64,000 nt of DNA from Actinomycetota bacterium (GTDB lineage Bacteria > Actinomycetota > Thermoleophilia > BMS3ABIN01). The notes below the pieces were generated by a model, which saw nothing but the letters and a program-made list of their open reading frames with translations, had not been told where the DNA came from and searched no databases. The position numbers were made by a program, and so were the translations under genes. Positions 1-64,000 of this stretch are shown piece after piece. Within the stretch, counting starts at the first letter, position 1. Every line of letters begins with the position of its first letter. The stretch spans positions 191,229 to 255,228 of the forward strand of contig JAMCPM010000011.1 of the NCBI GenBank assembly GCA_023382335.1. The letters run 5' to 3'.

Positions 1-1
1 G

Positions 2-415
2 AAGAACGGTCAGCCTCGGCTTTCAATGCAGGGCTGGGGCGACAACATCCAGGCCACGCGCAAGGTCTGCCGGACGTTTCGCGATCTGCCTATGAACGTG
101 ATTCTGATTGCCCTGGCTGGCGAGATCGCCGGGGAGGACGGCTCTGGCACCCCCAGGAAGCGGTTCGCCCTCAACGGTAAGGATCTGCCCAACGAGGTCA
201 TGGGTTTCTTCGATCTGGTGGGCTACATGTTCACGCGGGACGAGAAAGACGATGCCGGCCAGGTCATCACGAAGCGGGCCATCCGCTTTCAATCCAATGA
301 ATTCATCCCGGCCAAGGACCGCTCCGGTAAGCTCGACTCGCTGGAACCGCCCAACTTCATGACCATCTACGACAAGGTCTTTGCCAACGGCAAAAAGGAG
401 GGAGCCGCGAAATGA
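2..415 (+). CDS. Phage AAA ATPase, Sak4-like annealing protein (5' end missing)
   Basis: The frame is open from the first bases of the window and ends in a stop at 413-415, so only the C-terminal ~137 residues are visible. They fit the end of the phage nucleotide-binding AAA family (Sak4-type, RecA-fold single-strand annealing ATPases): a beta-strand MNVILIALAGE, a target-binding segment, and a tail IRFQSNEFIPAKDRSGKLD typical of these proteins. The Walker A part must lie upstream of the window. The stop overlaps the start of the DUF669 gene by 4 bp, and this ATPase-DUF669 pairing is common in phage recombination modules. The family call is inferred from pattern and context; the family name could be off because the catalytic half is absent. 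Confidence 0.6.
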   Translation, partial: KNGQPRLSMQGWGDNIQATRKVCRTFRDLPMNVILIALAGEIAGEDGSGTPRKRFALNGKDLPNEVMGFFDLVGYMFTRDEKDDAGQVITKRAIRFQSNEFIPAKDRSGKLDSLEPPNFMTIYDKVFANGKKEGAAK

Positions 416-882
416 CCATAAATCTCGGTAAAAATCTCAGTGACATAGAAACCGAGGAGACCTACGGTCCGATGCCCGTCGGCGATTACAAAGCAGTCGT
501 GGTGGAGGCCATCGAGAAGGTCTCGCAGAGTGGCAACGACATGATCGAACTGCAGATTAAGCTCGAAGGCAATGAGCGGTACGACGGCAAGCTATTCTGG
601 CGGTACCTGGTCTTCGGACTGGAGTACTCGCTGGAAGCTCTCAAACGCGACATGACATGCCTCGGCATGAACACCGATAACGTCACCACTGTTAGCGCGG
701 AGCAGTTCATAAACCGTCGCTGCCGCGTTCACACAAAGCGCGAAGAATACAACGGCGAGCTCAAGGACAAAATCCACTATCTCAAGCCGTATGAAAGTAG
801 CAGTGGGTCTCCGGCAACCTCAGACGAAGAACCCCTCCCTGAAGAACCCCAGGGTGTGTCTGACGACGACATTCCTTTCTAA
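412..882 (+). CDS. DUF669 family phage protein (probable ssDNA-binding)
   Basis: The 156-residue protein has the DUF669 pattern: a conserved start (GPMPVGDYKAVV), a beta-rich core with the segment LQIKLEGNERYDGKLFW, and a C-terminus ending in acidic residues and DDIPF. That acidic tip resembles the tail by which SSB proteins recruit partners. Members sit beside phage annealing proteins and are thought to act with them in replication or recombination; direct ssDNA binding is inference here. ATGA overlap with the upstream ATPase indicates translational coupling. The next gene begins 10 bp after its stop. Confidence 0.75.
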   Translation: MTINLGKNLSDIETEETYGPMPVGDYKAVVVEAIEKVSQSGNDMIELQIKLEGNERYDGKLFWRYLVFGLEYSLEALKRDMTCLGMNTDNVTTVSAEQFINRRCRVHTKREEYNGELKDKIHYLKPYESSSGSPATSDEEPLPEEPQGVSDDDIPF

Positions 883-892
883 GGTGATGGCT

Positions 893-2215
893 ATGGAAAA
901 TCTCAGGATTATCAAACTCGAAGCTGAGAATTTCAAGCGCCTGCGGGCCGTGGAGATCACCCCCGACGGCAACATGGTGGTAATCAGCGGCAGGAACGAG
1001 CAGGGCAAGAGCTCGGTGCTGGATGCCATCTGGTCTGCCATCGGCGGCAAGGCGGGCTCTGACGGCCTCTCCCGGCCCATCAGGGACGGCGAGGAGACCG
1101 CACAGGTCACAGTCGATCTAGGTGAGATCATCGTCACCCGCAAGTGGACCGCCAAAGCCAGCTACCTGACCGTGGAGAACCGGGACGGGGCGGTGTTCAA
1201 ATCGCCCCAGTCCATGCTGGACGAACTGGTGGGCCAGATCTCCTTCGACCCGCTGGCATTTTCGCAGATGAAGGAACGGGAGCAGCGTGAGACGTTGCTG
1301 GCCCTGGTCGATCTCGGACTGGACCTTAATGAGTGGGAACGTCGCTACGGTGATCTTTACTCCGAACGAGCCGAGGTCAATCGCGCCGTCAAGGAAGATG
1401 AGGGGGCGGCCGCCAAGCTGCCGGCGGTCCCGGAAGACACTCCCGATGAAGAAGTCTCCGGGCAGATCGTGCTCGACGAGATGCAGGCGGCTCAGGAGAT
1501 CAAGGCTGCCAACGACCGGAAGCGGCAACATCTGGAAGCTCTACAGAACGAGGCGCGCGACAAGGAACGTGATCTCAATGAGGCCCGCGGAAAGCTGGAA
1601 GAACTCAAAAACGCTGTCGAGGAGCAGGAGATACTCGTGCTCGCCCTCCTCGGCGAAATTGATTCCAAGGACAACGCAGCCGCAAGCCTCGCTGTTGAGA
1701 TCGAGGATCTGGAAGACCCAGACCTTTCAGTATTCCAGGACAAGCTGGCCCGGCTCGAAACCGTCAATGCCAACGTCCGGGTCAAGCAGCAGCGACGGGA
1801 CCTCGAAGCCTCGGCTGCGGAGCATCGAGCCAGGTCGAAGGAGTTCACTGATCGGATCAAGGCCCTCGAGCAGGAGAAGGCCGACGCGCTGGCAGCAGCC
1901 AACATGCCCATAGCGGACCTCGGCTTCGACGCCGAGGGCGTCACCTACAAGGGCGTCCCATTTAGCCAGGCATCGGGCGCGGAGAAGCTGCGCGTATCGC
2001 TTGCCATCGCCATGGCCATGAATCCCACCCTGCGCGTCATCCGCATAAAGGACGCCAACGACCTCGATTCCACGAACTGGCAACTGATCAAAGACATGGT
2101 CAGCGAGAAGGACTTCCAGTGCTGGTGCGAGGTTGTAGATGAGACCGGCAAGCTGGGCGTTTGTATCGAGGACGGGGCGGTATCGAAACAACTCAACGAA
2201 CTGGAGGCGAAATGA
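893..2215 (+). CDS. SMC/Rad50-like AAA ATPase of the phage recombination module
   Basis: The 440-residue protein has an N-terminal ATPase half with Walker A GRNEQGKSS (about residues 30-38), a central coiled coil of roughly 200 residues rich in Glu/Lys/Ala heptads, and a C-terminal half with an ABC-signature-like SGAEKLR followed by a hydrophobic strand, as in RecF/SbcC/Rad50 ATPases but much shorter. The zinc-hook CxxC is absent. I chose the ATG at 893 because AAGG at 881-884 is 8 bp away; an ATG at 887 is an alternative. It follows the annealing-type genes directly and probably assists phage DNA end processing. No nuclease partner (SbcD-like) is visible in the window. Confidence 0.75.
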   Translation: MENLRIIKLEAENFKRLRAVEITPDGNMVVISGRNEQGKSSVLDAIWSAIGGKAGSDGLSRPIRDGEETAQVTVDLGEIIVTRKWTAKASYLTVENRDGAVFKSPQSMLDELVGQISFDPLAFSQMKEREQRETLLALVDLGLDLNEWERRYGDLYSERAEVNRAVKEDEGAAAKLPAVPEDTPDEEVSGQIVLDEMQAAQEIKAANDRKRQHLEALQNEARDKERDLNEARGKLEELKNAVEEQEILVLALLGEIDSKDNAAASLAVEIEDLEDPDLSVFQDKLARLETVNANVRVKQQRRDLEASAAEHRARSKEFTDRIKALEQEKADALAAANMPIADLGFDAEGVTYKGVPFSQASGAEKLRVSLAIAMAMNPTLRVIRIKDANDLDSTNWQLIKDMVSEKDFQCWCEVVDETGKLGVCIEDGAVSKQLNELEAK

Positions 2216-2922
2216 AGTTCTGCGGAAAATGCGGTTACTGGGGCGGTAAGTGCTTCATCAATCCCAACCCCGTCGGCGGCCGGACAGAAGAATCTATTGG
2301 CTGCAAATTCCATAACGGGCCTGACGAGCCCATCGACGGTCAGTTGAGCTTTCCCGCGGACCCGGTCTTTCTGCTCAATTTGTGCCGCTCATGCGAAGGC
2401 GATCCCTCCGGGGACTCTTGCGGCTTTGAGGTTACGCTTGGTGCAGACAGCAACGAGCCGGAGGGGCTCTTCTGCACGAAGTTCCGACGCATTGCGGAGC
2501 CTCCCATCCCAGGTTCACTCTGTAGCCGTTGCGACATCGATCCCAGTAACGGCGGCGAATGTGAGCGCGACGGCGTCAACAAGGATACTGACGAGTGCAA
2601 AGAGTTTGTCATCGCCGAAGGAGCCTGGCCGTGCGGTGAGTGCGCCGTCACGCTGGGTGTTATGCCCGATGGTCTCGAGGTCGAGTGCCAGCTCGATAAC
2701 GATGGGCTCTGTGAGAACTTCGTGCAGGTATCACTACCTGACGACGACGACATCAACCAACTATGCAAGAGCTGCGCGCCTTTCAAGGGCAACGACGTGG
2801 GCGGTATCTGCTTAGGCAAAACCGACGGGTCGGTCGAGTGTGAGGACTACATGGAGATGCCTGAGCCCAGCCCGGACAGCGCTGACGAAGCCGAGGCAGC
2901 CGAAAGCGGTGATGCCTCATGA
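2212..2922 (+). CDS. Cysteine-rich phage protein with repeated CxxC knuckles
   Basis: The 236-residue acidic protein carries many regularly spaced cysteines: CGKC at the start, then pairs such as LCRSC, LCSRC, PCGEC and LCKSC about 40-60 residues apart, each followed by a further Cys about 8-15 residues on. This suggests four or five small metal-binding knuckles in series. I do not recognise a named family. It starts inside the stop of the ATPase gene (ATGA) and its own stop overlaps the next start, so it is translated as part of the same early operon. Zinc binding is inferred from Cys spacing only. The C-terminal 25 residues are low-complexity Glu/Ala/Ser. Confidence 0.6.
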   Translation: MKFCGKCGYWGGKCFINPNPVGGRTEESIGCKFHNGPDEPIDGQLSFPADPVFLLNLCRSCEGDPSGDSCGFEVTLGADSNEPEGLFCTKFRRIAEPPIPGSLCSRCDIDPSNGGECERDGVNKDTDECKEFVIAEGAWPCGECAVTLGVMPDGLEVECQLDNDGLCENFVQVSLPDDDDINQLCKSCAPFKGNDVGGICLGKTDGSVECEDYMEMPEPSPDSADEAEAAESGDAS

Positions 2923-3752
2923 AAATCACCACCGAATTCCTCAACGAGAAGGGCGCGTGTCGCGACGGCCGCGACTGGTTCAAGGAGCATTTCCCCGGCG
3001 CTGAAGCCGACTACCAGGCCGTGCTCGACGCTCTCGCCGAAGAGAACCTCGCCGAATGGGCCAGCTGGCTGCTCGATGCCGCCGGCACGCTCGATACCGT
3101 CCTGGAGATCGACGGCGACCTGGAGGTCGAGAAGAGTTTCTTCTTCGCAGGCTACGTCAAGATCACCGGAACCCTGAAAGCCGGACTCTCAATCCGGCTT
3201 GGGCGCGGCATCAGCGCCGGGGACGGCATCAGCGCCGGGTGGGGCATCAGCGCCGGGCGCGGCATCAGCGCCGGGGACGGCATCAGCGCCGGGGACGGCA
3301 TCAGCGCCGGGGACGGCATCAGCGCCGGGGACGGCATCAGCGCCGGGTGGGGCATCAGCGCCGGGCGCGGCATCAGCGCCGGGGACGGCATCAGCGCCGG
3401 GCGCGGCATCAGCGCCGGGGACGGCATCAGCGCCGGGTGGGGCATCAGCGCCGGGTGGGGCATCAGCGCCGGGCGCGGCATCAGCGCCGGGCGCGGCATC
3501 AGCGCCGGGGACGGCATCAGCGCCGGGTGGGGCATCAGCGCCGGGCGCGGCATCAGCGCCGGGTTATTCGTTACCTGTAGGCGCGTTCTCAAGTTCACCC
3601 TGCGGGTCTTCGCCGGCACCTGCTTGTGGCGTCAGGTCTCCGACGAGGAGAAGACCATCACCTGCGGCAAACTCGAAGGCGGAGAGGTGGCCTATGGGAT
3701 TCTCAATGAGGTTGGGATGCCGGAAGAGGAAAAGGCGGAGGTGGAGGCGTGA
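2919..3752 (+). CDS. GISAG hexapeptide-repeat phage protein
   Basis: The 277-residue protein has an N-terminal ~95-residue domain, then 20 perfect tandem copies of the hexapeptide G-I-S-A-G-X with X = Asp, Trp or Arg, then a ~60-residue C-terminal domain. Such G-[IN]-x-A-G-x repeats occur in phage proteins of unknown role and resemble beta-solenoid (polymer-forming, bactofilin- or hexapeptide-like) coils; a stacked beta-helix is my inference. The flanking sequence (LEIDGDLEVEKSFFFAGYV, ITGTLKA) also has the alternating pattern of solenoid rungs. The gene sits in the early operon with 4-bp overlaps, so a structural virion role is unlikely. Confidence 0.7.
   Translation: MKITTEFLNEKGACRDGRDWFKEHFPGAEADYQAVLDALAEENLAEWASWLLDAAGTLDTVLEIDGDLEVEKSFFFAGYVKITGTLKAGLSIRLGRGISAGDGISAGWGISAGRGISAGDGISAGDGISAGDGISAGDGISAGWGISAGRGISAGDGISAGRGISAGDGISAGWGISAGWGISAGRGISAGRGISAGDGISAGWGISAGRGISAGLFVTCRRVLKFTLRVFAGTCLWRQVSDEEKTITCGKLEGGEVAYGILNEVGMPEEEKAEVEA
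3207..3563 (+). repeat. 18-bp in-frame tandem repeat, 20 copies
   Basis: The unit is GGCATCAGCGCCGGG plus one variable codon (GAC, TGG or CGC). The first 15 bases are identical in all copies, so the array is recent or actively homogenised; the last copy lacks the variable codon. Order of the variable residue: D W R D D D D W R D R D W W R R D W R. Because the unit is a multiple of three, slippage or unequal recombination would change solenoid length without breaking the frame. Confidence 0.95.
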
Positions 3753-3785
3753 TGGACATGATCATCGTGATAAAGGAGCGCTCCG

Positions 3786-3971
3786 ATGCCTGAAACTGTC
3801 CACATTCGGGCTTATGATAGCGACTGTCCCTGGCTGGATGGTAGCCACAATATGGAGCGGTGTCTCCGGGACGAAGACGAGCCGTACTATCCGTTTTTCT
3901 GCACCGAGATCAATCGGGATCTGTTTGTTATCTGTCGTGCAACCGTTACTCGCGAGGAGGCCACCAGCTGA
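3786..3971 (+). CDS. Small phage protein, unknown
   Basis: The 61-residue frame begins at an ATG preceded by AAAGGAG about 9 bp upstream and ends one base into the next start (TGATG), which supports it as a real coupled gene. It contains three Cys residues and an acidic stretch (RDEDEPYYPFF) but no motif I recognise. Its size and place suggest an early accessory protein. No function is proposed. Confidence 0.5.
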   Translation: MPETVHIRAYDSDCPWLDGSHNMERCLRDEDEPYYPFFCTEINRDLFVICRATVTREEATS

Positions 3972-4366
3972 TGACTCCTCTGAGTTACCGCATCTGGTCA
4001 GCAGACTTCTATCCCGGCGAGGCCAAGTTCATCTATAGCGGCAGCACCCCGATGATGTTGTCTGGTTTTTTCAGAGACACGGCCCGCATTCACACTATCT
4101 GCCAGATGCCGTATGAGCAGTTCACCGGGCTCCATGACGCCAAGAATGTAGCGATATTCGAGGGCGACATCGTTCGCGTTAAATGCGCACACGGCTACAA
4201 GGAGGGCAAGAAGATCACAGGCCTTGTGGTCTATAACGAGGACCACGTGCACTTCGAGGTCCGCTATGACATCCAGGAGCGATCTCACGGCGTTGAATAC
4301 CTCGACCAGTTCTACCAGGTCATCGGGAATGTCCACGAAAATCCCGAACTGCTGGAAATGCGATGA
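3971..4366 (+). CDS. YopX-family phage protein
   Basis: The 131-residue protein matches the YopX family pattern: an N-terminal YRIWSAD start, a middle QFTGLHDAKNVAIFEGDIVRV (the family has TGLKD-x-GKEIYEGDIV), and a C-terminal beta-rich VIGNVHENPELLE. YopX proteins are common in phages of many hosts and have a small beta-barrel fold of unknown function. The start is the ATG overlapping the previous stop; a longer upstream reading would overlap the preceding gene and is not needed. Confidence 0.8.
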   Translation: MTPLSYRIWSADFYPGEAKFIYSGSTPMMLSGFFRDTARIHTICQMPYEQFTGLHDAKNVAIFEGDIVRVKCAHGYKEGKKITGLVVYNEDHVHFEVRYDIQERSHGVEYLDQFYQVIGNVHENPELLEMR

Positions 4367-4637
4367 AAGTCGTGACGCCCTTCCATGTGATGTCAGAGAT
4401 CATGGACGAGCTGGAGGCCGCTGAACAGAAGCACCCTGGCTGGCCCGATGATCTCATCCACGCCACGGCCATCGTCGCTGAGGAGTCCGGAGAGGCCATC
4501 CAGGCGGCCATCGACTTCATGTATTCGGATCTCCCTGAGGGGTGCGTGCTGAACACCTGGACCGATGTCGTAAGGAGCTGGCTCAGACCGCAGCAGTGGC
4601 AATCAGGGCGCTGATGCATCTGGAGGGCAGCGCATGA
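4363..4637 (+). pseudogene. MazG-like phage protein, frameshifted at a G4 run
   Basis: The frame from the ATG at 4363 reads a MazG-like helix (DELEAAEQKHPGWPDD, AIVAEESGEAIQAAIDF) but after GGGG (4539-4542) loses homology and stops at 4614. Adding one G there continues into another frame: EHLDRCRKELAQTAAVAIRAL, the expected second MazG-like helix, ending at a TGA (4635-4637) that overlaps the next gene's ATG (4634) in the ATGA pattern used throughout this operon. The intended product is about 91 residues. Either the prophage gene carries a one-base deletion, the assembly has a homopolymer error, or a -1 shift occurs on the G run. MazG-like proteins hydrolyse or bind nucleotides; the role here is not known. 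Confidence 0.7.
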
Positions 4638-4999
4638 CCTTCGGTCCCAAACACGAGGGCTGCCGCCGGCAGTTTATCCAGCTCTCACGGGCCTATTATG
4701 GGGCGATATCTCTCGCCACGACAAGAGATGTCACAGACGAGATTCAGGTCGGCTTCTATCATCCTGATGGCGGCACGTCGGGTGAGTTCAGCATCGTGTG
4801 GATCGCTCTTACTTGCGCGGACACTGTGCCGCGTCTGGAAGCGTTCAACGACTCCTGGGACGCCCTCTGGCAGTTCCGGGATGTCCTCGAAAAGATGGCG
4901 GCCGTCGATGGCCAGAACATCTCACCTGACGATTTCTGCCGGCTGCTGGAGTCGTGCGGGGTTGAGGACGCCACGCCGGTGGAGAGGGCCTACAGTTGA
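4634..4999 (+). CDS. Hypothetical phage protein
   Basis: The 121-residue protein is predicted to be mixed alpha/beta with no recognisable motif. It overlaps the preceding reconstructed MazG-like gene by ATGA and the following DUF5131 gene by TTGA, so it belongs to the same translationally coupled early operon. The composition (acidic, several Trp and Cys) is that of a cytosolic protein; there is no signal or membrane segment. Confidence 0.6.
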   Translation: MTFGPKHEGCRRQFIQLSRAYYGAISLATTRDVTDEIQVGFYHPDGGTSGEFSIVWIALTCADTVPRLEAFNDSWDALWQFRDVLEKMAAVDGQNISPDDFCRLLESCGVEDATPVERAYS

Positions 5000-5751
5000 C
5001 CAAAATCGAGTGGTGCGACGAAACGATCAACCCCCTCGGCTGGGGCTGCTACGGCCCTGAAGGCACCGCTGCGCATCCGAAGCCATGTTCCTACTGCTAT
5101 GCCCGGCGCGTCGCACGCGGCCCCTGGGCGGCTCAGCGGGGTTGTCCTGACTGCCAGGCATTCCGCCCCCACTGGCATCCGGAGATGCTAGAGAAGCCGC
5201 TGGGATGGAAGAAGCCTCGCCATATCTTCGTGCAGAGCATGGGGGACCTGTTTCATCCTGAGACGCCGACTGAACACATTGAGGCCGTCCTGGAGGTCGC
5301 GGAGCACTGTCCTCAACACACATTCATATTCCTGACAAAATGTCCGGAGAGTTATCAGCTCTTCCGATTCCCTGAGAACTCCTTAATCGGGGCAACGGCA
5401 ACCGACCAGGATTCATGGGAGCGTGCCATCCTCGGTCTGGCACATCACAGTCTCTCCGTTGCGTGCGATCTGCGTCCTTCGTTCGGCAGGTATTTCATCA
5501 GCGCCGAGCCCTTGCTCGGGCAAATAAAGCCGAATGCAATATCGGGGCTCAGTTGGCTCATAATCGGCGCTGATTCCAACCGTGGGGCTGCTCTACCTGA
5601 CGTTCCTTGGGGCAATGACCTGGTAGAAGCAGCAGAAAAGGTCGGAGTGCCCGTATTCGTGAAAAACAACTGGCCCTGGCCTCGTTTTGCCGAGCGCCCG
5701 TATCACTTCGATTGGCCGCAACAATTCCCCAAGGAGGTGACCAGTGGCTAA
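4996..5751 (+). CDS. DUF5131 (phage Gp37/Gp68-like) protein
   Basis: The 251-residue protein shows the DUF5131 signature: N-terminal TKIEWCDETINPLGWGC, a cysteine motif PCSYCYARRVARG, IFVQSMGDLFHPETP, FLTKCPES and a late FISAEPLLGQI. The family has a radical-SAM/spore-photoproduct-lyase-like layout, but the cysteines do not form a clear CxxxCxxC cluster, so enzymatic activity is unproven. It is widespread in phages and mobile elements. The start is a TTG overlapping the previous stop; the end overlaps the GTG of the next gene. Confidence 0.85.
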   Translation: MTKIEWCDETINPLGWGCYGPEGTAAHPKPCSYCYARRVARGPWAAQRGCPDCQAFRPHWHPEMLEKPLGWKKPRHIFVQSMGDLFHPETPTEHIEAVLEVAEHCPQHTFIFLTKCPESYQLFRFPENSLIGATATDQDSWERAILGLAHHSLSVACDLRPSFGRYFISAEPLLGQIKPNAISGLSWLIIGADSNRGAALPDVPWGNDLVEAAEKVGVPVFVKNNWPWPRFAERPYHFDWPQQFPKEVTSG

Positions 5752-6799
5752 AAACCGCCGGCCCAGTTTCCAGTTCTATCCCGGTGACTGGCTGGGCTCC
5801 AAAAAAATCGCCTTGATGAAACCAGAGCACGAGGGTGGTTACATCAGACTCATGTCCTACATGTGGGATGATCCTGACTGCTCACTGCCGGACGATGATG
5901 AGCAGCTGGCGATACTTTCTCGGCTCGATCCTGAACGTTATCCGGGCGCGATAAGTGTAGTTAAAAAATGTTTCAAAAAACATCCAAAAAAAATTCACTT
6001 TTTAACTCATGAAAGATTGTTGCTTGAAAGAAAAAAGCAAAACGCGTGGAGGAAAAAATGCAAAAAGGGAGGTAAAAACTCGGCTAAAACCCGCTGGGGA
6101 AGCGGGAATAATGGCGATAAAAAAGAGGGTAAGGGTAGTTACGAAACAGTTACAACTAAATTGAAAGGTAAGGGTAACACTTCTTCTTCTTTTTCTTCTT
6201 CTTTAATAACCCCCCCTACCCCCCGCACAGCGGGGGGAGTTGATGAGCATGAAATTTTAAACCCAAGAGCCCGAGGCGACAGCCCACGTCAACGCGCCCA
6301 GAAGATTACTGAGGAGGAAGCAGCGATCAGGGAGGCGGAGGAAGAGTGTCAACAGAGAAGAGCCGAATGCCGGCAATTCGAACGCGATGCCTGGACCGAG
6401 ATCGAGAAAGCCGAGCAGGATGAGCGTGAACGCATCGAAAGGCAGGAGCGCTGGCCCGAGCTCTACCCAGAAATCTCCGAGCTGGACTTCGACGCCTTCC
6501 ATCACCGCGAGGATCCTGTAGCGGGAGAGATTCCTTGTGATGGAGAGTTTGAGGTTTACGACCTCTCGCCGGCAGCAATGAACCTGATGCGCAGTGTCTA
6601 TCTGCGCTGCCAGCTTTGCGGCCACCAGATTACCGCTGAAAACCCCCGCGGGCCTGACCTGAGAATGCAGGACGCTTGGCGGATGAACAAGTCCGTGGAG
6701 GAGCTGCTGGATGAAAGAGCAGCGGAGTTGAGGGCTCCTGAAACCCCTTGCGTTAGTGGCGAATCCAATACCCCATGCGCTGAAAGGAGCGAGATGTGA
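5744..6799 (+). CDS. DUF1376 (YdaU-type) phage replication protein
   Basis: The GTG start follows a near-perfect AAGGAGGTGA. Residues 1-90 match the DUF1376/YdaU N-terminal domain: FQFYPGDWLGSKKIALMKPEHEGGYIRLMSYMW. A basic linker with a Lys-rich stretch, a Ser/Thr run and a charged helical region with Glu/Arg repeats follow. Family members are phage replication initiator-like proteins with a winged-helix N-terminus. The C-terminal 80 residues contain CQLCGH, a possible half zinc site. The coding stretch 5950-6240 is locally AT-rich with A runs, unlike its neighbours, and may be an acquired linker. Confidence 0.7.
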   Translation: MAKNRRPSFQFYPGDWLGSKKIALMKPEHEGGYIRLMSYMWDDPDCSLPDDDEQLAILSRLDPERYPGAISVVKKCFKKHPKKIHFLTHERLLLERKKQNAWRKKCKKGGKNSAKTRWGSGNNGDKKEGKGSYETVTTKLKGKGNTSSSFSSSLITPPTPRTAGGVDEHEILNPRARGDSPRQRAQKITEEEAAIREAEEECQQRRAECRQFERDAWTEIEKAEQDERERIERQERWPELYPEISELDFDAFHHREDPVAGEIPCDGEFEVYDLSPAAMNLMRSVYLRCQLCGHQITAENPRGPDLRMQDAWRMNKSVEELLDERAAELRAPETPCVSGESNTPCAERSEM

Positions 6800-7107
6800 A
6801 AAAGTTCAAATGGCCTGACAGCATTATCCGGTGGAGCGCGATCACCGTCACGGTTGTCGTCGTCACCCACGGCCTATGGGCTTCGGCAACCCGGGCATCG
6901 GTACAGGATGACGCATACGCCTCGGCCGGTATTTGGCGCTCATATGCTGATTACCTAGAGCGGAGACTGTGGGTGCCTGGCTTGAGCGCTTCCAATTGCA
7001 CGGGCGGCGTGATCTACCTCGGAGACGAACTCTACCTCGTGCCGATGGGAATCGCCAACACCATCAATGATTTCTGGATGAAATTCAGCGAAAGGGGAGA
7101 AACTTGA
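6796..7107 (+). CDS. Small membrane or secreted phage protein
   Basis: The 103-residue protein begins at GTG after AAAGGAG and has a basic N-terminus (MKKFKW) followed by one hydrophobic segment (about residues 10-30, SAITVTVVVVTHGLWASATRA) that could be a signal peptide ending ASA-TRA or a membrane anchor. No family is recognised. It overlaps both neighbours by four bases. A superinfection-exclusion-like role is possible but only by analogy with other small phage membrane proteins. Confidence 0.5.
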   Translation: MKKFKWPDSIIRWSAITVTVVVVTHGLWASATRASVQDDAYASAGIWRSYADYLERRLWVPGLSASNCTGGVIYLGDELYLVPMGIANTINDFWMKFSERGET

Positions 7108-7547
7108 GCAACCACAATGATGCCGTGTATCTGCCGGCGATGCGGCTGGTCAGTTTTGAGGAGAAGGTCGAGTTGTTGACTGAGGAGTTGCTGGGACTTT
7201 CGTCAGAGAGCAGGGAGGTGCTCTTGGAGATCATCCGTCTCACTTGGCACATCGAGCAGGGCATTGACAAGAGGAGGCTGCTTAGTGACGCCCCGACAGG
7301 CAGAGGCAACACCGACAATCCTCCGGGCGACACTCGCATGGCGGGACTACTCATCAACCTCCAGCGCCACCTAAAGCGTCTCGCTGCGCGTAAGCGCAAA
7401 CAGCAGGAGAGAATGATCGGTGATCTCTGGAAGGTGGTAAACGACTTCCTCAAGCAGATGGACAAAATCGAAGGACACAATGATCCTGAGCGAGTCAGGG
7501 AGCGGTGGGCAAAGAAGGCAGAAAAAGAGGAAAGTGTGACAGTCTGA
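7104..7547 (+). CDS. Hypothetical helical phage protein
   Basis: The 147-residue, highly charged, mainly helical protein starts at TTG overlapping the previous stop. There are no cysteines and no known motif; the C-terminal half (KRLAARKRKQQERMIGDLW) is strongly basic. It is the last gene of the tightly coupled early operon, being followed by a 150-bp gap with regulatory signals. A DNA-binding or replication-accessory role would be a guess. Confidence 0.5.
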   Translation: MSNHNDAVYLPAMRLVSFEEKVELLTEELLGLSSESREVLLEIIRLTWHIEQGIDKRRLLSDAPTGRGNTDNPPGDTRMAGLLINLQRHLKRLAARKRKQQERMIGDLWKVVNDFLKQMDKIEGHNDPERVRERWAKKAEKEESVTV

Positions 7548-7603
7548 AAACAGACGGGAATAAATTCTTTATCCCTGCAAATGAAGGCATTAATATTATT
7601 TCC

Positions 7604-7633
7604 TTGACAAACCATAAGGCTCAGGTGTAGGGT
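7604..7633 (+). promoter_or_regulatory. Candidate promoter after the early operon
   Basis: A perfect TTGACA at 7604-7609 is followed 18 bp later by TAGGGT (7628-7633), a weak -10. It lies in the only sizeable gap of the early region. A transcript from here would run straight into the hairpin at 7672-7698, so either a short RNA is made or the terminator is regulated. The weak -10 keeps this tentative. Confidence 0.35.
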
Positions 7634-7671
7634 TATATGCTAAGTAGGGAAACATGCCTCTACAGCCGCCA

Positions 7672-7698
7672 CCGCCTCAATGGAGTAGGCGGTTTTTT
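7672..7698 (+). terminator. Rho-independent terminator
   Basis: CCGCCT and AGGCGG form a 6-bp GC-rich stem around a 9-base loop, followed by TTTTTT. It ends the early operon or attenuates transcripts entering the HNH gene just downstream. Confidence 0.8.
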
Positions 7699-7700
7699 CG

Positions 7701-8060
7701 TTGGGAGACTGGCTTAATGCGGAAGAAGATCATCACGTCGGCGGTTACGTCCTGGTCTACGCACCCGATCATCCCAACGCAGGTAGTTGTGGCTACATCT
7801 TTGAGCACCGCTTGGTCATGTCTGCCATGCTTGGCCGGGCTCTCCTGCCCGGCGAGGTCGTTCATCACAAAAATGGCGACAGAGGCGATAATCTGCCTTC
7901 AAATCTTAAACTGATGGAGGGCGGAGAACACGTCTCTTTCCATCGCCACGAGGAGTTCAATGCTGGCTTCCAGCATTTTGTTGGCGCTGCAGAGCATTCT
8001 TTCCCTCGGCCCTTTGAGGAGACATGGGAAGAACCACTTGAGGTGGCTCTAAGCGGGTGA
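7701..8060 (+). CDS. HNH homing-type endonuclease
   Basis: The protein of about 119 residues has the HNH_3 pattern found in phage homing nucleases: GYVLVYAPDHPNAGSCGYIFEHRLVM, then LLPGEVVHHKNGDRGDNLPSNL, where the HHKNGD.. N..NL residues form the metal finger. The open frame allows only a TTG start at 7701 without a ribosome site. A better start is the ATG at 7717 (GGGAGA 8 bp upstream), which reads MRKK and then needs one extra base to join the HNH frame at DHHVGGYV. A one-base deletion near 7730 is therefore possible. It sits as a free-standing gene between two operons, as homing nucleases often do. Confidence 0.75.
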   Translation: MGDWLNAEEDHHVGGYVLVYAPDHPNAGSCGYIFEHRLVMSAMLGRALLPGEVVHHKNGDRGDNLPSNLKLMEGGEHVSFHRHEEFNAGFQHFVGAAEHSFPRPFEETWEEPLEVALSG

Positions 8061-8231
8061 GTCGTCAGGCAGGTCTGGTGGAACCGCCTTCGGCTTTTGC
8101 GCCTCTTCACCCTTCTCCCTCAACTCCTCAATCGTGCCGAAGTAGAGCTTGAATTTCAGCGGTCCCTTCTTGTAGAAGCCTGGCTTTCGGTCCAGGTAAA
8201 CCACGTTGTCATCGTCAGTCTTGTCAGACAT
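8049..8231 (-). CDS. Small phage protein, unknown
   Basis: This leftward 60-residue frame has a strong AAGGAGG 8 bp before the ATG at 8231. The sequence is hydrophilic (SDKTDDDNVVYLDRKPGFYKKGP) with an acidic/basic mix and a Pro-rich C-terminus. It is convergent with the HNH gene and overlaps its 3' end by 12 bp. No family is recognised. Opposite orientation to the surrounding operons suggests an accessory or lysogenically expressed gene. Confidence 0.5.
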   Translation of the reverse strand: MSDKTDDDNVVYLDRKPGFYKKGPLKFKLYFGTIEELREKGEEAQKPKAVPPDLPDDSPA

Positions 8232-8285
8232 CCAGCCTCCTTGGCGCGGGGTCGAAAAGTTTACCACAGAGCAGGTGGGCAGTCT

Positions 8286-8462
8286 ATGAGCAGCCTGGCC
8301 GAGATCATCTCACACAAGCAGCCAGCCACTTTTGCGGTGCTTGCTGCAATGGCTGGGCGGCAGTACGCATCAGGCTGGAAGCAGGGAAGAGTGGCTGTTT
8401 TTGTACCCAGAAAGCAACAGCCCAAACCTGTTAAAGGCGAACTGGCCGCAGCATTCAGCTGA
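8286..8462 (+). CDS. Possible small phage protein
   Basis: The 58-residue frame (MSSLAEIISHKQ...) contains a short Ala-rich helix and several Lys/Gln and ends one base before the convergent recombinase-fragment stop. The ribosome site is weak (AGGTGGG). It lies divergent to the small leftward gene at 8231. Coding status is uncertain. Confidence 0.35.
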   Translation: MSSLAEIISHKQPATFAVLAAMAGRQYASGWKQGRVAVFVPRKQQPKPVKGELAAAFS

Positions 8463-8804
8463 TCACTCCCGCTCAGGCAAGTGCGCTCCGGCTACTGGAT
8501 TTTCTTCGATGAGGCCGCTCTCAATCAGGTAGTCGTAGAAATTCCTGATAACCTCGATGTGGCGCTTCATGCAGTCGATACTGGCATCACGAACGGCCAT
8601 CCCGACGATGTATCCCTGGATGACTGAGGCGTCAGCCTCGTCGATCTCATTGAGCCAGACACGCTGGCTGAGATAAGCTTCGAAGTTTCGTAGGACCTCG
8701 GTAACGAAGTGAGACCTGGTCCTACCAGCGTTCAGTTCCCATAGGTAATCGTCAACAAGCCTTTGCGCCGGAACGTCCGGATGCTCATCCCGAAACGGAT
8801 TCAT
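8463..8804 (-). CDS. Stand-alone SAM-like (core-binding) domain of a tyrosine recombinase
   Basis: The 113-residue leftward protein matches only the N-terminal helical bundle of XerC/integrase proteins: LVDDYLWELNAGRTRSHFVTEVLRNFEAYLSQR, then the late helices IEVIRNFYDYLIESGLIEENPVAG, which normally lead into the catalytic domain. The stop follows immediately at PERE, so the Arg/His/Tyr catalytic half is absent and is not found downstream in any frame. It may be a remnant of an earlier integrase or a DNA-binding domain kept as a modulator of recombination. The complete prophage integrase is a different gene at 31,116-32,078. Confidence 0.65.
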   Translation of the reverse strand: MNPFRDEHPDVPAQRLVDDYLWELNAGRTRSHFVTEVLRNFEAYLSQRVWLNEIDEADASVIQGYIVGMAVRDASIDCMKRHIEVIRNFYDYLIESGLIEENPVAGAHLPERE

Positions 8805-8864
8805 TCCCCACCCCCTGAGAGTGGGGGACTCATCGGCGGCTGATCAGCCAGCCTTTAGGAGAAC

Positions 8865-10166
8865 ATGCCTGAGACGCTCACAATTCCCGATATCCACTGT
8901 TCATACGATGACCTGGTCGATCTGGTGGCGCTGGTTCCGCATCCGCGCAATCCGAACACGCACCCGACCAAGCAAATAGAGCTTCTGGCCAAGATAATCG
9001 CCAGCCAAGGCTGGCGTGCGCCGATCACCGTCTCGAAGCGCAGCGGCTTCATCATCCGCGGGCATGGCCGGCTGATGGCGGCCCAGAAGCTGGGTCTGGA
9101 TCAGGCGCCGGTCGACTACCAGGATTATGCGACCGAGGCTGAGGAGTGGGCCGATCTCGTCGCCGACAACCGCATCGCCGAGCTCGCCAAGATCGATGAA
9201 GACGAGCTGGCAAAGCTGATGGCCGAGCTATCCGACGGCGACCTGGACATGGAGCTCACCGGCTTCGGCGAGAAGGAACTTGACCGCATATTGGCGGCCG
9301 CTACTCCCGTTGACATTCACGACGACGGTTTCGACGCTGAGGCAGAGGCCGAGAAGATTACTGAGCCGGTTACTCAGCCCGGCGACATTTGGCTATTGGG
9401 AGAACACCGGCTGATGTGCGGCGACAGCACCAGTGCCGCCAACGTGCAAGTGCTCATGGACGGTCAGCGTGCCGCGCTCTTCTCAACAGACCCGCCTTAC
9501 CTGGTCGATTACAACGGCACGAACCACCCCCAGAAGTGGAACGAGTCGGAGAAAAACCGGGCCAAGAAGAACAAGGATTGGAACGAAAGCTATCAGGACT
9601 GGGACAACTCCCAGCAGGGAGAAGGCCTTTACGAGGGCTTCATTTCCGTGGCCATTGCTCACGCCATCATCGAGAACGCCGCCTGGTATTGCTGGCACGC
9701 ATCGAGGAATCAGGCCATGCTCGAGGCCGTCTGGAAAAAGTATGGCGCCTTCATGCATCAGCAGATCATCTGGGCCAAGGATCGGGCCGTGCTTACGCGC
9801 TGCTGGTACCTGTGGCAGCACGAGCCGTGCCTATTCGGGTGGGTAAAGGGCAAGAAGCCCGATCGCCTGGCATCTGATCATCCATCGACGGTCTGGAACT
9901 TCCCAACCATCGCGCCTGGTACTGCGACCGAGCATCCAACCTCGAAGCCTGTTGAGCTCTTCGCTATCCCAATCCTTCAACACACAAGCCCTGGAGATAT
10001 TTGCTACGAGCCCTTCTCCGGGAGTGGCACGCAATTCATAGCTGCCGAACAAGCAGACCGGATCTGCTACGGCATGGAACGAAGCCCGATCTTCTGTGAC
10101 GTGGTTGTGAAACGCTGGGAGCAGCTGACTGGTCGAAGCGCTCATGCAGTGCACAGCGAAAAGTAA
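8865..10166 (+). CDS. ParB-like domain fused to a beta-class DNA methyltransferase
   Basis: The 433-residue protein has an N-terminal ParB/Srx-like domain (LVPHPRNPNTHPTKQIELLAKII, IIRGHGRLMAAQKLG) and a C-terminal N6-adenine or N4-cytosine methyltransferase. Motif IV DPPY (about residue 207) comes before motif I EPFSGSGT (about residue 384), the beta-class order. HPTSKP before motif I is also typical. No restriction nuclease gene is adjacent, so it is an orphan phage methylase, likely protecting phage DNA or regulating packaging. It lies immediately upstream of the terminase genes with a 23-bp overlap, a usual position for this family. Confidence 0.9.
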   Translation: MPETLTIPDIHCSYDDLVDLVALVPHPRNPNTHPTKQIELLAKIIASQGWRAPITVSKRSGFIIRGHGRLMAAQKLGLDQAPVDYQDYATEAEEWADLVADNRIAELAKIDEDELAKLMAELSDGDLDMELTGFGEKELDRILAAATPVDIHDDGFDAEAEAEKITEPVTQPGDIWLLGEHRLMCGDSTSAANVQVLMDGQRAALFSTDPPYLVDYNGTNHPQKWNESEKNRAKKNKDWNESYQDWDNSQQGEGLYEGFISVAIAHAIIENAAWYCWHASRNQAMLEAVWKKYGAFMHQQIIWAKDRAVLTRCWYLWQHEPCLFGWVKGKKPDRLASDHPSTVWNFPTIAPGTATEHPTSKPVELFAIPILQHTSPGDICYEPFSGSGTQFIAAEQADRICYGMERSPIFCDVVVKRWEQLTGRSAHAVHSEK

Positions 10167-10587
10167 GCGCTCCGGCAAGCGATGTAAGAGCCATGCGATC
10201 AAGGGCAAAGACAAATGCCGGATGCATGGAGGCTCCACTCCGATCGAGCATGGCCTGTTCAGCAAATACCCTGACGCCGTCGTCGGCGGCCACATGGAGG
10301 CGGCCAAGAAGGTCAGCGCCATGGCTTCGCTGGAGAAGTCGATTCCGGTGCTTATCGCGATCATGAGCCTGTGGGTGGAACGAGGCATCGTCTTTGCTCC
10401 CAAGAACTACCTTGCCACCTGCATGCTCATGTCGAAGATCACTGCGGCAGTTGAGACCTACGAGAGGCTGTCCAATCCGGGCAGAAGCGGCGACTCAGCC
10501 AAGGAGCAGATCGGGGAATACCTCGAGGCGCTGAAAGGCGCTGCCTCCGACGTATGGTCGGGTGAGGAAGACCAATGCGAAGAGTAG
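10144..10587 (+). CDS. Candidate small terminase subunit with HGG zinc motif
   Basis: The 147-residue protein opens with a Cys/His motif (CTAKSKRSGKRCKSHAIKG, KCRMHGG) found in many phage proteins encoded just before TerL, followed by a helical region. Position directly upstream of the large terminase with a 13-bp overlap suggests DNA recognition for packaging. The motif alone is not diagnostic, because a second copy occurs at 13,427 in the head operon. The start overlaps the methylase gene. Confidence 0.55.
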   Translation: MQCTAKSKRSGKRCKSHAIKGKDKCRMHGGSTPIEHGLFSKYPDAVVGGHMEAAKKVSAMASLEKSIPVLIAIMSLWVERGIVFAPKNYLATCMLMSKITAAVETYERLSNPGRSGDSAKEQIGEYLEALKGAASDVWSGEEDQCEE

Positions 10588-11885
10588 GCCCGCGCTTTCG
10601 GTTCAGGCCTTTCAGCGCTCAGCAGAAGCGGCTTCTCACTTGGTGGATGCCCCAGAGTCCTTACCGCGATTACGACATGGTCATCGCGGACGGCTCGGTG
10701 AGGTCCGGCAAAACCATCGCCATGATCGACGGGTTCCTCACCTGGGTGCTTAGCACATTCGAGAATGAAGATTTCATTCTGGCCGGCCGCTCGGTGGGTG
10801 CGCTTAAACGCAACGTGCTCAATCCGATGTTCAAGATTCTCAGGGCCAAGGGCATCGCTTATCACTACGTCAGGTCCGGCCCTGACACCAGGATCGAGAT
10901 CGGCACCAACACGTTCTACTGCTTCGGAGCCAACAACGAGGCCAGCCAGGACGTGCTGCAGGGTCTGACCGCTGCCGGTGGACTTGGTGATGAGGTGGCG
11001 CTTTTCCCGTGGTCGTTTATCGAGCAGATGATCGCTCGCTGCAGCGTCGACGGCTCAAAGCTATGGTTCAACTGCAACCCCGAGGGGCCGAACCACAAGG
11101 TCAAGACTGATCTCATCGATCAGGCCGAAGAGAAGCGGATCCTGCATCTGCACTTCGTGCTGGATGACAACCTGACGCTTTCGGAAAAGATCAAATCCCG
11201 TTACAAGCGGCTATTCTCCGGGCTCTGGTACAAGCGGTACATTCTGGGCCTCTGGGTGCTGGCAGAGGGCGTCATCTACGACATGTTCGACGCCTCACCG
11301 GGCAGCAAGCACGTCACGTCCGATCTGCCCAAAATCCGCGAGTGGTACATGGGCATTGACTACGGTACCGCGGGCAGCGCATTTGTGGCTCTACTCCTTG
11401 GCATCGGTGAGGACAACCGTCTCTATTTCGCCAGGGAATGGCGCTGGGATTCTGTTAAGAAACAACGACGACTCTCAGACCTGCAGTACTCAAAGCGGCT
11501 CAAGACGTGGCTGACCAGTCTTGAGAGTCAGCTGGGTAAGGTCGAGCCGCGCCGGATTTACGTTGACCCTTCGGCGGCTTCCTTTATCGTCCAGCTCTAC
11601 GACGACGGCTGGGAAGGCGTCACCAAGGCCAATAACGACGTGGTGCCGGGCATCAGGTTCTTCGGCAATCTCATCAGCGCTGACCGCTGGCGCATTCACG
11701 AACTCTGCAGCGGCACGATTACTGAGATGCAGGAGTACGTCTGGGACCCGAAAGCACAGGATCGTGGTGAGGACAAGCCGCTCAAACAGAAGGACCACGG
11801 GCCGGATGCGGGCCGGTACGGCGTGATGGGAACCCGCAGGATCACCAGGCACTGGATAAACGAAGAGCTCGATCAAGCAGCTTAA
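10575..11885 (+). CDS. terL: Phage terminase large subunit (PBSX/Terminase_3 type)
   Basis: The 436-residue protein has an N-terminal ATPase with Walker A ADGSVRSGKT (about residues 38-47) and an acidic Walker B region (GGLGDEVALF), and a C-terminal RNase-H-like nuclease with the first acidic strand MGIDYGTAGSAFVALLLG and a late acidic cluster (DHGPDAGRYGVMG). The length is normal for PBSX-type TerL. It powers DNA packaging into the prohead and cuts the concatemer. The preceding HGG protein and the following portal fix its context. It appears intact. Confidence 0.93.
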   Translation: MRRVGPRFRFRPFSAQQKRLLTWWMPQSPYRDYDMVIADGSVRSGKTIAMIDGFLTWVLSTFENEDFILAGRSVGALKRNVLNPMFKILRAKGIAYHYVRSGPDTRIEIGTNTFYCFGANNEASQDVLQGLTAAGGLGDEVALFPWSFIEQMIARCSVDGSKLWFNCNPEGPNHKVKTDLIDQAEEKRILHLHFVLDDNLTLSEKIKSRYKRLFSGLWYKRYILGLWVLAEGVIYDMFDASPGSKHVTSDLPKIREWYMGIDYGTAGSAFVALLLGIGEDNRLYFAREWRWDSVKKQRRLSDLQYSKRLKTWLTSLESQLGKVEPRRIYVDPSAASFIVQLYDDGWEGVTKANNDVVPGIRFFGNLISADRWRIHELCSGTITEMQEYVWDPKAQDRGEDKPLKQKDHGPDAGRYGVMGTRRITRHWINEELDQAA

Positions 11886-11894
11886 AGGAGAGAA

Positions 11895-13427
11895 TTGCCG
11901 CTCCCAACAAACACCACCAAGATGCCGTGGCCGCCGCCGGACTTTACTGCCATTGTTCAGGACATGCAGATGGCCGATGCCTGGTACTCCGGCGACCCGG
12001 ACAAGCTCATGGCCTACTATGGTGGCGCTCCGAGTGCGGCTTTGGGGAAACAGGACAACAGCTTTGAGCGCAGCTTCGGCGTCTCATTCCGTGGTGGCAT
12101 TTCTTTCTGGAGCCGGCGCTCCAATGACCCGGGCAACCGGGGCGTGCCGCGCATCCACGTGCCGGTCGCCGCCGACATCGCCTCGCGCTCAACGGACTTT
12201 CTCTTTGGCGAGTCTCCAACTATTCAGATTCCCGAGGCCCACGAGCAGAAGGCTGTGGAGGGCGCGGTCGATACCGAGGCCCGGCTGCAGGAACTCATGG
12301 AGCTGTTGCAGATAGAGGCACTGCTAACCGAGGCGGCGGATTTCGCCTCCGGCATCGGTGGGGTCTACCTGGTCCCGGGCTGGGACCAGGAGATCGGGCA
12401 GCACCCCATCCTCAGGGTGGTTTCTGGCGACTGCGCAATACCAGAATTTCGCTACGGCTATCTCTCGGCTGTCACCTTTTACCGGACAGTCAAAACCGAT
12501 AAGCGTAAGGTCTGGCGGCACCTGGAAAAGCACGAGCCCGGCCATATTTACCATGGTCTCTACGAGGGCGACAAGGATGTGCTCGGCGACCTCGTGATGC
12601 TCGATACCCTCAAGGAGACTGCTGGTTTTAGTGAGGACGTGAAGCTGCCCGACGGCATCACCGGTCTGATGGTCTCCTACATCCCGAACGCCCTGCCCAA
12701 CCGCAAGCGCAGGATGAGAGTGGGCCGCTCCGACACCGCCGGCGCGGAGAGCATGATGGATGCGCTCGACGAGACCTGGACTTCGTGGATGCGTGATATC
12801 CGGCTGGGTCAGGCAAAGGTTTTCGTTCCCAACGACTGGCTCAAGCGCACCGAACGGGGCGGCGGGGCGCAGTTCGACCACGATCAGGACGTATTTGTCA
12901 GGCTCGATGTCGATCCGCTTTCCAAAGAGGCGATGAATATCACGCCCAACCAGTTTGCCATCAGGTACGAGGAGCACAGGGGCACGTACCTAGAGCTATT
13001 TGAGCAGATCATCCATGCCGCCGGGTACAGCCCGCAGAGCTTCGGCCTCCACATCGAGGGGCAGGCGGAAAGCGGTACTGCCCTTAAGCTCCGGGAGGGC
13101 GCAAGCTACAGGACCACGATGAAGAAGCGCCGTTTCTTCGAGCCCGCGGTGGCTGCCGCCCTGGAGAAGATGCTCATCATCGACCAGCAGGTCTTCGGAA
13201 GCAGCATCGTTCCGTTTCGCCCGCGGGTGGTTTGCAATGAGGCTGAGTCCGACCAGATGCAGACGGCCCAAACTGTCCAGCTGCTCAGAACTGCCGGCGC
13301 GATGTCTATCCGTAACCTCGTCAAGATGGCCCAGCCTCACCTCGAGGGCGAGGAGCTAGACGCAGAGGTCCAACGCTGCATGCAGGAGCAGGGAATGTTG
13401 CTGCCCGATCCCACCGCGAACGTCTGA
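11895..13427 (+). CDS. Phage portal protein, SPP1 Gp6-like
   Basis: The 510-residue protein starts at TTG after AAAGGAG and has the SPP1-portal pattern: an early RRSNDPGNRGVPRIHVPVAADIASRSTDFLFGE segment, a central beta-rich part, and the late SPQSFGLHIEGQAESGTALKLRE region characteristic of the family. It forms the dodecameric head-tail portal through which TerL pumps DNA. The stop overlaps the next ATG by one base. Confidence 0.9.
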   Translation: MPLPTNTTKMPWPPPDFTAIVQDMQMADAWYSGDPDKLMAYYGGAPSAALGKQDNSFERSFGVSFRGGISFWSRRSNDPGNRGVPRIHVPVAADIASRSTDFLFGESPTIQIPEAHEQKAVEGAVDTEARLQELMELLQIEALLTEAADFASGIGGVYLVPGWDQEIGQHPILRVVSGDCAIPEFRYGYLSAVTFYRTVKTDKRKVWRHLEKHEPGHIYHGLYEGDKDVLGDLVMLDTLKETAGFSEDVKLPDGITGLMVSYIPNALPNRKRRMRVGRSDTAGAESMMDALDETWTSWMRDIRLGQAKVFVPNDWLKRTERGGGAQFDHDQDVFVRLDVDPLSKEAMNITPNQFAIRYEEHRGTYLELFEQIIHAAGYSPQSFGLHIEGQAESGTALKLREGASYRTTMKKRRFFEPAVAAALEKMLIIDQQVFGSSIVPFRPRVVCNEAESDQMQTAQTVQLLRTAGAMSIRNLVKMAQPHLEGEELDAEVQRCMQEQGMLLPDPTANV

Positions 13428-13654
13428 TGACTATTTCCAGATGCACGGCGACAAAATCCAGCGGTTGGCGTTGTCCCAGGCGTGCGATCAAGGGCAAAGA
13501 CAAATGTCGGCTTCACGGCGGGTTGATGGTCGGAATAAATGTGACAACTCGTGTGCACGCCCGTTTTGTCCTGATCATTGCGAAACTTGAGAATGGACCG
13601 AAGATCAAGGGCTTTCTTCTGTTTGAAACCGGCGAGCTGAAGTGGCTGTCCTGA
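13427..13654 (+). CDS. Small HGG-motif protein, partial paralogue of the terminase-neighbour gene
   Basis: The 75-residue protein repeats the Cys/His motif seen at 10,144 (RCTATKSSGWRCPRRAIKG, KCRLHGG) and then diverges. At the DNA level 24 consecutive bases are identical between 10,194-10,217 and 13,483-13,506, indicating duplication or gene conversion of the motif within this phage. It lies between portal and MuF-like genes with near-zero spacing. The role is unknown; nucleic-acid binding is plausible from the motif. Confidence 0.55.
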   Translation: MTISRCTATKSSGWRCPRRAIKGKDKCRLHGGLMVGINVTTRVHARFVLIIAKLENGPKIKGFLLFETGELKWLS

Positions 13655-13655
13655 G

Positions 13656-14732
13656 ATGTCTGGAAGCGGAGACGCCCGCGAAGATTTAGCCAGCCGCATA
13701 GCTGAAGAAATCATGATGATGTATCAAGAGGCGGAGGTGGCAATCAAGAAAGAGATTGCCCGAAAGTTCGCCAAGGGTCTGGACGCCACCGATTGGGCGG
13801 CTCAGAAAAGGGTGGGTATCGGCGCGCTGCGAAGGGCTGCTGAAATCGAGGTCAGGAAACTCGACAAGGGTATCTCCACGGTTCCCGGTCATATGGAAGA
13901 CGCGTACAGAGCCGGAGCTGAAAGCGCCAAGGTCAACATTGAAGTTGGCTTTTATGGCACGAATACTCCGGCAATCAAGGTTCTAGCTAACGAGCTTGTA
14001 TCCGGGATTCGCACAGCCCATTTTCAGATTCTGCGCAGGGTCAACGATGAGTACCGGCGCGCCATAACCGACACCCTCCATCTATCGGCCTCAGGCGTTT
14101 ACACTCGTAGGCAGGCCGCGATGAAGGCCATGGACGAGCTGGTGAAAAGCGGCTTCGGGCGCTTCGTGGACAAGTCCGGACGCGCCTGGTCACTCCAAAG
14201 TTACGTCGAGATGTCTACCAGAACGGGCTTGAGCCGCACCATGCTGCAGGGCAGGCTTGACGCATACCAAGCAGCCGGCCATGACCTGGTTATCATCTCC
14301 GATGCTCCTGAGGAGTGCTCAGTCTGCAGGCCCTGGGAGGGACGCATCCTCTCGATCTCGGGTCAGGATAAAAGCCATGCTTCTCTGGCAACGGCGAGAG
14401 CGGCGGGGCTGTTTCATCCCAACTGTCGACACAGCGCCAACCGCTGGATAAAGGGCCTCACCAAGCCGCTCTACAACACCAAGACCGCTGACCCCAAAGG
14501 TGATGAGCTCCGCCAGCAGCAGCGCTACCTCGAGCGCCAGGTACGCAAGAAGAAGGAAAAGGTCGCGGTCAATAAGGCATGGCTTGAGAATGACAAGAAT
14601 TTCGAGGCCCGGCGGGCCTTGGTCAAATCCGAGGAACAACTGAAGACGGCTAAATCGAAACTCGACACTTTTATCACTGAGAACGATCGTAAGCGTCGAC
14701 GCGATCGTGAGCAGATCAAATCAGCTTATTAA
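13656..14732 (+). CDS. MuF-like minor head protein (phage minor capsid protein 2 type)
   Basis: The 358-residue, mainly helical protein has the MuF-type core near residues 205-265: SAPEECSVCRPWEGRILSIS, then LFHPNCRHSANRWI, where paired Cys and His residues are conserved in head-morphogenesis proteins. The C-terminal 100 residues form a basic coiled coil. In SPP1-like phages this protein (gp7) binds the portal and helps DNA exit. The frame overlaps the following scaffold region only outside its chosen start. Confidence 0.8.
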   Translation: MSGSGDAREDLASRIAEEIMMMYQEAEVAIKKEIARKFAKGLDATDWAAQKRVGIGALRRAAEIEVRKLDKGISTVPGHMEDAYRAGAESAKVNIEVGFYGTNTPAIKVLANELVSGIRTAHFQILRRVNDEYRRAITDTLHLSASGVYTRRQAAMKAMDELVKSGFGRFVDKSGRAWSLQSYVEMSTRTGLSRTMLQGRLDAYQAAGHDLVIISDAPEECSVCRPWEGRILSISGQDKSHASLATARAAGLFHPNCRHSANRWIKGLTKPLYNTKTADPKGDELRQQQRYLERQVRKKKEKVAVNKAWLENDKNFEARRALVKSEEQLKTAKSKLDTFITENDRKRRRDREQIKSAY

Positions 14733-14772
14733 CGGCACGCCAGGAGCGCGCCTGGAACGGAGGTATGTCTTG

Positions 14773-15516
14773 ATGGCAGACCAAAGCAATGAGAATGTAC
14801 GTGGTTTCTGGCTGAACGGACGGTTCTATCCGATCATTGCCGGTGGATCCGGCGATGAGGGCGGAGACGACGATGGTACTGAGGGAGGCGATGAGGGAAC
14901 CACCGGTGACGAGGATCATGGCTCGGACTCTGGCAGTCCTGGTGATGAAGGCGACACCGGTGACGACTCGTCGGATGATGTCGAGGCGCTCCGGAAGGAG
15001 ATCGCCAAGCTCCGCAAGGAGAATGCGAAGCGTCGCACGGATTCACGCGATGCCAAGCAAGCGAAGGACGCCACCGAGGGCAAACTGAAGGCCATCGCCA
15101 AGGCGCTGGGCGTTGATAGCGATGACGAGCCCGACGTGGACGCTCTCAAATCGCAGCTGGAAAAGACTTCAAGCGAAATGAAATCGCTTAAGATCGAGAA
15201 GGCGATCAGCCGCGCTGCCAAAAAGCATGGCGCGGACGCGGAGGCGCTGACCGACTCCCGCAGTTTCATGAAGGATGCTGACGCCCTCGATCTCGATGAT
15301 GACGACTTCGCCGACGCTCTGGGAACGCTGGTCGAGACCGCCGTCAAGAACAATCCGAAGCTCAAGGCCAGTCAGGCACCGGGCAAGAGTGGAGGGGAGT
15401 TCAACACCCCGTCCGACGACGGGAAGAAGGTGTCCCTGGATACCGCGATTCAGAAGGGCGACAGGGACGCAATCAACAAGGCCATGGATGCTGAACTGAA
15501 GGCAGGCCGCAAGTAA
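14773..15516 (+). CDS. Capsid scaffolding protein
   Basis: The start ATG at 14,773 has GGAGG 9 bp upstream. The 247-residue protein has a short N-terminal motif (RGFWLNGRFYPIIAGG), a 50-residue Gly/Asp/Glu/Thr low-complexity stretch, a coiled coil (VEALRKEIAKLRKENAKRR), and a helical acidic C-terminal half, as in DUF4355/Gp20-type scaffolds located before the capsid gene. It should guide prohead assembly and then leave. Oddly, its N-terminal motif resembles the N-terminus of the major capsid protein. Confidence 0.75.
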   Translation: MADQSNENVRGFWLNGRFYPIIAGGSGDEGGDDDGTEGGDEGTTGDEDHGSDSGSPGDEGDTGDDSSDDVEALRKEIAKLRKENAKRRTDSRDAKQAKDATEGKLKAIAKALGVDSDDEPDVDALKSQLEKTSSEMKSLKIEKAISRAAKKHGADAEALTDSRSFMKDADALDLDDDDFADALGTLVETAVKNNPKLKASQAPGKSGGEFNTPSDDGKKVSLDTAIQKGDRDAINKAMDAELKAGRK

Positions 15517-15544
15517 CCGTACCAAACATAGGCATTAGAGCAAG

Positions 15545-15565
15545 GCCGCTTCGAGCGGCTTTTTT
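15545..15565 (+). terminator. Terminator between scaffold and capsid genes
   Basis: GCCGC and GCGGC flank a 5-base loop and are followed by TTTTTT. Its place directly before the capsid ribosome site suggests either partial termination or processing that sets the scaffold/capsid ratio, or a nearby capsid promoter that I could not identify with confidence. Confidence 0.8.
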
Positions 15566-15590
15566 GATGCCCAAGAACTGGAGGAAACGC

Positions 15591-16547
15591 ATGTTTAACG
15601 AACTGCGAAAGGGCGGTTTTTACCTGGGCGGTAAATACTATCCGCCGATTATGGGTGGTGCCGGTCCGGGTGTTCCCCTGGCGTCCGAACCGACCATCTG
15701 GTCGTCGCGGATTCTGGAATATCTGGACAAGAGTTTCATGTACGTGCAGGCGCTCACCAACAACAACTACGAGGGTGAGGCCAAAAAGGGCGGCACGGTC
15801 AAGGCGTTCTACGTCAGCGACGTGGTCGTGACCGACTACACGGGCGCGTGGCTTGACGCCGACTGGGGCACGCTCGGTGACAACGCCGTCACCATCCAGA
15901 TCGACAAACAGAAGAAGGTACTGATCAAGGTGCCGAAGGTGCGCGAGCACTTCTCGGAACTCCAGCTGATCGATCAGGGCTCCCAACGTGCCGCTGTTGC
16001 CATCGGTGACGTGATCGACCAGGCCATCGCCGCCAACTACTCGTCCATCGCCGTGGCTAATGCCTACGGCGACGACGTCACGCCGATCACCGTGGGTCTG
16101 GGCGCGGGTCAGGTTGCCCCAAGCGTGGCGCTAGCCATCCTGCGCGAGAAGCTGGTGGCCGCCAAGGCGCCGCACACCAACCCGCGCGTGGTCCTGCCGG
16201 AATGGTTCGGCACAATGCTTTACATCGAACTCTCGGGCCGCAACACCAGTCTTGGTGACGCGGCGACCCGGGGCCAGTTCGCGGTAGACGCTGGCAAGAT
16301 GGACCCGGTCAGCGGCCTGATTCCGTACGTCTCGCCCAACGTGCCCAACACCACGGCCACAAAATACAAGGTCATGGCAGGCGATCCCATGATCACCTTC
16401 GCCTCGGCGATTGATGAGATGGACACGGTCCAGCTGATCAACGACTTCGCCACTGGCGTGCGCGGTCTGTGGGTCTGGGGCTCGATGCTGCCGCGCGCCG
16501 AGTACATGGCGCTGGGCACCTTCAACAAGGGTGCCTACGGCGCGTAA
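15591..16547 (+). CDS. Major capsid protein (HK97-fold, P22/N4-gp56-like)
   Basis: The 318-residue protein has GGAGG before its ATG. The sequence is beta-rich with the pattern of a phage coat: an N-arm (FNELRKGGFYLGGKYYPPIMGG), EPTIWSSRILEYLDKSFMY, an E-loop-like TVKAFYVSDVVVTDYT region, a central helix-rich segment with IDQAIAANYSSIA, and an A-domain (RVVLPEWFGTMLYIE). Location after the scaffold supports the assignment. The N-arm shares the motif GFxLxGxxYPxIxGG with the scaffold. The exact subfamily is uncertain. Confidence 0.85.
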   Translation: MFNELRKGGFYLGGKYYPPIMGGAGPGVPLASEPTIWSSRILEYLDKSFMYVQALTNNNYEGEAKKGGTVKAFYVSDVVVTDYTGAWLDADWGTLGDNAVTIQIDKQKKVLIKVPKVREHFSELQLIDQGSQRAAVAIGDVIDQAIAANYSSIAVANAYGDDVTPITVGLGAGQVAPSVALAILREKLVAAKAPHTNPRVVLPEWFGTMLYIELSGRNTSLGDAATRGQFAVDAGKMDPVSGLIPYVSPNVPNTTATKYKVMAGDPMITFASAIDEMDTVQLINDFATGVRGLWVWGSMLPRAEYMALGTFNKGAYGA

Positions 16548-16594
16548 AACCTGATACCCCATCCCTGAGGAACGGGGCTTTACGCCCCCCTTGA

Positions 16595-16631
16595 GCCCGG
16601 TCCCTGGTCTGCCATACGTCAGGGGCCGGGC
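16595..16631 (+). terminator. Strong hairpin after the capsid gene
   Basis: A 12-bp stem (GCCCGG-TCCCTG with CAGGGG-CCGGGC, one G-T pair) around a 13-base loop lies in the 105-bp gap after the capsid gene; a smaller GGGGC/GCCCC hairpin precedes it at 16,574-16,588. Neither has a clear T tail, so they may protect the capsid mRNA 3' end rather than terminate. Confidence 0.5.
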
Positions 16632-16652
16632 CACCTAAAAGGAGTGAATTAG

Positions 16653-16961
16653 ATGGCAAAGACAACATGGTTCCACAACCCCGAGTCGGGTCAGACCTTC
16701 GAGGTTGAGCTCGGCACCGTCTGGGAGGAGGAAGCCAGATCCCGCGGCTATGAAGAGATCGACGGGCCCGAAGGTGCGCCGCCGGCGAAAGCCGACGACA
16801 CCGATGGCCAGGTCACTGGCGATCAGAAGGGCGAGGAAGAGGGCACGACCGACGAGAACGCCGAAGCCGACTCTGAGTCTTCTTCGTCTGCAAACGATGC
16901 CGAGGTCGAGACGCCGGCGAAAGCCGACGCCAAAGCCAAGGGCGGGAAGGAGAAGAAGTAA
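16653..16961 (+). CDS. Acidic low-complexity head-region protein
   Basis: The 102-residue protein has a folded-looking N-terminal ~35 residues (TTWFHNPESGQTFEVELG) and a long Glu/Asp/Ser/Ala tail with a repeated PAKAD motif, ending in Lys. AAAGGAG precedes the start. Its place right after the capsid gene fits a small capsid-associated protein, but no family is recognised. Confidence 0.55.
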   Translation: MAKTTWFHNPESGQTFEVELGTVWEEEARSRGYEEIDGPEGAPPAKADDTDGQVTGDQKGEEEGTTDENAEADSESSSSANDAEVETPAKADAKAKGGKEKK

Positions 16962-17309
16962 ATGGCACGTGGTAACGTAACACCATTCATTTCCACGCCC
17001 GCCGGAACAACTCTCATATACGTCACCCCCACGGTGGACGGCATCATGATTCCCGGTGATGGCCAGACCAAGTTGATTGTCAGAAACGCCAATGCCGCCG
17101 CCTGCACCGTCACCATTCAGACCCCGGAGCAGCGGGCCGGGCTCGACGTGGCAGAGCAGACGGTGACCATTCCCGCGACCACCGGCGAGAAGATCATCGG
17201 GCCGTTCCCTCAGAGTACGTTCAACCGGCCCTCGGGCGGCACCGATCCGGGCAAGGTCTACATCGATTTCTCAATCCAGGCGAGCGTCTCCTACGCCGCG
17301 ATTAAATGA
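16962..17309 (+). CDS. Probable capsid decoration-type protein
   Basis: The 115-residue, all-beta sequence has no Cys outside one AACTV strand: PDGQTKLIVRNANAAACTVTIQTPEQ, then VTIPATTGEKIIGPFPQSTFN and VYIDFS. Similar short beta-sandwich proteins follow capsid genes in many actinobacterial siphoviruses. A head-decoration role is inferred from position. The start directly follows the previous stop. Confidence 0.55.
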   Translation: MARGNVTPFISTPAGTTLIYVTPTVDGIMIPGDGQTKLIVRNANAAACTVTIQTPEQRAGLDVAEQTVTIPATTGEKIIGPFPQSTFNRPSGGTDPGKVYIDFSIQASVSYAAIK

Positions 17310-17319
17310 GGAGGATGAC

Positions 17320-17472
17320 ATGCCTTGGTATCTCCTGAAAAGCGGCACCCCGTTCTTCTCAGAAACTCCCCGGACTGACCTGGGGCCGGAGATCCCCGAG
17401 CCCGGGAGTGAGCTGGAATCGATGGCGCCGGCACCGAAAGAAACTCCCCCGAAGGAGAGCAAAAAGAAGTGA
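17320..17472 (+). CDS. Small phage protein, 50 residues
   Basis: The ATG at 17,320 follows GAGGAGG and the frame ends at 17,472, overlapping the next GTG by four bases. The sequence begins MPWYLLKSGTPFFSE, then becomes Pro/Glu-rich and ends KESKKK. Both a strong ribosome site and overlap coupling support translation although the gene is very short. No function is recognised. Confidence 0.6.
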   Translation: MPWYLLKSGTPFFSETPRTDLGPEIPEPGSELESMAPAPKETPPKESKKK

Positions 17473-17837
17473 AGGCCTACGCCACCAGCGCAGAATACAC
17501 GACGTTCAGTGGCCAGGTAGCACCGGCCGATGTCGACCGGCTTCTCGATCGGGCGACTGAGCTGATTGACAATACAGTTACTTCGATTTTCGATATCGAT
17601 GCCACCGACGGATTGCCCACGGGCACCCTCGTTGTTCAGGGCATTAACGTAACCGTGGCGTCCGTAATGCGCGACGCCTGTTGTGCTCAGGTGGAATTCT
17701 GGGCGGAGGTGGGCGAGGAGAATGATATCGACGGCCTCGCCGGCTCACAGGTGAGCGTTTTGGGCTATTCCGGCCGCCGGCCGCCCAAGCTATCGCCGAG
17801 GGCCTGGCGCATCCTGCAGAACGCGGGGTTGGTGTGA
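17469..17837 (+). CDS. Head-tail connector protein (gp6-like)
   Basis: The 122-residue protein starts MKAYATSAEYTTFSG, typical of connector adaptors, with helices around LLDRATELIDNTV and RDACCAQVEFWAEVG, and a late RLSPRAWRILQNAG-like helix (KLSPRAWRILQNAGLV). These features match SPP1 gp15/HK97 gp6-type adaptors that bind the portal ring. It overlaps both neighbours by four bases in the head-tail joining cluster. Confidence 0.75.
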   Translation: MKAYATSAEYTTFSGQVAPADVDRLLDRATELIDNTVTSIFDIDATDGLPTGTLVVQGINVTVASVMRDACCAQVEFWAEVGEENDIDGLAGSQVSVLGYSGRRPPKLSPRAWRILQNAGLV

Positions 17838-18139
17838 TACCGCTGGCCCTGCTGACCGAGACCGTCACGGTTGATGCCTACGAGGGCGTGAACGGCCACG
17901 GCGCGGCGATCTACGGCTCGCCTGTGGATCTCCGAGCCCGCTTCGAGGGTAAACGGCGCATGGTCAAGAGGGCTGATGGCCAGGAGGTCATTACCTCCGG
18001 GACCGTGCTGCTCAGGCCTGACGTTAGCTGTCCCATGAAAAGCCGCCTTACCCGTGACGGCCGAGCTTACAAGGTGGTGGAAGTCCTTCCCGTCTTGGAG
18101 CTAAACCGGCCACATCATCTTGAGGTCCTTGTTTCGTGA
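17834..18139 (+). CDS. Head-tail joining/stopper protein
   Basis: The 101-residue beta-barrel-like protein starts at GTG, with LLTETVTVDAYEGVNGHGAAIYG and a late DGRAYKVVEVLPVLELNRPHHLEVLV, a pattern seen in SPP1 gp16/HK97 gp9-type stopper proteins that close the connector after packaging. Position between adaptor and gp10-like genes agrees. Sequence similarity in this family is low, so the call rests partly on synteny. Confidence 0.65.
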   Translation: MIPLALLTETVTVDAYEGVNGHGAAIYGSPVDLRARFEGKRRMVKRADGQEVITSGTVLLRPDVSCPMKSRLTRDGRAYKVVEVLPVLELNRPHHLEVLVS

Positions 18140-18483
18140 GCTTCTCGCTGAAATGGAAAGTCGACAGGAGGGCAATCGTGACCGCGGCGGAGCATGAGGC
18201 CGCGCGCCAGGCCGTAGTTGACGTAATAGACTACACACTTGAGACGGCAAACAGGACAGTGCCGATTGAGAACCATGACCTGGAAAACAGTGGAGGGACC
18301 AGTCTGGACGGGCTAAATGCCACCGTCTTCTATGATGAAATCTACGGACCGCGACAACACGAGGAGCTGGATTATCAGCATGACCCAGGTCGCCGCGCTA
18401 AGTGGCTGGAAAAGACCTTGCAGGAAGAGGAGAGCGTGATTCACGAAAGACTGGCAAAGGGACTCGGGAAGGCCTTCAAATGA
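18136..18483 (+). CDS. HK97 gp10-like/minor capsid tail-completion protein
   Basis: The 115-residue protein starts at GTG: KVDRRAIVTAAEHEAARQAVVDVIDYTLETANRTVPIENHDLENSG, then YDEIYGPRQHEELDYQHDPGRRAKWLEKTL. The phrase Y-x-x-x-Q-H-E-E-L-x-x-x-H-xx-GRRAKWLE is typical of phage minor capsid/gp10-like proteins of the neck. It overlaps neighbours by four bases. Confidence 0.75.
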   Translation: MSFSLKWKVDRRAIVTAAEHEAARQAVVDVIDYTLETANRTVPIENHDLENSGGTSLDGLNATVFYDEIYGPRQHEELDYQHDPGRRAKWLEKTLQEEESVIHERLAKGLGKAFK

Positions 18484-18899
18484 TCTCGGTAGCCGTAGCC
18501 AGATTTCTGGATAATTTAGGCGTGCTGATCTATGACGAAGCAGGGATCGAGGGTTACTGCTTCACGGGACCTCTGCCGCCCGAGCCGGACCTGGCAATCA
18601 GCATCAGGCAATATGGCGGCACGGGGGATTTCCAGCACGGCTATGATACACCTCGGGTACAGGTCCTGGTACGTGCAGCCACGAACGATGAGGCTCTCAC
18701 AAAGGCCACTGAGATCTACACCGTCCTGCATGCTCTCAGGTATACCACACTCGACTCTGGCGGGGACGCGGAAGCTTACATGGTCTTCTGCAAGGCACTT
18801 GACCTTCCCAGCGACATTGGCATAGATGAAAACGGCAGACATCAGTTCACCACGAATTACGAGATAGAACACACGGTAGTTTCGACCAACCGAGAGTAA
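18480..18899 (+). CDS. Tail terminator-type protein
   Basis: The 139-residue alpha/beta protein beginning MISVAVARFLDNLGVLIYDE contains AISIRQYGGTGD and TPRVQVLVRAATNDEALTKATEIYTVL, resembling SPP1 gp17-like/minor capsid proteins from bacteriophage that cap the tail tube at the head end. The start overlaps the previous stop (ATGA). Position just before the tail-tube gene fits. Confidence 0.7.
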   Translation: MISVAVARFLDNLGVLIYDEAGIEGYCFTGPLPPEPDLAISIRQYGGTGDFQHGYDTPRVQVLVRAATNDEALTKATEIYTVLHALRYTTLDSGGDAEAYMVFCKALDLPSDIGIDENGRHQFTTNYEIEHTVVSTNRE

Positions 18900-18910
18900 G
18901 GAGGAAAATC

Positions 18911-19336
18911 ATGGGAGTAGTTTTTATCCTGGCGCGCGATCTCCAGTGGGAGATCAACACCGGCACCGAAGCCGTGCCCAGCTGGGTACGGATCAAGGGG
19001 CTGGACGGTTCAGCGTGGCCGAATCCGGACATCGACAGTGTTGACACCGATGACAGCGACAGCGGCGGTATCGCCTCAAGCGTGCCGGTGCGGATCAAGC
19101 GCAAAGTGACTCTGAAGGGCAACACGCTCGAAGACGAGGCCACCGGCGCCCGCGACCCCGGACAGGAAGCGTGTGAGGCAGCCACCACCGTGGGCTATAC
19201 CGCCATCAAGCAGTTCCGCTACACCACTTCGGGCGGTACGGTAGTGGTCCGGAAGGGCTGGTGCCGCGCTGGAAGCACCGATGGCGGCAAGGACGACAAG
19301 CTCGGCTGGGAATGTGAGATCAACTTCAACGAATAG
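18911..19336 (+). CDS. Major tail tube protein
   Basis: The 141-residue beta-rich protein preceded by AAGGAGG has VFILARDLQWEINTG, VRIKGLDG, DSVDTDDSDSGGIASSVPVRIKRKVTLKGNTL, and a late RKGWCRAGSTDGGKDDKLGWECEIN. This is the alternating-strand layout of phage tail tube proteins, and the gene lies between the tail terminator and the frameshifted chaperones. It would polymerise around the tape measure. Confidence 0.75.
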   Translation: MGVVFILARDLQWEINTGTEAVPSWVRIKGLDGSAWPNPDIDSVDTDDSDSGGIASSVPVRIKRKVTLKGNTLEDEATGARDPGQEACEAATTVGYTAIKQFRYTTSGGTVVVRKGWCRAGSTDGGKDDKLGWECEINFNE

Positions 19337-19344
19337 GGTGGCCT

Positions 19345-19722
19345 GTGACAGAGCGATACAAAAACTTCGACGCAGCCTGGCAGGAACACAAGGGTAAACC
19401 CCTGATCGCGACCGTCCTCGGCGCCGACTATGAGCTCCCCCCGAAGTTGCCGGCGTCGGTTGTCCTGCGAGTGATCCGGCTGAAAAACAAGGGCAGGAAT
19501 TATTCTGACCTCACCCGCGAGGAGATAATCGAATTCGCGGTCGACATGATCCCCAAGGCCGTGCTTGATGAATGGCTCGGAAAGGGGATGGACACGGATC
19601 AGATCGCGGACATCATCCTGTGGGCTTTCCATCAGTACCAGGGAGGCGGCGGCGACCAGGGGGAAGTTCCGGCCCCCACGACGGGGGCAGATCAAACGAG
19701 CGAGCACTCAACCTTATCCTAG
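19345..19722 (+). CDS. Tail assembly chaperone, short form (gpG-like)
   Basis: The 125-residue product begins at GTG. The helical core PASVVLRVIRLKNKG, LTREEIIEFAVDMIPKAVLDEWL, TDQIADIILWAFHQYQ is typical of gpG-like chaperones. It then enters a Gly-rich and disordered tail with the -1 frame open beneath it. It lies between the tail tube and tape measure genes and binds the tape measure during tail assembly. Confidence 0.8.
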   Translation: MTERYKNFDAAWQEHKGKPLIATVLGADYELPPKLPASVVLRVIRLKNKGRNYSDLTREEIIEFAVDMIPKAVLDEWLGKGMDTDQIADIILWAFHQYQGGGGDQGEVPAPTTGADQTSEHSTLS

Positions 19723-19937
19723 AGCGCTGGGGACTGATCGAGTCGGATTTCCAGCGGGAGTATGGAATTGATCTGGTCCGATCTCTCTCGCGGATTACCT
19801 GGCGTCGGTTCTGCGCCTTGGTGGCCGGATTTAGTCCGGATTCGCGCTGGCAGTTGGCTCTGAAGGATGATGGGGAGCAACCGCGGGTCATCGAAGATCC
19901 CAAGGAGGCAGAGCGGTTCGTTCTCCGGGCGTTTTAA
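19345..19937 (+). CDS. Tail assembly chaperone, long form by -1 frameshift (gpGT-like)
   Basis: A second frame, open to 19,937, has no convincing start but encodes a T-type domain: ILERWGLIESDFQREYGIDLVRSLSRITWRRFCALVAGF. Reading from the short form into it needs a -1 shift. The GGGGG run at 19,659-19,663 (codons CAG GGG GAA) lets the Gly tRNA re-pair after slipping one base, joining ...GGGGDQG to GSSGPHDGG.... Programmed frameshifting of this gene pair is conserved in siphoviruses. The exact slip site is inferred; other G or C runs at 19,671-19,687 are possible alternatives. Confidence 0.75.
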
Positions 19938-19967
19938 TCCCGTCTGATTTGTGGTAATGTCAGCACT

Positions 19968-20165
19968 ATGGTTGAAACAATACATTGCCCGGCATGCGAA
20001 AAGACGCGCGGCTACAAACGCCAGATAGGTGTGGGAACGCTCATTGCCGTGGTATGCACTGGCGGCCTTTGGCTTCTCGCCCTGCCCTTGTATGAAAAAA
20101 GATGCGTCGTCTGTGGCTATCCCTGGACATATGCAACTGGTAAAAGGGAAGACCCGGGCATGTAA
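19968..20165 (+). CDS. Small zinc-ribbon membrane protein (moron-like insertion)
   Basis: The 65-residue protein has two CxxC half-sites (CPACEKTRGYKR and CVVCGYPW) flanking a hydrophobic stretch GTLIAVVCTGGLWLLALPLY, which could be a membrane hairpin or single helix. It interrupts the conserved chaperone-tape measure order and has its own terminator 30 bp after the stop, the usual look of a phage moron. The function is unknown; the ribosome site is weak. Confidence 0.6.
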   Translation: MVETIHCPACEKTRGYKRQIGVGTLIAVVCTGGLWLLALPLYEKRCVVCGYPWTYATGKREDPGM

Positions 20166-20194
20166 ATAGTTAGAAACATAGCAGTGCCAAACAA

Positions 20195-20217
20195 GCGCCC
20201 CGCCGAGGGCGTTTTTT
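20195..20217 (+). terminator. Rho-independent terminator
   Basis: CGCCC and GGGCG form the stem around a 6-base loop and are followed by TTTTTT, 30 bp after the zinc-ribbon gene and just before the tape measure gene. Confidence 0.8.
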
Positions 20218-20234
20218 GTTTCCCTAATTGAGGT

Positions 20235-22457
20235 GTGATGGCCCTTAAAGTCGGAGAACTATACGCAATTCTCGGCCTCGATGATAAGCCGTTTCAGCAG
20301 GGCATGGCGGGCATCGGCGGGGCCTTGGGCAATCTTACAAAGATAGGTGCCGCTGCCGCCGTTGGGATTGGTGCGGCTCTTGCCGGCGCCGCCGTGGTCG
20401 GCGTCAAGGAGTTTGCCAAGTTTCAGCAGGGCATGAACGAGGTCTTCACCCTGCTGCCAGGCATTTCCCAGCAGGGCATGGATCAGATGTCTGGTCAGGT
20501 GAAGAAGCTCGCCACCGACTTCGGCATCATGCCTGAGAAAGTCATTCCAGCACTCTATCAAGCTATCTCCGCTGGCGTCCCCCCAGAGAACGTTTTTGAC
20601 TTTCTCCGCACTTCAGCCAAGGCATCCATCGGTGGCGTCACCGATCTTGAAACCGCTGTGGATGGCATTAGCTCGGCGGTTAATGCCTATGGGAAAGAGA
20701 CGCTCTCTGCCTCAGATGCGTCGGACATCATGTTCACGGCTGTCCGAATAGGCAAAACGACATTTACTGAGCTGTCAAAATCTCTATTCAACGTTGACCC
20801 GATTGCTGCAGCTTTAGGGGTTACTTTTGGCCAGGTGGCAGCAGCTCTGGCATCGATGACCGCTCAGGGTGTCCCCACCGAAGTTGCTACGACTCAAATC
20901 AGGCAAATGTTCGCCGAGCTCTCGAAGTCCGGCCAGCAGGCATCAGACACATTCCAGCAGCTCTCCGGCAAGAGCTTCAGAGACTTTGTTGCTGGTGGCG
21001 GTACTTTGCAGCAGGCCCTTCAGATAATGGAACAACATGCCAAGGACACCGGGGTCGGCATCAACGATCTATTCCAGTCTGTGGAAGCAGGCTCAGCGGC
21101 CCTTACGTTAACCGGCAAAGGCACTGAAACCTTCACCAACAACCTGGCCGCGATGGCTGGTGCCGCCGGTGCCACTGATCAGGCTTTTGACAAGATGAAA
21201 GACGGCGTTCTGCAGAAGTGGAACAAGCTCAAAGCTGATCTGGAAGTCATCGCCATCAACATCGGGGCCGTATTGCTGCCGCCGATCCAGTCTGCCGCTG
21301 ACGGTATCCTCGGCGCTTTCGACACAATCAAGAAGTGGTGGGACGACCACGAGTTTGAGATTGAGTCGAAGATACAGGCCCTGATCGACAAGCTGAAAGA
21401 TTTAGGGGACCACGCCAAGGAAGGTTGGGACAAGCTCGGCGGAGAGGAGCAGAAACCTAAAATCTCTGATCAGATAGGTGGACCGCCAACGCCTGGACCG
21501 AACAAGGTGAGCGGTGCCGAGTTGACCGCGGGTATGTTCAGCATGGGCGCTGAGCAGGGGGCTGAGGCAGGCGGCAAACTGGCCCGCGTTTGGACGGAAG
21601 TCCTTGTGCCAGCTGCCAAGGCTCTTGGGGCGGTTCTTATGCTCCTCGCCTCTGGTGCGTTCATGATTCTCACGACCGCGCTGAATGGCGTGATCGATAT
21701 TCTCTATGGTATCGGGCAAGCCATAGGCGACGTAATCGTTTGGTTCGCCGCAACACCGCAGCATCTCCAAACTTTAGGTAGCTGGTTCACAAATATCTTT
21801 ACAAGCATTGATAACGCTCTCACCTCATTCGAGAACACAGTTAACGGCGTTTTCTCCTCGATCGGCTCCACCATCGCAGGAGTGGCAAGCGGCGCATGGG
21901 GCGCGGTGGATGGGGCCTTTTGGGGCATGGTGAACTCGGCTTCGGGTGCTTTGGGAGGCCTGCTCGGCGTTGTCTCCAGCATTGGTGGCCAGATCCTCGG
22001 AGCTTTGGGCGATGTTGGTGGGCTGCTTTATGGCGCCGGCGTTTCGATCATCCAGGGACTCTACGACGGCATCGCAAGCAAGGTAGGCGAAGTCTACGAT
22101 TTCGTCTCCGGCATTGGTGGCCAGATCAAGGACCTTAAAGGCCCGATAGAGAAGGACCGAATTCTTCTGGTCCCTGAGGCCAACGCGATCATGGACGGCC
22201 TTATCAATACCATCACTGGCCGCGCCTCCGATCTCACAAGCACCATGAAGAACATCACCGGCATGATCCAGGTTGGCGCAGGCGGTGGAGTGCCTGCGCT
22301 GGCAGGAGCAGGGCCGGGCGCATCAAATCAGCCGGTCAATGTCGCCGTCTATGTCCCTGAATCCATGTCGCAGATCAAGCAGCTGATTCGTGTGGAAGTC
22401 AACAGCATCGCCCAAACTGCGAAGGTCTCATCAGAAAGCCAGGTGAAGAGCAGATAA
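20235..22457 (+). CDS. Tail tape measure protein (TP901 family)
   Basis: The 740-residue protein has an N-terminal Gly/Ala hydrophobic segment (IGAAAAVGIGAALAGAAVVGVKEF), the TP901 core (residues ~60-330, with LATDFGIMPEKVIPALYQAISAG, AAALGVTFGQVAAALASMTAQGVPT, GSAALTLTG), several hydrophobic helices around 470-650, and a Gly-rich C-terminus. It sets tail length and probably forms the DNA-injection channel. At 740 residues a tail of about 110 nm would be expected by the usual 1.5 angstrom per residue rule. GTG 20,235 or ATG 20,238 may be the start. Confidence 0.9.
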   Translation: MMALKVGELYAILGLDDKPFQQGMAGIGGALGNLTKIGAAAAVGIGAALAGAAVVGVKEFAKFQQGMNEVFTLLPGISQQGMDQMSGQVKKLATDFGIMPEKVIPALYQAISAGVPPENVFDFLRTSAKASIGGVTDLETAVDGISSAVNAYGKETLSASDASDIMFTAVRIGKTTFTELSKSLFNVDPIAAALGVTFGQVAAALASMTAQGVPTEVATTQIRQMFAELSKSGQQASDTFQQLSGKSFRDFVAGGGTLQQALQIMEQHAKDTGVGINDLFQSVEAGSAALTLTGKGTETFTNNLAAMAGAAGATDQAFDKMKDGVLQKWNKLKADLEVIAINIGAVLLPPIQSAADGILGAFDTIKKWWDDHEFEIESKIQALIDKLKDLGDHAKEGWDKLGGEEQKPKISDQIGGPPTPGPNKVSGAELTAGMFSMGAEQGAEAGGKLARVWTEVLVPAAKALGAVLMLLASGAFMILTTALNGVIDILYGIGQAIGDVIVWFAATPQHLQTLGSWFTNIFTSIDNALTSFENTVNGVFSSIGSTIAGVASGAWGAVDGAFWGMVNSASGALGGLLGVVSSIGGQILGALGDVGGLLYGAGVSIIQGLYDGIASKVGEVYDFVSGIGGQIKDLKGPIEKDRILLVPEANAIMDGLINTITGRASDLTSTMKNITGMIQVGAGGGVPALAGAGPGASNQPVNVAVYVPESMSQIKQLIRVEVNSIAQTAKVSSESQVKSR

Positions 22458-24739
22458 TGGCAAACCGAAAACTCATACTCGGTGAAGGCGATACCTATGA
22501 ATTCAACTTCAACGACAAGATCGCGGCTCGGCTGCTGGATGGATTTGGCATCCCCCCTGCGGAGCTTAACCAACAGGGACAGATTCGTCGCAGCCGGGGC
22601 ATGACGCTGGGCGAGGAGCATTTTGATCGACTGGTTCTCCCTATCCCATTCGAGCTGTTAGGTGGCACCACGAGAGACATACTCTCGAATCAAAGCAGAT
22701 TATTAAAGGCCCTGCAGAAGTCGCGCAATAAGCTCACATGGAACCCCGACCCTGCCCAAAACAGCGACCTCTATTTCGACACGTACTCGAGCCCGCTGGA
22801 AATGCCGCTAAATACACTTAGGCTCGGTTTTTCTCACGCGAACTTGGGCCTGCTCTGCGACCCGCACCCCTACGGCTCGCCAGCGACGATATTTGACAAG
22901 ACGGTGGTTCTTGGTCAGATGGACGGGGAGGCGGGTCAGTGGACCGGCAACAATTTCTCCGAGGATGCGACCCGCTGTGTTCAGGGCTCGAAGAGCGCAC
23001 GCACCGAAGCGGCGATCACGACGACGTGGCTGAAACATGATACCTCGTTTGTTTACCTGTCCCAGCTTGGTCCCACCTGCTGGCTGAGCGCGTGGCTCTG
23101 GCTCGACATCGTCCCCGACGGCATGACCTTCAAGGCCGTAGTCTTGGATGGGGACAACGTCACTTTTGACGTACCGATAGCGCACCCGCTCGGCATGACC
23201 GGGTTCGTCGTCGGCTGGCAGCCTATCTTCTTCGACCTCGGGGCCACGGGCTTCAGCTGGCAGATCGTCTCCCTAGAGTTTCGGGCGACGGTGGCGAGCG
23301 GCAACGCACCGGCCTTCAACATCGACAATGTACACGCGGTGAACGGCAAGGTTTTCAACGTCCGGGGCCAGACGCCGCTACCTACCGTCGTCTACGATGT
23401 CCCGGGTGAGTACGATCCGGGCTTTCTGCTGGATCTGATGGCTGGCGATAGCAAGACGCTCGCCAACGGCGAGAACAGCGAAGGGTCATGGAGCGCGGGG
23501 GTATCCCTCGTGTCTAACTGCCCCAGGTACAACGACACGCAGGGGCCGCACAGCGGCAGCAAGTTCGTCTGCCTCGACGGTCGCACCGCGACCTCGATGG
23601 TCAGGACCATATCCCCAACAATCGACTGTTCGTCTCTCGCCTCCGGCAAAGTGTCGTGCTGGCTCAAGGCATGGCCACATCCAACCGTCGCGCTTGAAGT
23701 ACAGATAGGCCAGAACTCAAGTAACTATTTCAAAAAGACCGTGAACATCGACGCGCTGGCGTGGGGCAGTAATTGGTCTCAGTTCTCATTCGACGTAAGC
23801 TCCATGATCACCCAGGGCGCGCCGGTATGGACCTCGGGCATCGGCTACTTCGCCATCACCGGCTTCGCCGGGGGCAGCTACGATTACGGCCTCGATGACT
23901 TCGTGATATTCGAACCGGGCTCGGCCATCGACTCAATCTGGCTGACCAAGGGCCAGGACGGCGTGGAGGCCCCGCTGGGCGTGCTCTGGCCTGAGTCTTC
24001 ACCGGCTGCGCCAGCGGGTAACTCGTGGGCGGCTACCCCAACCCCTACGACCGCGACCTCCCCGACAAGTCCCAACGCTGACGGTCAATTCATGCACTCG
24101 TACTGGACGTGGACCATTGGCACGACCGAGCTGCTCGTCTACCCGGTCAAGCTGCCTGCGGACAAGTACCAGGGCGAGCACCGGCTACTGGCAAGAATAC
24201 GAACGGGGGACTCGACCGGCGGCTCCGTGCGGATGATCGGCTACGACGAGAACTCCGACACTTACGCAGTCAGTGATCCGGTGAGGGTAGGCAACTCGGC
24301 CAACTGGCAGAGCATCGACATTACGAGCCTAAGCCTGCCCTTCGATGGATTTCACCGCGACGCGGTTCTCTCGCAGACTTTCAGCATCGTAGGGCTGGGC
24401 ATCACCAGCGACCACGCGACCCAGGCGTGGGACATCAACATCATGGAAGTGGCTCCCACGGAAGGCGGCGCACGCAACTTCACACCCGCCGCCGGTAAGC
24501 GGTTCTCCTGCTGGGACTCCCGCTACCGCGACAGCGCGGGGTACTCGCAGGGTTCAGCGGCTGGTGCTACTGCTCAGAGCGTCCACAGGAAGCGAACCAC
24601 CGGCGAACTGATGACCCTCTCGGTGGGGGTGAACAATCTGCTGACGATATGCCGCGACTCGTCTACGCCGAACACGGTTTCGAGCATTGATCTGACACGG
24701 CTGGTCATCGTCCCCCGCTACAAGAACGGCAGGGGCTAA
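22457..24739 (+). CDS. Distal tail protein-like, large
   Basis: The 760-residue protein overlaps the tape measure stop. Residues 1-150 read like a distal-tail (Dit) N-terminal domain (KLILGEGDTYEFNFNDK, FDRLVLPIPFELLGG, LSNQSRLLKALQK, with LLCDPHPYGSP), followed by repeated beta-sandwich, carbohydrate-binding-like segments (two WSQFSFDVSSMI-type and TGFAGGSYDYGLDDFVIFEPG jelly-roll strands). It probably sits at the tail tip and contributes to adsorption. The carbohydrate-binding assignment is inferred from strand patterns. Confidence 0.65.
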   Translation: MANRKLILGEGDTYEFNFNDKIAARLLDGFGIPPAELNQQGQIRRSRGMTLGEEHFDRLVLPIPFELLGGTTRDILSNQSRLLKALQKSRNKLTWNPDPAQNSDLYFDTYSSPLEMPLNTLRLGFSHANLGLLCDPHPYGSPATIFDKTVVLGQMDGEAGQWTGNNFSEDATRCVQGSKSARTEAAITTTWLKHDTSFVYLSQLGPTCWLSAWLWLDIVPDGMTFKAVVLDGDNVTFDVPIAHPLGMTGFVVGWQPIFFDLGATGFSWQIVSLEFRATVASGNAPAFNIDNVHAVNGKVFNVRGQTPLPTVVYDVPGEYDPGFLLDLMAGDSKTLANGENSEGSWSAGVSLVSNCPRYNDTQGPHSGSKFVCLDGRTATSMVRTISPTIDCSSLASGKVSCWLKAWPHPTVALEVQIGQNSSNYFKKTVNIDALAWGSNWSQFSFDVSSMITQGAPVWTSGIGYFAITGFAGGSYDYGLDDFVIFEPGSAIDSIWLTKGQDGVEAPLGVLWPESSPAAPAGNSWAATPTPTTATSPTSPNADGQFMHSYWTWTIGTTELLVYPVKLPADKYQGEHRLLARIRTGDSTGGSVRMIGYDENSDTYAVSDPVRVGNSANWQSIDITSLSLPFDGFHRDAVLSQTFSIVGLGITSDHATQAWDINIMEVAPTEGGARNFTPAAGKRFSCWDSRYRDSAGYSQGSAAGATAQSVHRKRTTGELMTLSVGVNNLLTICRDSSTPNTVSSIDLTRLVIVPRYKNGRG

Positions 24740-25929
24740 TGCCTGACGTGAGCATCAAGTTCAGAAAGGGCGGCGTGCGCGGTGCCACCTCGCCTGGGGA
24801 ATGTATCAATCTCGCCTCTCCGCTGAACCCCGGAGGGCACCGGGGCCTGAAGTTCACCACCAACAGGCAGGGCGGCGACGGCTCGATTGAGTTCTCCATT
24901 GCGGATCGTGGCCCTGACGGCAACTGGCCAGCCAGGAAGAACGACGCGGCTGAGGTCTATTACGGCCTTGAGCGCGTTACTCAGCACGCTATCTCCAGCG
25001 TCAAGCGAAACGAGATGGAGGGAGCACTTTCGTTTCTAGGGCAGGGTCACGACCCGCACTATGAGAAGCGTCAGAACATCTGGCTTTCCTCCATCAACCC
25101 CGGCTGGGATGTGTGGGGCTGGATCTATTATGCGACGATCGCTGGCGCCGGTTCTTGGGTTGGCTTGGGGCTCCCCTGGATAAACAATTCTCAGCGCTAT
25201 TGCCAGGCCATGCAGGCAGCGGAGAACCCCGTGGTGGACAGGAAGCAGGACGTGTCGGAGACCTACGAGAAAATCATTGGCGACTGCCTGGCCTACTGCG
25301 ATTTCGAGCGCGGGATATTCCCCGGGCGCGAGAGCGACCCGAACGCGCTGGGCTGCTACTTCTACTGGCGGCACCGCACCAGAGGCAAGACGGTCAAGTG
25401 GTACGTTGAAAAGGAGGACATGGCCAGCATCTCCGGCGGGGGATTTCGCATCGAGCTGGACTGGTCCCGGTACCAGAACTGGGTCGCTGTCCACTACAAG
25501 GACACGACCGGTGCAGACGCGGTTGTGACGCGAGCGGATAACGCATCATTGGCGAAGTACGGCATGGAGCGCGGCGACGTTCTCGATCTACGCAGTAGCA
25601 ACCTTAAGCTGACCGTGGCTCAAGCGCAGCAGGTGGGGGACACCTACCTGTCAATATACACGCAGCCGATACCGCGCGGCTCAATCGTCCTGCCCCTGCA
25701 GAACGTCCGCAGCACCTCGGGGATGCGCTGGGCCGGGCTGATACGCGCCGGTGATGTCGTGAAGGTCGAGCGCGATGAGTACCGAGCCTTTGATGAGAGT
25801 AACCCGATCGACAACTTCAATGGCTTTCTGATTGAGGAAACCATCGTGGACTACGAGGCAGGCACCGTCGAGCTGAAAACATCAGACCAGCCCGATGATA
25901 TGGAAAGTCTGCTGCGCCGCATCCTGTAA
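24739..25929 (+). CDS. Tail tip/hub protein
   Basis: The 396-residue, beta-rich protein begins MPDVSIKFRKGGVRGATSPGE and has a central aromatic stretch (GWDVWGWIYYATIAGAGSWVGLGLP). It directly follows the Dit-like gene with a one-base overlap, the position of the tail hub (gp27/Tal-like) in siphoviruses. I see no peptidase motif. The assignment rests on position and general composition. Confidence 0.5.
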   Translation: MPDVSIKFRKGGVRGATSPGECINLASPLNPGGHRGLKFTTNRQGGDGSIEFSIADRGPDGNWPARKNDAAEVYYGLERVTQHAISSVKRNEMEGALSFLGQGHDPHYEKRQNIWLSSINPGWDVWGWIYYATIAGAGSWVGLGLPWINNSQRYCQAMQAAENPVVDRKQDVSETYEKIIGDCLAYCDFERGIFPGRESDPNALGCYFYWRHRTRGKTVKWYVEKEDMASISGGGFRIELDWSRYQNWVAVHYKDTTGADAVVTRADNASLAKYGMERGDVLDLRSSNLKLTVAQAQQVGDTYLSIYTQPIPRGSIVLPLQNVRSTSGMRWAGLIRAGDVVKVERDEYRAFDESNPIDNFNGFLIEETIVDYEAGTVELKTSDQPDDMESLLRRIL

Positions 25930-25949
25930 CGTGAATGGAGGATTGATTA

Positions 25950-26225
25950 ATGCCCGAAACTATCGAGGAGCGTGTCGCAGTGCTTGAGCGTGGCATGGAG
26001 GCGGTTCAATCGGAGCTGGGTGATTGCAAAAACACCTGTGCTCGTTGGCAGGATGACTGGAAAACCGAGTTTTCCAGTTTCCGAGTCGATCTGAAAAAGG
26101 ATTTCCGGGGTATTTACGAGCGGTTCAATACCTATCTGCCGCGCTACATCACCATTGCTGGCGTCGGTGCAGGCATGGTTATCGGCGGCTGCCTGACCAT
26201 CATCGGCGTGCTGATTAAACTCTAG
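25950..26225 (+). CDS. XhlA-like membrane protein of the lysis region
   Basis: The 91-residue protein has an N-terminal coiled coil (ERVAVLERGMEAVQSELGDCK), an amphipathic middle and a single C-terminal membrane segment (YITIAGVGAGMVIGGCLTIIGVLIKL). This is the layout of haemolysin XhlA-type proteins encoded next to endolysins. A GGAGG lies before the start. It may assist membrane permeabilisation with the holin further downstream. Confidence 0.6.
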   Translation: MPETIEERVAVLERGMEAVQSELGDCKNTCARWQDDWKTEFSSFRVDLKKDFRGIYERFNTYLPRYITIAGVGAGMVIGGCLTIIGVLIKL

Positions 26226-26262
26226 TAAGGCACATCTAATCCGTCATAAAAAGGGTGGAACC

Positions 26263-27207
26263 ATGCTAGGACTCGATTTCAGCTTCTCTCGCCCCGACCC
26301 GGGCTACATCAAATCACAGGGTTTTGACTTCATTTGCCGCTACCTGTCGCACTCGCCGGGTAAAAATTTAAGCCGTCCGGAGGCAGACGCGGCGCTTGCC
26401 GCCGGCATCTCCATCGTGCTGGTCTGGGAGACCTATTCCAACCGCGCTCTCTCGGGATTCGCCGGAGGGCGGGAGGACGCCGGGGCGGCCTATGCGCAGG
26501 CCCAGGCTCTGGGACAGCCCCTCGACCGGCCCATCTTCTTCGCCGTAGACTGGGACGCCTCAGAGGGTGAGCAGGCCGCAATCGATGATTACCTGCGCGG
26601 CGCGGCATCCGTTATCGGCCCCGAGCGGGTCGGCGTCTACGGCAGCTACTACGTTGTGAAACGCTGCCATGAGAACGGTTCGGCTCGCTGGCTCTGGCAG
26701 ACCTACGCCTGGTCTGGCGGCCTCGTTTACAACCCCGCTCACCTCTATCAGTATTCCAACGGCGAGTGGGGTGGCACCGTCGATTTCAACGAGGCCAAAA
26801 CTGACGATTTCGGTCAATGGCCTTTTTCCGGAACTTCAAATCACGGAACTTCAAATCAAGGAGATGACGACATGGGATTGGGATGGCGTGCAAGCAGAAT
26901 GGAATCAACTGATGGCGACGGCAGGGAGTGGGACGCTCACTTCGACACGTCCATTTACAAAGAGTCGCAGGTGGCAATCATCGTTCACGCAGAGAAAGAC
27001 CCCGGAATAGCATTTCCGTTCGATCACGTTCACGCCACCATCCTGTTCGATCCAACTCATACAGGTACAGGCTGGCGCGAGGCGTGGCAGGGTGACATCC
27101 CCGTTGGTACTGATTTCGGTTGGCCGATCAAGGATTACACTGGGCAAGTCCGGGTCATTCTCGACCAGGCCAACGCCGCCTATTGCGAGCGGCGCGAACT
27201 GTCTTGA
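26263..27207 (+). CDS. Endolysin with DUF1906 glycoside-hydrolase-like domain
   Basis: The 314-residue protein's residues 1-190 match DUF1906 (Rv2525c-like, GH25-fold): GLDFSFSRPDPGYIKSQGFDFICRYLS, a catalytic-type FFAVDWDASEGEQAAIDDYLRG, RVGVYGSYYVV, WLWQTYAW, HLYQYSNG. A short tandemly duplicated linker (GTSNHGTSNQG) joins a 110-residue C-terminal domain, likely for wall binding. There is no signal peptide, so export depends on the holin. A strong internal ribosome site lies just before the C-terminal domain. Confidence 0.8.
   Translation: MLGLDFSFSRPDPGYIKSQGFDFICRYLSHSPGKNLSRPEADAALAAGISIVLVWETYSNRALSGFAGGREDAGAAYAQAQALGQPLDRPIFFAVDWDASEGEQAAIDDYLRGAASVIGPERVGVYGSYYVVKRCHENGSARWLWQTYAWSGGLVYNPAHLYQYSNGEWGGTVDFNEAKTDDFGQWPFSGTSNHGTSNQGDDDMGLGWRASRMESTDGDGREWDAHFDTSIYKESQVAIIVHAEKDPGIAFPFDHVHATILFDPTHTGTGWREAWQGDIPVGTDFGWPIKDYTGQVRVILDQANAAYCERRELS
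26858..26874 (+). promoter_or_regulatory. Internal ribosome site and start within the endolysin gene
   Basis: AAGGAGATGA at 26,858-26,867 is followed by an in-frame ATG at 26,872-26,874, exactly at the junction between the catalytic and C-terminal domains. Translation from it would give a free 111-residue C-terminal domain (MGLGWRASRMEST...). Several phage endolysins are known to make such a second product that assembles with the full enzyme. Confidence 0.65.
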
Positions 27208-27728
27208 GACGCCGCCGCCCTTCAACAGGTGAAGCCGGGGAGGCGGCTGCCGCCGCCTTTTTTGATGGGCTCGGCTGGAAGATGCATAAGACCCCACCGC
27301 CGTTCAAGGTCATGGGAAACTTCGGCAAATACCTTTATGGCTTCTTTCGCTCCAAGGGCGCTCCGGACTTCCAGGGCTATGTGATGAGCAACCAGGGCTT
27401 GCCGATCCATCACGCCGTTGAGGTCAAGGAAGCTGACGGCGACACCTTCCCGGCGTCGGGCCTCAAGCCGGAGCAGCGCCGGCGCCTGGAGGATCTGGAG
27501 GCCGACGCACCTGGGCACGCGCTCGTCGGGATCTACTGGCGCGACTTCGGAACCTTCGAGCTTTTCAGATACCGCTCCGGACGTGGCTCATACATCCGGG
27601 GTGAAGGTCTCAACTTTCCGGCGCGGCCGCTGGTAGCAGCCGCGGTTCCTGATGGCGGCCGCCGGGATCCGCGCGAGGATCTACGCCCTCGACGCCGTGC
27701 CGGAAGACTCAGAGTCGTCAAAGGCTGA
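27204..27728 (+). CDS. RecU/VRR-type PD-(D/E)XK nuclease
   Basis: The TTG start overlaps the endolysin stop (TTGA). The 174-residue product begins with basic residues, then GEAGEAAAAAFFDGLGWKMHKTPPPFKVMG, SKGAPDFQGYV, AVEVKEADGDTFPASGLKPEQRRRLEDL. The PDF and EVK residues form a PD-(D/E)XK active site, and the following K-x-x-Q-R-x-x-L matches Holliday-junction resolvase-like RecU or VRR-NUC folds. A recombination or packaging nuclease is unusual between lysis and fibre genes. Confidence 0.65.
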   Translation: MRRRRPSTGEAGEAAAAAFFDGLGWKMHKTPPPFKVMGNFGKYLYGFFRSKGAPDFQGYVMSNQGLPIHHAVEVKEADGDTFPASGLKPEQRRRLEDLEADAPGHALVGIYWRDFGTFELFRYRSGRGSYIRGEGLNFPARPLVAAAVPDGGRRDPREDLRPRRRAGRLRVVKG

Positions 27729-27751
27729 TCTCAAAATGAACTGGAGGAATT

Positions 27752-28132
27752 ATGGCTGACCATTACGATGAACAGGGCAATCTATTGGTTAACACGGCGG
27801 GGAGTCTCCCGATCCTTGCATCTGCCGTGGGCTCAAAGGTTTCAACCGCGCACAGCCCTACGAATTATGCAGGGACTTTCGAGGACACGGTAGGCGTGAA
27901 TGCCGCCTTTGGCCGCAAATCCGCTGGCGGCTGGATTGCCAATGACGGGCCGGGCAATCTGCTCATCGGCCTTTCCGCCGACGGTGCAGCCACAGGCATT
28001 ACAACGGACGGCTCGACCTCAACGGTCCTCGTCCTGGCCGCCGGGGAGACAGTAGACCTCCCGGCAGGCATCCATACCATGAAGATCGACGCTGACCAGA
28101 ACAACACGGCATATCGGTTCGAGGTGGTATAG
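27752..28132 (+). CDS. Small beta-rich protein upstream of the tail fibre
   Basis: The 126-residue, Gly/Ala/Thr-rich protein has GGAGG before the ATG. The pattern KSAGGWIANDGPGNLLIGLSADG, TVLVLAAGETVDLPAGIHTMKI is a compact beta-sandwich such as those in fibre-associated or decoration proteins. It ends directly before the fibre gene and probably belongs to the adsorption apparatus. Confidence 0.5.
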   Translation: MADHYDEQGNLLVNTAGSLPILASAVGSKVSTAHSPTNYAGTFEDTVGVNAAFGRKSAGGWIANDGPGNLLIGLSADGAATGITTDGSTSTVLVLAAGETVDLPAGIHTMKIDADQNNTAYRFEVV

Positions 28133-29959
28133 ATGTCACTTCGTCGAACCGGAAATGTCACAATCAACCAGATGGCCCCGGGTCTTGAAACTACCGTTGC
28201 CGAATTCCCCAAATCACCTCCCAATCCAGCAATAGATGGCGGCCATTTCGAGCGGTTCGCCGGACCCATCATCCCCCTGCCGACCACAGGCAAGGTCTGC
28301 ACGGTCAATCAGGCGACAGGGATTGACACAGGCACCGACGTTTTCACCTTCTCGGGTGATTCTCCGACCAATGGCAACGCCTACAAGCTCTCCTCGACAG
28401 TGACACTTCCGACCGGCCCGATCGCCGGGGGAATCGTCTACGCCCGCGATGTTGTCGGCGGCACCTGCAAGTTCGCAGCCACTCCCGGCGGGGTGGCAAT
28501 CGACATCACCGCAGCGGGGACAGGAACGCTTACCATCACCGAGTATGCTTTCGACCGGCTGTATGTGAATTGCATCGTCGAAGACCCTGCCCGCAGCCGC
28601 CTTGTCGCACTCGTCCACGGTCGCACACCGCAGGCGGGTGAATTAAATGCCGCAACGGGCCGCGCAGTCTACATGGTTTCCGCTCCTTGGGGCCATCCCG
28701 AAGGTCCGTTTACATGGCTCAACGTTCCGGCGACTCCGCTTATTCCGATGGGCGTCGGCGGCAAATGGAATGATGGCAACTCCTACATGTCGGCGGCCAT
28801 GATAACCGGCAACCAGATGCTCATCGCCCACGGCGGCACGAGTGTAGCCGATGGAGTCGGGAAAGTGAGGACAGGTCTGGTAACTGTAGACCTGACCGCC
28901 GCGACCCCGGCCATCACCACGAACCTGACGGCAAATGCGCCGCTCTCTCTCGGCACCACGCCTTATCAGTCGGTCCCCTGCGGCCTTTATGAGCGCGACG
29001 GCAGGATTAATCTGCGGGTGTTCGTCCAGTTGGCAGATGGCACGGTCTCGCTCGTCCCTCGCCATTACCGCAATATCAGCTTCACGGCATCTGGTTGGAC
29101 CATTCATCCCTCGATGGTCGAGTACGGTTCTTATGCGGGAGCCACAGGCTCAGACACGGGCTACCCGGTAGGACAGGTCATGCACGACGGCTCATTCGTC
29201 GGCACCTACCACAACGATTACAACCTGGCGCAGATCAACCAGTACAGTTATGTCGGCTCTACGGTAGTCAAGAGCGAAAAGGCATACATCCTGACCCCTG
29301 CTGCGTCGGGCTGGGACAACTATCAGTGCGATAATGTTGTCCTTTTTTACCACGTCGGCAACTGGTACGCCTTCTGGGGCGGTAATACCAATGCTGGATT
29401 CCTCGCGGGCGACGCCAACACGCGGGCGCAAGGTTCACAGCCGGGATGCGCCAAGTATATATATACCGGCACCGCTCAGGATCAGACCGGATTTACCCCG
29501 GCGGTCAATGAATATCCCACCGAATGGGTTACAGCGGCAACCGCGACCGTCGATAAAGTCATTCCCACAGGAACAGTCACGGCAGACCTCGGCGGCGGAA
29601 TCAGTGGCAATACGATTGACCTGAGCGTCCGGGGCAAGGTGACGATTGATGCCACACCGCAGGCAGACTTAACCGCCAATCCCGGCTTCAAGTCAATCAG
29701 TGGTGCATTCCCTCAGTCGGCCAACGGCGGCGGGTACATCATAGGTTGTTTCTCTCCTTCGGGCGGCACGTTCAAGATGAATCTCCGTTATCCGGTCAAC
29801 GGCACCCATACGCATACGGAGAACACGGCGGCGGCTTATGTGCAGAACGCAACATCGGGAGCGCTTAATTCTGCGGTCGGTTCACAGGTAGGGGCGCATC
29901 CCGCAATCGGCATTTCGTCAGTTAATGTCTTCATCCTAATCAAGGGCAAAACCATATGA
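28133..29959 (+). CDS. Tail fibre/receptor-binding protein, beta-propeller-like
   Basis: The 608-residue protein has ~150 N-terminal beta-rich residues, then a stretch with sialidase/BNR-like strand spacing (FDRLYVNCIVEDPARSRLVALVHGRT, MITGNQMLIAHGGTSVADGVGKVRTG, VVLFYHVGNWYAFWGGN), and a C-terminal Gly-rich beta domain. It resembles phage exo-sialidase-like or structural fibre proteins at the end of the tail module. It may recognise or degrade surface glycans; catalytic residues are not evident to me. Confidence 0.6.
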   Translation: MSLRRTGNVTINQMAPGLETTVAEFPKSPPNPAIDGGHFERFAGPIIPLPTTGKVCTVNQATGIDTGTDVFTFSGDSPTNGNAYKLSSTVTLPTGPIAGGIVYARDVVGGTCKFAATPGGVAIDITAAGTGTLTITEYAFDRLYVNCIVEDPARSRLVALVHGRTPQAGELNAATGRAVYMVSAPWGHPEGPFTWLNVPATPLIPMGVGGKWNDGNSYMSAAMITGNQMLIAHGGTSVADGVGKVRTGLVTVDLTAATPAITTNLTANAPLSLGTTPYQSVPCGLYERDGRINLRVFVQLADGTVSLVPRHYRNISFTASGWTIHPSMVEYGSYAGATGSDTGYPVGQVMHDGSFVGTYHNDYNLAQINQYSYVGSTVVKSEKAYILTPAASGWDNYQCDNVVLFYHVGNWYAFWGGNTNAGFLAGDANTRAQGSQPGCAKYIYTGTAQDQTGFTPAVNEYPTEWVTAATATVDKVIPTGTVTADLGGGISGNTIDLSVRGKVTIDATPQADLTANPGFKSISGAFPQSANGGGYIIGCFSPSGGTFKMNLRYPVNGTHTHTENTAAAYVQNATSGALNSAVGSQVGAHPAIGISSVNVFILIKGKTI

Positions 29960-30085
29960 TCTCCGTCGAATGGCCAAAGGCACGAAATGGTCGGATACGT
30001 TTCTAATCGAACTATTCTAAGGAGTGATGCCATAGCACGACAGGCAACGTGCAGCATGTCCTGACAGCGAATTCAAACCGCCAGT

Positions 30086-30766
30086 GTGCGGGGAGAGGAC
30101 GGCATCAGATATCTTGGAGAAAAAAAGACCCATCTAGCAATTATCGCAAGCGCCGTGGCGCTTTTTTTATTGGTCGGAATCGCCCTCACTTCATCATTGG
30201 AGGCCCGGCATGAACAGCAAAAGCAACGAGGACTGGAAGCAATTCGGGGAGCCGTTACCACCTCGGAGCGTTCTCTTGAGTTCAGTTTCAAGATCGTTCT
30301 GGCAGCGGCTCAAAAGAACGCGGGCGAGGCGGCAGCAGAGGCTGAGAGAGTACGACAGGCCCAGGTAGCGGCGGAGGAAAAGGCCAAGGCAGATTACCTG
30401 GCGACCCTGAAAAAAGCTGAGGCGGCGGCTCACGAGCCGATTGACTACGTGATCGAGCAAGATGCCGCGACAGGTACATCACAGCCAACTGGAAATTACT
30501 GGGCTGATCGAATCCGGCAAGTGGCTATTGAGAGCGGTCATGCTGGCTGGGCCGACCATCTTGTTGCGGTGGCCCTGTGTGAATCGACCTTCAATCCCTA
30601 CGCCGACAACGGTATCTGCAAGGGCTTGTTTCAGTTCGATCCTGGCACCTGGGCGGGAACGCCTGAGGGAGCCGCAGGAGCATCCATTTGGGACGGTGAG
30701 GCGCAGATTCGCATGACCATCTGGATGTGGGAACAAGGCCGGCAGGGAGAATGGGCGTGCCTGTAA
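30086..30766 (+). CDS. Membrane-anchored SLT-type lysozyme
   Basis: The 226-residue protein has an N-terminal membrane helix (LAIIASAVALFLLVGIAL), a Glu/Ala coiled region, then a lysozyme-like domain (residues ~135-226): HLVAVALCESTFNPYADNGICKGLFQFDPGTW, in which ALCESTFNP carries the catalytic Glu, and MTIWMWEQGRQGEWAC at the end. This is a transglycosylase fold common in actinobacterial phages. The anchor suggests a signal-arrest or virion-type enzyme. The start is GTG with only a weak ribosome site. Confidence 0.7.
   Translation: MRGEDGIRYLGEKKTHLAIIASAVALFLLVGIALTSSLEARHEQQKQRGLEAIRGAVTTSERSLEFSFKIVLAAAQKNAGEAAAEAERVRQAQVAAEEKAKADYLATLKKAEAAAHEPIDYVIEQDAATGTSQPTGNYWADRIRQVAIESGHAGWADHLVAVALCESTFNPYADNGICKGLFQFDPGTWAGTPEGAAGASIWDGEAQIRMTIWMWEQGRQGEWACL
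30148..30168 (+). terminator. Terminator-like hairpin inside the lysozyme gene start
   Basis: AAGCGC and GCGCTT flank a 4-base loop and are followed by a run of T (30,162-30,168). It lies in the codons of the first membrane helix of the lysozyme gene. It may terminate the fibre operon partially, or be a chance result of Ala/Leu/Phe codons. Confidence 0.5.
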
Positions 30767-30811
30767 TGGCTACCAGTGCGGCTGCCCGTTAAATTTCGAG
30801 GAGGTGATCTT

Positions 30812-31024
30812 TTGTCTTCACAATTTCAGATCAACTGGCTGGATCTCCGCAATGCGGTGGTCCATGCCTTAATCGCCAGCGCCGTGCTTGTGCTGCTGGC
30901 TGTTGTCGGAGTGCTGCAGACGGCCGATTTCGGCGTCTACCAGGGAGCGGTGACAGCCGTCCTCGTTTTCGTGGCAACGGCTGCGAAGCGGTTCCTGCAG
31001 GACAATACAACTTCCACTTCTTAA
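30812..31024 (+). CDS. Phage holin
   Basis: A TTG start preceded by GAGGAGGTGAT gives a 70-residue protein: LDLRNAVVHALIASAVLVLLAVVGVLQTADF, then VYQGAVTAVLVFVATAAKRFLQ. Two membrane segments separated by a short loop and a charged C-terminus fit small holins of actinobacterial phages. The lysozyme gene ends 45 bp upstream and a terminator lies downstream. Confidence 0.7.
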   Translation: MSSQFQINWLDLRNAVVHALIASAVLVLLAVVGVLQTADFGVYQGAVTAVLVFVATAAKRFLQDNTTSTS

Positions 31025-31079
31025 TTTCAGATTAACCTTGTCGCCGAGGCGTCCCTACCCCCGCCAAACGGTGACAGCC

Positions 31080-31109
31080 AAGCCCCGTCAGAAATGGCGG
31101 GGCTTTTTT
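31080..31109 (+). terminator. Rho-independent terminator at the end of late genes
   Basis: AGCCCCG and CGGGGCT form a 7-bp stem around a 10-base loop followed by TTTTTT. It separates the late rightward operon from the convergent integrase gene. Confidence 0.9.
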
Positions 31110-31115
31110 GCACCC

Positions 31116-32078
31116 CTACATCCTGGTGAACTTTTCCAGCGGATCTCCGAAACCATCTTTGAGCATCCGGGCCGAGGTGTGAACGTAGATCTGCGTGGTC
31201 TGGATGCTCGAGTGGCCTAAGATATCACGAAGCTGCCAGATATTGCCCGGGTGCTCTTTCCCGCAGCCGGCCGCAAACCGGGTGGCGAATGTATGTCTGA
31301 GCACGTGCGGGCTGATTGGTGGGTCGATGCCGGTCTTCTTGCACATCCTGATCATATTGCGGTGGACACAGACCCGGCAAGGCTTGGTTCCGCGCAGGCT
31401 GGCGAAGAGATATTCGGAGGCTAGGTCCCGCGTTGTCAGGTGATTACTGCGAATCTCCAGCCAGGAAAATAGTTCGGAAACCAGGGTCTCACCTATGGGG
31501 ATCGCCCGGTCCTTGCTGCCTTTGCCCGAGACCTTGAGCACCCCCGCGTCCAGGTCGAGGTCGGCGATTGTAATGCCGCAAAGTTCATCTATCCTGATGC
31601 CGGTGCCCAGCAGCGTCAGTGTGATCGCCCGCATCCGCTGGCCAGTAAAAGATGTGGTGTAGGCTGCCAACAGCCCCCTGATCGCCTCATCATTTAAGTA
31701 CCGCGGCAGGCGCTTCTCTGTTTTTGGCGACTTCATCGCCTGAACCGGGTTAGATTCCAGGTAGCCTTCCGTCACAAGCCAGTCGAAAAGGCCCGAGCAA
31801 ATCTCATACCGCTGCAGGATCGTGGCTCGTTTGTAGTCTCGTTCGAGGATTTCGGCGAAGTACTGTCTGAAAAGACGGGTATCAACGGTGCCCACCGGCG
31901 GGTCACGGAGGACCGCTGAAAGATCGGTAAGCGCGTTCCGGTACGCGCGGAGGGAGGACTCGGCAAGATCAAGCCGCCGAGCCTCCAGATAGACTCTCGC
32001 GGCTCCTGAGACCGTCAATATTTCGACCGCCGGATTCACCCCGGCGGTCCAGGTTATTGTGTCCTGCATACCCCTCAC
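31116..32078 (-). CDS. int: Tyrosine recombinase/integrase
   Basis: The 320-residue leftward protein has an N-terminal SAM-like domain (VSGAARVYLEARRLDLAESSLRAYR) and a catalytic domain with the expected residues: LGTGIRIDELCG (Arg), GKGSKDRAIPI (Lys), SPHVLRHTFAT (His-x-x-Arg), LGHSSIQTTQIYVH (His and Tyr). It is complete and XerC/D-like in length. It should integrate and excise this prophage. With the XRE regulator it occupies the right end, so the attachment site is more likely to the right (32,580-32,746) than between it and the holin. Confidence 0.9.
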   Translation of the reverse strand: MRGMQDTITWTAGVNPAVEILTVSGAARVYLEARRLDLAESSLRAYRNALTDLSAVLRDPPVGTVDTRLFRQYFAEILERDYKRATILQRYEICSGLFDWLVTEGYLESNPVQAMKSPKTEKRLPRYLNDEAIRGLLAAYTTSFTGQRMRAITLTLLGTGIRIDELCGITIADLDLDAGVLKVSGKGSKDRAIPIGETLVSELFSWLEIRSNHLTTRDLASEYLFASLRGTKPCRVCVHRNMIRMCKKTGIDPPISPHVLRHTFATRFAAGCGKEHPGNIWQLRDILGHSSIQTTQIYVHTSARMLKDGFGDPLEKFTRM

Positions 32079-32324
32079 CCCTTCCCAAAGGATAGAAACT
32101 GTACCATAAAACAGGAATAATTTACATAGCTGAAATCAACCTGCGGAGTAATCGGCGAGAGGGCGAATATTCTTGAATGATGGCGGGGAATGTCGCAAAT
32201 AGCGTGATTTATGTGGCAGGAAAACACTTGCATCTTATAGTATCTGATATATAATGACCGATAATCTGCTAAACAATTTAAGGAGGCTTTGATGCAAAGC
32301 ATTGATGAAGGGAGGTGTGAAAGC

Positions 32325-32579
32325 ATGACTCAGATCGGAGATGCAATTAAACACGAACGGGAGAATCTTAAATGGAGTCAGGAACGTCTAGCTCGTGAGG
32401 CCAGTAAGTTTTCCGAGAAGTCGATTCCGACCATCACGGTTGGCAATATTGAACGAGGAACAATTGTTAATCCTGGAATTGATAAGGTTGGGCCGATAGC
32501 CGACGCTTTAGGCGTAACCGTAGATCACCTGCGACACTTTGAATCCAGTCACGATAAGTCCACCACTGGTGCACGATAA
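32325..32579 (+). CDS. XRE-family transcriptional regulator (prophage)
   Basis: The 84-residue protein with an HTH_XRE domain (TQIGDAIKHERENLKWSQERLAREAS, ITVGNIERGTI, IADALGVTVDHL) starts at ATG 32,325 with GGGAGGTG 7 bp upstream; an upstream in-frame ATG at 32,292 also has AAGGAGG and would add 11 residues. It diverges from the integrase and is a candidate lysogeny repressor or excision regulator. The DNA around it (32,090-32,330) is AT-rich relative to both phage and host genes. Confidence 0.75.
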   Translation: MTQIGDAIKHERENLKWSQERLAREASKFSEKSIPTITVGNIERGTIVNPGIDKVGPIADALGVTVDHLRHFESSHDKSTTGAR

Positions 32580-32746
32580 TATATCTTATGTAACAATACA
32601 TTTAATTGGCGCGATTCTCCCTCAAAGCACTTAATAAACCTCCCCTACATGTACTAAACTCTCTTCGGTCCGTGTCGATAGATGCCACGTGCTGTTTCAA
32701 ACCCGGCATTTTTGTTCAGACTTCCTGAAAAAAAGGAACCGGCGAT
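32580..32746. other. Gap at the prophage-host junction
   Basis: These 167 bp contain no gene and are AT-rich at first, then reach host-like composition. Because genes to the left are phage and the next gene is a cell-envelope gene, the right attachment site should lie here. No tRNA is present, and the left copy is outside the window, so the core cannot be defined. Confidence 0.4.
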
Positions 32747-33781
32747 TTGACCAAGACAAAAACTATTTGGGCCTCGACCAAATCATTGAAATTGATCGCT
32801 GCCGCGACTGCGGCTGTGCTCGGCGTTTTGCTTGTTCTCGCGTCTACAGCCGCTGGCGAAAGCTCCTCATCGGACCTCGCCACGCAGATCGAGAATCAGC
32901 GGCGCGAGGTCGACGCCAATCGCCAGGAGATCGCCGATCTGAATGCGAGGATCGCCGGGGCCCAGCAGTATCTCGACCAGAGGCGCCTGGAGCTCGCGGA
33001 CGCCTCTTCCATGCTCAGGAGCTCAGAGGACCGCTATAACGAGACCCTGAGGCTCTACGAGGGCCGGATTTCGGCTATATACAAGCTAGGTGACGCCAGC
33101 ATGTACGCCGTGGTCCTCTCCAGCGAGGATTTCTCGGACGGGCTGGCGCGGATCTCCTACCTGAGCAGGGTTTCGGAAAACGATCAACGGCTGGTAGCGC
33201 AGGTCAAGGCCGAAGCCGATGAGGTGCGGTTGATGCACGAAAAAGTCGACACCTTGAAACAGGCCCAGGCTGAAGATGTCAACGTACTGAACGCCAGAAA
33301 ACAGCAGCTGGAGGGAAAGATAGCCACCGGGACCGTCAGCATCGAAAAGCAGACGCAGGAGCTGGCCCAGGTTCGACAGAAGGAAGAGCTCGACAGGCTT
33401 GCCCAGGAGACCGCCAATGATTCCGGCAACATATTCCTGGGGAATATGGGCGCCCCGCTTATCGTCAGCAATACCCCGCCTGCGGGGTTGCAACCGACCG
33501 GCATAACCCTTAACGGCATGGCCAGCTGGTATGGCCCGGGATTCCAGGGAAACACAACGGCAAACGGCGAGATCTACAATATGTACGGATATACCGCCGC
33601 TCACAAGTCTCTGCCGTTCAACACATGGCTAAAAGTTACGCATGGCGGTCGTTCCGTATTCGTTCGCATCAATGACCGTGGGCCGTACGTTGGTGGACGC
33701 ATTCTCGATCTGTCATTCTCGAGTGCCCAGGCCATCGGCATCAGCGGCGTAGGCTACGTCAACGCCGAGATATACCGCTAG
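32747..33781 (+). CDS. Secreted coiled-coil protein with RlpA-type double-psi barrel
   Basis: The 344-residue protein starts at TTG after AAAAAGGAA. It has a signal peptide (SLKLIAAATAAVLGVLLVLASTAAG), a long coiled coil (residues ~40-220, NQRREVDANRQEIADLNARIA) like PcsB/CwlO peptidoglycan-hydrolase regulators, and a C-terminal RlpA domain: GMASWYGPGFQGNTTANGEIY, KSLPFNTWLKVTHGGRSVFVRINDRGPYVGGRILDLSF. RlpA domains cleave denuded glycan strands at division sites in some bacteria. The fusion suggests an envelope protein acting in septal wall remodelling. It is the first host gene after the prophage. Confidence 0.85.
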   Translation: MTKTKTIWASTKSLKLIAAATAAVLGVLLVLASTAAGESSSSDLATQIENQRREVDANRQEIADLNARIAGAQQYLDQRRLELADASSMLRSSEDRYNETLRLYEGRISAIYKLGDASMYAVVLSSEDFSDGLARISYLSRVSENDQRLVAQVKAEADEVRLMHEKVDTLKQAQAEDVNVLNARKQQLEGKIATGTVSIEKQTQELAQVRQKEELDRLAQETANDSGNIFLGNMGAPLIVSNTPPAGLQPTGITLNGMASWYGPGFQGNTTANGEIYNMYGYTAAHKSLPFNTWLKVTHGGRSVFVRINDRGPYVGGRILDLSFSSAQAIGISGVGYVNAEIYR

Positions 33782-33789
33782 GAACAGCT

Positions 33790-33815
33790 AAGAAAAGACG
33801 CCCCGGCGGGCGCCT
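33790..33815 (-). terminator. Terminator for apt, possibly bidirectional
   Basis: On the minus strand a GC-rich stem (GGCGCCC with GGGGCGTC around a short loop) is followed by TTTTCTT. It lies between the convergent rlpA-like gene and apt. Confidence 0.6.
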
Positions 33816-33859
33816 CGCACTTTTCCAGGTTTGCGGCTCTTCCCCGCCTTGTTCTCGAT

Positions 33860-34381
33860 CTACTCGGCATCAACCTTGATCAGGCTCATGATGTCATATT
33901 CCTTGAGCTTGTCGCGCCCATTGAGGAATGAAAGCTCGACTATGAAGCAGACCCCTACGACCTCTCCGCCAAGTTTTTCCACCAGGTCGCATTTAGCCCT
34001 GGCCGTCCCCCCCGTCGCCAGCAGATCGTCATGCACCAGCACCCTTGTGCCGGGCACGATGGCGTCATTATGGACCTCAAGGCTATCGGTGCCGTATTCG
34101 AGATCGTATTCCGCAGCCACGGTCAGAAAAGGCAGCTTGCCGGGTTTTCTCGCCGGCACAAAGCCGGCGCCCAGGGTGTAGGCCAGCGCCGCCCCCAGGA
34201 TGAAACCGCGTGCTTCAGCGCCGACGACGACATCGATCTTCTTCCCCACTCCGAATTCAGCCATCTGGTCGACAGCGAAACGTAACGATTCGGCGTCCTG
34301 CAGCAGTGGCGTAATATCCTTGAAAACTATCCCCTCTTTGGGAAAATCGGGGATGTCGCGAATCTTGGCTTCCAGATCCAT
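33860..34381 (-). CDS. apt: Adenine phosphoribosyltransferase
   Basis: The 173-residue protein has the Apt pattern: [21 protein letters not shown] at the start, [14 protein letters not shown], and the PRPP-binding loop [14 protein letters not shown]. It makes AMP from adenine and PRPP for purine salvage. It is of full length and all signature segments are intact. It is the last gene of a leftward cluster with ftsR- and garA-like genes, 24 bp after the MerR gene. Confidence 0.95.
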
Positions 34382-34405
34382 CAGCGCATTCTCCTTTTCC
34401 TTGGT

Positions 34406-35122
34406 TTACGTGGTGTAATTTCTCAGGTCTTTGATAAGCAGCAGATGCTTGAGATACGAAGAGACGGTGGCAAGATTTTCGAGCGCGGCGATACCATCCT
34501 TGCGGGTCTGTGGATTCTTGGATCGCAGAGTCGGTGACAGGATCTGAAGGAGCAGCGCCGACTCGCGATCGACGGAGCTCTTGAGGGTCCGCAGGTTACG
34601 CGCCCCGACACCATACTGCGCCAGGTCGGACGCCGCCGCCATCACTTCGACGTCTGTCTGGTCGTAGCGGCGGGTGCCGCCGCTTGAGACGCCACTGATG
34701 AGCCCGTACTCCTCCAGCTCACGCACAAGGTCGCCTTCAGCCCCTGAGGCTTCCAGGGCTTCCTCCAGGGTGTAGCTTTTGGATCCCGATGCCGCCGGCG
34801 CTTTCAGGCTGACCTTCTTGAAACGCCTGCCGCTTGCCGGCCGCACGGCCACGGTTCCTTTTCGCGACAGCTCCTGGCGGATGATCTTAAGCGGCAAAAA
34901 CTCGTCGCGCTGAAGGGCAAGGATGGTGCGAAGACGCTCCACGTCTGCCTTGGAGAACAGGCGGTAGCCACCGGTGGTGCGCTTGGGGGAAATCAGTTTC
35001 TCGTCTTCAAGATAACGGATCTTGCTGATGCTGATGTCGGAAAATTCGGGCTTAAGAAGCTCGACCACGGCGCCGATCGTCAACGCTTTGGCTGAGGCGC
35101 CTGCACCCTCTTCCTCTTTCAT
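34406..35122 (-). CDS. MerR-family regulator, FtsR/Rv1828-like
   Basis: The 238-residue protein has an N-terminal MerR winged helix (LTIGAVVELLKPEFSDISISKIRYLEDEKLISPKR, GGYRLFSKADVERLRTILALQRDEFLPLKII) and a long helical C-terminal domain. This length and the phrase EFLPLKIIRQEL match the actinobacterial FtsR (Rv1828) group, which activates ftsZ in corynebacteria. The adjacent FHA gene, overlapping by four bases, reproduces the garA-ftsR order of mycobacteria. Confidence 0.8.
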   Translation of the reverse strand: MKEEEGAGASAKALTIGAVVELLKPEFSDISISKIRYLEDEKLISPKRTTGGYRLFSKADVERLRTILALQRDEFLPLKIIRQELSRKGTVAVRPASGRRFKKVSLKAPAASGSKSYTLEEALEASGAEGDLVRELEEYGLISGVSSGGTRRYDQTDVEVMAAASDLAQYGVGARNLRTLKSSVDRESALLLQILSPTLRSKNPQTRKDGIAALENLATVSSYLKHLLLIKDLRNYTT

Positions 35123-35589
35123 CGTTCCATGTAGGTTAGCTTGTACTTGCCGATCTGCACCTGGTCACCGTCTGAAAGTTTGCGAGTCTCCACCCTGACC
35201 CGGTTGACATAAGTGCCGTTCAGGCTGCCATGGTCCTGAACATAAAAACCGTCCGGCTTGTGGATGAGAAGCGCATGATTGCGTGACACGGTGATATCGT
35301 CAAGAAAGATGTCGCTGTCGGGGTGCCGTCCAATGGAAGTCTTCTCGCCCTTGGGCGCAAAGACTTCTCCGGCAAGGCCTCCCCCACTCCGCACAACCAG
35401 CGATACGCCCTCGCTGGCAACTTCCGAAAGAGAACCGATTTCCGGTTCCCTCTCCTCCGCATCGGGCGAATAGCGGATAGTCGACTGGGCGCCGGCGCCT
35501 TCATCCGGCAGCAGGGCGCCGCATTTACTGCAATACTTCCCGTCTTCCGTATTCCGGAAGCCGCATTCCTGGCAATATACCTTGCTCAC
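35119..35589 (-). CDS. Zinc-ribbon FHA-domain protein, GarA/OdhI-like
   Basis: The 156-residue protein has an N-terminal zinc ribbon (YCQECGFRNTEDGKYCSKCG), a linker with a Thr in STIRYSPD that could be the phosphorylation site, and a C-terminal FHA domain with the binding motifs SIGRHPDSDIFLDDITVSRNHALL and DHGSLNGTYVNRVRV. GarA/OdhI homologues inhibit 2-oxoglutarate metabolism enzymes according to their phosphorylation by Ser/Thr kinases. The extra zinc ribbon is absent in mycobacterial GarA. Regulation of the TCA cycle here is inference. Confidence 0.8.
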   Translation of the reverse strand: MSKVYCQECGFRNTEDGKYCSKCGALLPDEGAGAQSTIRYSPDAEEREPEIGSLSEVASEGVSLVVRSGGGLAGEVFAPKGEKTSIGRHPDSDIFLDDITVSRNHALLIHKPDGFYVQDHGSLNGTYVNRVRVETRKLSDGDQVQIGKYKLTYMER

Positions 35590-35858
35590 TAGTCACAATC
35601 ACCCTTGTGTCCTTGAAATGTTTTCTCCACCTCTTCCTCCACGGCATTGATCACTTCAGGGCGCTCCAGAATCTCGCGCCGCCATGCAGGTGTTGTATTG
35701 TTGACCACGTAGGGTTCATCCAATGCATCTTCGAGGGTCTTTCCACAGTGGATTTCCTGCAGCAAAAAACGCAGGACTCTTTCCTCAACTACGTCGACAT
35801 CCATGTCCTCAAAGAGGTGCTGGACGGCATTAACAAGCTTCGCAAAACGTTCTGGCAC
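35589..35858 (-). CDS. Conserved-looking small protein, unknown
   Basis: The 89-residue acidic, helical protein (AKLVNAVQHLFEDMDVDVVEERVLRFLLQEI, TLEDALDEPYVVNN) starts upstream of and overlaps by one base the FHA gene start, so it is in the same operon. I do not recognise a family. Its two Cys residues and the final CD do not form a known motif. Confidence 0.6.
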   Translation of the reverse strand: MPERFAKLVNAVQHLFEDMDVDVVEERVLRFLLQEIHCGKTLEDALDEPYVVNNTTPAWRREILERPEVINAVEEEVEKTFQGHKGDCD

Positions 35859-35926
35859 TCTTGCTCCTCCCCTTGATGAACAAATCGGTTACTTATAACC
35901 GGCGGGCGGGTTCCCGAAACCGGCTA

Positions 35927-36208
35927 CTACTTTTCGGAGGGTTGACCACCGATGGAAAAACGCTCGCCTTTTGCGAGGATGTCGGTAAGCTTGCTGACAT
36001 CATCGGCAGAAATCAGTGTTTCTCCAGAATCCCTCTTACCCGACAATCTCTGAACCAGTTCGGCCCGCAAAATGTCGATTTTTCCATGCAGGATGCGGCG
36101 TTGATAGCTCAGTTCCTGCTCCTGGGTGACAAGCTCCCGGATCAGGGATTTCAGTTCCTGGTCAGACAGGCTGGAAAGCTCAGGAAGTTTCTCCACTTTG
36201 ACCTCCAC
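35927..36208 (-). CDS. rsiG: RsiG-like c-di-GMP-binding anti-sigma homologue
   Basis: The 93-residue helical protein contains LSDQELKSLIRELVTQEQE, then SYQRRILHGKIDILRAEL. This fits the RsiG family, which holds sigma WhiG inactive when loaded with c-di-GMP. The ligand motif E(X)3S(X)2R(X)3Q(X)3D is present with His in place of Gln: E-QEL-S-YQ-R-RIL-H-GKI-D. One motif copy in a short protein resembles the single-motif homodimeric form described from Rubrobacter. WhiG is not in the window. The gene is divergent from mglB and near ftsR/garA-like regulators. Confidence 0.75.
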   Translation of the reverse strand: MEVKVEKLPELSSLSDQELKSLIRELVTQEQELSYQRRILHGKIDILRAELVQRLSGKRDSGETLISADDVSKLTDILAKGERFSIGGQPSEK

Positions 36209-36335
36209 GGACTAGGTTTTAAACATTATATTCCCTGCACAACCAAGGTTCAACTAAAGCTTGAGAATTGAAAATCGTGGGGAAAAACTCTTTGCCGATA
36301 AGCATTATTGGAGGTATCTTCGGGCAGATGAGGCG

Positions 36336-36752
36336 ATGAGCAAAAATCTGAAAGTCCTGAAATCACAGCTGGACGCGGTAAAACCGGTCATGGAGCGCCT
36401 TCAGGCCGCCATTTCCCCCGAGTACCTGGGGCTTATTTCCTCCGCTGGGCAGCCCATCACCGTGATATCATCGACCAGGCGGATGGACCCCGACGCGATG
36501 GCGGTTCTGGTCTCCAGCTCCTTTGGCGCCGCCCGCCAGCTTGGAAGCATCCTTGAAAACTCGGGTTTCACCGTCATGCTCCATGAGGGTTCTGAGCTAA
36601 ACATTCAGGTTTCACAGGTAACCGATGATATCCTGCTGGTGATATGCTTCCGCGGTTTTGGGGAACTGGGCCGCGTGCGTCTGATAACAAAAAGGGCCGC
36701 TCGAGCCCTGGCGACGGCTTTGAATGGAGGAAATACCCGTGGCACTGATTAA
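36336..36752 (+). CDS. Roadblock/LC7 protein, MglB-like
   Basis: The 138-residue protein of Roadblock/LC7 pattern (VMERLQAAISPEYLGLISSAGQPITVIS, MAVLVSSSFGAARQLGSIL, then ILLVICFRGFGELGRVRLITKRA) overlaps the next gene, a MglA-type GTPase. MglB proteins act as GTPase-activating partners of MglA in polarity control. The start is the ATG at 36,336; an upstream start would give an atypical N-terminus. Its ribosome site is poor. Confidence 0.75.
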   Translation: MSKNLKVLKSQLDAVKPVMERLQAAISPEYLGLISSAGQPITVISSTRRMDPDAMAVLVSSSFGAARQLGSILENSGFTVMLHEGSELNIQVSQVTDDILLVICFRGFGELGRVRLITKRAARALATALNGGNTRGTD

Positions 36753-37323
36753 TCTGGCTGCCGGAGAGATCAATTACAAGATCGTTTATTATGGATGCGC
36801 TCTGGGCGGCAAGACCACGAGTATCCAATATGTCTACCGTAAAGTTAACCCTCAGGTGAAGGGCAAGCTCGTGTCAATCGCCACCGAAGAGGAACGAACG
36901 CTATATTTCGACTTCCTGCCGCTCGATCTGGGCAAGGTCCGGGGCCTGAAGACACGCTTTCATCTTTACACGGTTCCGGGACAGCGCCAGTACAACGCCA
37001 GCCGCAAGCTGGTGATCCAGGGCGTAGACGGCATCGTCTTCGTGGCCGATTCGCAGCTGAACCGGCTTGACGACAACGTCGAGGCGTATCTGAATATGTG
37101 GGATAACCTCGAAGACCAGGGCGACAGCCCGCTTGACCTGGGAATGGTCATGCAGTACAACAAACGCGATCTCAGCGACATCTTCACTTCGGACGACCTC
37201 GACGACCTGCTCAACCAGACGAACTCTCCGGCGGTGGAATCATGCGCCCTCACCGGTGAGGGAGTCTTCGAGGCGCTGAGGAATGTCAGCAAACAGGTCA
37301 TGGCACGGACGGAGATGGAATAA
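36739..37323 (+). CDS. MglA-like Ras-family GTPase
   Basis: The start is GTG 36,739, with GGAGG 7 bp upstream and 14 bp inside mglB. The 194-residue protein has the MglA Walker A GCALGGKTTS (about residues 20-29), effector/switch I region (LVSIATEEERTLYFDFLPL), switch II TVPGQRQYNASRKLVIQGVDG and QYNKRDLSD for guanine recognition. MglA-MglB pairs control cell polarity or motility in Myxococcus and Thermus; in actinobacteria their role is less known. A downstream inverted repeat ends the operon. Confidence 0.85.
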   Translation: MALINLAAGEINYKIVYYGCALGGKTTSIQYVYRKVNPQVKGKLVSIATEEERTLYFDFLPLDLGKVRGLKTRFHLYTVPGQRQYNASRKLVIQGVDGIVFVADSQLNRLDDNVEAYLNMWDNLEDQGDSPLDLGMVMQYNKRDLSDIFTSDDLDDLLNQTNSPAVESCALTGEGVFEALRNVSKQVMARTEME

Positions 37324-37331
37324 AAGTTTAG

Positions 37332-37398
37332 CGGGATGGGATTTTCCCGTCTCCATTCAGGTCTTCGACAATCATTCCAGCGGAAAAATCCCATCCCG
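37332..37398. terminator. Long inverted repeat between convergent genes
   Basis: CGGGATGGGATTTT (37,332-37,345) is perfectly complementary to the segment at 37,385-37,398, giving a 14-bp stem with a 39-base loop between mglA-like and PHP genes. It probably ends transcription in both directions, having T and A runs at the stem top. Confidence 0.65.
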
Positions 37399-37440
37399 TT
37401 TACCCGTTCTTTTTCACGTTCAGCTGTGCTACGGTCGTCC

Positions 37441-38052
37441 CTACAGCTTTTTCGCCCCCGTTTTTCTCTCGAGGATGGCTTCTATGAAATTCTCAGCGCT
37501 GTGTAATTCCTTTCCTACTTCGGTCCAGCAACGCATCAGCTGTTCGATGCTGTGAGCGTCGCTGCCGCCTAGCTGAGCCAGCCCGAATTCAGCGGCGATT
37601 CTGCGTGCCAGGGCGCTGGCGGCCTCATCAAACCAGTTGCCGTTGTAGACTTCGATGCCATCCACCTGGGACGCCACCTGCCCCAGATAATCTTCTGACG
37701 CGTCCGCGCCACCCGGGTTCCCGGCGAAGGGATGAGCCCAGACGACCGCCGTGGACTCAGGCCGCCGGTCACGCTCCGGCAGGGACTGAACAGCCTCGAG
37801 GCCGCGCAGAAAACCAAGATCTGCAGAATAAATGAGGAAGTCTCCGGCGGGCGAGGAGATCTCCACGCCCGGGATCAAGCGAAGGGCGGACGGCGCCTCT
37901 CGGGCCATGTCTTCGTAATCAGTGAGGTTGCCATGATTGGTAATGCAGGCGGCCTCGATTCCCAGGCGGGCGGATTCGAGAAAAAAAGCTTTCCCGGTCA
38001 TGCTCGAGCAGCGGCTTCCCGGAGATGTGTGGACATGTGTATCTATTCGCAT
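37441..38052 (-). CDS. PHP-domain phosphoesterase
   Basis: The 203-residue protein starts MRIDTHVHTSPGSRCS and contains ACITNHGN, PGVEISSPAGDFLIYS, VVWAHPF, and LGGSDAHSIEQL, the metal-binding His/Asp/Glu set of the PHP family. Size and lack of fused domains fit a stand-alone PHP hydrolase acting on nucleotides, polyphosphates or polysaccharide phosphates; the substrate cannot be told. It is 50 bp downstream of the leftward sugar nucleotidyltransferase gene. Confidence 0.85.
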   Translation of the reverse strand: MRIDTHVHTSPGSRCSSMTGKAFFLESARLGIEAACITNHGNLTDYEDMAREAPSALRLIPGVEISSPAGDFLIYSADLGFLRGLEAVQSLPERDRRPESTAVVWAHPFAGNPGGADASEDYLGQVASQVDGIEVYNGNWFDEAASALARRIAAEFGLAQLGGSDAHSIEQLMRCWTEVGKELHSAENFIEAILERKTGAKKL

Positions 38053-38102
38053 GTCATCGACGGATACTGAAGGTTCACTGGGACCAGGCCGACAGCTGAG
38101 GC

Positions 38103-40619
38103 TTACGCTTCCTGCTGCTCGTGGGTTTCGATGATCTCGTCGAGCTTGGCGGAGTAGCGCTCCAGCAGCTCCTGAGTATCCTCGATGGAATCGCCCTCTG
38201 CGTAGATCTCAAAGAGCGGTTCATCGGGAGAAGGCAGCACCTGTGCCCAGCCGTTGTCGTGGAAGACCTTGATGCCGTCGAGGCGGCTGACGTTCTCTTC
38301 ATCCTGGATGCTCTCCGAGATCTCCCTCATGGCCACGCCCTTGAGCGACCAGGGACAGCTCTTTGTTTCACTCATGAGCGTGGTGTCAGGTATCTGGGCC
38401 ACGAGCTCCGAGAGGGGCTTCTCCGAGACCGCCAGCAGCTCCAGGACCTTGCCCATGCTCATGAGAGCGTCGTGTGCCGGCAGGAAACCCGGGAAGATAA
38501 AATCGCCGCCGACGGCGCCGGCGAAGATCACTCCCGGTTGGGCCGCAGCTTCGGTGAGCGCCGCCTGGGAAACTTTGGTCCTCAGTATCTCGCAACCGGT
38601 CCCCTCGACCAGCTGCTCGGCCAGGCGCGATACCGTTAGCGGCAGCGCGATCTGTCCGCTTCCTTCCGAGTTGGCCATCAGCTTGAGCAGCAGGAACAGG
38701 GTTTTTTCCGGGGAGATCTCAGCGCCGTTCTCGTCTATGAGGAAAATCTTCTCGGCCGCGTTATCAATCGTTATGCCGAGATCGGCTCCGGCAGAGACGA
38801 CCAGCTTCTGGGCGCGGATGGTTTCAGCCCCAAGGCTTGTTGACGTGATTGATGTCTTGTCTTCATCAAGGAATGCATTTAGCGCGATAATCTCGGCTCC
38901 CAGCTTGGAGAGCAGCCGGCTGGCGATCAGCGAGGCGCTGGAATAACTGTGGTCGAGAACGAAGCGGAAGCGCCGCGCCCGTATTTTTTCCACATCCCAG
39001 GTATCGATCAGGCCCTGTACGTACTCCTCGGTGGTGCGCGCCGGATACATGATCCTGCCGATCTCGGTGTAGAAGGCGCGCCGGTAGTCATGCCGGTTGT
39101 AATATTTTTCTATATCGCGCTCGGTGGCACCGCCGATGGGACTGCCGGGAGGCTCGAAGAAAAGGATCTGCATGACCTCGGGATGCCAGGCCGACACCCT
39201 CACGTGGATGCCGCCGGCGGCGTTGCCGCATTTGAGGTCGAAGCGGTTGACCGATGCCGGCGTCACCCGGAGGTCTCGCACATTGACACCAGTGGAATTG
39301 AGGCCCGCGACGATGGCGCGTTTGATCATGCGCGAGGCTGGGTGCTCGTCGCGGCTGCAGCTGACTTGGGCACCCTTGTCCAGGGTGGTGCCGTAAGCCA
39401 TGGCGAGCTTGAGGGCCAGCTCGGTGGTGATGTCGACGTTCACCAGGCCGGCGACGCCGTCCTTGCCGAACAGCGTCGACAGGGCCCGCCATTCCCAGAT
39501 GATACTGGAATATACGTGCGCGCCGGCCTCGATCACCTTGAAGGGGTAGATCTTGACGTTGCTGGCGACCATGCTGTGGTCGCCGATGCTGCACTCGTCC
39601 CCCAGGGCCGCGTTGGCGTGTATCGTCGCCGCCGGCTTGATGTCGCAGTTCTTGCCGATAATCGAACCGCTGACCTTGGCTCCTGACCCGATATAGGTGT
39701 TGGAGTCAACGACACAGTGGTCGGTCTCGGCGTTATCCTTGACGACCACATTGTTGCCCAGGATCGTATATGGCTGGATCTTGGCGTCTGTGTCTATTTT
39801 TGCGTAATTACCGATGAGCGCCGGGCCGCGGATGTTGTCGAGGCTGTCGAGGTTGAGCTTCTCGCCGATGTAGATGTTCTCGCGCAACCTGATGCCCGGG
39901 ATGTTAACGCTCACCTTGCCGTCGAGGGCGTCGTGGTTGGCCCTGAGGAACTGGTTGATGTTGCCTATGTCCTGCCAGTATCCCTCACAGGAGTAGCCGT
40001 ACATCGGCTTGCCGCGGGCCAGCATCTTGGGAAACAGCTCCTGACTGAAATCATACTTGGTGTTCTCGGGGATATAATCGAAGATCTCCGGCTCCAGCAC
40101 GTAGATGCCTGTGTTGACATAATCACTGAATACCTGCCCCCAGCTGGGCTTTTCCAGAAACTGCTTGATGTGGTTGTCCTCATCGACGATGACCACGCCG
40201 AACTCCAGGGGATTCTCGACGCTCTTCAAAGCCAGGGTGATCATCGAGCCCTTGCTCTTGTGGAAGTCGATGACCTCGGTCAGGTTGAAGTCGGTGAGGG
40301 CGTCGCCGCTGATGACTATGAAGGTATCATCGAGATGTTCGAAAGCGTTGCGGACAGACCCGGCTGTGCCCAGCGGGCTTTCTTCCACGGAATACTCTAT
40401 GTTGACGCCGAGCGAAGAGCCGTCGCCGAAGTAACCGCGTACGCTCTGGGGCAGGAAGGCGAGTGTCACGATGATGTCGGTAAGGCCGTGCTGGGCCAGC
40501 AGCTCGATGATATGCTCCATGCACGGCTTATTGACGATGGGAACCATGGGCTTGGGCTGGTTGCTTGTCAGCGGACGCAGCCTCGTTCCCTCTCCCCCGG
40601 CCATCACTACTGCCTTCAT
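38103..40619 (-). CDS. Mannose-1-phosphate guanylyltransferase-like protein fused to a degenerate phosphomannomutase
   Basis: The start at 40,619 has AAAGGGG upstream. Of 838 residues, 1-235 form a nucleotidyltransferase ([49 protein letters not shown]), 240-370 a left-handed beta-helix of hexapeptide repeats, and 380-838 a phosphohexomutase fold. In the mutase part the signature loops are altered: the usual TASHNP reads SAWHPE, DGDADR reads DNAAEK, GGExSGH is missing, and RPSGTEP reads LPSPDEP. The first domain should make GDP-mannose or a related NDP-sugar; the mutase part is probably non-catalytic. Similar long fusions are known in cyanobacteria and actinobacteria. Confidence 0.88.
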
Positions 40620-40742
40620 CTGGCCCCTTTCGTTGCGATAAACCAAACTGGTGTTTTTCTGTCTATAACTGTGAATCAATATTGTCAACCGGTCCAACGG
40701 CTCCCGATGACATTACCGGCCGGACAGCGCCCGTGTCGCCGG

Positions 40743-41273
40743 TCACGGGGCGGTGTTGACCCGGGTCAGCCTGGTCAGCCCTTTGAGCGTATAAAGCAGC
40801 CCGGTGAACAGGGAGCCGGCGACCGCTACCCAGAAAAGGAATTCCCAGGGTCCCCGTCCCAGCATCGCCAGGACGATCGCCAGCATGAAGATCGCGGTGT
40901 AAGTCTTTCCCAGAAAGGTAACCCGTAGCTTCATTCCACGGCTGCTTAAGAACTTATACCCAAGAATCATGAAAATATCCCGGCCGACGACCAGGGCCAC
41001 GCCAATAATCGGCAGCACGCCGGCAATCGTGAGGGCGGCGATCGTGCTGCTGATGAAGATCCTGTCCGCCAGCGGATCGAAGATACGGCCGAATTCCGTG
41101 ACCGTGCCGGTCGATCGAGCGATACGCCCGTCGAGAAAATCCGTGAATGCGGCGGCAGCGAATATGATCGTGGCCGCCGTGCTGGAGCCGTCCTCTGAAT
41201 GGAGCACAAGGATGACTATGGCTGGAACAGCAAGAATACGCAGCAGCGTAAGCAGGTTGGCAAGCGTCGCCAA
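40743..41273 (-). CDS. CDP-alcohol phosphatidyltransferase (PgsA-like)
   Basis: The 176-residue membrane protein has the family signature in FTDFLDGRIARSTGTV then TEFGRIFDPLADR, that is DxxDGxxAR(x)8GxxxDxxxD with all Asp residues, and about five hydrophobic helices. It is most like phosphatidylglycerophosphate synthases, which join CDP-diacylglycerol and glycerol-3-phosphate. A cardiolipin or other alcohol specificity cannot be excluded. It lies 123 bp upstream (in the reading direction) of the nucleotidyltransferase fusion. Confidence 0.85.
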   Translation of the reverse strand: MATLANLLTLLRILAVPAIVILVLHSEDGSSTAATIIFAAAAFTDFLDGRIARSTGTVTEFGRIFDPLADRIFISSTIAALTIAGVLPIIGVALVVGRDIFMILGYKFLSSRGMKLRVTFLGKTYTAIFMLAIVLAMLGRGPWEFLFWVAVAGSLFTGLLYTLKGLTRLTRVNTAP

Positions 41274-41396
41274 GGGCGTCCTTTCGGCTTCAAGACACTT
41301 ATCTGGCTAAAGCATTGCCATAAAATATCATATCCGGGGTGTTGCAGGCGCACCGCTACCCATGGTTCCGCAAACTGCCTGCCGTCAGGCTTTGTG

Positions 41397-41957
41397 CTAG
41401 GCGCCTCCGCCCTGAGCCGTGCCTGACAGCCTGGCGACAAATCCCTGATACTGGATTCCTGTGGATGATGCCGTTCCCGCGATCTGGGCCAGATAGGTCT
41501 CCCCCAGCCTGACGATGTGCTCGCGGACGCTGTCGAAATAGTTGAAGTGGATCTGCTCGTCATCGATGATGGCTTCAAACAGCTTGACGCTGATGCTGTC
41601 ACCGTTGTCGCGGCAAGTCTGCTGAAAGGTGTTGTAAGCTTCGATGGCGCCATCCTCGAGCATGGTGTCGGACTCGAATATGAAGACGACTTCACCGTCC
41701 TGTTTCGGTTTTGCCGCCGCCTGGGTCGTGGGCTCCCCGCCCAGTTCCTTGACGCGCTCGGCGAACATCTCGGCGTGGCGCATCTCGTCGATGGCGATCA
41801 GTTTCATCTTGGCGGCCATATCGCCGTAATCCATATTGGCGAGGTTGTAGTGATGGTTCATGTACTGGGTGATGGCGTTGAGCTCCATGCCTCTGGCCCG
41901 GTTGAGGGCATCGATGACACTTTTCTTCTTCTTGTCGCGCGTGGTCTTTTCAGCCAT
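41397..41957 (-). CDS. Ferritin-like/bacterioferritin-type protein
   Basis: The 186-residue four-helix protein has diiron ligands in GMELNAITQYMNHHY, IAIDEMRHAEMFAERV, TFQQTCRDNGD and AIIDDEQIHFNYF: two E-xx-H motifs and two further Glu. The helix B-C crossover contains a low-complexity insertion (TTQAAAKPKQDGE), and a C-terminal 30-residue extension follows. It stores iron or protects from peroxide. The ribosome site AAGGAG lies before the ATG. Confidence 0.8.
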   Translation of the reverse strand: MAEKTTRDKKKKSVIDALNRARGMELNAITQYMNHHYNLANMDYGDMAAKMKLIAIDEMRHAEMFAERVKELGGEPTTQAAAKPKQDGEVVFIFESDTMLEDGAIEAYNTFQQTCRDNGDSISVKLFEAIIDDEQIHFNYFDSVREHIVRLGETYLAQIAGTASSTGIQYQGFVARLSGTAQGGGA

Positions 41958-42095
41958 GGCGGTTCTCCTTTTTCCAAGGGCGGGATGTCAGCTGCGCTGG
42001 CGGCTTTTGAATATATGCCGGCGGCAGCCCTTGTCTTTCTTTATATCCGTCAGGAAGGATCGTAAAACAGCGCCGGGGAGAAGCCGCCGTTGAGG

Positions 42096-43517
42096 CTAGG
42101 TGCGGGTGACCTCGATGACGCTGAAGGTGCCGCCTGGTGAGGTAACGTAGGCAAAATGCCCAGCCGTGATGACGTAGAGCGCGCTAGAGAGATTGACGAG
42201 GTCCTGAAGGGAGCTGACGATCTGCGGCAGACTTGCGTCGCTGATATCCACGACAGTGACCCTGCTGTTGTTCGCGGAGGTCATGAATGCGAGCCTGTCA
42301 GCGACGTCGACGAAACAGGACTGGCCGATATAGGCGTCACTGGTGATGTGGCTGACGATGCTCATTGAAAGCGGGCTGGAGACGTCGACGATGGTGAAGG
42401 TATGGTCCAGATTGCCGGGGACGTACAGATAGTTGCCAACTATCGCCATCTGGTCGCCACCACGGAAGTAGGATGAATTGAGGGAATCGGCAAGGATCGG
42501 ATTGGCGGGGTCGGAGATATCGACAGAGTTAAGGTAGGACTTGTCAGAACCCCCGTCGATCTGGTGCGATACGACATAGGCATGGCTGCCGCTGACGGAG
42601 ATGCCGTCGGCCCGGTAGAGCCTGACGTCGTCCTTGATGGAACCCACCAGGTGCGGCCCCTGGGGTGACGAGATGTCTACGATCGTCATCCTGTTGTCGA
42701 AAGGCGCGGTGATGTATGCATACTGGCCCTGGACGTCGATGTGCAGCGCCCCGTCCAGATTGACGTAATCCTGCAGCGAGCCCACGATGTAAGGATTGGC
42801 CTGATTGGAGATGTCGACGACGGTCAGGCGGTCGCTTGTTCCGGAAAAGCCGGTGACGACGAAGGCGTAGCTGCCGGAGACATGCACGCCCCAAGCCCGG
42901 TCAAGCCGTCCCGATGGATCGGTAAGCGAGCTTACCATGACCGGCGCAAGGGGATCGGTGATGTCGATTATGCTCAGGCTGTTGGATCCGCCCGAGGCGA
43001 TGTAGGCGTAATTACCCTCGATGTAGAGTCCGTCGGCGCCGCTCAGATGATCTGTATCCCTGATGGTCGCGACGAGCTTCATCGTCACCGGCTGGGCCGG
43101 TGCGGGATAAGCGTAGATATTTCCGCAACCATCCTCCACATTGGCCATGACCAAACTCCTGAAAGTGCTGACTCCCAAAGGAATATTGTACTGCAATGTG
43201 AAAGAAGCGCTGGCGCCGGCTGCAATCGTGCCGATCTCGACGGGCAAGGGTGAGGCGCTTGTGATCCCGTCGGAAGCCCGCGCACCGATAATGGATACTC
43301 CCGCCGCGTCGCCGGAGGCACGATTGGAGACGTTGTGCTCGACGGACAGGATCCGGTTGACATAATCATAATAGCTGGCCCAATGGATCCTGTTGGCGTT
43401 AAGTGAAAGGTCGGGCCTTACCCCGCATAGGTTTTCAGCAAGCGCGGTTCCAGTAAAGATGAAGAACAAGCAGGTCGAAGCAATGAGACTTGCAATGATG
43501 GCTCTTTTGGTCGTCAC
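42096..43517 (-). CDS. Secreted LVIVD-repeat beta-propeller protein
   Basis: Starting at GTG 43,517 (GGGGGG upstream) gives a signal peptide (TTKRAIIASLIASTCLFFIFTGTALA). A ~115-residue domain (NLCGVRPDLSLNANRIHW...) comes next, then repeated blades with the motif L-[ST]-[VI]-[VI]-D-[IV]-S: LSIIDITDP, LTVVDISNQ, MTIVDISSP, LNSVDISDP, FTIVDVSSP, VTVVDISDA, FSVIEVTRT. Seven repeats form an LVIVD propeller. Such proteins are extracellular or surface-attached with unknown ligands. It is a tandem paralogue of the next leftward gene. Confidence 0.85.
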   Translation of the reverse strand: MTTKRAIIASLIASTCLFFIFTGTALAENLCGVRPDLSLNANRIHWASYYDYVNRILSVEHNVSNRASGDAAGVSIIGARASDGITSASPLPVEIGTIAAGASASFTLQYNIPLGVSTFRSLVMANVEDGCGNIYAYPAPAQPVTMKLVATIRDTDHLSGADGLYIEGNYAYIASGGSNSLSIIDITDPLAPVMVSSLTDPSGRLDRAWGVHVSGSYAFVVTGFSGTSDRLTVVDISNQANPYIVGSLQDYVNLDGALHIDVQGQYAYITAPFDNRMTIVDISSPQGPHLVGSIKDDVRLYRADGISVSGSHAYVVSHQIDGGSDKSYLNSVDISDPANPILADSLNSSYFRGGDQMAIVGNYLYVPGNLDHTFTIVDVSSPLSMSIVSHITSDAYIGQSCFVDVADRLAFMTSANNSRVTVVDISDASLPQIVSSLQDLVNLSSALYVITAGHFAYVTSPGGTFSVIEVTRT

Positions 43518-43822
43518 TTGGCCCCCCAAGGTCGGTCCCTGTTACCATGACATTACTATTTGATTGTCAACTCCTGGTGCTCGTTTCCGTAGCAGGATGT
43601 TACGGCATCCTTCGAAGCATATTTATTTTATTCAAGCCTGCTAATCTCCGTATATAGGGGAATTCCCTACGATGATTTCTATTATTTAAACTGAAATGGT
43701 TTTATCTGAATCGCTTGATTCAGGGGGAATGCGTGGTCGGACTGCGGCGGCAGGGCAAAGATGGAAGAGAAGGTTGCTGCTGTATCTAGGTATGTTGAGG
43801 TTATAAGGGGTATTGCCTGTCT
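43518..43822. other. Intergenic region between tandem LVIVD genes
   Basis: About 305 bp without a gene. It holds a near-palindrome TAGGGGAATTCCCTA and a minus-strand TTGACA (43,565-43,570) that could be a -35 for the downstream LVIVD gene, though no good -10 is at the right distance. Nothing else is evident. Confidence 0.4.
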
Positions 43823-45373
43823 TTAGATGGCGGCATGCTCCACGAGCTCGATGACGCTAAACGTCCCCCCTGGCGAGGTGACGTAGGCATATTTGCCCGA
43901 TACCAGAACGTATAGTGCGCTGTAGAGAAAATAGTTGTCTTTTAATGAACCGATGATTTGTGGCGTTTCTATGTCTGCCACATCTATCACCGTGAGCCTG
44001 TTGGCGCTGGCTGAGGTCAAGTATGCAAGCTTGCCCGAGACGTCGACGAAACAGGACTGGCCTATGTAGTCACTGTTGGTTATATGGCTGACGACACTCA
44101 TCGCGGCCGGGTTGGCGATGTCGACGATACTGAATGTGTGATCGCGATTGCCTGGGATGTAGAGATAGTTGCCGATGACAGCCATCTGGTCTCCACCGCG
44201 GAAATGCTCTGAATTCAAGGAGCCGGCAATCTTCGGATTCAGCGGATCCGAGATGTCGATGGCGTTAAGATATGATTTTTCGGAACCGCCGTCCAGTTGA
44301 TGCGAGACTGCATAAACGTAATTGCCGGCGACGTGAATGCCGTCGACGCGGAAGAGTTTGACGTCATCCTTAAGTGAAGCCACGATACGCGGATCCAGCG
44401 GCGCCGAGATGTCAACGATAGTCACCCGATTTTGATTCGGCGACGTGATATACGCATAATTTCCGGCTATCTCGATGTGAAGGGCGCCGTCCAACTTATC
44501 GTGATCCTGGATCGAGGCCACGATGATGGGTGCATGCGGATCGGCCACGTCGACCACAGTGAGGCGGTCGCTCGCTCCGGAAAAACCTGTCACTACGAAT
44601 GCATAATTTCCAGAGACGTGTACTCCCCAGGCGCTTTCCAGCCTGTGCCCGGCAGGATCGTTGAGTGACGAGGCGACGAAGGGCGATTTGGGGTTGCTGA
44701 TATCGATGATCGATAGACGGTTGGATCCACCGGACGCGATATAGGCATAGTTGCCGTTGATATGAAGGCCGTCGGCGCCATCGAGGATCATGGTGTTATG
44801 GATAGTTGCAACGATCCTGGGCTCGACCAGAGGCGACGGCTCGGGGTAGGCATAGATATTTCCGCAGCCGTCTTCCGAGTTAGCCTTGACCAGGTTGTGG
44901 AAGCTGGTGATTCCCTCCGGGATCCTGTACATGATCCTGAAGGAAAAATTGCCGCCTCCCGCGACGGGGCCGATCTTGATCGGCATCGGCGTGAGATTGG
45001 TTACGCTTCTCGATCCGGTGGAACCGACTATCTCCACACCGGTCGCTTCTGACACGGTCATATTGGTGACGCTGTAATCGATGGATAGATGCCGGTTGAT
45101 GTAATCGGCATAGCTGCTCCAGTGGATGCTGGAGGCGTTGAGGGAAAGATCGGGTTTGACTCCACAATTGACTGCCGCCAAGCCCTTGTCAGTGAAGAGG
45201 AATAAGGAGGCGACGATGAGGATCGAAGTGAAGGCGAAGGCCGCGGCTGCCCGCGTTCTCACACCGCCGCCATAACGATCCGGCGATCGCCTGGCGCAAC
45301 GCTCAATTTCCATGGAATCGATCCATGGTCCGGTTGCGTGCAGATTCCCCAAAACCCCAAACCCCTTACCCAA
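43823..45373 (-). CDS. Secreted LVIVD-repeat beta-propeller protein (paralogue)
   Basis: The 516-residue protein is closely similar along its length to the preceding LVIVD gene: NCGVKPDLSLNASSIHW domain, DGCGNIYAYPEP joint, then blades LSIIDISNP, LTVVDVADP, VTIVDISAP, LNAIDISDP, FSIVDIANP, LTVIDVADI, FSVIELVEH. The N-terminus is longer and the start uncertain: the hydrophobic signal (AAAAFAFTSILIVASLFLF) begins about 40 residues in, so an internal start near 45,313 or later is possible. The pair likely arose by duplication; divergence suggests different partners. Confidence 0.85.
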   Translation of the reverse strand: MGKGFGVLGNLHATGPWIDSMEIERCARRSPDRYGGGVRTRAAAAFAFTSILIVASLFLFTDKGLAAVNCGVKPDLSLNASSIHWSSYADYINRHLSIDYSVTNMTVSEATGVEIVGSTGSRSVTNLTPMPIKIGPVAGGGNFSFRIMYRIPEGITSFHNLVKANSEDGCGNIYAYPEPSPLVEPRIVATIHNTMILDGADGLHINGNYAYIASGGSNRLSIIDISNPKSPFVASSLNDPAGHRLESAWGVHVSGNYAFVVTGFSGASDRLTVVDVADPHAPIIVASIQDHDKLDGALHIEIAGNYAYITSPNQNRVTIVDISAPLDPRIVASLKDDVKLFRVDGIHVAGNYVYAVSHQLDGGSEKSYLNAIDISDPLNPKIAGSLNSEHFRGGDQMAVIGNYLYIPGNRDHTFSIVDIANPAAMSVVSHITNSDYIGQSCFVDVSGKLAYLTSASANRLTVIDVADIETPQIIGSLKDNYFLYSALYVLVSGKYAYVTSPGGTFSVIELVEHAAI

Positions 45374-45640
45374 GTCAGCTTTCCCCGAGCTGGCCGATGC
45401 CGTTCTTTTGCAGGTCGCCTGCTTCCTGCATGCGATGCCCCGGCATTTCCCTAGTGGTCAGTTATTTTACATGATTGACAAAATATGTCAATCGTTACAT
45501 TGCTGGAGAAGGGTGGCGAGGGACATCGGGTCTGGCGCCGGACCTCAGGAAGATCTCTCCTACGCTGGGAAGCAGCTTTTGATCGCAAGCTCGCGCTCGG
45601 AAAGATTCGCCGCGGTCCCGCGAGTGTGACTTCCGGGCCG
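45374..45640. promoter_or_regulatory. Promoter region with an 8-5-8 inverted repeat
   Basis: Upstream of the leftward LVIVD gene, GATTGACA and TGTCAATC (45,473-45,493) form a perfect 8-bp inverted repeat with a 5-base AT spacer, a typical operator for a dimeric regulator; it also contains TTGACA on both strands. The regulator is unknown. The rest of the gap has no gene. Confidence 0.5.
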
Positions 45641-46546
45641 TCAATAGTGGAGCCACGCTTTTAAAAATTCCGAGTAAGACCTGACACCCTTGACCGATGC
45701 CGGGAGCTCGAAGAGGCTCTCCGGAACCTCACTCAACTGGAGGTATTCGAAAGTCTCGGTTGTCTGATCACGGTATTCGAAAGTCTGGGGCGTCTGCTCG
45801 CCGTGATTCCAAATGACTTTTGAAGGCAGTCCTTCCGGCCCGTTGAACTCTACCCTGGTGTTCATCTCCCCCCTTGTCCTTGCTTGACCAGGCAAGGCGC
45901 TCATTCCCATGGGTAGGCCCTGCGGCTCAGCTATCGTCCAGTGAAATTCCCAAGCGACCAACCGGCCTGTTTCGTCCGTCTGAGTCGAAAAAGAAAAATT
46001 GCTGCCACCATCAGGCATGAAACTTGTCATGGCTGGTATGCTGAACGGATTTATTCGCTCCGTAAAGAACATGCCACCAAAGAGCTTATCACTGCTCAAT
46101 CCGTTATCCTGGCTGGTTTCTTCGTAGGCGATGTCGTTAAAAACGAGCCAGGCTTTCCCCTGAGAGGCGTTGAAAATCACTTGGCTCTGTGTCTCTTTGT
46201 ACGGCGGGCCGTGCGCGATGTCAACGTCTGAGACCGAATCCAGTCTGAAACTGCCCTTGCCATCCTGCGACCAGGTCTGTTGATAAGGAGGCAGGTCGGG
46301 CCCTGGTGGACTCTGAATCACTTTCACCACCAACGCCTTGGCAGCCAATTCTTCGAGCTTCTTTTGGGTCACCTCTTTGGCGAGGTCGGCATCGCTGAAG
46401 GTGGAAACGGTGACAGCAGCGGTCTGGCTCGGCTCGACCGCTGCGTCATCTCCCCTGGCGGGGCTGCCGCAGCCTGACGGGATAGCTAGCAACAAGAGCA
46501 GGCAGACGCAGGCTGCGAATATTTTGATACACCTTCCCATTTGCAA
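45641..46546 (-). CDS. Lipoprotein, LolA/LppX-like lipid-carrier type suspected
   Basis: The 301-residue protein has a lipoprotein signal: hydrophobic FAACVCLLLLLAIPSGC with the lipobox Cys at about residue 26. The body is beta-rich with alternating strands (QQTWSQDGKGSFRLDSVSD, QVIFNASQGKAWLVFNDIAYEE, WNHGEQTPQTFEYRDQTTETFEYLQLSEVPESLFELPAS) as in outer-layer lipid carriers such as LolA or mycobacterial LprG/LppX folds. That comparison is only by strand pattern; no specific motif proves it. The start may be TTG 46,546 or ATG 46,540. Confidence 0.6.
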   Translation of the reverse strand: MQMGRCIKIFAACVCLLLLLAIPSGCGSPARGDDAAVEPSQTAAVTVSTFSDADLAKEVTQKKLEELAAKALVVKVIQSPPGPDLPPYQQTWSQDGKGSFRLDSVSDVDIAHGPPYKETQSQVIFNASQGKAWLVFNDIAYEETSQDNGLSSDKLFGGMFFTERINPFSIPAMTSFMPDGGSNFSFSTQTDETGRLVAWEFHWTIAEPQGLPMGMSALPGQARTRGEMNTRVEFNGPEGLPSKVIWNHGEQTPQTFEYRDQTTETFEYLQLSEVPESLFELPASVKGVRSYSEFLKAWLHY

Positions 46547-46982
46547 AATACTGTCACTCTTCTAGAGAAAAGTAAACGGACTGCCGGACCTCACGCCTGA
46601 TATCGGTTAGCGCCGTCGCTGACCGCTTATAATCGAGGCCTGACTGAAGCATAAGGTCGGGTCGCCTTTTTCTTGCCGTTTTCTGATACCCGCCCCAGTC
46701 CCAGGGTTTCCCCTGGGCGAAAAATTTGGGGTCGTGCATTCGCCTTCCAATTGCTCGAAATTAGCCTGGCATGTTTGGAATAGCGTTTGGAAAGAAGGAA
46801 AAGGGAAATCGGCGACGCCGGGAATGTCAGGAATAAACAGTCTATTTGCAGAGATAAAGTAGTGGTCGAGCTGTTCGGACGTTATCTGAACAGCAACAGC
46901 CATATGATACAACAGGTGGCAACGCTTGCGAAGAAGATTACCTGACGCGGAGCAACCAACTTCTGTTCTGATCAAATTTTTC
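46547..46982. other. Intergenic region, no supported gene
   Basis: About 430 bp. A leftward frame spans much of it but lacks family features, starts within the next gene's promoter and has a poor composition, so I do not call it. A perfect hairpin (CCCAGGG-4-CCCTGGG, 46,700-46,717; GAAA loop on the minus strand) may be part of a repeat or an RNA. Confidence 0.45.
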
Positions 46983-47033
46983 TTGACACGGGCAAAGGAT
47001 AATATATTATTTGAATATGCGCTCAACTATTCA
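46983..47033 (+). promoter_or_regulatory. Promoter and operator of the metal-resistance operon
   Basis: TTGACA (46,983-46,988) and TATTAT (47,005-47,010) are 16 bp apart, placing the transcription start close to the ATG at 47,017, so the message may be leaderless. A 12-bp palindrome ATAATATATTAT covers the -10. TGAATA (47,012-47,017) and TATTCA (47,028-47,033), 10 bp apart, resemble ArsR/SmtB operator half-sites. Autorepression by the first gene product is the simplest reading. Confidence 0.65.
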
Positions 47034-47421
47034 CCAAAAAGACGTTTGTGATGTCGCCTGCATTCACCCCGAAGCTGTAGAGCAGGCCAGGAAAAGGGCC
47101 TTGGACAGCCTGGCCGCTGCCGATCTTTCGCGTATCTTTCAGGTAATGTCAGACCCCACCCGCCTGCGCATCATCTCCATCCTTGCTGATGGAGAGCTTT
47201 GTGTCTGCGATATCGCCTCAGCACTGTCCATGACTGTATCCGCTGTTTCCCATCAGCTACGGACCATGCGCATGGCGCAGCTGGTCAAGTACCGCAAGGA
47301 AGGGCGGATCGCCTTTTATTCCCTGGATGATGACCATGTGCTGAAACTCTTTACCCAGGGCCTGGATCATCTCAGCCACTCACAAGCTCCGCGTACAACT
47401 ATTAACAAGAGGAAACGTTAG
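47017..47421 (+). CDS. ArsR/SmtB metal-sensing repressor, CadC-like
   Basis: The 134-residue protein has an N-terminal DVCDVACIHPEAVE and a winged helix FQVMSDPTRLRIISILADGELCVCDIASALSMTVSAVSHQLRTMRMAQLV. Cysteines in ELCVCD plus the two N-terminal Cys form the alpha3N site of CadC-type sensors, which bind Cd(II), Pb(II) or Zn(II). Metal binding would release DNA and switch on the exporters that follow. A TTG six bases earlier (47,011) is an alternative start. Confidence 0.85.
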   Translation: MRSTIHQKDVCDVACIHPEAVEQARKRALDSLAAADLSRIFQVMSDPTRLRIISILADGELCVCDIASALSMTVSAVSHQLRTMRMAQLVKYRKEGRIAFYSLDDDHVLKLFTQGLDHLSHSQAPRTTINKRKR

Positions 47422-47422
47422 G

Positions 47423-48076
47423 ATGGCAGCAGATAATGATCGCAATCTAAACAAACACTTCTTTCTCAGACGCGCCGTTAGGCTCGAATATTTCACCGTC
47501 GGATACAACATTATCGAGGCCGGAGTTGCCGTTGGCGCGGGTATCGCTGCTGGCAGCATCGCCCTCATCGGTTTTGGACTGGACAGCATCATTGAGGTCA
47601 CGGCCGCCGGAGCTCTTATATGGCGGCTGAAAAAAGAGCTCCGCACAGGTGAGAGCTTCTCCAGTGATGACCATTCAGCCGTGGAACGAAAAGCCCTTCT
47701 TGTCGTCGGGTTCACTTTTTTTGCCCTGGCTATCTACATCCTTACGGAAGCCATATATAACCTGGCTTCGGGCAAACAGGCCCAAGAGAGCATCTTGGGT
47801 ATCGTTGTCGCCATCCTATCCCTGTTGATCATGCCGACCCTGGCCTTTTTCAAACAAAGAACCGCGCGGGCGCTAGGCAGCAAGGCGTTGGCCTCGGATG
47901 CGATGGAAACCTGGGTCTGCTCATACCTGTCGCTGGTGTTGCTTGTGGGCCTGGCCCTCAATGCATTGTTTGGTTGGTCCTGGGCGGACCCCATAGCCGC
48001 GCTCGCCATGCTGCCGCTTGTGATCAAGGAAGGGTTTGAAGCAATCGAGGAAGCGAGGGAAGATGAAGAAGACTAG
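47423..48076 (+). CDS. CDF-related cation transporter, short form
   Basis: The 217-residue membrane protein with five or six helices resembles the membrane half of cation diffusion facilitators: HFFLRRAVRLEYFTVGYNIIEAGVAVGAGIAAGSIALIGFGLDSIIEV, where the D in GFGLDS is the metal-site residue, and LASDAMETWVCSYLS, with a second Asp. The usual cytoplasmic domain is missing. It starts 1 bp after the regulator's stop. It probably works with or beside the full CDF encoded next. Confidence 0.75.
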   Translation: MAADNDRNLNKHFFLRRAVRLEYFTVGYNIIEAGVAVGAGIAAGSIALIGFGLDSIIEVTAAGALIWRLKKELRTGESFSSDDHSAVERKALLVVGFTFFALAIYILTEAIYNLASGKQAQESILGIVVAILSLLIMPTLAFFKQRTARALGSKALASDAMETWVCSYLSLVLLVGLALNALFGWSWADPIAALAMLPLVIKEGFEAIEEAREDEED

Positions 48077-49025
48077 CCACGACCACGGCTTGGAGCATTC
48101 AACCCAGGGGCAGGGCATGACGCGGGGCCTCATCCTCGGCATCGCCCTTAATCTGCTTATCGTGGTTGTGGAGGTTGTCATTGGCCTCATGGCAAACAGT
48201 CTAGGTCTCCTGAGCGACGCGGTTCACAATTTTACCGATATCGCCGCCCTTGCCATAGTCTGGTTTGCTTTCACTCAGGCAAAGAAACCGCCTACGGCCG
48301 TCAAGACTTTTGGTTATCACCGCACCGGCATCCTCACCGCCCTAATCAACGCCCTGGTCATGGTTCTGGTCACTGTCTGGATTTTTTACGAGGCCTATCA
48401 GCGCTTCATCAATCCGCAGCCTGTTGGCGGTGCGCTGGTTATGATCACAGCCGGAGTAGCCCTAATCGCCAACCTGGCCGTAGTCGCCATCCTGAGAAGC
48501 CGGGGATCGGGCGACCTTAACATCCGCAGCGCGATGCTTCATCTTCTGAGTGACGCCGCTACCTCCGCTGCCGTGGTTGTTGCGGGTCTTATCATAATTG
48601 CCACTGGCTGGTATCCAATCGATCCGCTGGTGAGCGTCATGCTCGGACTAGCCATCCTATGGGGCGCCTGGAAGATTATCGAAGAAACTCTTGAAATCTT
48701 CCTGGAGGAGGCACCGCGTGCAGTGGATGTAAACCGCGTCGTAGCTGAAATGAAGGGTGAGGATGGCGTCATCGACGTCCACGACATTCATGTCTGGACC
48801 ATTGGTTCGCAGCTGTATGCTCTGAGCGCCCATGTGCTGGTGGAAGATATCAAGGTCAGTGAAAGTAATAAGATAATGAACGACTTAAGGGAAATGCTCT
48901 CCCATGATTTTGGGATTGTGCATTCTACCCTGGAAGTCGAGTCGTCCCCCTGTGAAAATGGTGGTCCTTACTGCGATATCAACAATCACACGGTGCGAGT
49001 GTCTGGTTCAAAGCACCGCCATTGA
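48063..49025 (+). CDS. Cation diffusion facilitator exporter (CzcD-like)
   Basis: The 320-residue CDF has a His-rich start (HDHGLEH), six membrane helices with metal ligands in LLSDAVHNFTDI and MLHLLSDAATSA, and a C-terminal cytoplasmic domain (DGVIDVHDIHVWTIGSQLYALSAHV) ending in CENGGPYCDINNH and SKHRH. It would export Zn(II), Cd(II) or Co(II) by proton exchange. It overlaps the short transporter by 14 bp. Control by the CadC-like regulator is implied by position. Confidence 0.88.
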   Translation: MKKTSHDHGLEHSTQGQGMTRGLILGIALNLLIVVVEVVIGLMANSLGLLSDAVHNFTDIAALAIVWFAFTQAKKPPTAVKTFGYHRTGILTALINALVMVLVTVWIFYEAYQRFINPQPVGGALVMITAGVALIANLAVVAILRSRGSGDLNIRSAMLHLLSDAATSAAVVVAGLIIIATGWYPIDPLVSVMLGLAILWGAWKIIEETLEIFLEEAPRAVDVNRVVAEMKGEDGVIDVHDIHVWTIGSQLYALSAHVLVEDIKVSESNKIMNDLREMLSHDFGIVHSTLEVESSPCENGGPYCDINNHTVRVSGSKHRH

Positions 49026-49063
49026 ATATACTTAAGAACCCAATCTTATTGAGGAGGTGATTT

Positions 49064-49591
49064 ATGGGCAAGAAGAAAAGCAACAAGAATAGAGGCAAGA
49101 CAAAACCGGCCGCCTCATCCGCCTTCCCTGTGGCCAAGGTACTCATCATCGTCGCCGCAACCACATTGAGCCTTGTCGCCGGTGTCTTTGTCTGGTTTCT
49201 GACACGGGACGGCTCATCGGACATCGTGGCGAAAACGTCCGCCAAATTACCGAGCTTCGCATATGATCAATCAGCTCCCAAGAACGCACCCAAAGCGTAT
49301 CAGTTTGCCATCGATCGGCCAGACCTTCTCTCGCAGGTCCCGTGCTACTGCGGCTGCGGACAGGATGCCGGTCACAAAAGCAATCTTGATTGCTTTATAA
49401 AAGAGCGCAATGGTGACAAGGTGCTGTTTGACCGCCATGGAGCTGGCTGAGACTTATGAGTAGAAATCGCACTGGACGTGCTCCAGTGGAATGAAGATGG
49501 AATGGCCATTAAGGACATAAGGCAAAAAATCGACTCCGAATACGGCGGCGGCAAATATGGGATTCCGACGCCCACACCACCGGTGGTTTAA
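49064..49591 (+). CDS. PCYCGC-family protein with two in-frame TGA codons (probable selenoprotein)
   Basis: The ATG follows GAGGAGGTGATTT. Decoding TGA at 49,448-49,450 and 49,457-49,459 as selenocysteine gives 175 residues: a basic N-terminus, one membrane segment (AKVLIIVAATTLSLVAGVFVWFL), PCYCGCGQDAGHKSNLDCFI (residues ~91-110), RHGAG-U129-D-L-U132-VEIALDVLQ, then a conserved-looking KDIRQKIDSEYGGGKYGIPTPTP and a TAA. In this family (PF13798 type) the same place holds CxxC after the H-G-x-x, so both conserved Cys are replaced by TGA while the downstream frame stays intact. A hairpin meeting bacterial SECIS rules follows. It closes the metal-export operon; a thiol/selenol redox or metal-binding role at the cell surface is inference. 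Confidence 0.85.
49467..49490 (+). promoter_or_regulatory. Bacterial SECIS-like hairpin
   Basis: CACTGGA (49,470-49,476) and TCCAGTG (49,482-49,488) form a perfect 7-bp stem with a five-base apical loop CGTGC; two more pairs below a bulged G extend it to 49,467/49,490. The apical loop begins 17 bases after the second TGA and 26 after the first, within the 16-37 window used for bacterial SECIS elements, and has G in its first two bases, so one hairpin could serve both codons. Confidence 0.7.
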
Positions 49592-49619
49592 ATGTGATTG
49601 CGACGCTTTCTGTTTTTAA

Positions 49620-49821
49620 AAAGGGGAATTAAGCGACCACAGGGAGCCGTCGTCTGGGCGTAGCCCAGACTTCCCACCGTTTCGCCGAGAGACAACGGAA
49701 CGAGGGAAACCGCAGGTCGAAATGGTGGGAAGTCGGGGCTTATTTTGACCAACAAAATGAGACCAGACGACGCTGGATTGGAGCGGGCTAAATGCCCCGG
49801 AAATCCAGTTAATTCCCCTTT
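49620..49821. ncRNA. Candidate structured RNA closed by a 13-bp helix
   Basis: About 200 bp free of genes folds into a closed multistem form: outer helix 49,620-49,632 with 49,809-49,821 (13 bp, perfect); helix 49,669-49,678 with 49,724-49,733 (10 bp, perfect); hairpin 49,652-49,670 (GTCTGGGC-gta-GCCCAGAC), which competes with 49,648-49,657 pairing to 49,763-49,772 (10 bp, perfect); hairpin ATTTTG/CAAAAT near 49,742-49,758; and helix CTGGATT 49,773-49,779 with 49,802-49,808 enclosing GGGC/GCCC. It matches no RNA class I can name (not tmRNA, RNase P or 6S). The strand is undetermined. Confidence 0.55.
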
Positions 49822-49852
49822 GGTTTTTGCTTTGTTTTCAGGGGTTTTGCCT

Positions 49853-50031
49853 CTTACAATTGGGTCTTACTACTGATTGTAAGTACCAGTGTAAGACCCT
49901 GCCGATCTGGAATCTGCTCCTTGTAATCGGGTGTTGCATCTGATTGCAACAGGCAATACAACACCCTGGAGCCTGAATCCTGGGTATTGATTCCGGGTCT
50001 TGATCCGAGATCAACAGGCAAATCAAGACCC
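49853..50031. ncRNA. Three tandem H-type pseudoknots
   Basis: Three units of about 67 bp each have the order A-B-A'-B'. Unit 1: A 49,853-49,860/49,876-49,883 and B 49,862-49,870/49,891-49,899. Unit 2: A 49,921-49,928/49,942-49,949 and B 49,929-49,936/49,959-49,966. Unit 3: A 49,987-49,992/50,009-50,014 and B 49,995-50,004/50,022-50,031. The paired sequences differ between units but pairing is kept (for example B = GGGTCTTAC, GGGTGTTG, GGGTCTTGAT with exact partners), which is covariation within one locus. It directly follows the multistem fold and may be part of the same RNA. Confidence 0.6.
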
Positions 50032-50132
50032 CGGCGTTAATAGGTCAGCATCTTAATACGTAATTAATAGGCGGATTAAGTGGCGGTCCGCGGGTTTTCC
50101 ACTGGAGCGTCATATGATTGGAAAGAAAACTA

Positions 50133-50161
50133 TTGACAGCTAGCTGAAATAGGTCTAAATT
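50133..50161 (+). promoter_or_regulatory. Promoter of the toxin-antitoxin operon
   Basis: TTGACA (50,133-50,138) and TAAATT (50,156-50,161) are 17 bp apart. Downstream, AGTAATATT and AGTAATATC (about 50,184-50,201) form a tandem repeat right before the ribosome site and may be the RHH operator for autoregulation. Confidence 0.7.
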
Positions 50162-50212
50162 AAAGACATACTCAGTAAGACCGAGTAATATTAGTAATAT
50201 CAGGAGGTGATT

Positions 50213-50467
50213 ATGTTGGGAAGAACAACTAAAACGATGACCGTCTCTTTGCCACCGGAAATGGTGAAAGAAGTCGAAAAACTGGCGGCCGTTGAAAAAA
50301 AGAGCAAGAGTCAGCTCTTTCGGGATATGTTTACCGTCTATGAAGAGATGCAGCGGGAGAAGCGCTGGCAGAACGCAAGAGCCGCTGGCAAGCGGGCATT
50401 CAAACGATTAAACATTACCTCGGAAGAAGATATTGACCGTCTAATCCACGAGGTAAGGGGTGTATAA
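50213..50467 (+). CDS. Ribbon-helix-helix antitoxin
   Basis: The 84-residue protein has a CopG/RHH fold: TKTMTVSLPPEMVKEVEKLAAVEKKSKSQLFRDMFTVYEEM, the strand for DNA contact followed by two helices, then a basic C-terminal part for toxin binding. The ATG at 50,213 follows AGGAGGTG. It overlaps the PIN toxin start by 8 bp, the standard type II toxin-antitoxin layout. Confidence 0.85.
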   Translation: MLGRTTKTMTVSLPPEMVKEVEKLAAVEKKSKSQLFRDMFTVYEEMQREKRWQNARAAGKRAFKRLNITSEEDIDRLIHEVRGV

Positions 50468-50876
50468 GGTCGTTTTTGATACGAACGTTTATGTTTCAGC
50501 TGCCGTATACGGCGGTAACCTAGAAATCCTCTTCCGCCTCTCTTGGGGCTACGATCGCCGGTTCAGGCTTTATACCTCAAACGAAATCCTCAAAGAAACC
50601 GTCAGGGTTCTGATTTCCGACAAGTTCCGCTTCACCAGGGAGGAAGTCTTTGACACCATCGCCATCATCGTCGATGCCGCTGATGTTGTCGAGCCCAAAA
50701 CCAAAATTACCGTCCTCTCCGATGATCCTGACAACCGCATCCTCGAATGCGCCGTCAAAGCCAAGGCGGACTTCATCGTCTCCGGCGATAAGCACCTGCT
50801 GGGCCTCAAGAAATACAAGGGCATTCCTATCCTGAAACCCGCTCAGTTCCTCGCCCTGCTCGAAAAAGAGCGATAA
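50460..50876 (+). CDS. PIN-domain toxin
   Basis: The 138-residue PIN protein starts at GTG within the antitoxin gene: VVFDTNVYVSAAVYGGNLEILF (first Asp), a middle acidic LKETVRVLISDKFRF region, and DDPDNRILECAVKAKADFIVSGDKHLLGLKKYKGIPILKPAQFL (Asp/Glu cluster). This is the COG1569-type PIN ribonuclease toxin. It probably cleaves RNA when its antitoxin is degraded and may stabilise the small element it lies in. Confidence 0.85.
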   Translation: MYKVVFDTNVYVSAAVYGGNLEILFRLSWGYDRRFRLYTSNEILKETVRVLISDKFRFTREEVFDTIAIIVDAADVVEPKTKITVLSDDPDNRILECAVKAKADFIVSGDKHLLGLKKYKGIPILKPAQFLALLEKER

Positions 50877-50944
50877 AACTATTGCAACATTTCCAATGAC
50901 GTGAAATGATAGCTTCAATTACTCTGTAAATATACGAAGGCAAA

Positions 50945-51309
50945 ATGAGCGTTAAAGAAATTCTTGGAAATCGGCTCCGGCAGATCAGAACCGAAAAGGG
51001 TCTCCCCCAGTCTGCCATCAGTGACGTATTAGGCTACAAGACTTCCAGCTATGTCAGTGACGTGGAAAAAGGCAAGTTCATTCCTCAACCTGAGAAGCTA
51101 TACGTCTGGGGCAAAGTTATGGGAATGACGAAAAGCCAGGTTGATGATCTTGTCGTCGATGTGAAAATGGAAGACATCGGCCTGTCTGATCCGGGCTTCA
51201 CACTCATGTTCAAAGAAGTACCGAACATGACAGCCGATGAAAAGGAATCGGTAATCAACGCCTATGAAGCTGTAATCAAGGCGCGAAGCGCCAAAGGAAA
51301 GAAAAAGTC

Positions 51310-51313
<4 letters not shown>
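50945..51313 (+). CDS. XRE-family regulator paired with the serine recombinase
   Basis: The 122-residue protein has an N-terminal HTH (LGNRLRQIRTEKGLPQSAISDVLGYKTSSYVSDVEKGKFIPQPEKLYVWGKVMG) and a C-terminal ~45-residue tail. Its stop overlaps the recombinase ATG (ATGA), so the two are co-translated; it may control excision or recombinase supply. It differs from the prophage XRE gene at 32,325. Confidence 0.8.
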
Positions 51314-52872
<1,559 letters not shown>

Positions 52873-52944
52873 AATCAAAGGGAAGTATATCACATGGTCC
52901 CGACCACGAGCCGTTGAAAGGCCGTCAACTTTTTATCAGTAGCC

Positions 52945-53346
52945 TCAGCCTTCGTTTTCCATTTCCGCGGCCTTGATAATCGAGAATACTGCGCCCTGCG
53001 GATCCTGCAGGGTTGCGAACCGTCCGATCCCTTCGATGTCCATCGGCGGTTGCAGGATCTTGCCTCCCATGGTCTCGACCCTGGCGGCAACAGCATCGGC
53101 GTCATCCACAGAGATATACGCGCCCCACATCGGCTGCGCGCCCATCTGCGCAGCCTCATCCGGTAGCTTCATGAGCCCGGCGACCTGCTCTCCGTTCACC
53201 TTGAAGATAGTGTAGGTGCCGCCCGGGCTGGGCATGTCCTCTGCCGTCCAGCCGATCACTTCGGTGTAGAACTTCTTGGCTGCTTCCGGATCTTTGGTGA
53301 GCAGCTCGTTCCAGCTGAATACTCCCTGTGTCTTTAAGTCCAACAT
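52945..53346 (-). CDS. VOC-family (glyoxalase-fold) protein
   Basis: GGGGAGG precedes the ATG at 53,346. The 133-residue protein has the vicinal-oxygen-chelate pattern: FSWNELLTKDPEAAKKFYTEVIGWTAEDMP, GAYISVDDADAVAARVETMGGKILQPPMDIEGIGRFATLQDPQGAVFSII. Such proteins bind a metal for isomerase, dioxygenase or resistance reactions, or none; the substrate cannot be told. It lies just beyond the tRNA. Confidence 0.85.
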   Translation of the reverse strand: MLDLKTQGVFSWNELLTKDPEAAKKFYTEVIGWTAEDMPSPGGTYTIFKVNGEQVAGLMKLPDEAAQMGAQPMWGAYISVDDADAVAARVETMGGKILQPPMDIEGIGRFATLQDPQGAVFSIIKAAEMENEG

Positions 53347-53475
53347 CTTTCCTCCCCTGCATAGAAGATTGTCTGTCATCCGCCAAAAAACGGATTACCT
53401 CTATATGCCCAGGGAGAAATATTATATTCATGGGGCCGGACATGGGGCCGAACGCGAGGGATTCGCGCCGGAAGG

Positions 53476-53907
53476 CTACGTGCCGGAGCTGCCGAAGCCG
53501 CCTTCGCCGCGGCCGGATCCGGGCAGTTCGCCGACCGCCTCGAAATCAACCTCTGCGACCGGCATGACAACGAGCTGGGCGATGCGGTCGCCCTTCCTGA
53601 TCTCGAAGTCCGTGCGGCTGGTGTTCTGGAGAATGACCTTGATCTCGCCCCGGTAATTGCTGTCGATGAGGCCGGGTGAATTAGTCAGCGTGATGCCGAA
53701 TTTGGCCGCAAGCCCGGAGCGCGGCTGCACAAAACCGCCGTAGCCGCCGGGTATGGCGATGGCTATTCCCGTGCGTACCAGCGCCCTCTCCCCCGCCCCC
53801 AGAACCAGATCGGCGACACTGGTCAGATCGACGCCGGCGTCGCCGTCATCATAAGCGTGCAGGGGCACGGTCGCGGCCGGGTCCAGGATTTTTATCGGGA
53901 TTCGCAC
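53476..53907 (-). CDS. dut: dUTP diphosphatase
   Basis: The 143-residue trimeric dUTPase has all five motifs: DAGVDLTS, QPRSGLAAKFGI, NSPGLIDSNYRGEIKV, RKGDRIAQLVV, and the C-terminal RGEGGFGSSG. It converts dUTP to dUMP, keeping uracil out of DNA and supplying thymidylate synthesis. It is of full length and intact. It lies 12 bp after the GNAT gene in the same direction. Confidence 0.96.
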   Translation of the reverse strand: MRIPIKILDPAATVPLHAYDDGDAGVDLTSVADLVLGAGERALVRTGIAIAIPGGYGGFVQPRSGLAAKFGITLTNSPGLIDSNYRGEIKVILQNTSRTDFEIRKGDRIAQLVVMPVAEVDFEAVGELPGSGRGEGGFGSSGT

Positions 53908-53919
53908 GCGGTAATACTA

Positions 53920-54588
53920 TCAGAGGGACGCGGGCGTTTCCGCCAGAACTACCGAGGCCTCGATCTGTCGTTCGGAGATCGACCAGTACTTGCGCAGCAG
54001 CCGCGCGCTCTCTTCCGCGGACAACCGCTTGAATCCATGCTTCTCATAAAAACGGATGGCCCAGACCGCGTCGATCCAGGTTCCCATGAGGATCGGTTTG
54101 GAGGTCTTCTGCCGCAGCTCCTTCAGCAGCTGGCTGCCGATGCCGCGATTGCGGCTGCGGGCGCGGACGTAGGCATGCCGGATGAGAGTAACGTCGCCGG
54201 CGTCCTGGATACCCATGACGCCCACCAGCTCCCCTTCTTCCTCATAACCCCAGAAGACGACGTGGCTGGCGATCTCGTCGCGGAGCTCTTCCAGCGGCAT
54301 AAAGGGACTCTGCCAGCAATCCTCGGGAATGACTCCTTCGTAAGCGCGGGCGGAATCGTTGATGATCGAATAAATCGAGTCGAAATCGATGTCGCTGCAA
54401 AGACGGATCAAACTACTGCCGGCCTTCAGGAGGCCACCAGCCCGGCTACAGCCGGGCTTGCGACCTTGCGGGTGGCTGCGATAGGCGCCGAAATTCCCCA
54501 CGACGGCGACAAGGGTGATGACGATGGTGCCGCATCCGAACAGCACCAGAATGAACGTTCCGATGAGCTCGGCTGCGTATTTCCGCAA
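53920..54588 (-). CDS. GNAT acetyltransferase with an aquaporin-like N-terminal remnant
   Basis: The open frame gives 222 residues. The first 27 (RKYAAELIGTFILVLFGCGTI...) match the start of an aquaporin/glycerol channel, then a short Arg/Gly/Pro-rich stretch over a GC-rich hairpin (AAGCCCGGC...), and from about residue 58 a GNAT domain: GELVGVMGIQDAGDVTLIRHAYVRARSRNRGIGSQLL, the RNRGIGS loop binding acetyl-CoA, and AIRFYEKHGFKRLS. A deletion may have joined an aquaporin start to the acetyltransferase; the true GNAT start could be an internal TTG near residue 59. Confidence 0.7.
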   Translation of the reverse strand: MRKYAAELIGTFILVLFGCGTIVITLVAVVGNFGAYRSHPQGRKPGCSRAGGLLKAGSSLIRLCSDIDFDSIYSIINDSARAYEGVIPEDCWQSPFMPLEELRDEIASHVVFWGYEEEGELVGVMGIQDAGDVTLIRHAYVRARSRNRGIGSQLLKELRQKTSKPILMGTWIDAVWAIRFYEKHGFKRLSAEESARLLRKYWSISERQIEASVVLAETPASL

Positions 54589-54629
54589 ATGATGTCCCTG
54601 ACTGTCTCTTGGCTCCCGTTTGTCTCAGC

Positions 54630-55205
54630 TCAAGCTTCGAGGCTGAAAGGTGGATACTTGTCGGTTATCAACAGCAGGGCGTAAGCCTGCACCCTGAGGC
54701 CCCAGCGCATGAAGCCGACCACGAATCCGAAGGCCCCCTGCGGATATCTTCCCGTGAACAGGATGTAAAACCAGGCGAAGATGCTCACTAAGAACACCGC
54801 GATCGCCAGGAAGTAGAGGACGATGATATGAGGGATCGCCAGCAGCCATTTCACCAGCGGCAGGCCGCGGCTGAGCTCGCTGGCGGCGTCCGGATAACGC
54901 AGTTCCAGATGGACGGCCTGCTCCTCGTCGGTTGACGGATATTCGTGCGTGAGCAGAAACGCATAGGCAAATACGCGGTTCTGAAACCTGGTCAACTGCA
55001 AATTCCATTCAAACCACCAGCGGGGATACTTCTTACGGAAAAGAAGCAGGAGCAGGACGGGGAAAAACAGTACCGAGTTGAGCAGGTTCAAGATGAACAG
55101 TATCGGAATGATCACGATAAACCGAAAAAACGTCGTCAGCCTGTTTGCCGCCTCGGGATAATCGATATCGAGACTAGCGGGATATGCAACCAGTTCCTGA
55201 TTCAT
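54630..55205 (-). CDS. DUF4389 membrane protein
   Basis: The 191-residue protein has DUF4389 features: LTTFFRFIVIIPILFILNLLNSVLFFPVLLLLLF, PRWWFEWNLQLTRFQNRVFAYAFLLTHEYPS, GLPLVKWLLAIPHIIVLYFLAIAVFLVSIFAWF, GFMRWGLRVQAYALLLITDKYPPFSL. It has four membrane helices. The family is common in actinobacteria and of unknown function. GGAGGA lies before the start. Confidence 0.85.
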   Translation of the reverse strand: MNQELVAYPASLDIDYPEAANRLTTFFRFIVIIPILFILNLLNSVLFFPVLLLLLFRKKYPRWWFEWNLQLTRFQNRVFAYAFLLTHEYPSTDEEQAVHLELRYPDAASELSRGLPLVKWLLAIPHIIVLYFLAIAVFLVSIFAWFYILFTGRYPQGAFGFVVGFMRWGLRVQAYALLLITDKYPPFSLEA

Positions 55206-55334
55206 TCTCTCCTCCTGAGGTTCGATCGATCAGGCACGTGCTTTCTCCATTGGCTTGCCTTGCTTGGTTATTTCCACATGGATAGATCAGAAACCTGCAC
55301 GCCCGTTCCCGGGCAGGATTTCAGCAGTAAGGAA

Positions 55335-56579
55335 TCAGCGCCGGAAGCGGGCGAAGCGGCCGGCGTACTCCTGGGGAAGCCGGGCGCGCACGATCACGCC
55401 CTCAGGGGTGTTTTCGAGGTCGACGTCGGCGCCGACCTTGTAGATTTCCCCGATGGCGCGGCCGTCGCCATAAGGAAAAAATAGCTCTACTCTCACCAGG
55501 AGGGCGTCAAAGAATCCCTTGACCCGCACCTGAAGCTCGTTGAGGCCCTGGCCGGTGCGGGCCGACACGAAAACAGCTTCGGGATAGGTGCGGCGCAGGA
55601 AGGCCTCCTGATCGGCGTCGATCAGATCGATCTTGTTGAGGACCATCAGCCTGGGGATCGAAAGCGCCTCGATCTCCTCCATGACGGCTTCAACCGCCTT
55701 GATCGTAGCCTCGAGTTCCTCATCAGGCATCGAGGCGTCGGCCACATGAAGTATAAGGTGGGCCACCAGGGTTTCTTCCAGAGTCGAATGAAAAGCCTCG
55801 ACCAGTTGATGAGGCAGCTTGCGGATGAAACCGACGGTATCGGTCAGCAGGAAGGTCTGGTTCTCGAACTCATACGCCCTCGTGGTCGGGTCGAGGGTCT
55901 CGAAAAGCCGGTCGTTGACGGAAGTGTTGGCAGCGGTGAGCGCATTAAGCAGGGTTGACTTGCCAGTATTTGTGTAACCCGCCAGGGCTATAAGAGGCAG
56001 TCGCGAGGCCAGACGCGAGCGGCGCATCACTTCCCTGGAAGACGAGACAGCCTTGAGGCGTTGCTTGAGACTGGTGATGCGTTTACGGGCAACCCTCTGG
56101 TCAACCTCCAGCTTGGTTTCGCCCGGGCCCCTGGTGCCGATGCCGCCACCCAGCCGTGACAGCTCGATGCCCTTGCCGCGCATGCGGGTGAGGTTGAATT
56201 CCAGCTGGGCCAGCTCCACCTGCAGCTTGCCCTCGGCAGAGTGCGCGTGCTGGGCGAAGATGTCGAGGATGAGGGCGGCGCGATCGATCACCCTCAAGCC
56301 CAGGTAGTCCTCAAGATTACGGTTCTGGGTCGGAGTGAGCTCGTCCTCGACTATGACCAGATCGGGCTTAAGGCGGCCGATTTCCTGCTTCAACTCCGCC
56401 AGCTTGCCCTTGCCCAGATAGGTCGGAGCGACGGGATGATCACGGCGCTGGGTCATCTCGCCTGCATACTCCGCGCCAGCTGTTTTCAGCAGCTCCTTGA
56501 GCTCGGCCAGGGGGTCGCCGCCCTCCCCTTCGCGAGAAGGCCCTGAAAGCACGGCTATGAGAAAAGCGCGTTCACTCAC
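55335..56579 (-). CDS. hflX: GTPase HflX
   Basis: The 414-residue protein contains the HflX N-terminal domain ([41 protein letters not shown]), the Gly-rich bridge ([21 protein letters not shown]), and a GTPase domain with [27 protein letters not shown] and NKIDLID. HflX splits stalled or hibernating ribosomes. The C-terminal domain (GIVYEVYK-like region and [16 protein letters not shown]) is present. It overlaps the dapL gene by four bases. Confidence 0.95.
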
Positions 56580-57733
56580 AAATTATCTTTTATCCGGTCG
56601 AGCGCTTCTCGAATCCGCTCGTCGGGCGCGGTTAGGGATATACGCACAAAGCCCTCGCCGCTGGGACCGTAACCGGAGCCGGGTGGAACCACGACGGCGC
56701 ACTTCTCCAGGAACATGTCCGCAAAGGAAGCGGATGTGTAGCCATCAGGGACCGGCACCCAGATATAGATCGTGCCCTTGGGCGGCGTCACCTCGATGCC
56801 GAGCTCCCTCAGCGTCCCGACAACCAGGTCGCGGCGGCGCTGATACAGGGAACACATCTCCTTGACGCTCTGCTGCGAGCCGGTCATCGCCGTGACCGCG
56901 GTCCGCTGCAGCGCCTGAAACATCCCCGAGTCGATGTTGGTCTTGAGCCTCCAGAGCGCCTCGATGATATCGGCGTTGCCAACGGCGGCGCCGATGCGCC
57001 AGCCGGTCATGTTGTAAGTCTTCGAGAGGGAATAAAACTCGACGCCCACTTCCTTGGCGCCCGGCGTCTCCAGGAAGCTGGGCGCCACGTAGCCGTCGTA
57101 GGTGATCTCCGAATATGCGTTGTCGTGAATGACGGCTATCTCGTGCTTGCGGCCGAACTCGGTCAGACGAGCGAAGAAATCGTCCTCGATGACAGCGCCG
57201 GTGGGGTTGTTGGGGTAGTTGACAAACAGCATCTTTGTGCGGGCGAGCGTCCCGGCGTCGATGGCGTCGAGGTCGGGCTGAAAGCCCAGCCCGGGCACGA
57301 GCGGCAACGGCACGGCTTCTCCGCCTGCCAGGATGGGGCCGCCGGCATAGACCGGATAGCCCGGGTCAGCGCCCAGGCAGACATCGCCGGCATCGAGAAA
57401 GCTCATGCAGATATGGGCGATGCCTTCCTTGGCCCCGAGCAGCGGCATGATCTCAGTCTCCGGATCGAGATCGACGCCGAAGCGGCTTCTGTAAAAATCA
57501 GCGACCCCCTCGCGGAACTCATCGAGCCCGCGATTGTTGGGATATTGATGATTGGCCGGGTCGGCGACCTGCCGCTGCATCTCCTCGACGATATGAGCTG
57601 GCGTGGGCATGTCGGGATCGCCGATGCCGAGACTGATGACGTCGACGCCCTGCCTGCGCTTCTCGGCGACCTTGCGCTCGATCTCGGCAAACAGGTACGG
57701 GGGCATTCCATCCATGCGCCGCGAAAACCTCAT
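56576..57733 (-). CDS. dapL: LL-diaminopimelate aminotransferase
   Basis: The 385-residue fold-type I aminotransferase has [23 protein letters not shown] and the PLP lysine in [14 protein letters not shown], with the DapL-type start [41 protein letters not shown]. DapL makes LL-diaminopimelate directly from tetrahydrodipicolinate. The adjacent dapF, which epimerises that product, gives strong context. An aspartate aminotransferase activity cannot be excluded. Confidence 0.9.
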
Positions 57734-57736
57734 CTC

Positions 57737-58603
57737 TTACAGCTCCTTAAGTCGGTTGATTAACTGCTCGGACATGATGCCGGAATAGACTTCCTCGGCC
57801 GGACCGGTCATGATGACTTCCATCCCCGGGCCGACTTCGATGACAAGGTCGCCGCCGGGAAGATGCACGGTGACCGGGCTGACGGCGCCGTGGGTCAGAT
57901 GCGCGGCCACAGCGACGGCGCAGGCTCCCGTGCCGCAAGCGTTGGTCTCCCCCACGCCGCGTTCCCAGACGCGCATCGCGACCTCGGAATCGCCCAGGAC
58001 CTTCATGAACTCGACATTGGTGCGGTTGGGAAAGAGTTCGTGATTCTCGATCGCCGGCCCCAAGATGCCGAGCTCGACGGCTTTCGGGTCATCGGTCTCG
58101 ATGACACAGTGCGGATTGCCCATGTCGATGAAGGTGAATTCAAATTCGCTGCCGGCGGCCTCGAGCTTTGCCCTTGGGCCGGCGCCGGTGACCTGCGCGC
58201 TTTCGACCGCCGCGACCCCATGGCCGTCGAGTCTTGCCGTTCCCATCCTGACGGTGACCATCCCGTCGGCAGCCACTGTGGGCGCGATCACGCCGGCGCC
58301 GGTAGTCACGGCGAGGGTTCGTTCATTGGTGACGCCCCGATCCACCAGATAGCGCGCCAGCATGCGGATGCCGTTGCCGCACATCTCCGCGGTGCTGCCG
58401 TCGGTGTTAAAGATCTCGAGGCTGAAGCCTGATGATTCAGTGCCGCTCCAGAGGAGGATGCCATCCGAACCGATGCCGAAGTGGCGGTCACAGATAGCGG
58501 CGGCGCGTGCCGGCGTCATAACGAAGGCAAGGTCGTGCACGGCAATGATCACATAGTCATTGCCGATTCCCTGCCACTTGGAGAATTCAATCGGTTCGGT
58601 CAT
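57737..58603 (-). CDS. dapF: Diaminopimelate epimerase
   Basis: Starting at ATG 58,603, 288 residues contain KWQGIGNDYVII, the first catalytic Cys in EMCGNGIRMLARYL and the second in NACGTGACAVAVAA, with FIDMGNPHCVI and ERGVGE around them. The enzyme converts LL- to meso-diaminopimelate for lysine and peptidoglycan. The first 17 bases lie within the miaA stop region, so the genes are coupled. Upstream extension would add unrelated residues. Confidence 0.95.
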   Translation of the reverse strand: MTEPIEFSKWQGIGNDYVIIAVHDLAFVMTPARAAAICDRHFGIGSDGILLWSGTESSGFSLEIFNTDGSTAEMCGNGIRMLARYLVDRGVTNERTLAVTTGAGVIAPTVAADGMVTVRMGTARLDGHGVAAVESAQVTGAGPRAKLEAAGSEFEFTFIDMGNPHCVIETDDPKAVELGILGPAIENHELFPNRTNVEFMKVLGDSEVAMRVWERGVGETNACGTGACAVAVAAHLTHGAVSPVTVHLPGGDLVIEVGPGMEVIMTGPAEEVYSGIMSEQLINRLKEL

Positions 58604-59543
58604 CGATGCGGTCGATAATGGCCTGCGCCACCGAGGCGGTGGAGCTTCCGGCCACGTCGATTCTAACAATATCAGGCATCTTCCGCATCCAGGTGAGTTG
58701 GCGTTTGGCGTAGCGGCGGCTCTTCTGCTTTATGGCAGCCGCGACATCCTCGAGGCTGATGAGCCCGTCGAGATACTTGCAGATCTCACGGAAGCCGATA
58801 GCCTGGGACGCCGTCCGCGAGACTTTCGCCCGGCGTGCGGCGCGCACTTCTTCAACGGCGCCGGCGGCGAGCATGGCGTCGACCCGATCTTCGATGAGCC
58901 TGTAGATGTCGTCCCTGGGAGCGGTGAGGCCGAAGGATCTGACCCGGTAAGGGGAAGCTGAAGACCAGAGCCGCTGCCGCTCTTCCGACACGGATCGGCC
59001 GCGGCCGGAGGCCGCGGCCTCGGCGCCTTCCAGCGCCCGTAGCAGACGCCGGGGGTTTTCACGGTCGATGGAGGCTGCGGCTTCCTGATCGAGCTGCTGG
59101 AGTTCCATGAACGCCTTATCCAGGCCTTCGGTACGGATGAATTCCTGCCACCTGTAGCGGGCCTCAGGGTCTGACGGTCCGGCAAAACTAAATCCACCCA
59201 GAAGTGAGCGGATATAGAGGCCGGTGCCGCCGACAAGCAGCGGCAGCTTGCCGCGCTCGCTTATCTCTTCGATGAGCGCGTCCGCCTCGCTGGCAAATCT
59301 GGCGGCGCTGTAATCCTCATCGATGCCGACAGAGCCGATAAAGTGATGCGGAACGGCTGACAGCATCGCCTCATCGGGCTGATCGGTCAGAATCGGCAAC
59401 CCGCGGTATACCTGCATGGAATCAGCGGATACGATCTCACCGCCACAAATCCGCGCCAACTCAACGGCGACGCGGCTTTTACCCACGGCCGTAGGGCCGA
59501 ACAGGGCGACGACAAGCGGTTTTCTTCCAGAGGATTCAGTCAT
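58587..59543 (-). CDS. miaA: tRNA dimethylallyltransferase
   Basis: The 318-residue protein has P-loop FGPTAVGKSRVAVELA, SADSMQVYRGLPILTDQPD, GGTGLYIRSLLGGF, and the late RRYAKRQLTWMRKMP. MiaA adds the isopentenyl group to A37 of tRNAs reading U. It works before MiaB, whose gene lies in the same cluster. The start was chosen at MTESSGRKP because upstream codons are Arg/Asp-rich and overlap AMMECR1. Confidence 0.95.
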   Translation of the reverse strand: MTESSGRKPLVVALFGPTAVGKSRVAVELARICGGEIVSADSMQVYRGLPILTDQPDEAMLSAVPHHFIGSVGIDEDYSAARFASEADALIEEISERGKLPLLVGGTGLYIRSLLGGFSFAGPSDPEARYRWQEFIRTEGLDKAFMELQQLDQEAAASIDRENPRRLLRALEGAEAAASGRGRSVSEERQRLWSSASPYRVRSFGLTAPRDDIYRLIEDRVDAMLAAGAVEEVRAARRAKVSRTASQAIGFREICKYLDGLISLEDVAAAIKQKSRRYAKRQLTWMRKMPDIVRIDVAGSSTASVAQAIIDRIDDRTD

Positions 59544-59608
59544 ATCGAATATGGATGCCTGGCCGGAGGACCGGTCTGCGGCTGCGTGCCGGCGGGCCGG
59601 GTCCGGAT

Positions 59609-60166
59609 CTACCCTTCGGAGGCCTGAGGATCTTTCCCCGGTTTCCATTCTTCCGTGTACCTGGAAACCGTAAAACGCTGCACCGAGAATTCCTCCGCCG
59701 GCTCGATGCCGGCTTTCTGACAGGCGATGCCCAGCTGTTGCTCTACCGACTCCACACCCTCGAGGTCGGGCAGCAGAACGCCCCGGCGGTAGTCGCAGCC
59801 GACGATCACGCCATAGCGTTTGCAGTCGAGCTGCTCGTGCGAGCTGACCCCCTCAGGGGCGCTGAGGACATCGACGCTAAAATGAAGCCCATCGTACTCT
59901 GCAGCCGTGACCGGAGGGAAACGGGGATCGCCAAAAGCTGCCGATTGCGCGTTGCGGACGATCTCGCGGCCCAGGTCTTCCTCGGCCGGCTCCAGGGTGC
60001 CGATGCAGCCGCGCAGATCCTTGCCTTTCTTGATGCTGACGAAGCAGGCGGCCGGCTGGCGATAGAAATCCTCATCGGGCGGATCGGGAATGGCCCGGAA
60101 ATCGAGAGCCGCTTTCACGACTTCGCGGGCAAAGGCGGCGGGATTGGTTTCCGGAAGTGATGTCAT
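59609..60166 (-). CDS. AMMECR1-domain protein
   Basis: The 185-residue protein has the family core: ACFVSIKKGKDLRGCIGTLEPAEEDLGREIVRNAQSAAFGDPRFPPVTAAEYDGLHFSVDVLSAPE, with the invariant LRGCIGT, and KRYGVIVGCDYRRGVLLPDLEGV. AMMECR1 proteins occur with MEMO proteins and a radical SAM enzyme (AmmeMemoRadiSam system). The MEMO gene is adjacent (75 bp); no radical SAM partner other than MiaB is nearby. The reaction is unknown. Confidence 0.93.
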   Translation of the reverse strand: MTSLPETNPAAFAREVVKAALDFRAIPDPPDEDFYRQPAACFVSIKKGKDLRGCIGTLEPAEEDLGREIVRNAQSAAFGDPRFPPVTAAEYDGLHFSVDVLSAPEGVSSHEQLDCKRYGVIVGCDYRRGVLLPDLEGVESVEQQLGIACQKAGIEPAEEFSVQRFTVSRYTEEWKPGKDPQASEG

Positions 60167-60241
60167 GGGACTATTTGCATGAGGATAATACGTCGGTCAT
60201 GGGACTAAATTGTTTGCCGAGCCGATAAATCCTGCCCGCGC

Positions 60242-61060
60242 TCAGCTCACGATGACGCCGGCATAGCCCACAACCTGGGTGTAATCTCCGGTGACATCGC
60301 CGGATGTCTCGTATTTTGCCAGCCTGGCGTCACTGGCCCCGAGCTCGCGGCAGGCGTAGAGCATCGCCGCCGCCGGCGCCACGCCACACATGGAGATGTG
60401 GTTCTCCATCACCGTCCTCAAGAGGCCTTCGGGATCGAGCGCCAGTAGTTTTTCGATCGCCATCTGATCTTTTTCCTGAGCCGTGACCTGGCTCTCGTAA
60501 TGGCTCATGTCCGAGCTGGCTACAACCAGCACCGGTTCCGGCGCCGCCTTGATCGCCGCGGCTATCGCCAGGCCGATGTCTCGGCAGGTGTCATTGCTGG
60601 TTGTCATCAGGGAAATGGGCACTAACTCGATATCGCCGACCAGATACTGCAGAAACGGTATCTGGACCTCGATGGAGTGTTCGAACAGATGGGCCCGTTC
60701 ATCGGGGGCCAGCACCTGGCTGTGGGACTCGATTGCCTCCGCCAGCCCGTGGGCAATCCGCACGTCTCCTGTGGGCAGACGCCAGACTCCGGCGCTCATG
60801 ATCGAGGCGGCAGGCCCCAGCCCGGTATGATTGGGGCCGAGGATAACAAAAGTATTAGGAAGGTCAACGGAGCCGAAGACCTCGCCGGCGACTCTGCCGG
60901 AATACATGTAGCCCGCATGCGGAACCATGACTCCCAGGGCATGATGTTTGGGCCCTGGACCGATCAGGTCCTTGACAGCTCTCTCAAGCTTGGCACGGGA
61001 TCCGGGGTAAAACTGGCCGGCGACGGCGGCTTCTCTTACGGGTGAAATCAATGGATCCAT
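60242..61060 (-). CDS. MEMO1-family protein
   Basis: GGAGGTGGT lies before the ATG at 61,060. The 272 residues include REAAVAGQFYPGSRAKLERAV, MVPHAGYMYSGRVAGEVF, ILGPNHTGLG, EHSIEVQIPFLQYL, VVASSDMSHYES and a conserved MCGVAPAAAMLYA. The His/Asp/Cys set corresponds to the metal pocket of the fold shared with extradiol dioxygenases. It pairs with AMMECR1. The enzyme function is not established. Confidence 0.93.
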   Translation of the reverse strand: MDPLISPVREAAVAGQFYPGSRAKLERAVKDLIGPGPKHHALGVMVPHAGYMYSGRVAGEVFGSVDLPNTFVILGPNHTGLGPAASIMSAGVWRLPTGDVRIAHGLAEAIESHSQVLAPDERAHLFEHSIEVQIPFLQYLVGDIELVPISLMTTSNDTCRDIGLAIAAAIKAAPEPVLVVASSDMSHYESQVTAQEKDQMAIEKLLALDPEGLLRTVMENHISMCGVAPAAAMLYACRELGASDARLAKYETSGDVTGDYTQVVGYAGVIVS

Positions 61061-61101
61061 GGACACCACCTCCGCTACCTTTCTTCCCGTTTGCCTGAAT
61101 A

Positions 61102-62487
61102 TCAATCTCCGGCTGCGGAGCGAGGCGTCTGAACTCCTTTCAGCGTAGTCGAGGTGGCTGAATCGATCTTCACGTCGGTAAAATCGCCGGCGCCGAGCCC
61201 GGCTGACAGAGGCTTAAAATTCACTATCTTGTTTCGGCGCGTCCGTCCGCGCCAGAGACCTTCTCCGTGGCGGCTCGGCCCCTCGATCAGCACTTCCTCG
61301 ACAGAGCCCGCCAGTGCTTCGTTTTTGGCCAGGGCCATCGACTGGGTCAGCCCGACCAGCTCGTTCATCCTGCGTTTTTTGGTCGTATCGGGGATACGGC
61401 CGGGAAAATCGGCGGCCTCGGTGCCCGGACGCGGAGAATAAAGGAAGGTGAAGGCGCCGTCATAGCGGCACTCTGCCGCCAGCGTCATGGTCCGGTAGAA
61501 ATCTTCCTCTTTCTCTCCCGGAAAACCAATAATTATGTCTGTGGTCAGCGCCAGGCCTGGAATCTGGCGATAAAGGCCGGCTACCAGCTCGAGATAATGC
61601 TCGCGGGTATAGCCGCGGTTCATGCGGCTGAGGATGCGATTGGAGCCTGACTGCACCGGCAGGTGCAGGTGTTCGCAGACAGACGGCAGGTCACGCATGG
61701 CTTCGACGAGATCGTCCCCGAGGTCCTTGGGATGGGAAGTAGTGAAGCGGATCCGCCTCAGGCCCTTGACGTCATCTAGCCTGCCCAGCAGCGAGGCGAA
61801 ACAATGGCCGCCCGGCTGCGAATCACAGCCGGCTCCTCCATTGTCCGAGGTGTTGCGGTCCAGGCCGTAGCTGTTTACATTCTGTCCTAAAAGTGTTATT
61901 TCGACGACGCCCTCGTCGACCAGCCGCTCGACTTCCCCTATTATTTCCGGGGCCGGCCGGCTACGTTCGGGGCCGCGCACGCTGGGCACGACACAGTAGC
62001 TGCAGAAATTGGTGCAACCTGTCATCACCTGGACCCAGGCCCGGTATGGATCGATCCTGCGCGCAGGCAAGCCGCCACTGGGAGCAGACTCGATGGAAAA
62101 GGAGCTTACGGGGGTGGATTGGGCGGCGGCGGCCTCGGCCAGCGCCGCCAGTTCGCCGATATCGCCAGGCCCGATGGCGATGTCGAGAAACGGCAGGTCG
62201 CGGAAGATATCTTCGCGGCGGCTCTGGGCAAAACAGCCGGCGATGGCTATCAGCCTGTCGGGTCGCTCGTTCTTCAGGCGCCTGGCGTCACCCAGCCGCC
62301 CCAGCAGCCTTGATTCGGCGCTCTCACGGACCGAGCAGGTGTTGAACAGCAGCAGGTCGGCTTCCTCGGGGTCGGCGGCAGGAGACCAGCCGTTGGCTTC
62401 CAGTACCCCCCGCATGCGCTCCGAATCGTGCTCGTTCATCTGGCAGCCGAAAGTGGTCAGGTGATAACGCCGCCCGGGGAGAGACAC
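61102..62487 (-). CDS. miaB: tRNA methylthiotransferase MiaB
   Basis: The 461-residue protein has the N-terminal cluster cysteines in TFGCQMNEHDSERM, FNTCSVRESAE and GCFAQSR, the radical SAM motif CTNFCSYCVVP, LGQNVNSYG, FPGEKEEDFYRTM, and a TRAM domain (EVLIEGPSRHGEGLWRGRTRRNKIVNF). It adds methylthio to i6A37 of tRNA, the product of MiaA. A 45-residue stretch around 61,830 (NTSDNGGAGCDSQPGGH) is an insertion relative to most MiaB. Confidence 0.95.
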   Translation of the reverse strand: MSLPGRRYHLTTFGCQMNEHDSERMRGVLEANGWSPAADPEEADLLLFNTCSVRESAESRLLGRLGDARRLKNERPDRLIAIAGCFAQSRREDIFRDLPFLDIAIGPGDIGELAALAEAAAAQSTPVSSFSIESAPSGGLPARRIDPYRAWVQVMTGCTNFCSYCVVPSVRGPERSRPAPEIIGEVERLVDEGVVEITLLGQNVNSYGLDRNTSDNGGAGCDSQPGGHCFASLLGRLDDVKGLRRIRFTTSHPKDLGDDLVEAMRDLPSVCEHLHLPVQSGSNRILSRMNRGYTREHYLELVAGLYRQIPGLALTTDIIIGFPGEKEEDFYRTMTLAAECRYDGAFTFLYSPRPGTEAADFPGRIPDTTKKRRMNELVGLTQSMALAKNEALAGSVEEVLIEGPSRHGEGLWRGRTRRNKIVNFKPLSAGLGAGDFTDVKIDSATSTTLKGVQTPRSAAGD

Positions 62488-62505
62488 TTCGAGACCTTCC
62501 CTTAA

Positions 62506-64000
62506 TTATTTCGCGTACTCGGTGGCTCGGCTCTCGCGGATCACCGTGACCTTGATCTGCCCCGGATAATCGAGCTGTTTTTCGATCTCCTTGGCGATCT
62601 CGCGCGACAGCAGCGCCGCTTCAGAATCGTCGATCTCGCCGGGCTTGACCATGACACGTATCTCGCGGCCGGCCTGCATCACATAGCATTTCTCGACGCC
62701 CTTCTTGCTGACGGCGATGTCCTCCAGCGATTCCAGCCTCTTGATATAGCTCTCGAGGCTGTCGCGGCGGGCTCCGGGACGAGCGGCGCTGACAGCGTCG
62801 GCGGCCTGCACCAGGACCGCTTCGACGGTCTGGGGCTCGATGTCGGAATGATGGGCTTCGATGGCATGCGAGATGGCCTGGGATTCGCGGTTCTTTTTGG
62901 CCAGGTTGGCGCCGATGTCGGCGTGCGTGCCCTCGACCTGATGGTCGACCGCCTTGCCGATGTCGTGCAGCAGGCCCGCGCGCTTGACGATCTTGGTGTT
63001 GGCGCCCAACTCGGCGGCCATGATCCCGGCGAGGTGGCTCACCTCCAGGGAATGAGCCAGCACGTTCTGGCCATAACTTGTTCGGTACTTGAGGCGTCCC
63101 AGTAACTTCACCAGGTTTTCGGGAACGCCGTGGACATTGGCCTCGAGCGTCGCCTGTTCCCCTGCCTCGAGAATGGCTTTCTCGACCTCAGCCTTAGCCT
63201 GCTTGTAAGTGTCCTCGATCCTGGCAGGATGGATACGGCCGTCGGAGAGGAGCTTGGTCAGGGTGAGCCGGGCGATTTCGCGCTTGACGCCGTCGAAGCC
63301 GCTTAGAACGACCGCTTCGGGCGTGTCGTCGATGATGACGTCGATGCCGCTGATGTTCTCCAGGGCGCGGATGTTGCGCCCTTCCCGGCCGATGATGCGG
63401 CCCTTCATCTCGTCGGAGGGCAGCGGCACCACAGATACCGTCGTCTCGGCGGCGTGATTGGCGGCCGTCCGCTGGATGCTCAGGGAAAGGATGTTGCGTG
63501 CCCGCCGCTCTGATTCCCGGCGGGTCTCCTCCTCGATGCTGCGGATGATCTTGGCCATGTCATACCGGGCCTCTTCTTCCACCTGCTTCATCAGGAGCTC
63601 TTTGGCTTGCGTGCTGGAGAGGCCGGAGATCCGTTCCAGCTGCCGGCGCTGGTCGTCGAGCGCCTGCTGCAGATCTTCCCCCAGCTTCTTGGTGTTCTGC
63701 TCGCGGTCGGCGATCGATTGCTCGCGGCGCTGGATGTCTTTTTCGCGGTCGGCGGTTACCTTTTCCTTGTCCTCCAGCCGCTGCTCGCCCTTGAGGATCT
63801 CGGCGCGGCGCTCCTTAAGCTCCGCTTCAACTTCCTCGCGAAGGCGGTGGGCGTCTTCCCTGGCCTCCACCTGCGCCGTGCGCTGCATCGTCTCGATCTC
63901 TTTGGCCGCATCAGCTCGCAGCTTTTCAACGTCGCTCTCAGCCGAGGATATGCGTGCTTCCGTCATCATCTTTCTGAGGAAGAAGCCCGCGGCGAGAGCG
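62506..64000 (-). CDS. rny: Ribonuclease Y (5' end outside the window)
   Basis: The frame stays open to the window edge ([10 protein letters not shown] precedes the first internal Met), so the N-terminal membrane anchor is cut off. The visible part has a long charged coiled coil, a KH domain ([28 protein letters not shown]), and an HD domain ([30 protein letters not shown]), ending in [18 protein letters not shown]. RNase Y starts mRNA decay at the membrane. The gene is upstream of miaB in the same direction, 18 bp apart. Confidence 0.95.

Follow-up and report, generated by a model that had tools for sequence, protein, structure and literature searches.

The final gene of an ArsR-CDF-CDF operon in the window (the whole stretch of 64,000 nucleotides analysed here) raises the question of whether it ends at the stop codon where it appears to end. 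Its ATG lies at 49,064, preceded by AGGAGGTG, and under translation table 11 the open reading frame (ORF) comprises 128 amino acids and stops at 49,450. The same frame runs on past this TGA and a second one to a TAA at 49,589-49,591, and when both TGAs are read as selenocysteine (Sec) the product has 175 amino acids, with Sec129 and Sec132 in the motif HGAG-U-D-L-U-VEIALDVLQW. The initial annotation had proposed such a two-selenocysteine PCYCGC protein, and its positions for the ATG, the two TGAs and the TAA proved exact when the window was read again (Table 1).

We consider it very probable that the locus encodes one selenoprotein in which both UGAs specify Sec, forming U-D-L-U, and which, as the last product of the operon, would have a redox or metal role on the side of the exporter. 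The proposal as a whole is supported by alignment, by the sel genes of the genome, by a covarying hairpin and by the operon itself. Under standard annotation, 47 codons are lost from the 3' end of the gene, and its likely active site is lost with them.

Table 1. Predicted features of the double-TGA gene and of the operon that it closes (window coordinates)
Feature	Position	Strand	Details
ArsR/SmtB-type metal-sensing repressor	47011..47421	+	PF01022 1.1e-17; NF033788 2.2e-28
Short CDF-family transporter subunit	47423..48076	+	PF01545 7.5e-19
Full CDF cation exporter, ZitB-like, with ZT_dimer	48036..49025	+	TIGR01297 263.7 bits; PF16916 3.7e-12
Putative PCYCGC (PF13798) double selenoprotein, 175 aa	49064..49591	+	Hydrophobic N-terminal anchor (predicted) ~22-46, PCYCGC domain after it
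First UGA, predicted to code for Sec129	49448..49450	+	Invariant Cys/Sec column
Second UGA, predicted to code for Sec132	49457..49459	+	Invariant Cys/Sec column
Bacterial SECIS-like hairpin	49470..49488	+	7-bp stem 49470-49476 / 49482-49488, loop CGUGC 49477-49481

Family membership and the two TGA positions

The 175-amino-acid product matches PF13798 at 7e-32 (110.9 bits against a gathering cut-off of 25). The match covers profile positions 32-151 of 153, and the C-terminus beyond the TGAs is thus normal for the family, as had been claimed for it. The protein is most likely a membrane-anchored PCYCGC domain that faces outward, wherein the hydrophobic N-terminus would be the anchor that holds this domain outside the membrane.

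Both TGA codons fall on Cys columns that are invariant in an alignment of 13 relatives and in a later one of 68 sequences, which is the correspondence that the initial annotation had expected and is far beyond chance. Also invariant among the 68 sequences are the three PCYCGC cysteines, the DC cysteine and one His, giving six invariant Cys/Sec positions and one invariant His in total. The window protein carries the entire PCYCGC, DC and CxxC pattern as C94, C96, C98, C110, H125, Sec129 and Sec132.

There are 122 PF13798 copies among those examined, with 22 UxxU, 21 UxxC and 79 CxxC forms (13, 12 and 70 distinct sequences, respectively), and CxxU is absent from this set. The same genome holds a second, diverged UxxU copy with the same two TGAs (C13:160,654-160,953), and 20 copies beyond the genome's own two are also U-x-x-U. 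This recurrence of the TGA pair bears out the argument that two chance nonsense mutations are improbable. In addition, a separate assembly that is 97% identical over the aligned region (L039) retains both TGAs.

The domain is present in 19 of the 19 genomes of the organism's family, and the two-TGA form is found in 11 of them. Outside that family, a sample of 399 genomes of the class yielded a single further genome with the domain. Within the best 80 of 477 candidate PF13798 loci in the named genome collection, which are the loci examined here, the relatives that have names are BMS3Abin01 and uncultured Actinomycetota that carry the label Thermoleophilia or Actinomycetes. On the tree, UxxU requires three state changes, and well-supported branches leave no way around at least two of them. 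Sister species (support 100/100) also differ in a tandem second gene, which has UxxU in one of the two and UxxC in the other. This tandem PCYCGC gene, located behind the UxxU gene, reads UPTU in L052 (3001-4030) and L135 and UTTC in L027, so that the second position of its motif has switched between Sec and Cys.

The codons past the TGAs evolve as coding sequence. Between the window gene and L039, the 34 codons past the second TGA differ by five synonymous and no nonsynonymous changes. For the codons after the TGAs, omega is 0.08 between L027 and L127 and 0.05-0.16 in several other close pairs, with higher values for L002 and L050 (0.41) and for L048 and L133 (0.73); values for distant and paralogous pairs are near saturation and hence uninformative. 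Two nonsense mutations in a pseudogene, or TGAs introduced by assembly error, would agree with the stop assigned by a table-11 caller, but the same TGA pair recurs in the diverged second copy, in further genera and in genomes that were assembled independently, and the downstream changes in the comparison with L039 are exclusively synonymous. Error and decay are excluded because both TGAs are conserved in the second copy and in L039, and we regard either one as vanishingly improbable.

Predicted selenocysteine decoding and the SECIS-like hairpin

The genome (99% complete, 2.45 Mb) contains all four of the genes whose presence the initial annotation had proposed to check. These are selA, selB and selC, clustered at C16:18,008-22,359, and selD on C14, wherein selC is a tRNA-Sec with anticodon TCA (ARAGORN). 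The selD gene (G000 C14:29557-30489, L019) has an in-frame TGA at GUACK, the well-known Sec site of this protein, and is thus itself a selenoprotein gene.

A genome-wide reassignment of TGA (code 4 or 25) would also account for a sense TGA in the window gene. Neighbouring genes that end at ordinary TGA stops refute this candidate, which is hardly credible: TGA is not reassigned genome-wide, because selA and selB contain no TGA within their frames and the codon terminates the preceding CDF gene. Moreover, the internal TGA of selD is located at the GUACK site, in a genome with a complete Sec system. The most likely mechanism is that both UGAs of the window gene are decoded by the genome's SelA/SelB/SelC/SelD system.

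A correctly spaced SECIS-like hairpin had also been claimed, and the evidence in its favour comes from covariation in the stem, conservation of the loop and spacing rather than from folding energy. The hairpin (CACUGGA-CGUGC-UCCAGUG) places its loop G 27 nt past the first UGA and 18 nt past the second. In a set of 18 distinct Sec members, pairing is preserved in 96.8% of the pair cells, compared with 18-45% upon sliding by 1-3 columns, and the GUG loop is invariant. This set is without the UxxC paralogues L032, L036, L053 and L125, which do not share the stem and wherein the hairpin folds in a different register. Compensatory changes are found at two pairs and comprise 9 cells (A-U to U-A, U-G or G-C; A-U to C-G). 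Pairs in which both sides have changed number two, a count that column shuffles match in 267 of 500 cases, but the paired cells and the covariation score exceed the shuffles (0 of 500 reach these values).

Pairing at the hairpin site is 95.7% for UxxU genes, 81.4% for all UxxC genes, 56% for Cys homologues from the same phylum and 35% for the remaining Cys homologues. Folding energies relative to synonymous shuffles give z values of +0.2 to -2.1 for UxxU members, a modest advantage that is unremarkable alone. An Rfam search of 47,000-51,000 with E up to 1 returned no SECIS-type family; a match to mir-617 in the same interval was rejected as a chance match on an inverted repeat.

Most UxxC and all UxxU genes share the position of the hairpin, and therefore the SECIS of the first UGA would be able to serve the second without being moved. 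The single hairpin of the window gene would lie within reach of both UGAs. Thus, we infer that the second Sec may have been gained by a mere change of TGT or TGC to TGA, with the SECIS staying in place.

Perhaps only the first UGA specifies Sec, and translation mostly terminates at the second such that most of the product ends at residue 131. The UxxC relatives show that this family can do with Sec at the first site only, and efficient Sec decoding would not be expected at two UGAs spaced by 9 nt. However, the codons past the second UGA are constrained and the family C-terminus is kept, the hairpin follows the second UGA at 18 nt, and TGA is retained at the second site in all 13 distinct UxxU genes, as judged by a search pattern to which TAA and TAG are invisible at this position. 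We therefore judge decoding of the first UGA alone to be improbable.

The ArsR-CDF operon and its surroundings

The placement of the PCYCGC gene at the end of a heavy-metal export operon was confirmed, as it is preceded by genes for an ArsR-type repressor and two CDF proteins. The nearest solved structures to the repressor are SmtB (3.5e-26) and CadC (2.4e-19). It carries DVCDVAC near its N-terminus as well as ELCVCD, which we take to be the cysteine pattern of Cd/Pb/Zn sensors. The two CDF ORFs (47423-49025) share an overlap of 41 nt, and no ZT_dimer domain was matched in the short CDF protein. The exporter may be a heteromer of the short and full CDF proteins. At the UxxU loci L002, L046, L048 and L050, tblastn revealed the long CDF gene only.

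A CDF homologue is located in the examined flank of 22 of 22 UxxU genes, 2 of 21 UxxC genes (one tandem gene counted twice) and 0 of 79 CxxC genes. The difference between UxxU and UxxC has a Fisher p of 2.6e-10, a value that ignores relatedness; the UxxU sequences are related, so their 22 operon links are not 22 independent events. The UxxC genes L040, L043 and L045 have no CDF gene and adjoin a gene that, judging from its sequence, presumably encodes an NAD-dependent DNA ligase. The genome's second UxxU copy likewise has a ligase gene of this kind as a neighbour, and an ArsR-CDF operon of its own. In the mechanism that we propose, the product would be a membrane-anchored PCYCGC domain beside the CDF exporter, and the replacement of the second Cys by Sec would be a specialisation of the exporter-linked branch.

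Several repeats lie just 3' of the PCYCGC gene. One of them, a 158-bp element (49651-49808) that contains a long inverted repeat, is a dispersed repeat, with five more full or partial copies in the genome that are 77-92% identical. Between this element and the next gene (49855-50060) there are short imperfect inverted repeats, such as TTGTAATCGG...CTGATTGCAA. The region 50945-52872 encodes an HTH-like regulator and a 507-amino-acid recombinase-like protein, and the recombinase-like ORF runs at its end into a tRNA-Pro gene on the minus strand (52796-52872), which suggests an integrated mobile element beside the operon. On the minus strand at 42096-45373, two adjacent and similar large proteins (477 and 516 amino acids) have the appearance of a tandem duplication.

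Possible function and relation to known families

An AlphaFold2 model of the protein is confident, with a pLDDT of 91.9, and a Foldseek search gave nothing at E <= 0.001. Among structures, the closest match comes from the periplasmic domain of CcmH (Z 4.7 over 74 residues), a weakly similar fold in which the C-terminal helices and the CxxC align with U-x-x-U. Comparison of profiles gives 79.8% for CcmH, with the U-x-x-U site falling on the redox CxxC; in the controls, none of 200 column shuffles was as good, reversal gave 1%, and masking of Cys gave 71.6%. The gathering cut-off of PF03918 (CcmH) is not reached, since only one of the 68 members touches this profile (E 0.017), and a search of PDB sequences with the family profile found nothing meaningful. 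CcmH is exported and membrane-anchored, as is predicted for the window protein. It differs from the window protein in having no PCYCGC part, in using Cys rather than Sec and in its role in cytochrome c maturation, and it was not found in the genome. As a remote profile similarity, the CcmH match is a weak lead.

The position of U-x-x-U on the CcmH CxxC points to a selenol/thiol redox site, and the operon together with the soft ligands points to the handling of Cd, Zn or Pb. From the gene neighbourhood and this remote similarity, the protein may be an extracytoplasmic exporter partner that acts in selenol redox chemistry or in handling soft metals (Cd/Zn/Pb), and these two roles may coincide.

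One alternative, which is plausible although its chances are somewhat below even, is that the protein serves as a soft-metal buffer and nothing else, wherein PCYCGC, DCF and U-x-x-U would coordinate Cd/Zn/Pb on the surface of the cell without any redox cycling. All of the UxxU proteins are beside ArsR-CDF operons, the alignment holds six invariant Cys/Sec and an invariant His, the regulator is closest to SmtB and CadC, and Sec has already been proposed as a metal ligand in other metal-resistance selenoproteins (PMC13188914). However, Sec appears first at the first position (UxxC is common, CxxU is 0 of 122), as in redox U-x-x-C motifs, and the alignment with the redox CxxC of CcmH likewise speaks against a buffer. 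Returning to the exporter partner, a more specific version is tentative and perhaps doubtful. In this version, metal efflux would have a selenium-dependent branch: in one actinobacterial family, the exporter-linked PCYCGC protein would have gained a second Sec repeatedly, because one SECIS that already served the first UGA also reaches the second Cys codon. For the Cd/Zn/Pb that the CDF pump exports, the diselenol would then act as a redox or metal relay resembling CcmH.

PF13798 has been described before as a selenoprotein family, OS_HP4/CYCXC, with UxxC and one Sec (PMC13188914, PMC9312934). OS_HP4 (PF13798/NF041379) has the Pfam family and the PCYCGC motif in common with the window protein (PMC13188914). 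In contrast to the published U-x-x-C pattern, the window gene has two TGAs and U-D-L-U, resides in an ArsR-CDF operon and scores 82.1 bits against NF041379 ("CYCXC family (seleno)protein"), which is under the NCBI equivalog cut-off of 90. The two-Sec U-x-x-U is listed for different families, namely the metal-binding protein NF041115, Prx-like PF00578 and FmdB TIGR02605 (PMC13188914). In the genome of the window, NF041115 gives only sub-threshold matches, none with a TGA. The PCYCGC lipoproteins of Bacillales share the PF13798 family and the invariant Cys set (PMC13068155), but they are all-Cys and lipid-anchored, with no CDF gene in the examined flanks.

The initial suggestion that U-D-L-U in this family may be undescribed thus appears to hold for the double-Sec form and its link to a CDF operon, but not for PF13798 as a selenoprotein family. 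No report of UxxU in PF13798 or of the CDF link was found in the literature examined, a scope outside of which fall Zhang & Gladyshev 2007 and Haft & Tolstoy 2025. What appears undescribed is therefore the double-Sec form of PF13798 and its association with ArsR-CDF operons, rather than a new selenoprotein family.

The occurrence of CxxC, UxxC and UxxU in one family with one hairpin provides a natural series for how a single SECIS serves two UGAs. For PF13798, a family of unknown function, the similarity to CcmH is a first lead to its role. Finally, a conserved U-x-x-U that is tied to one type of operon connects the use of selenium with metal efflux in a way that can be tested.
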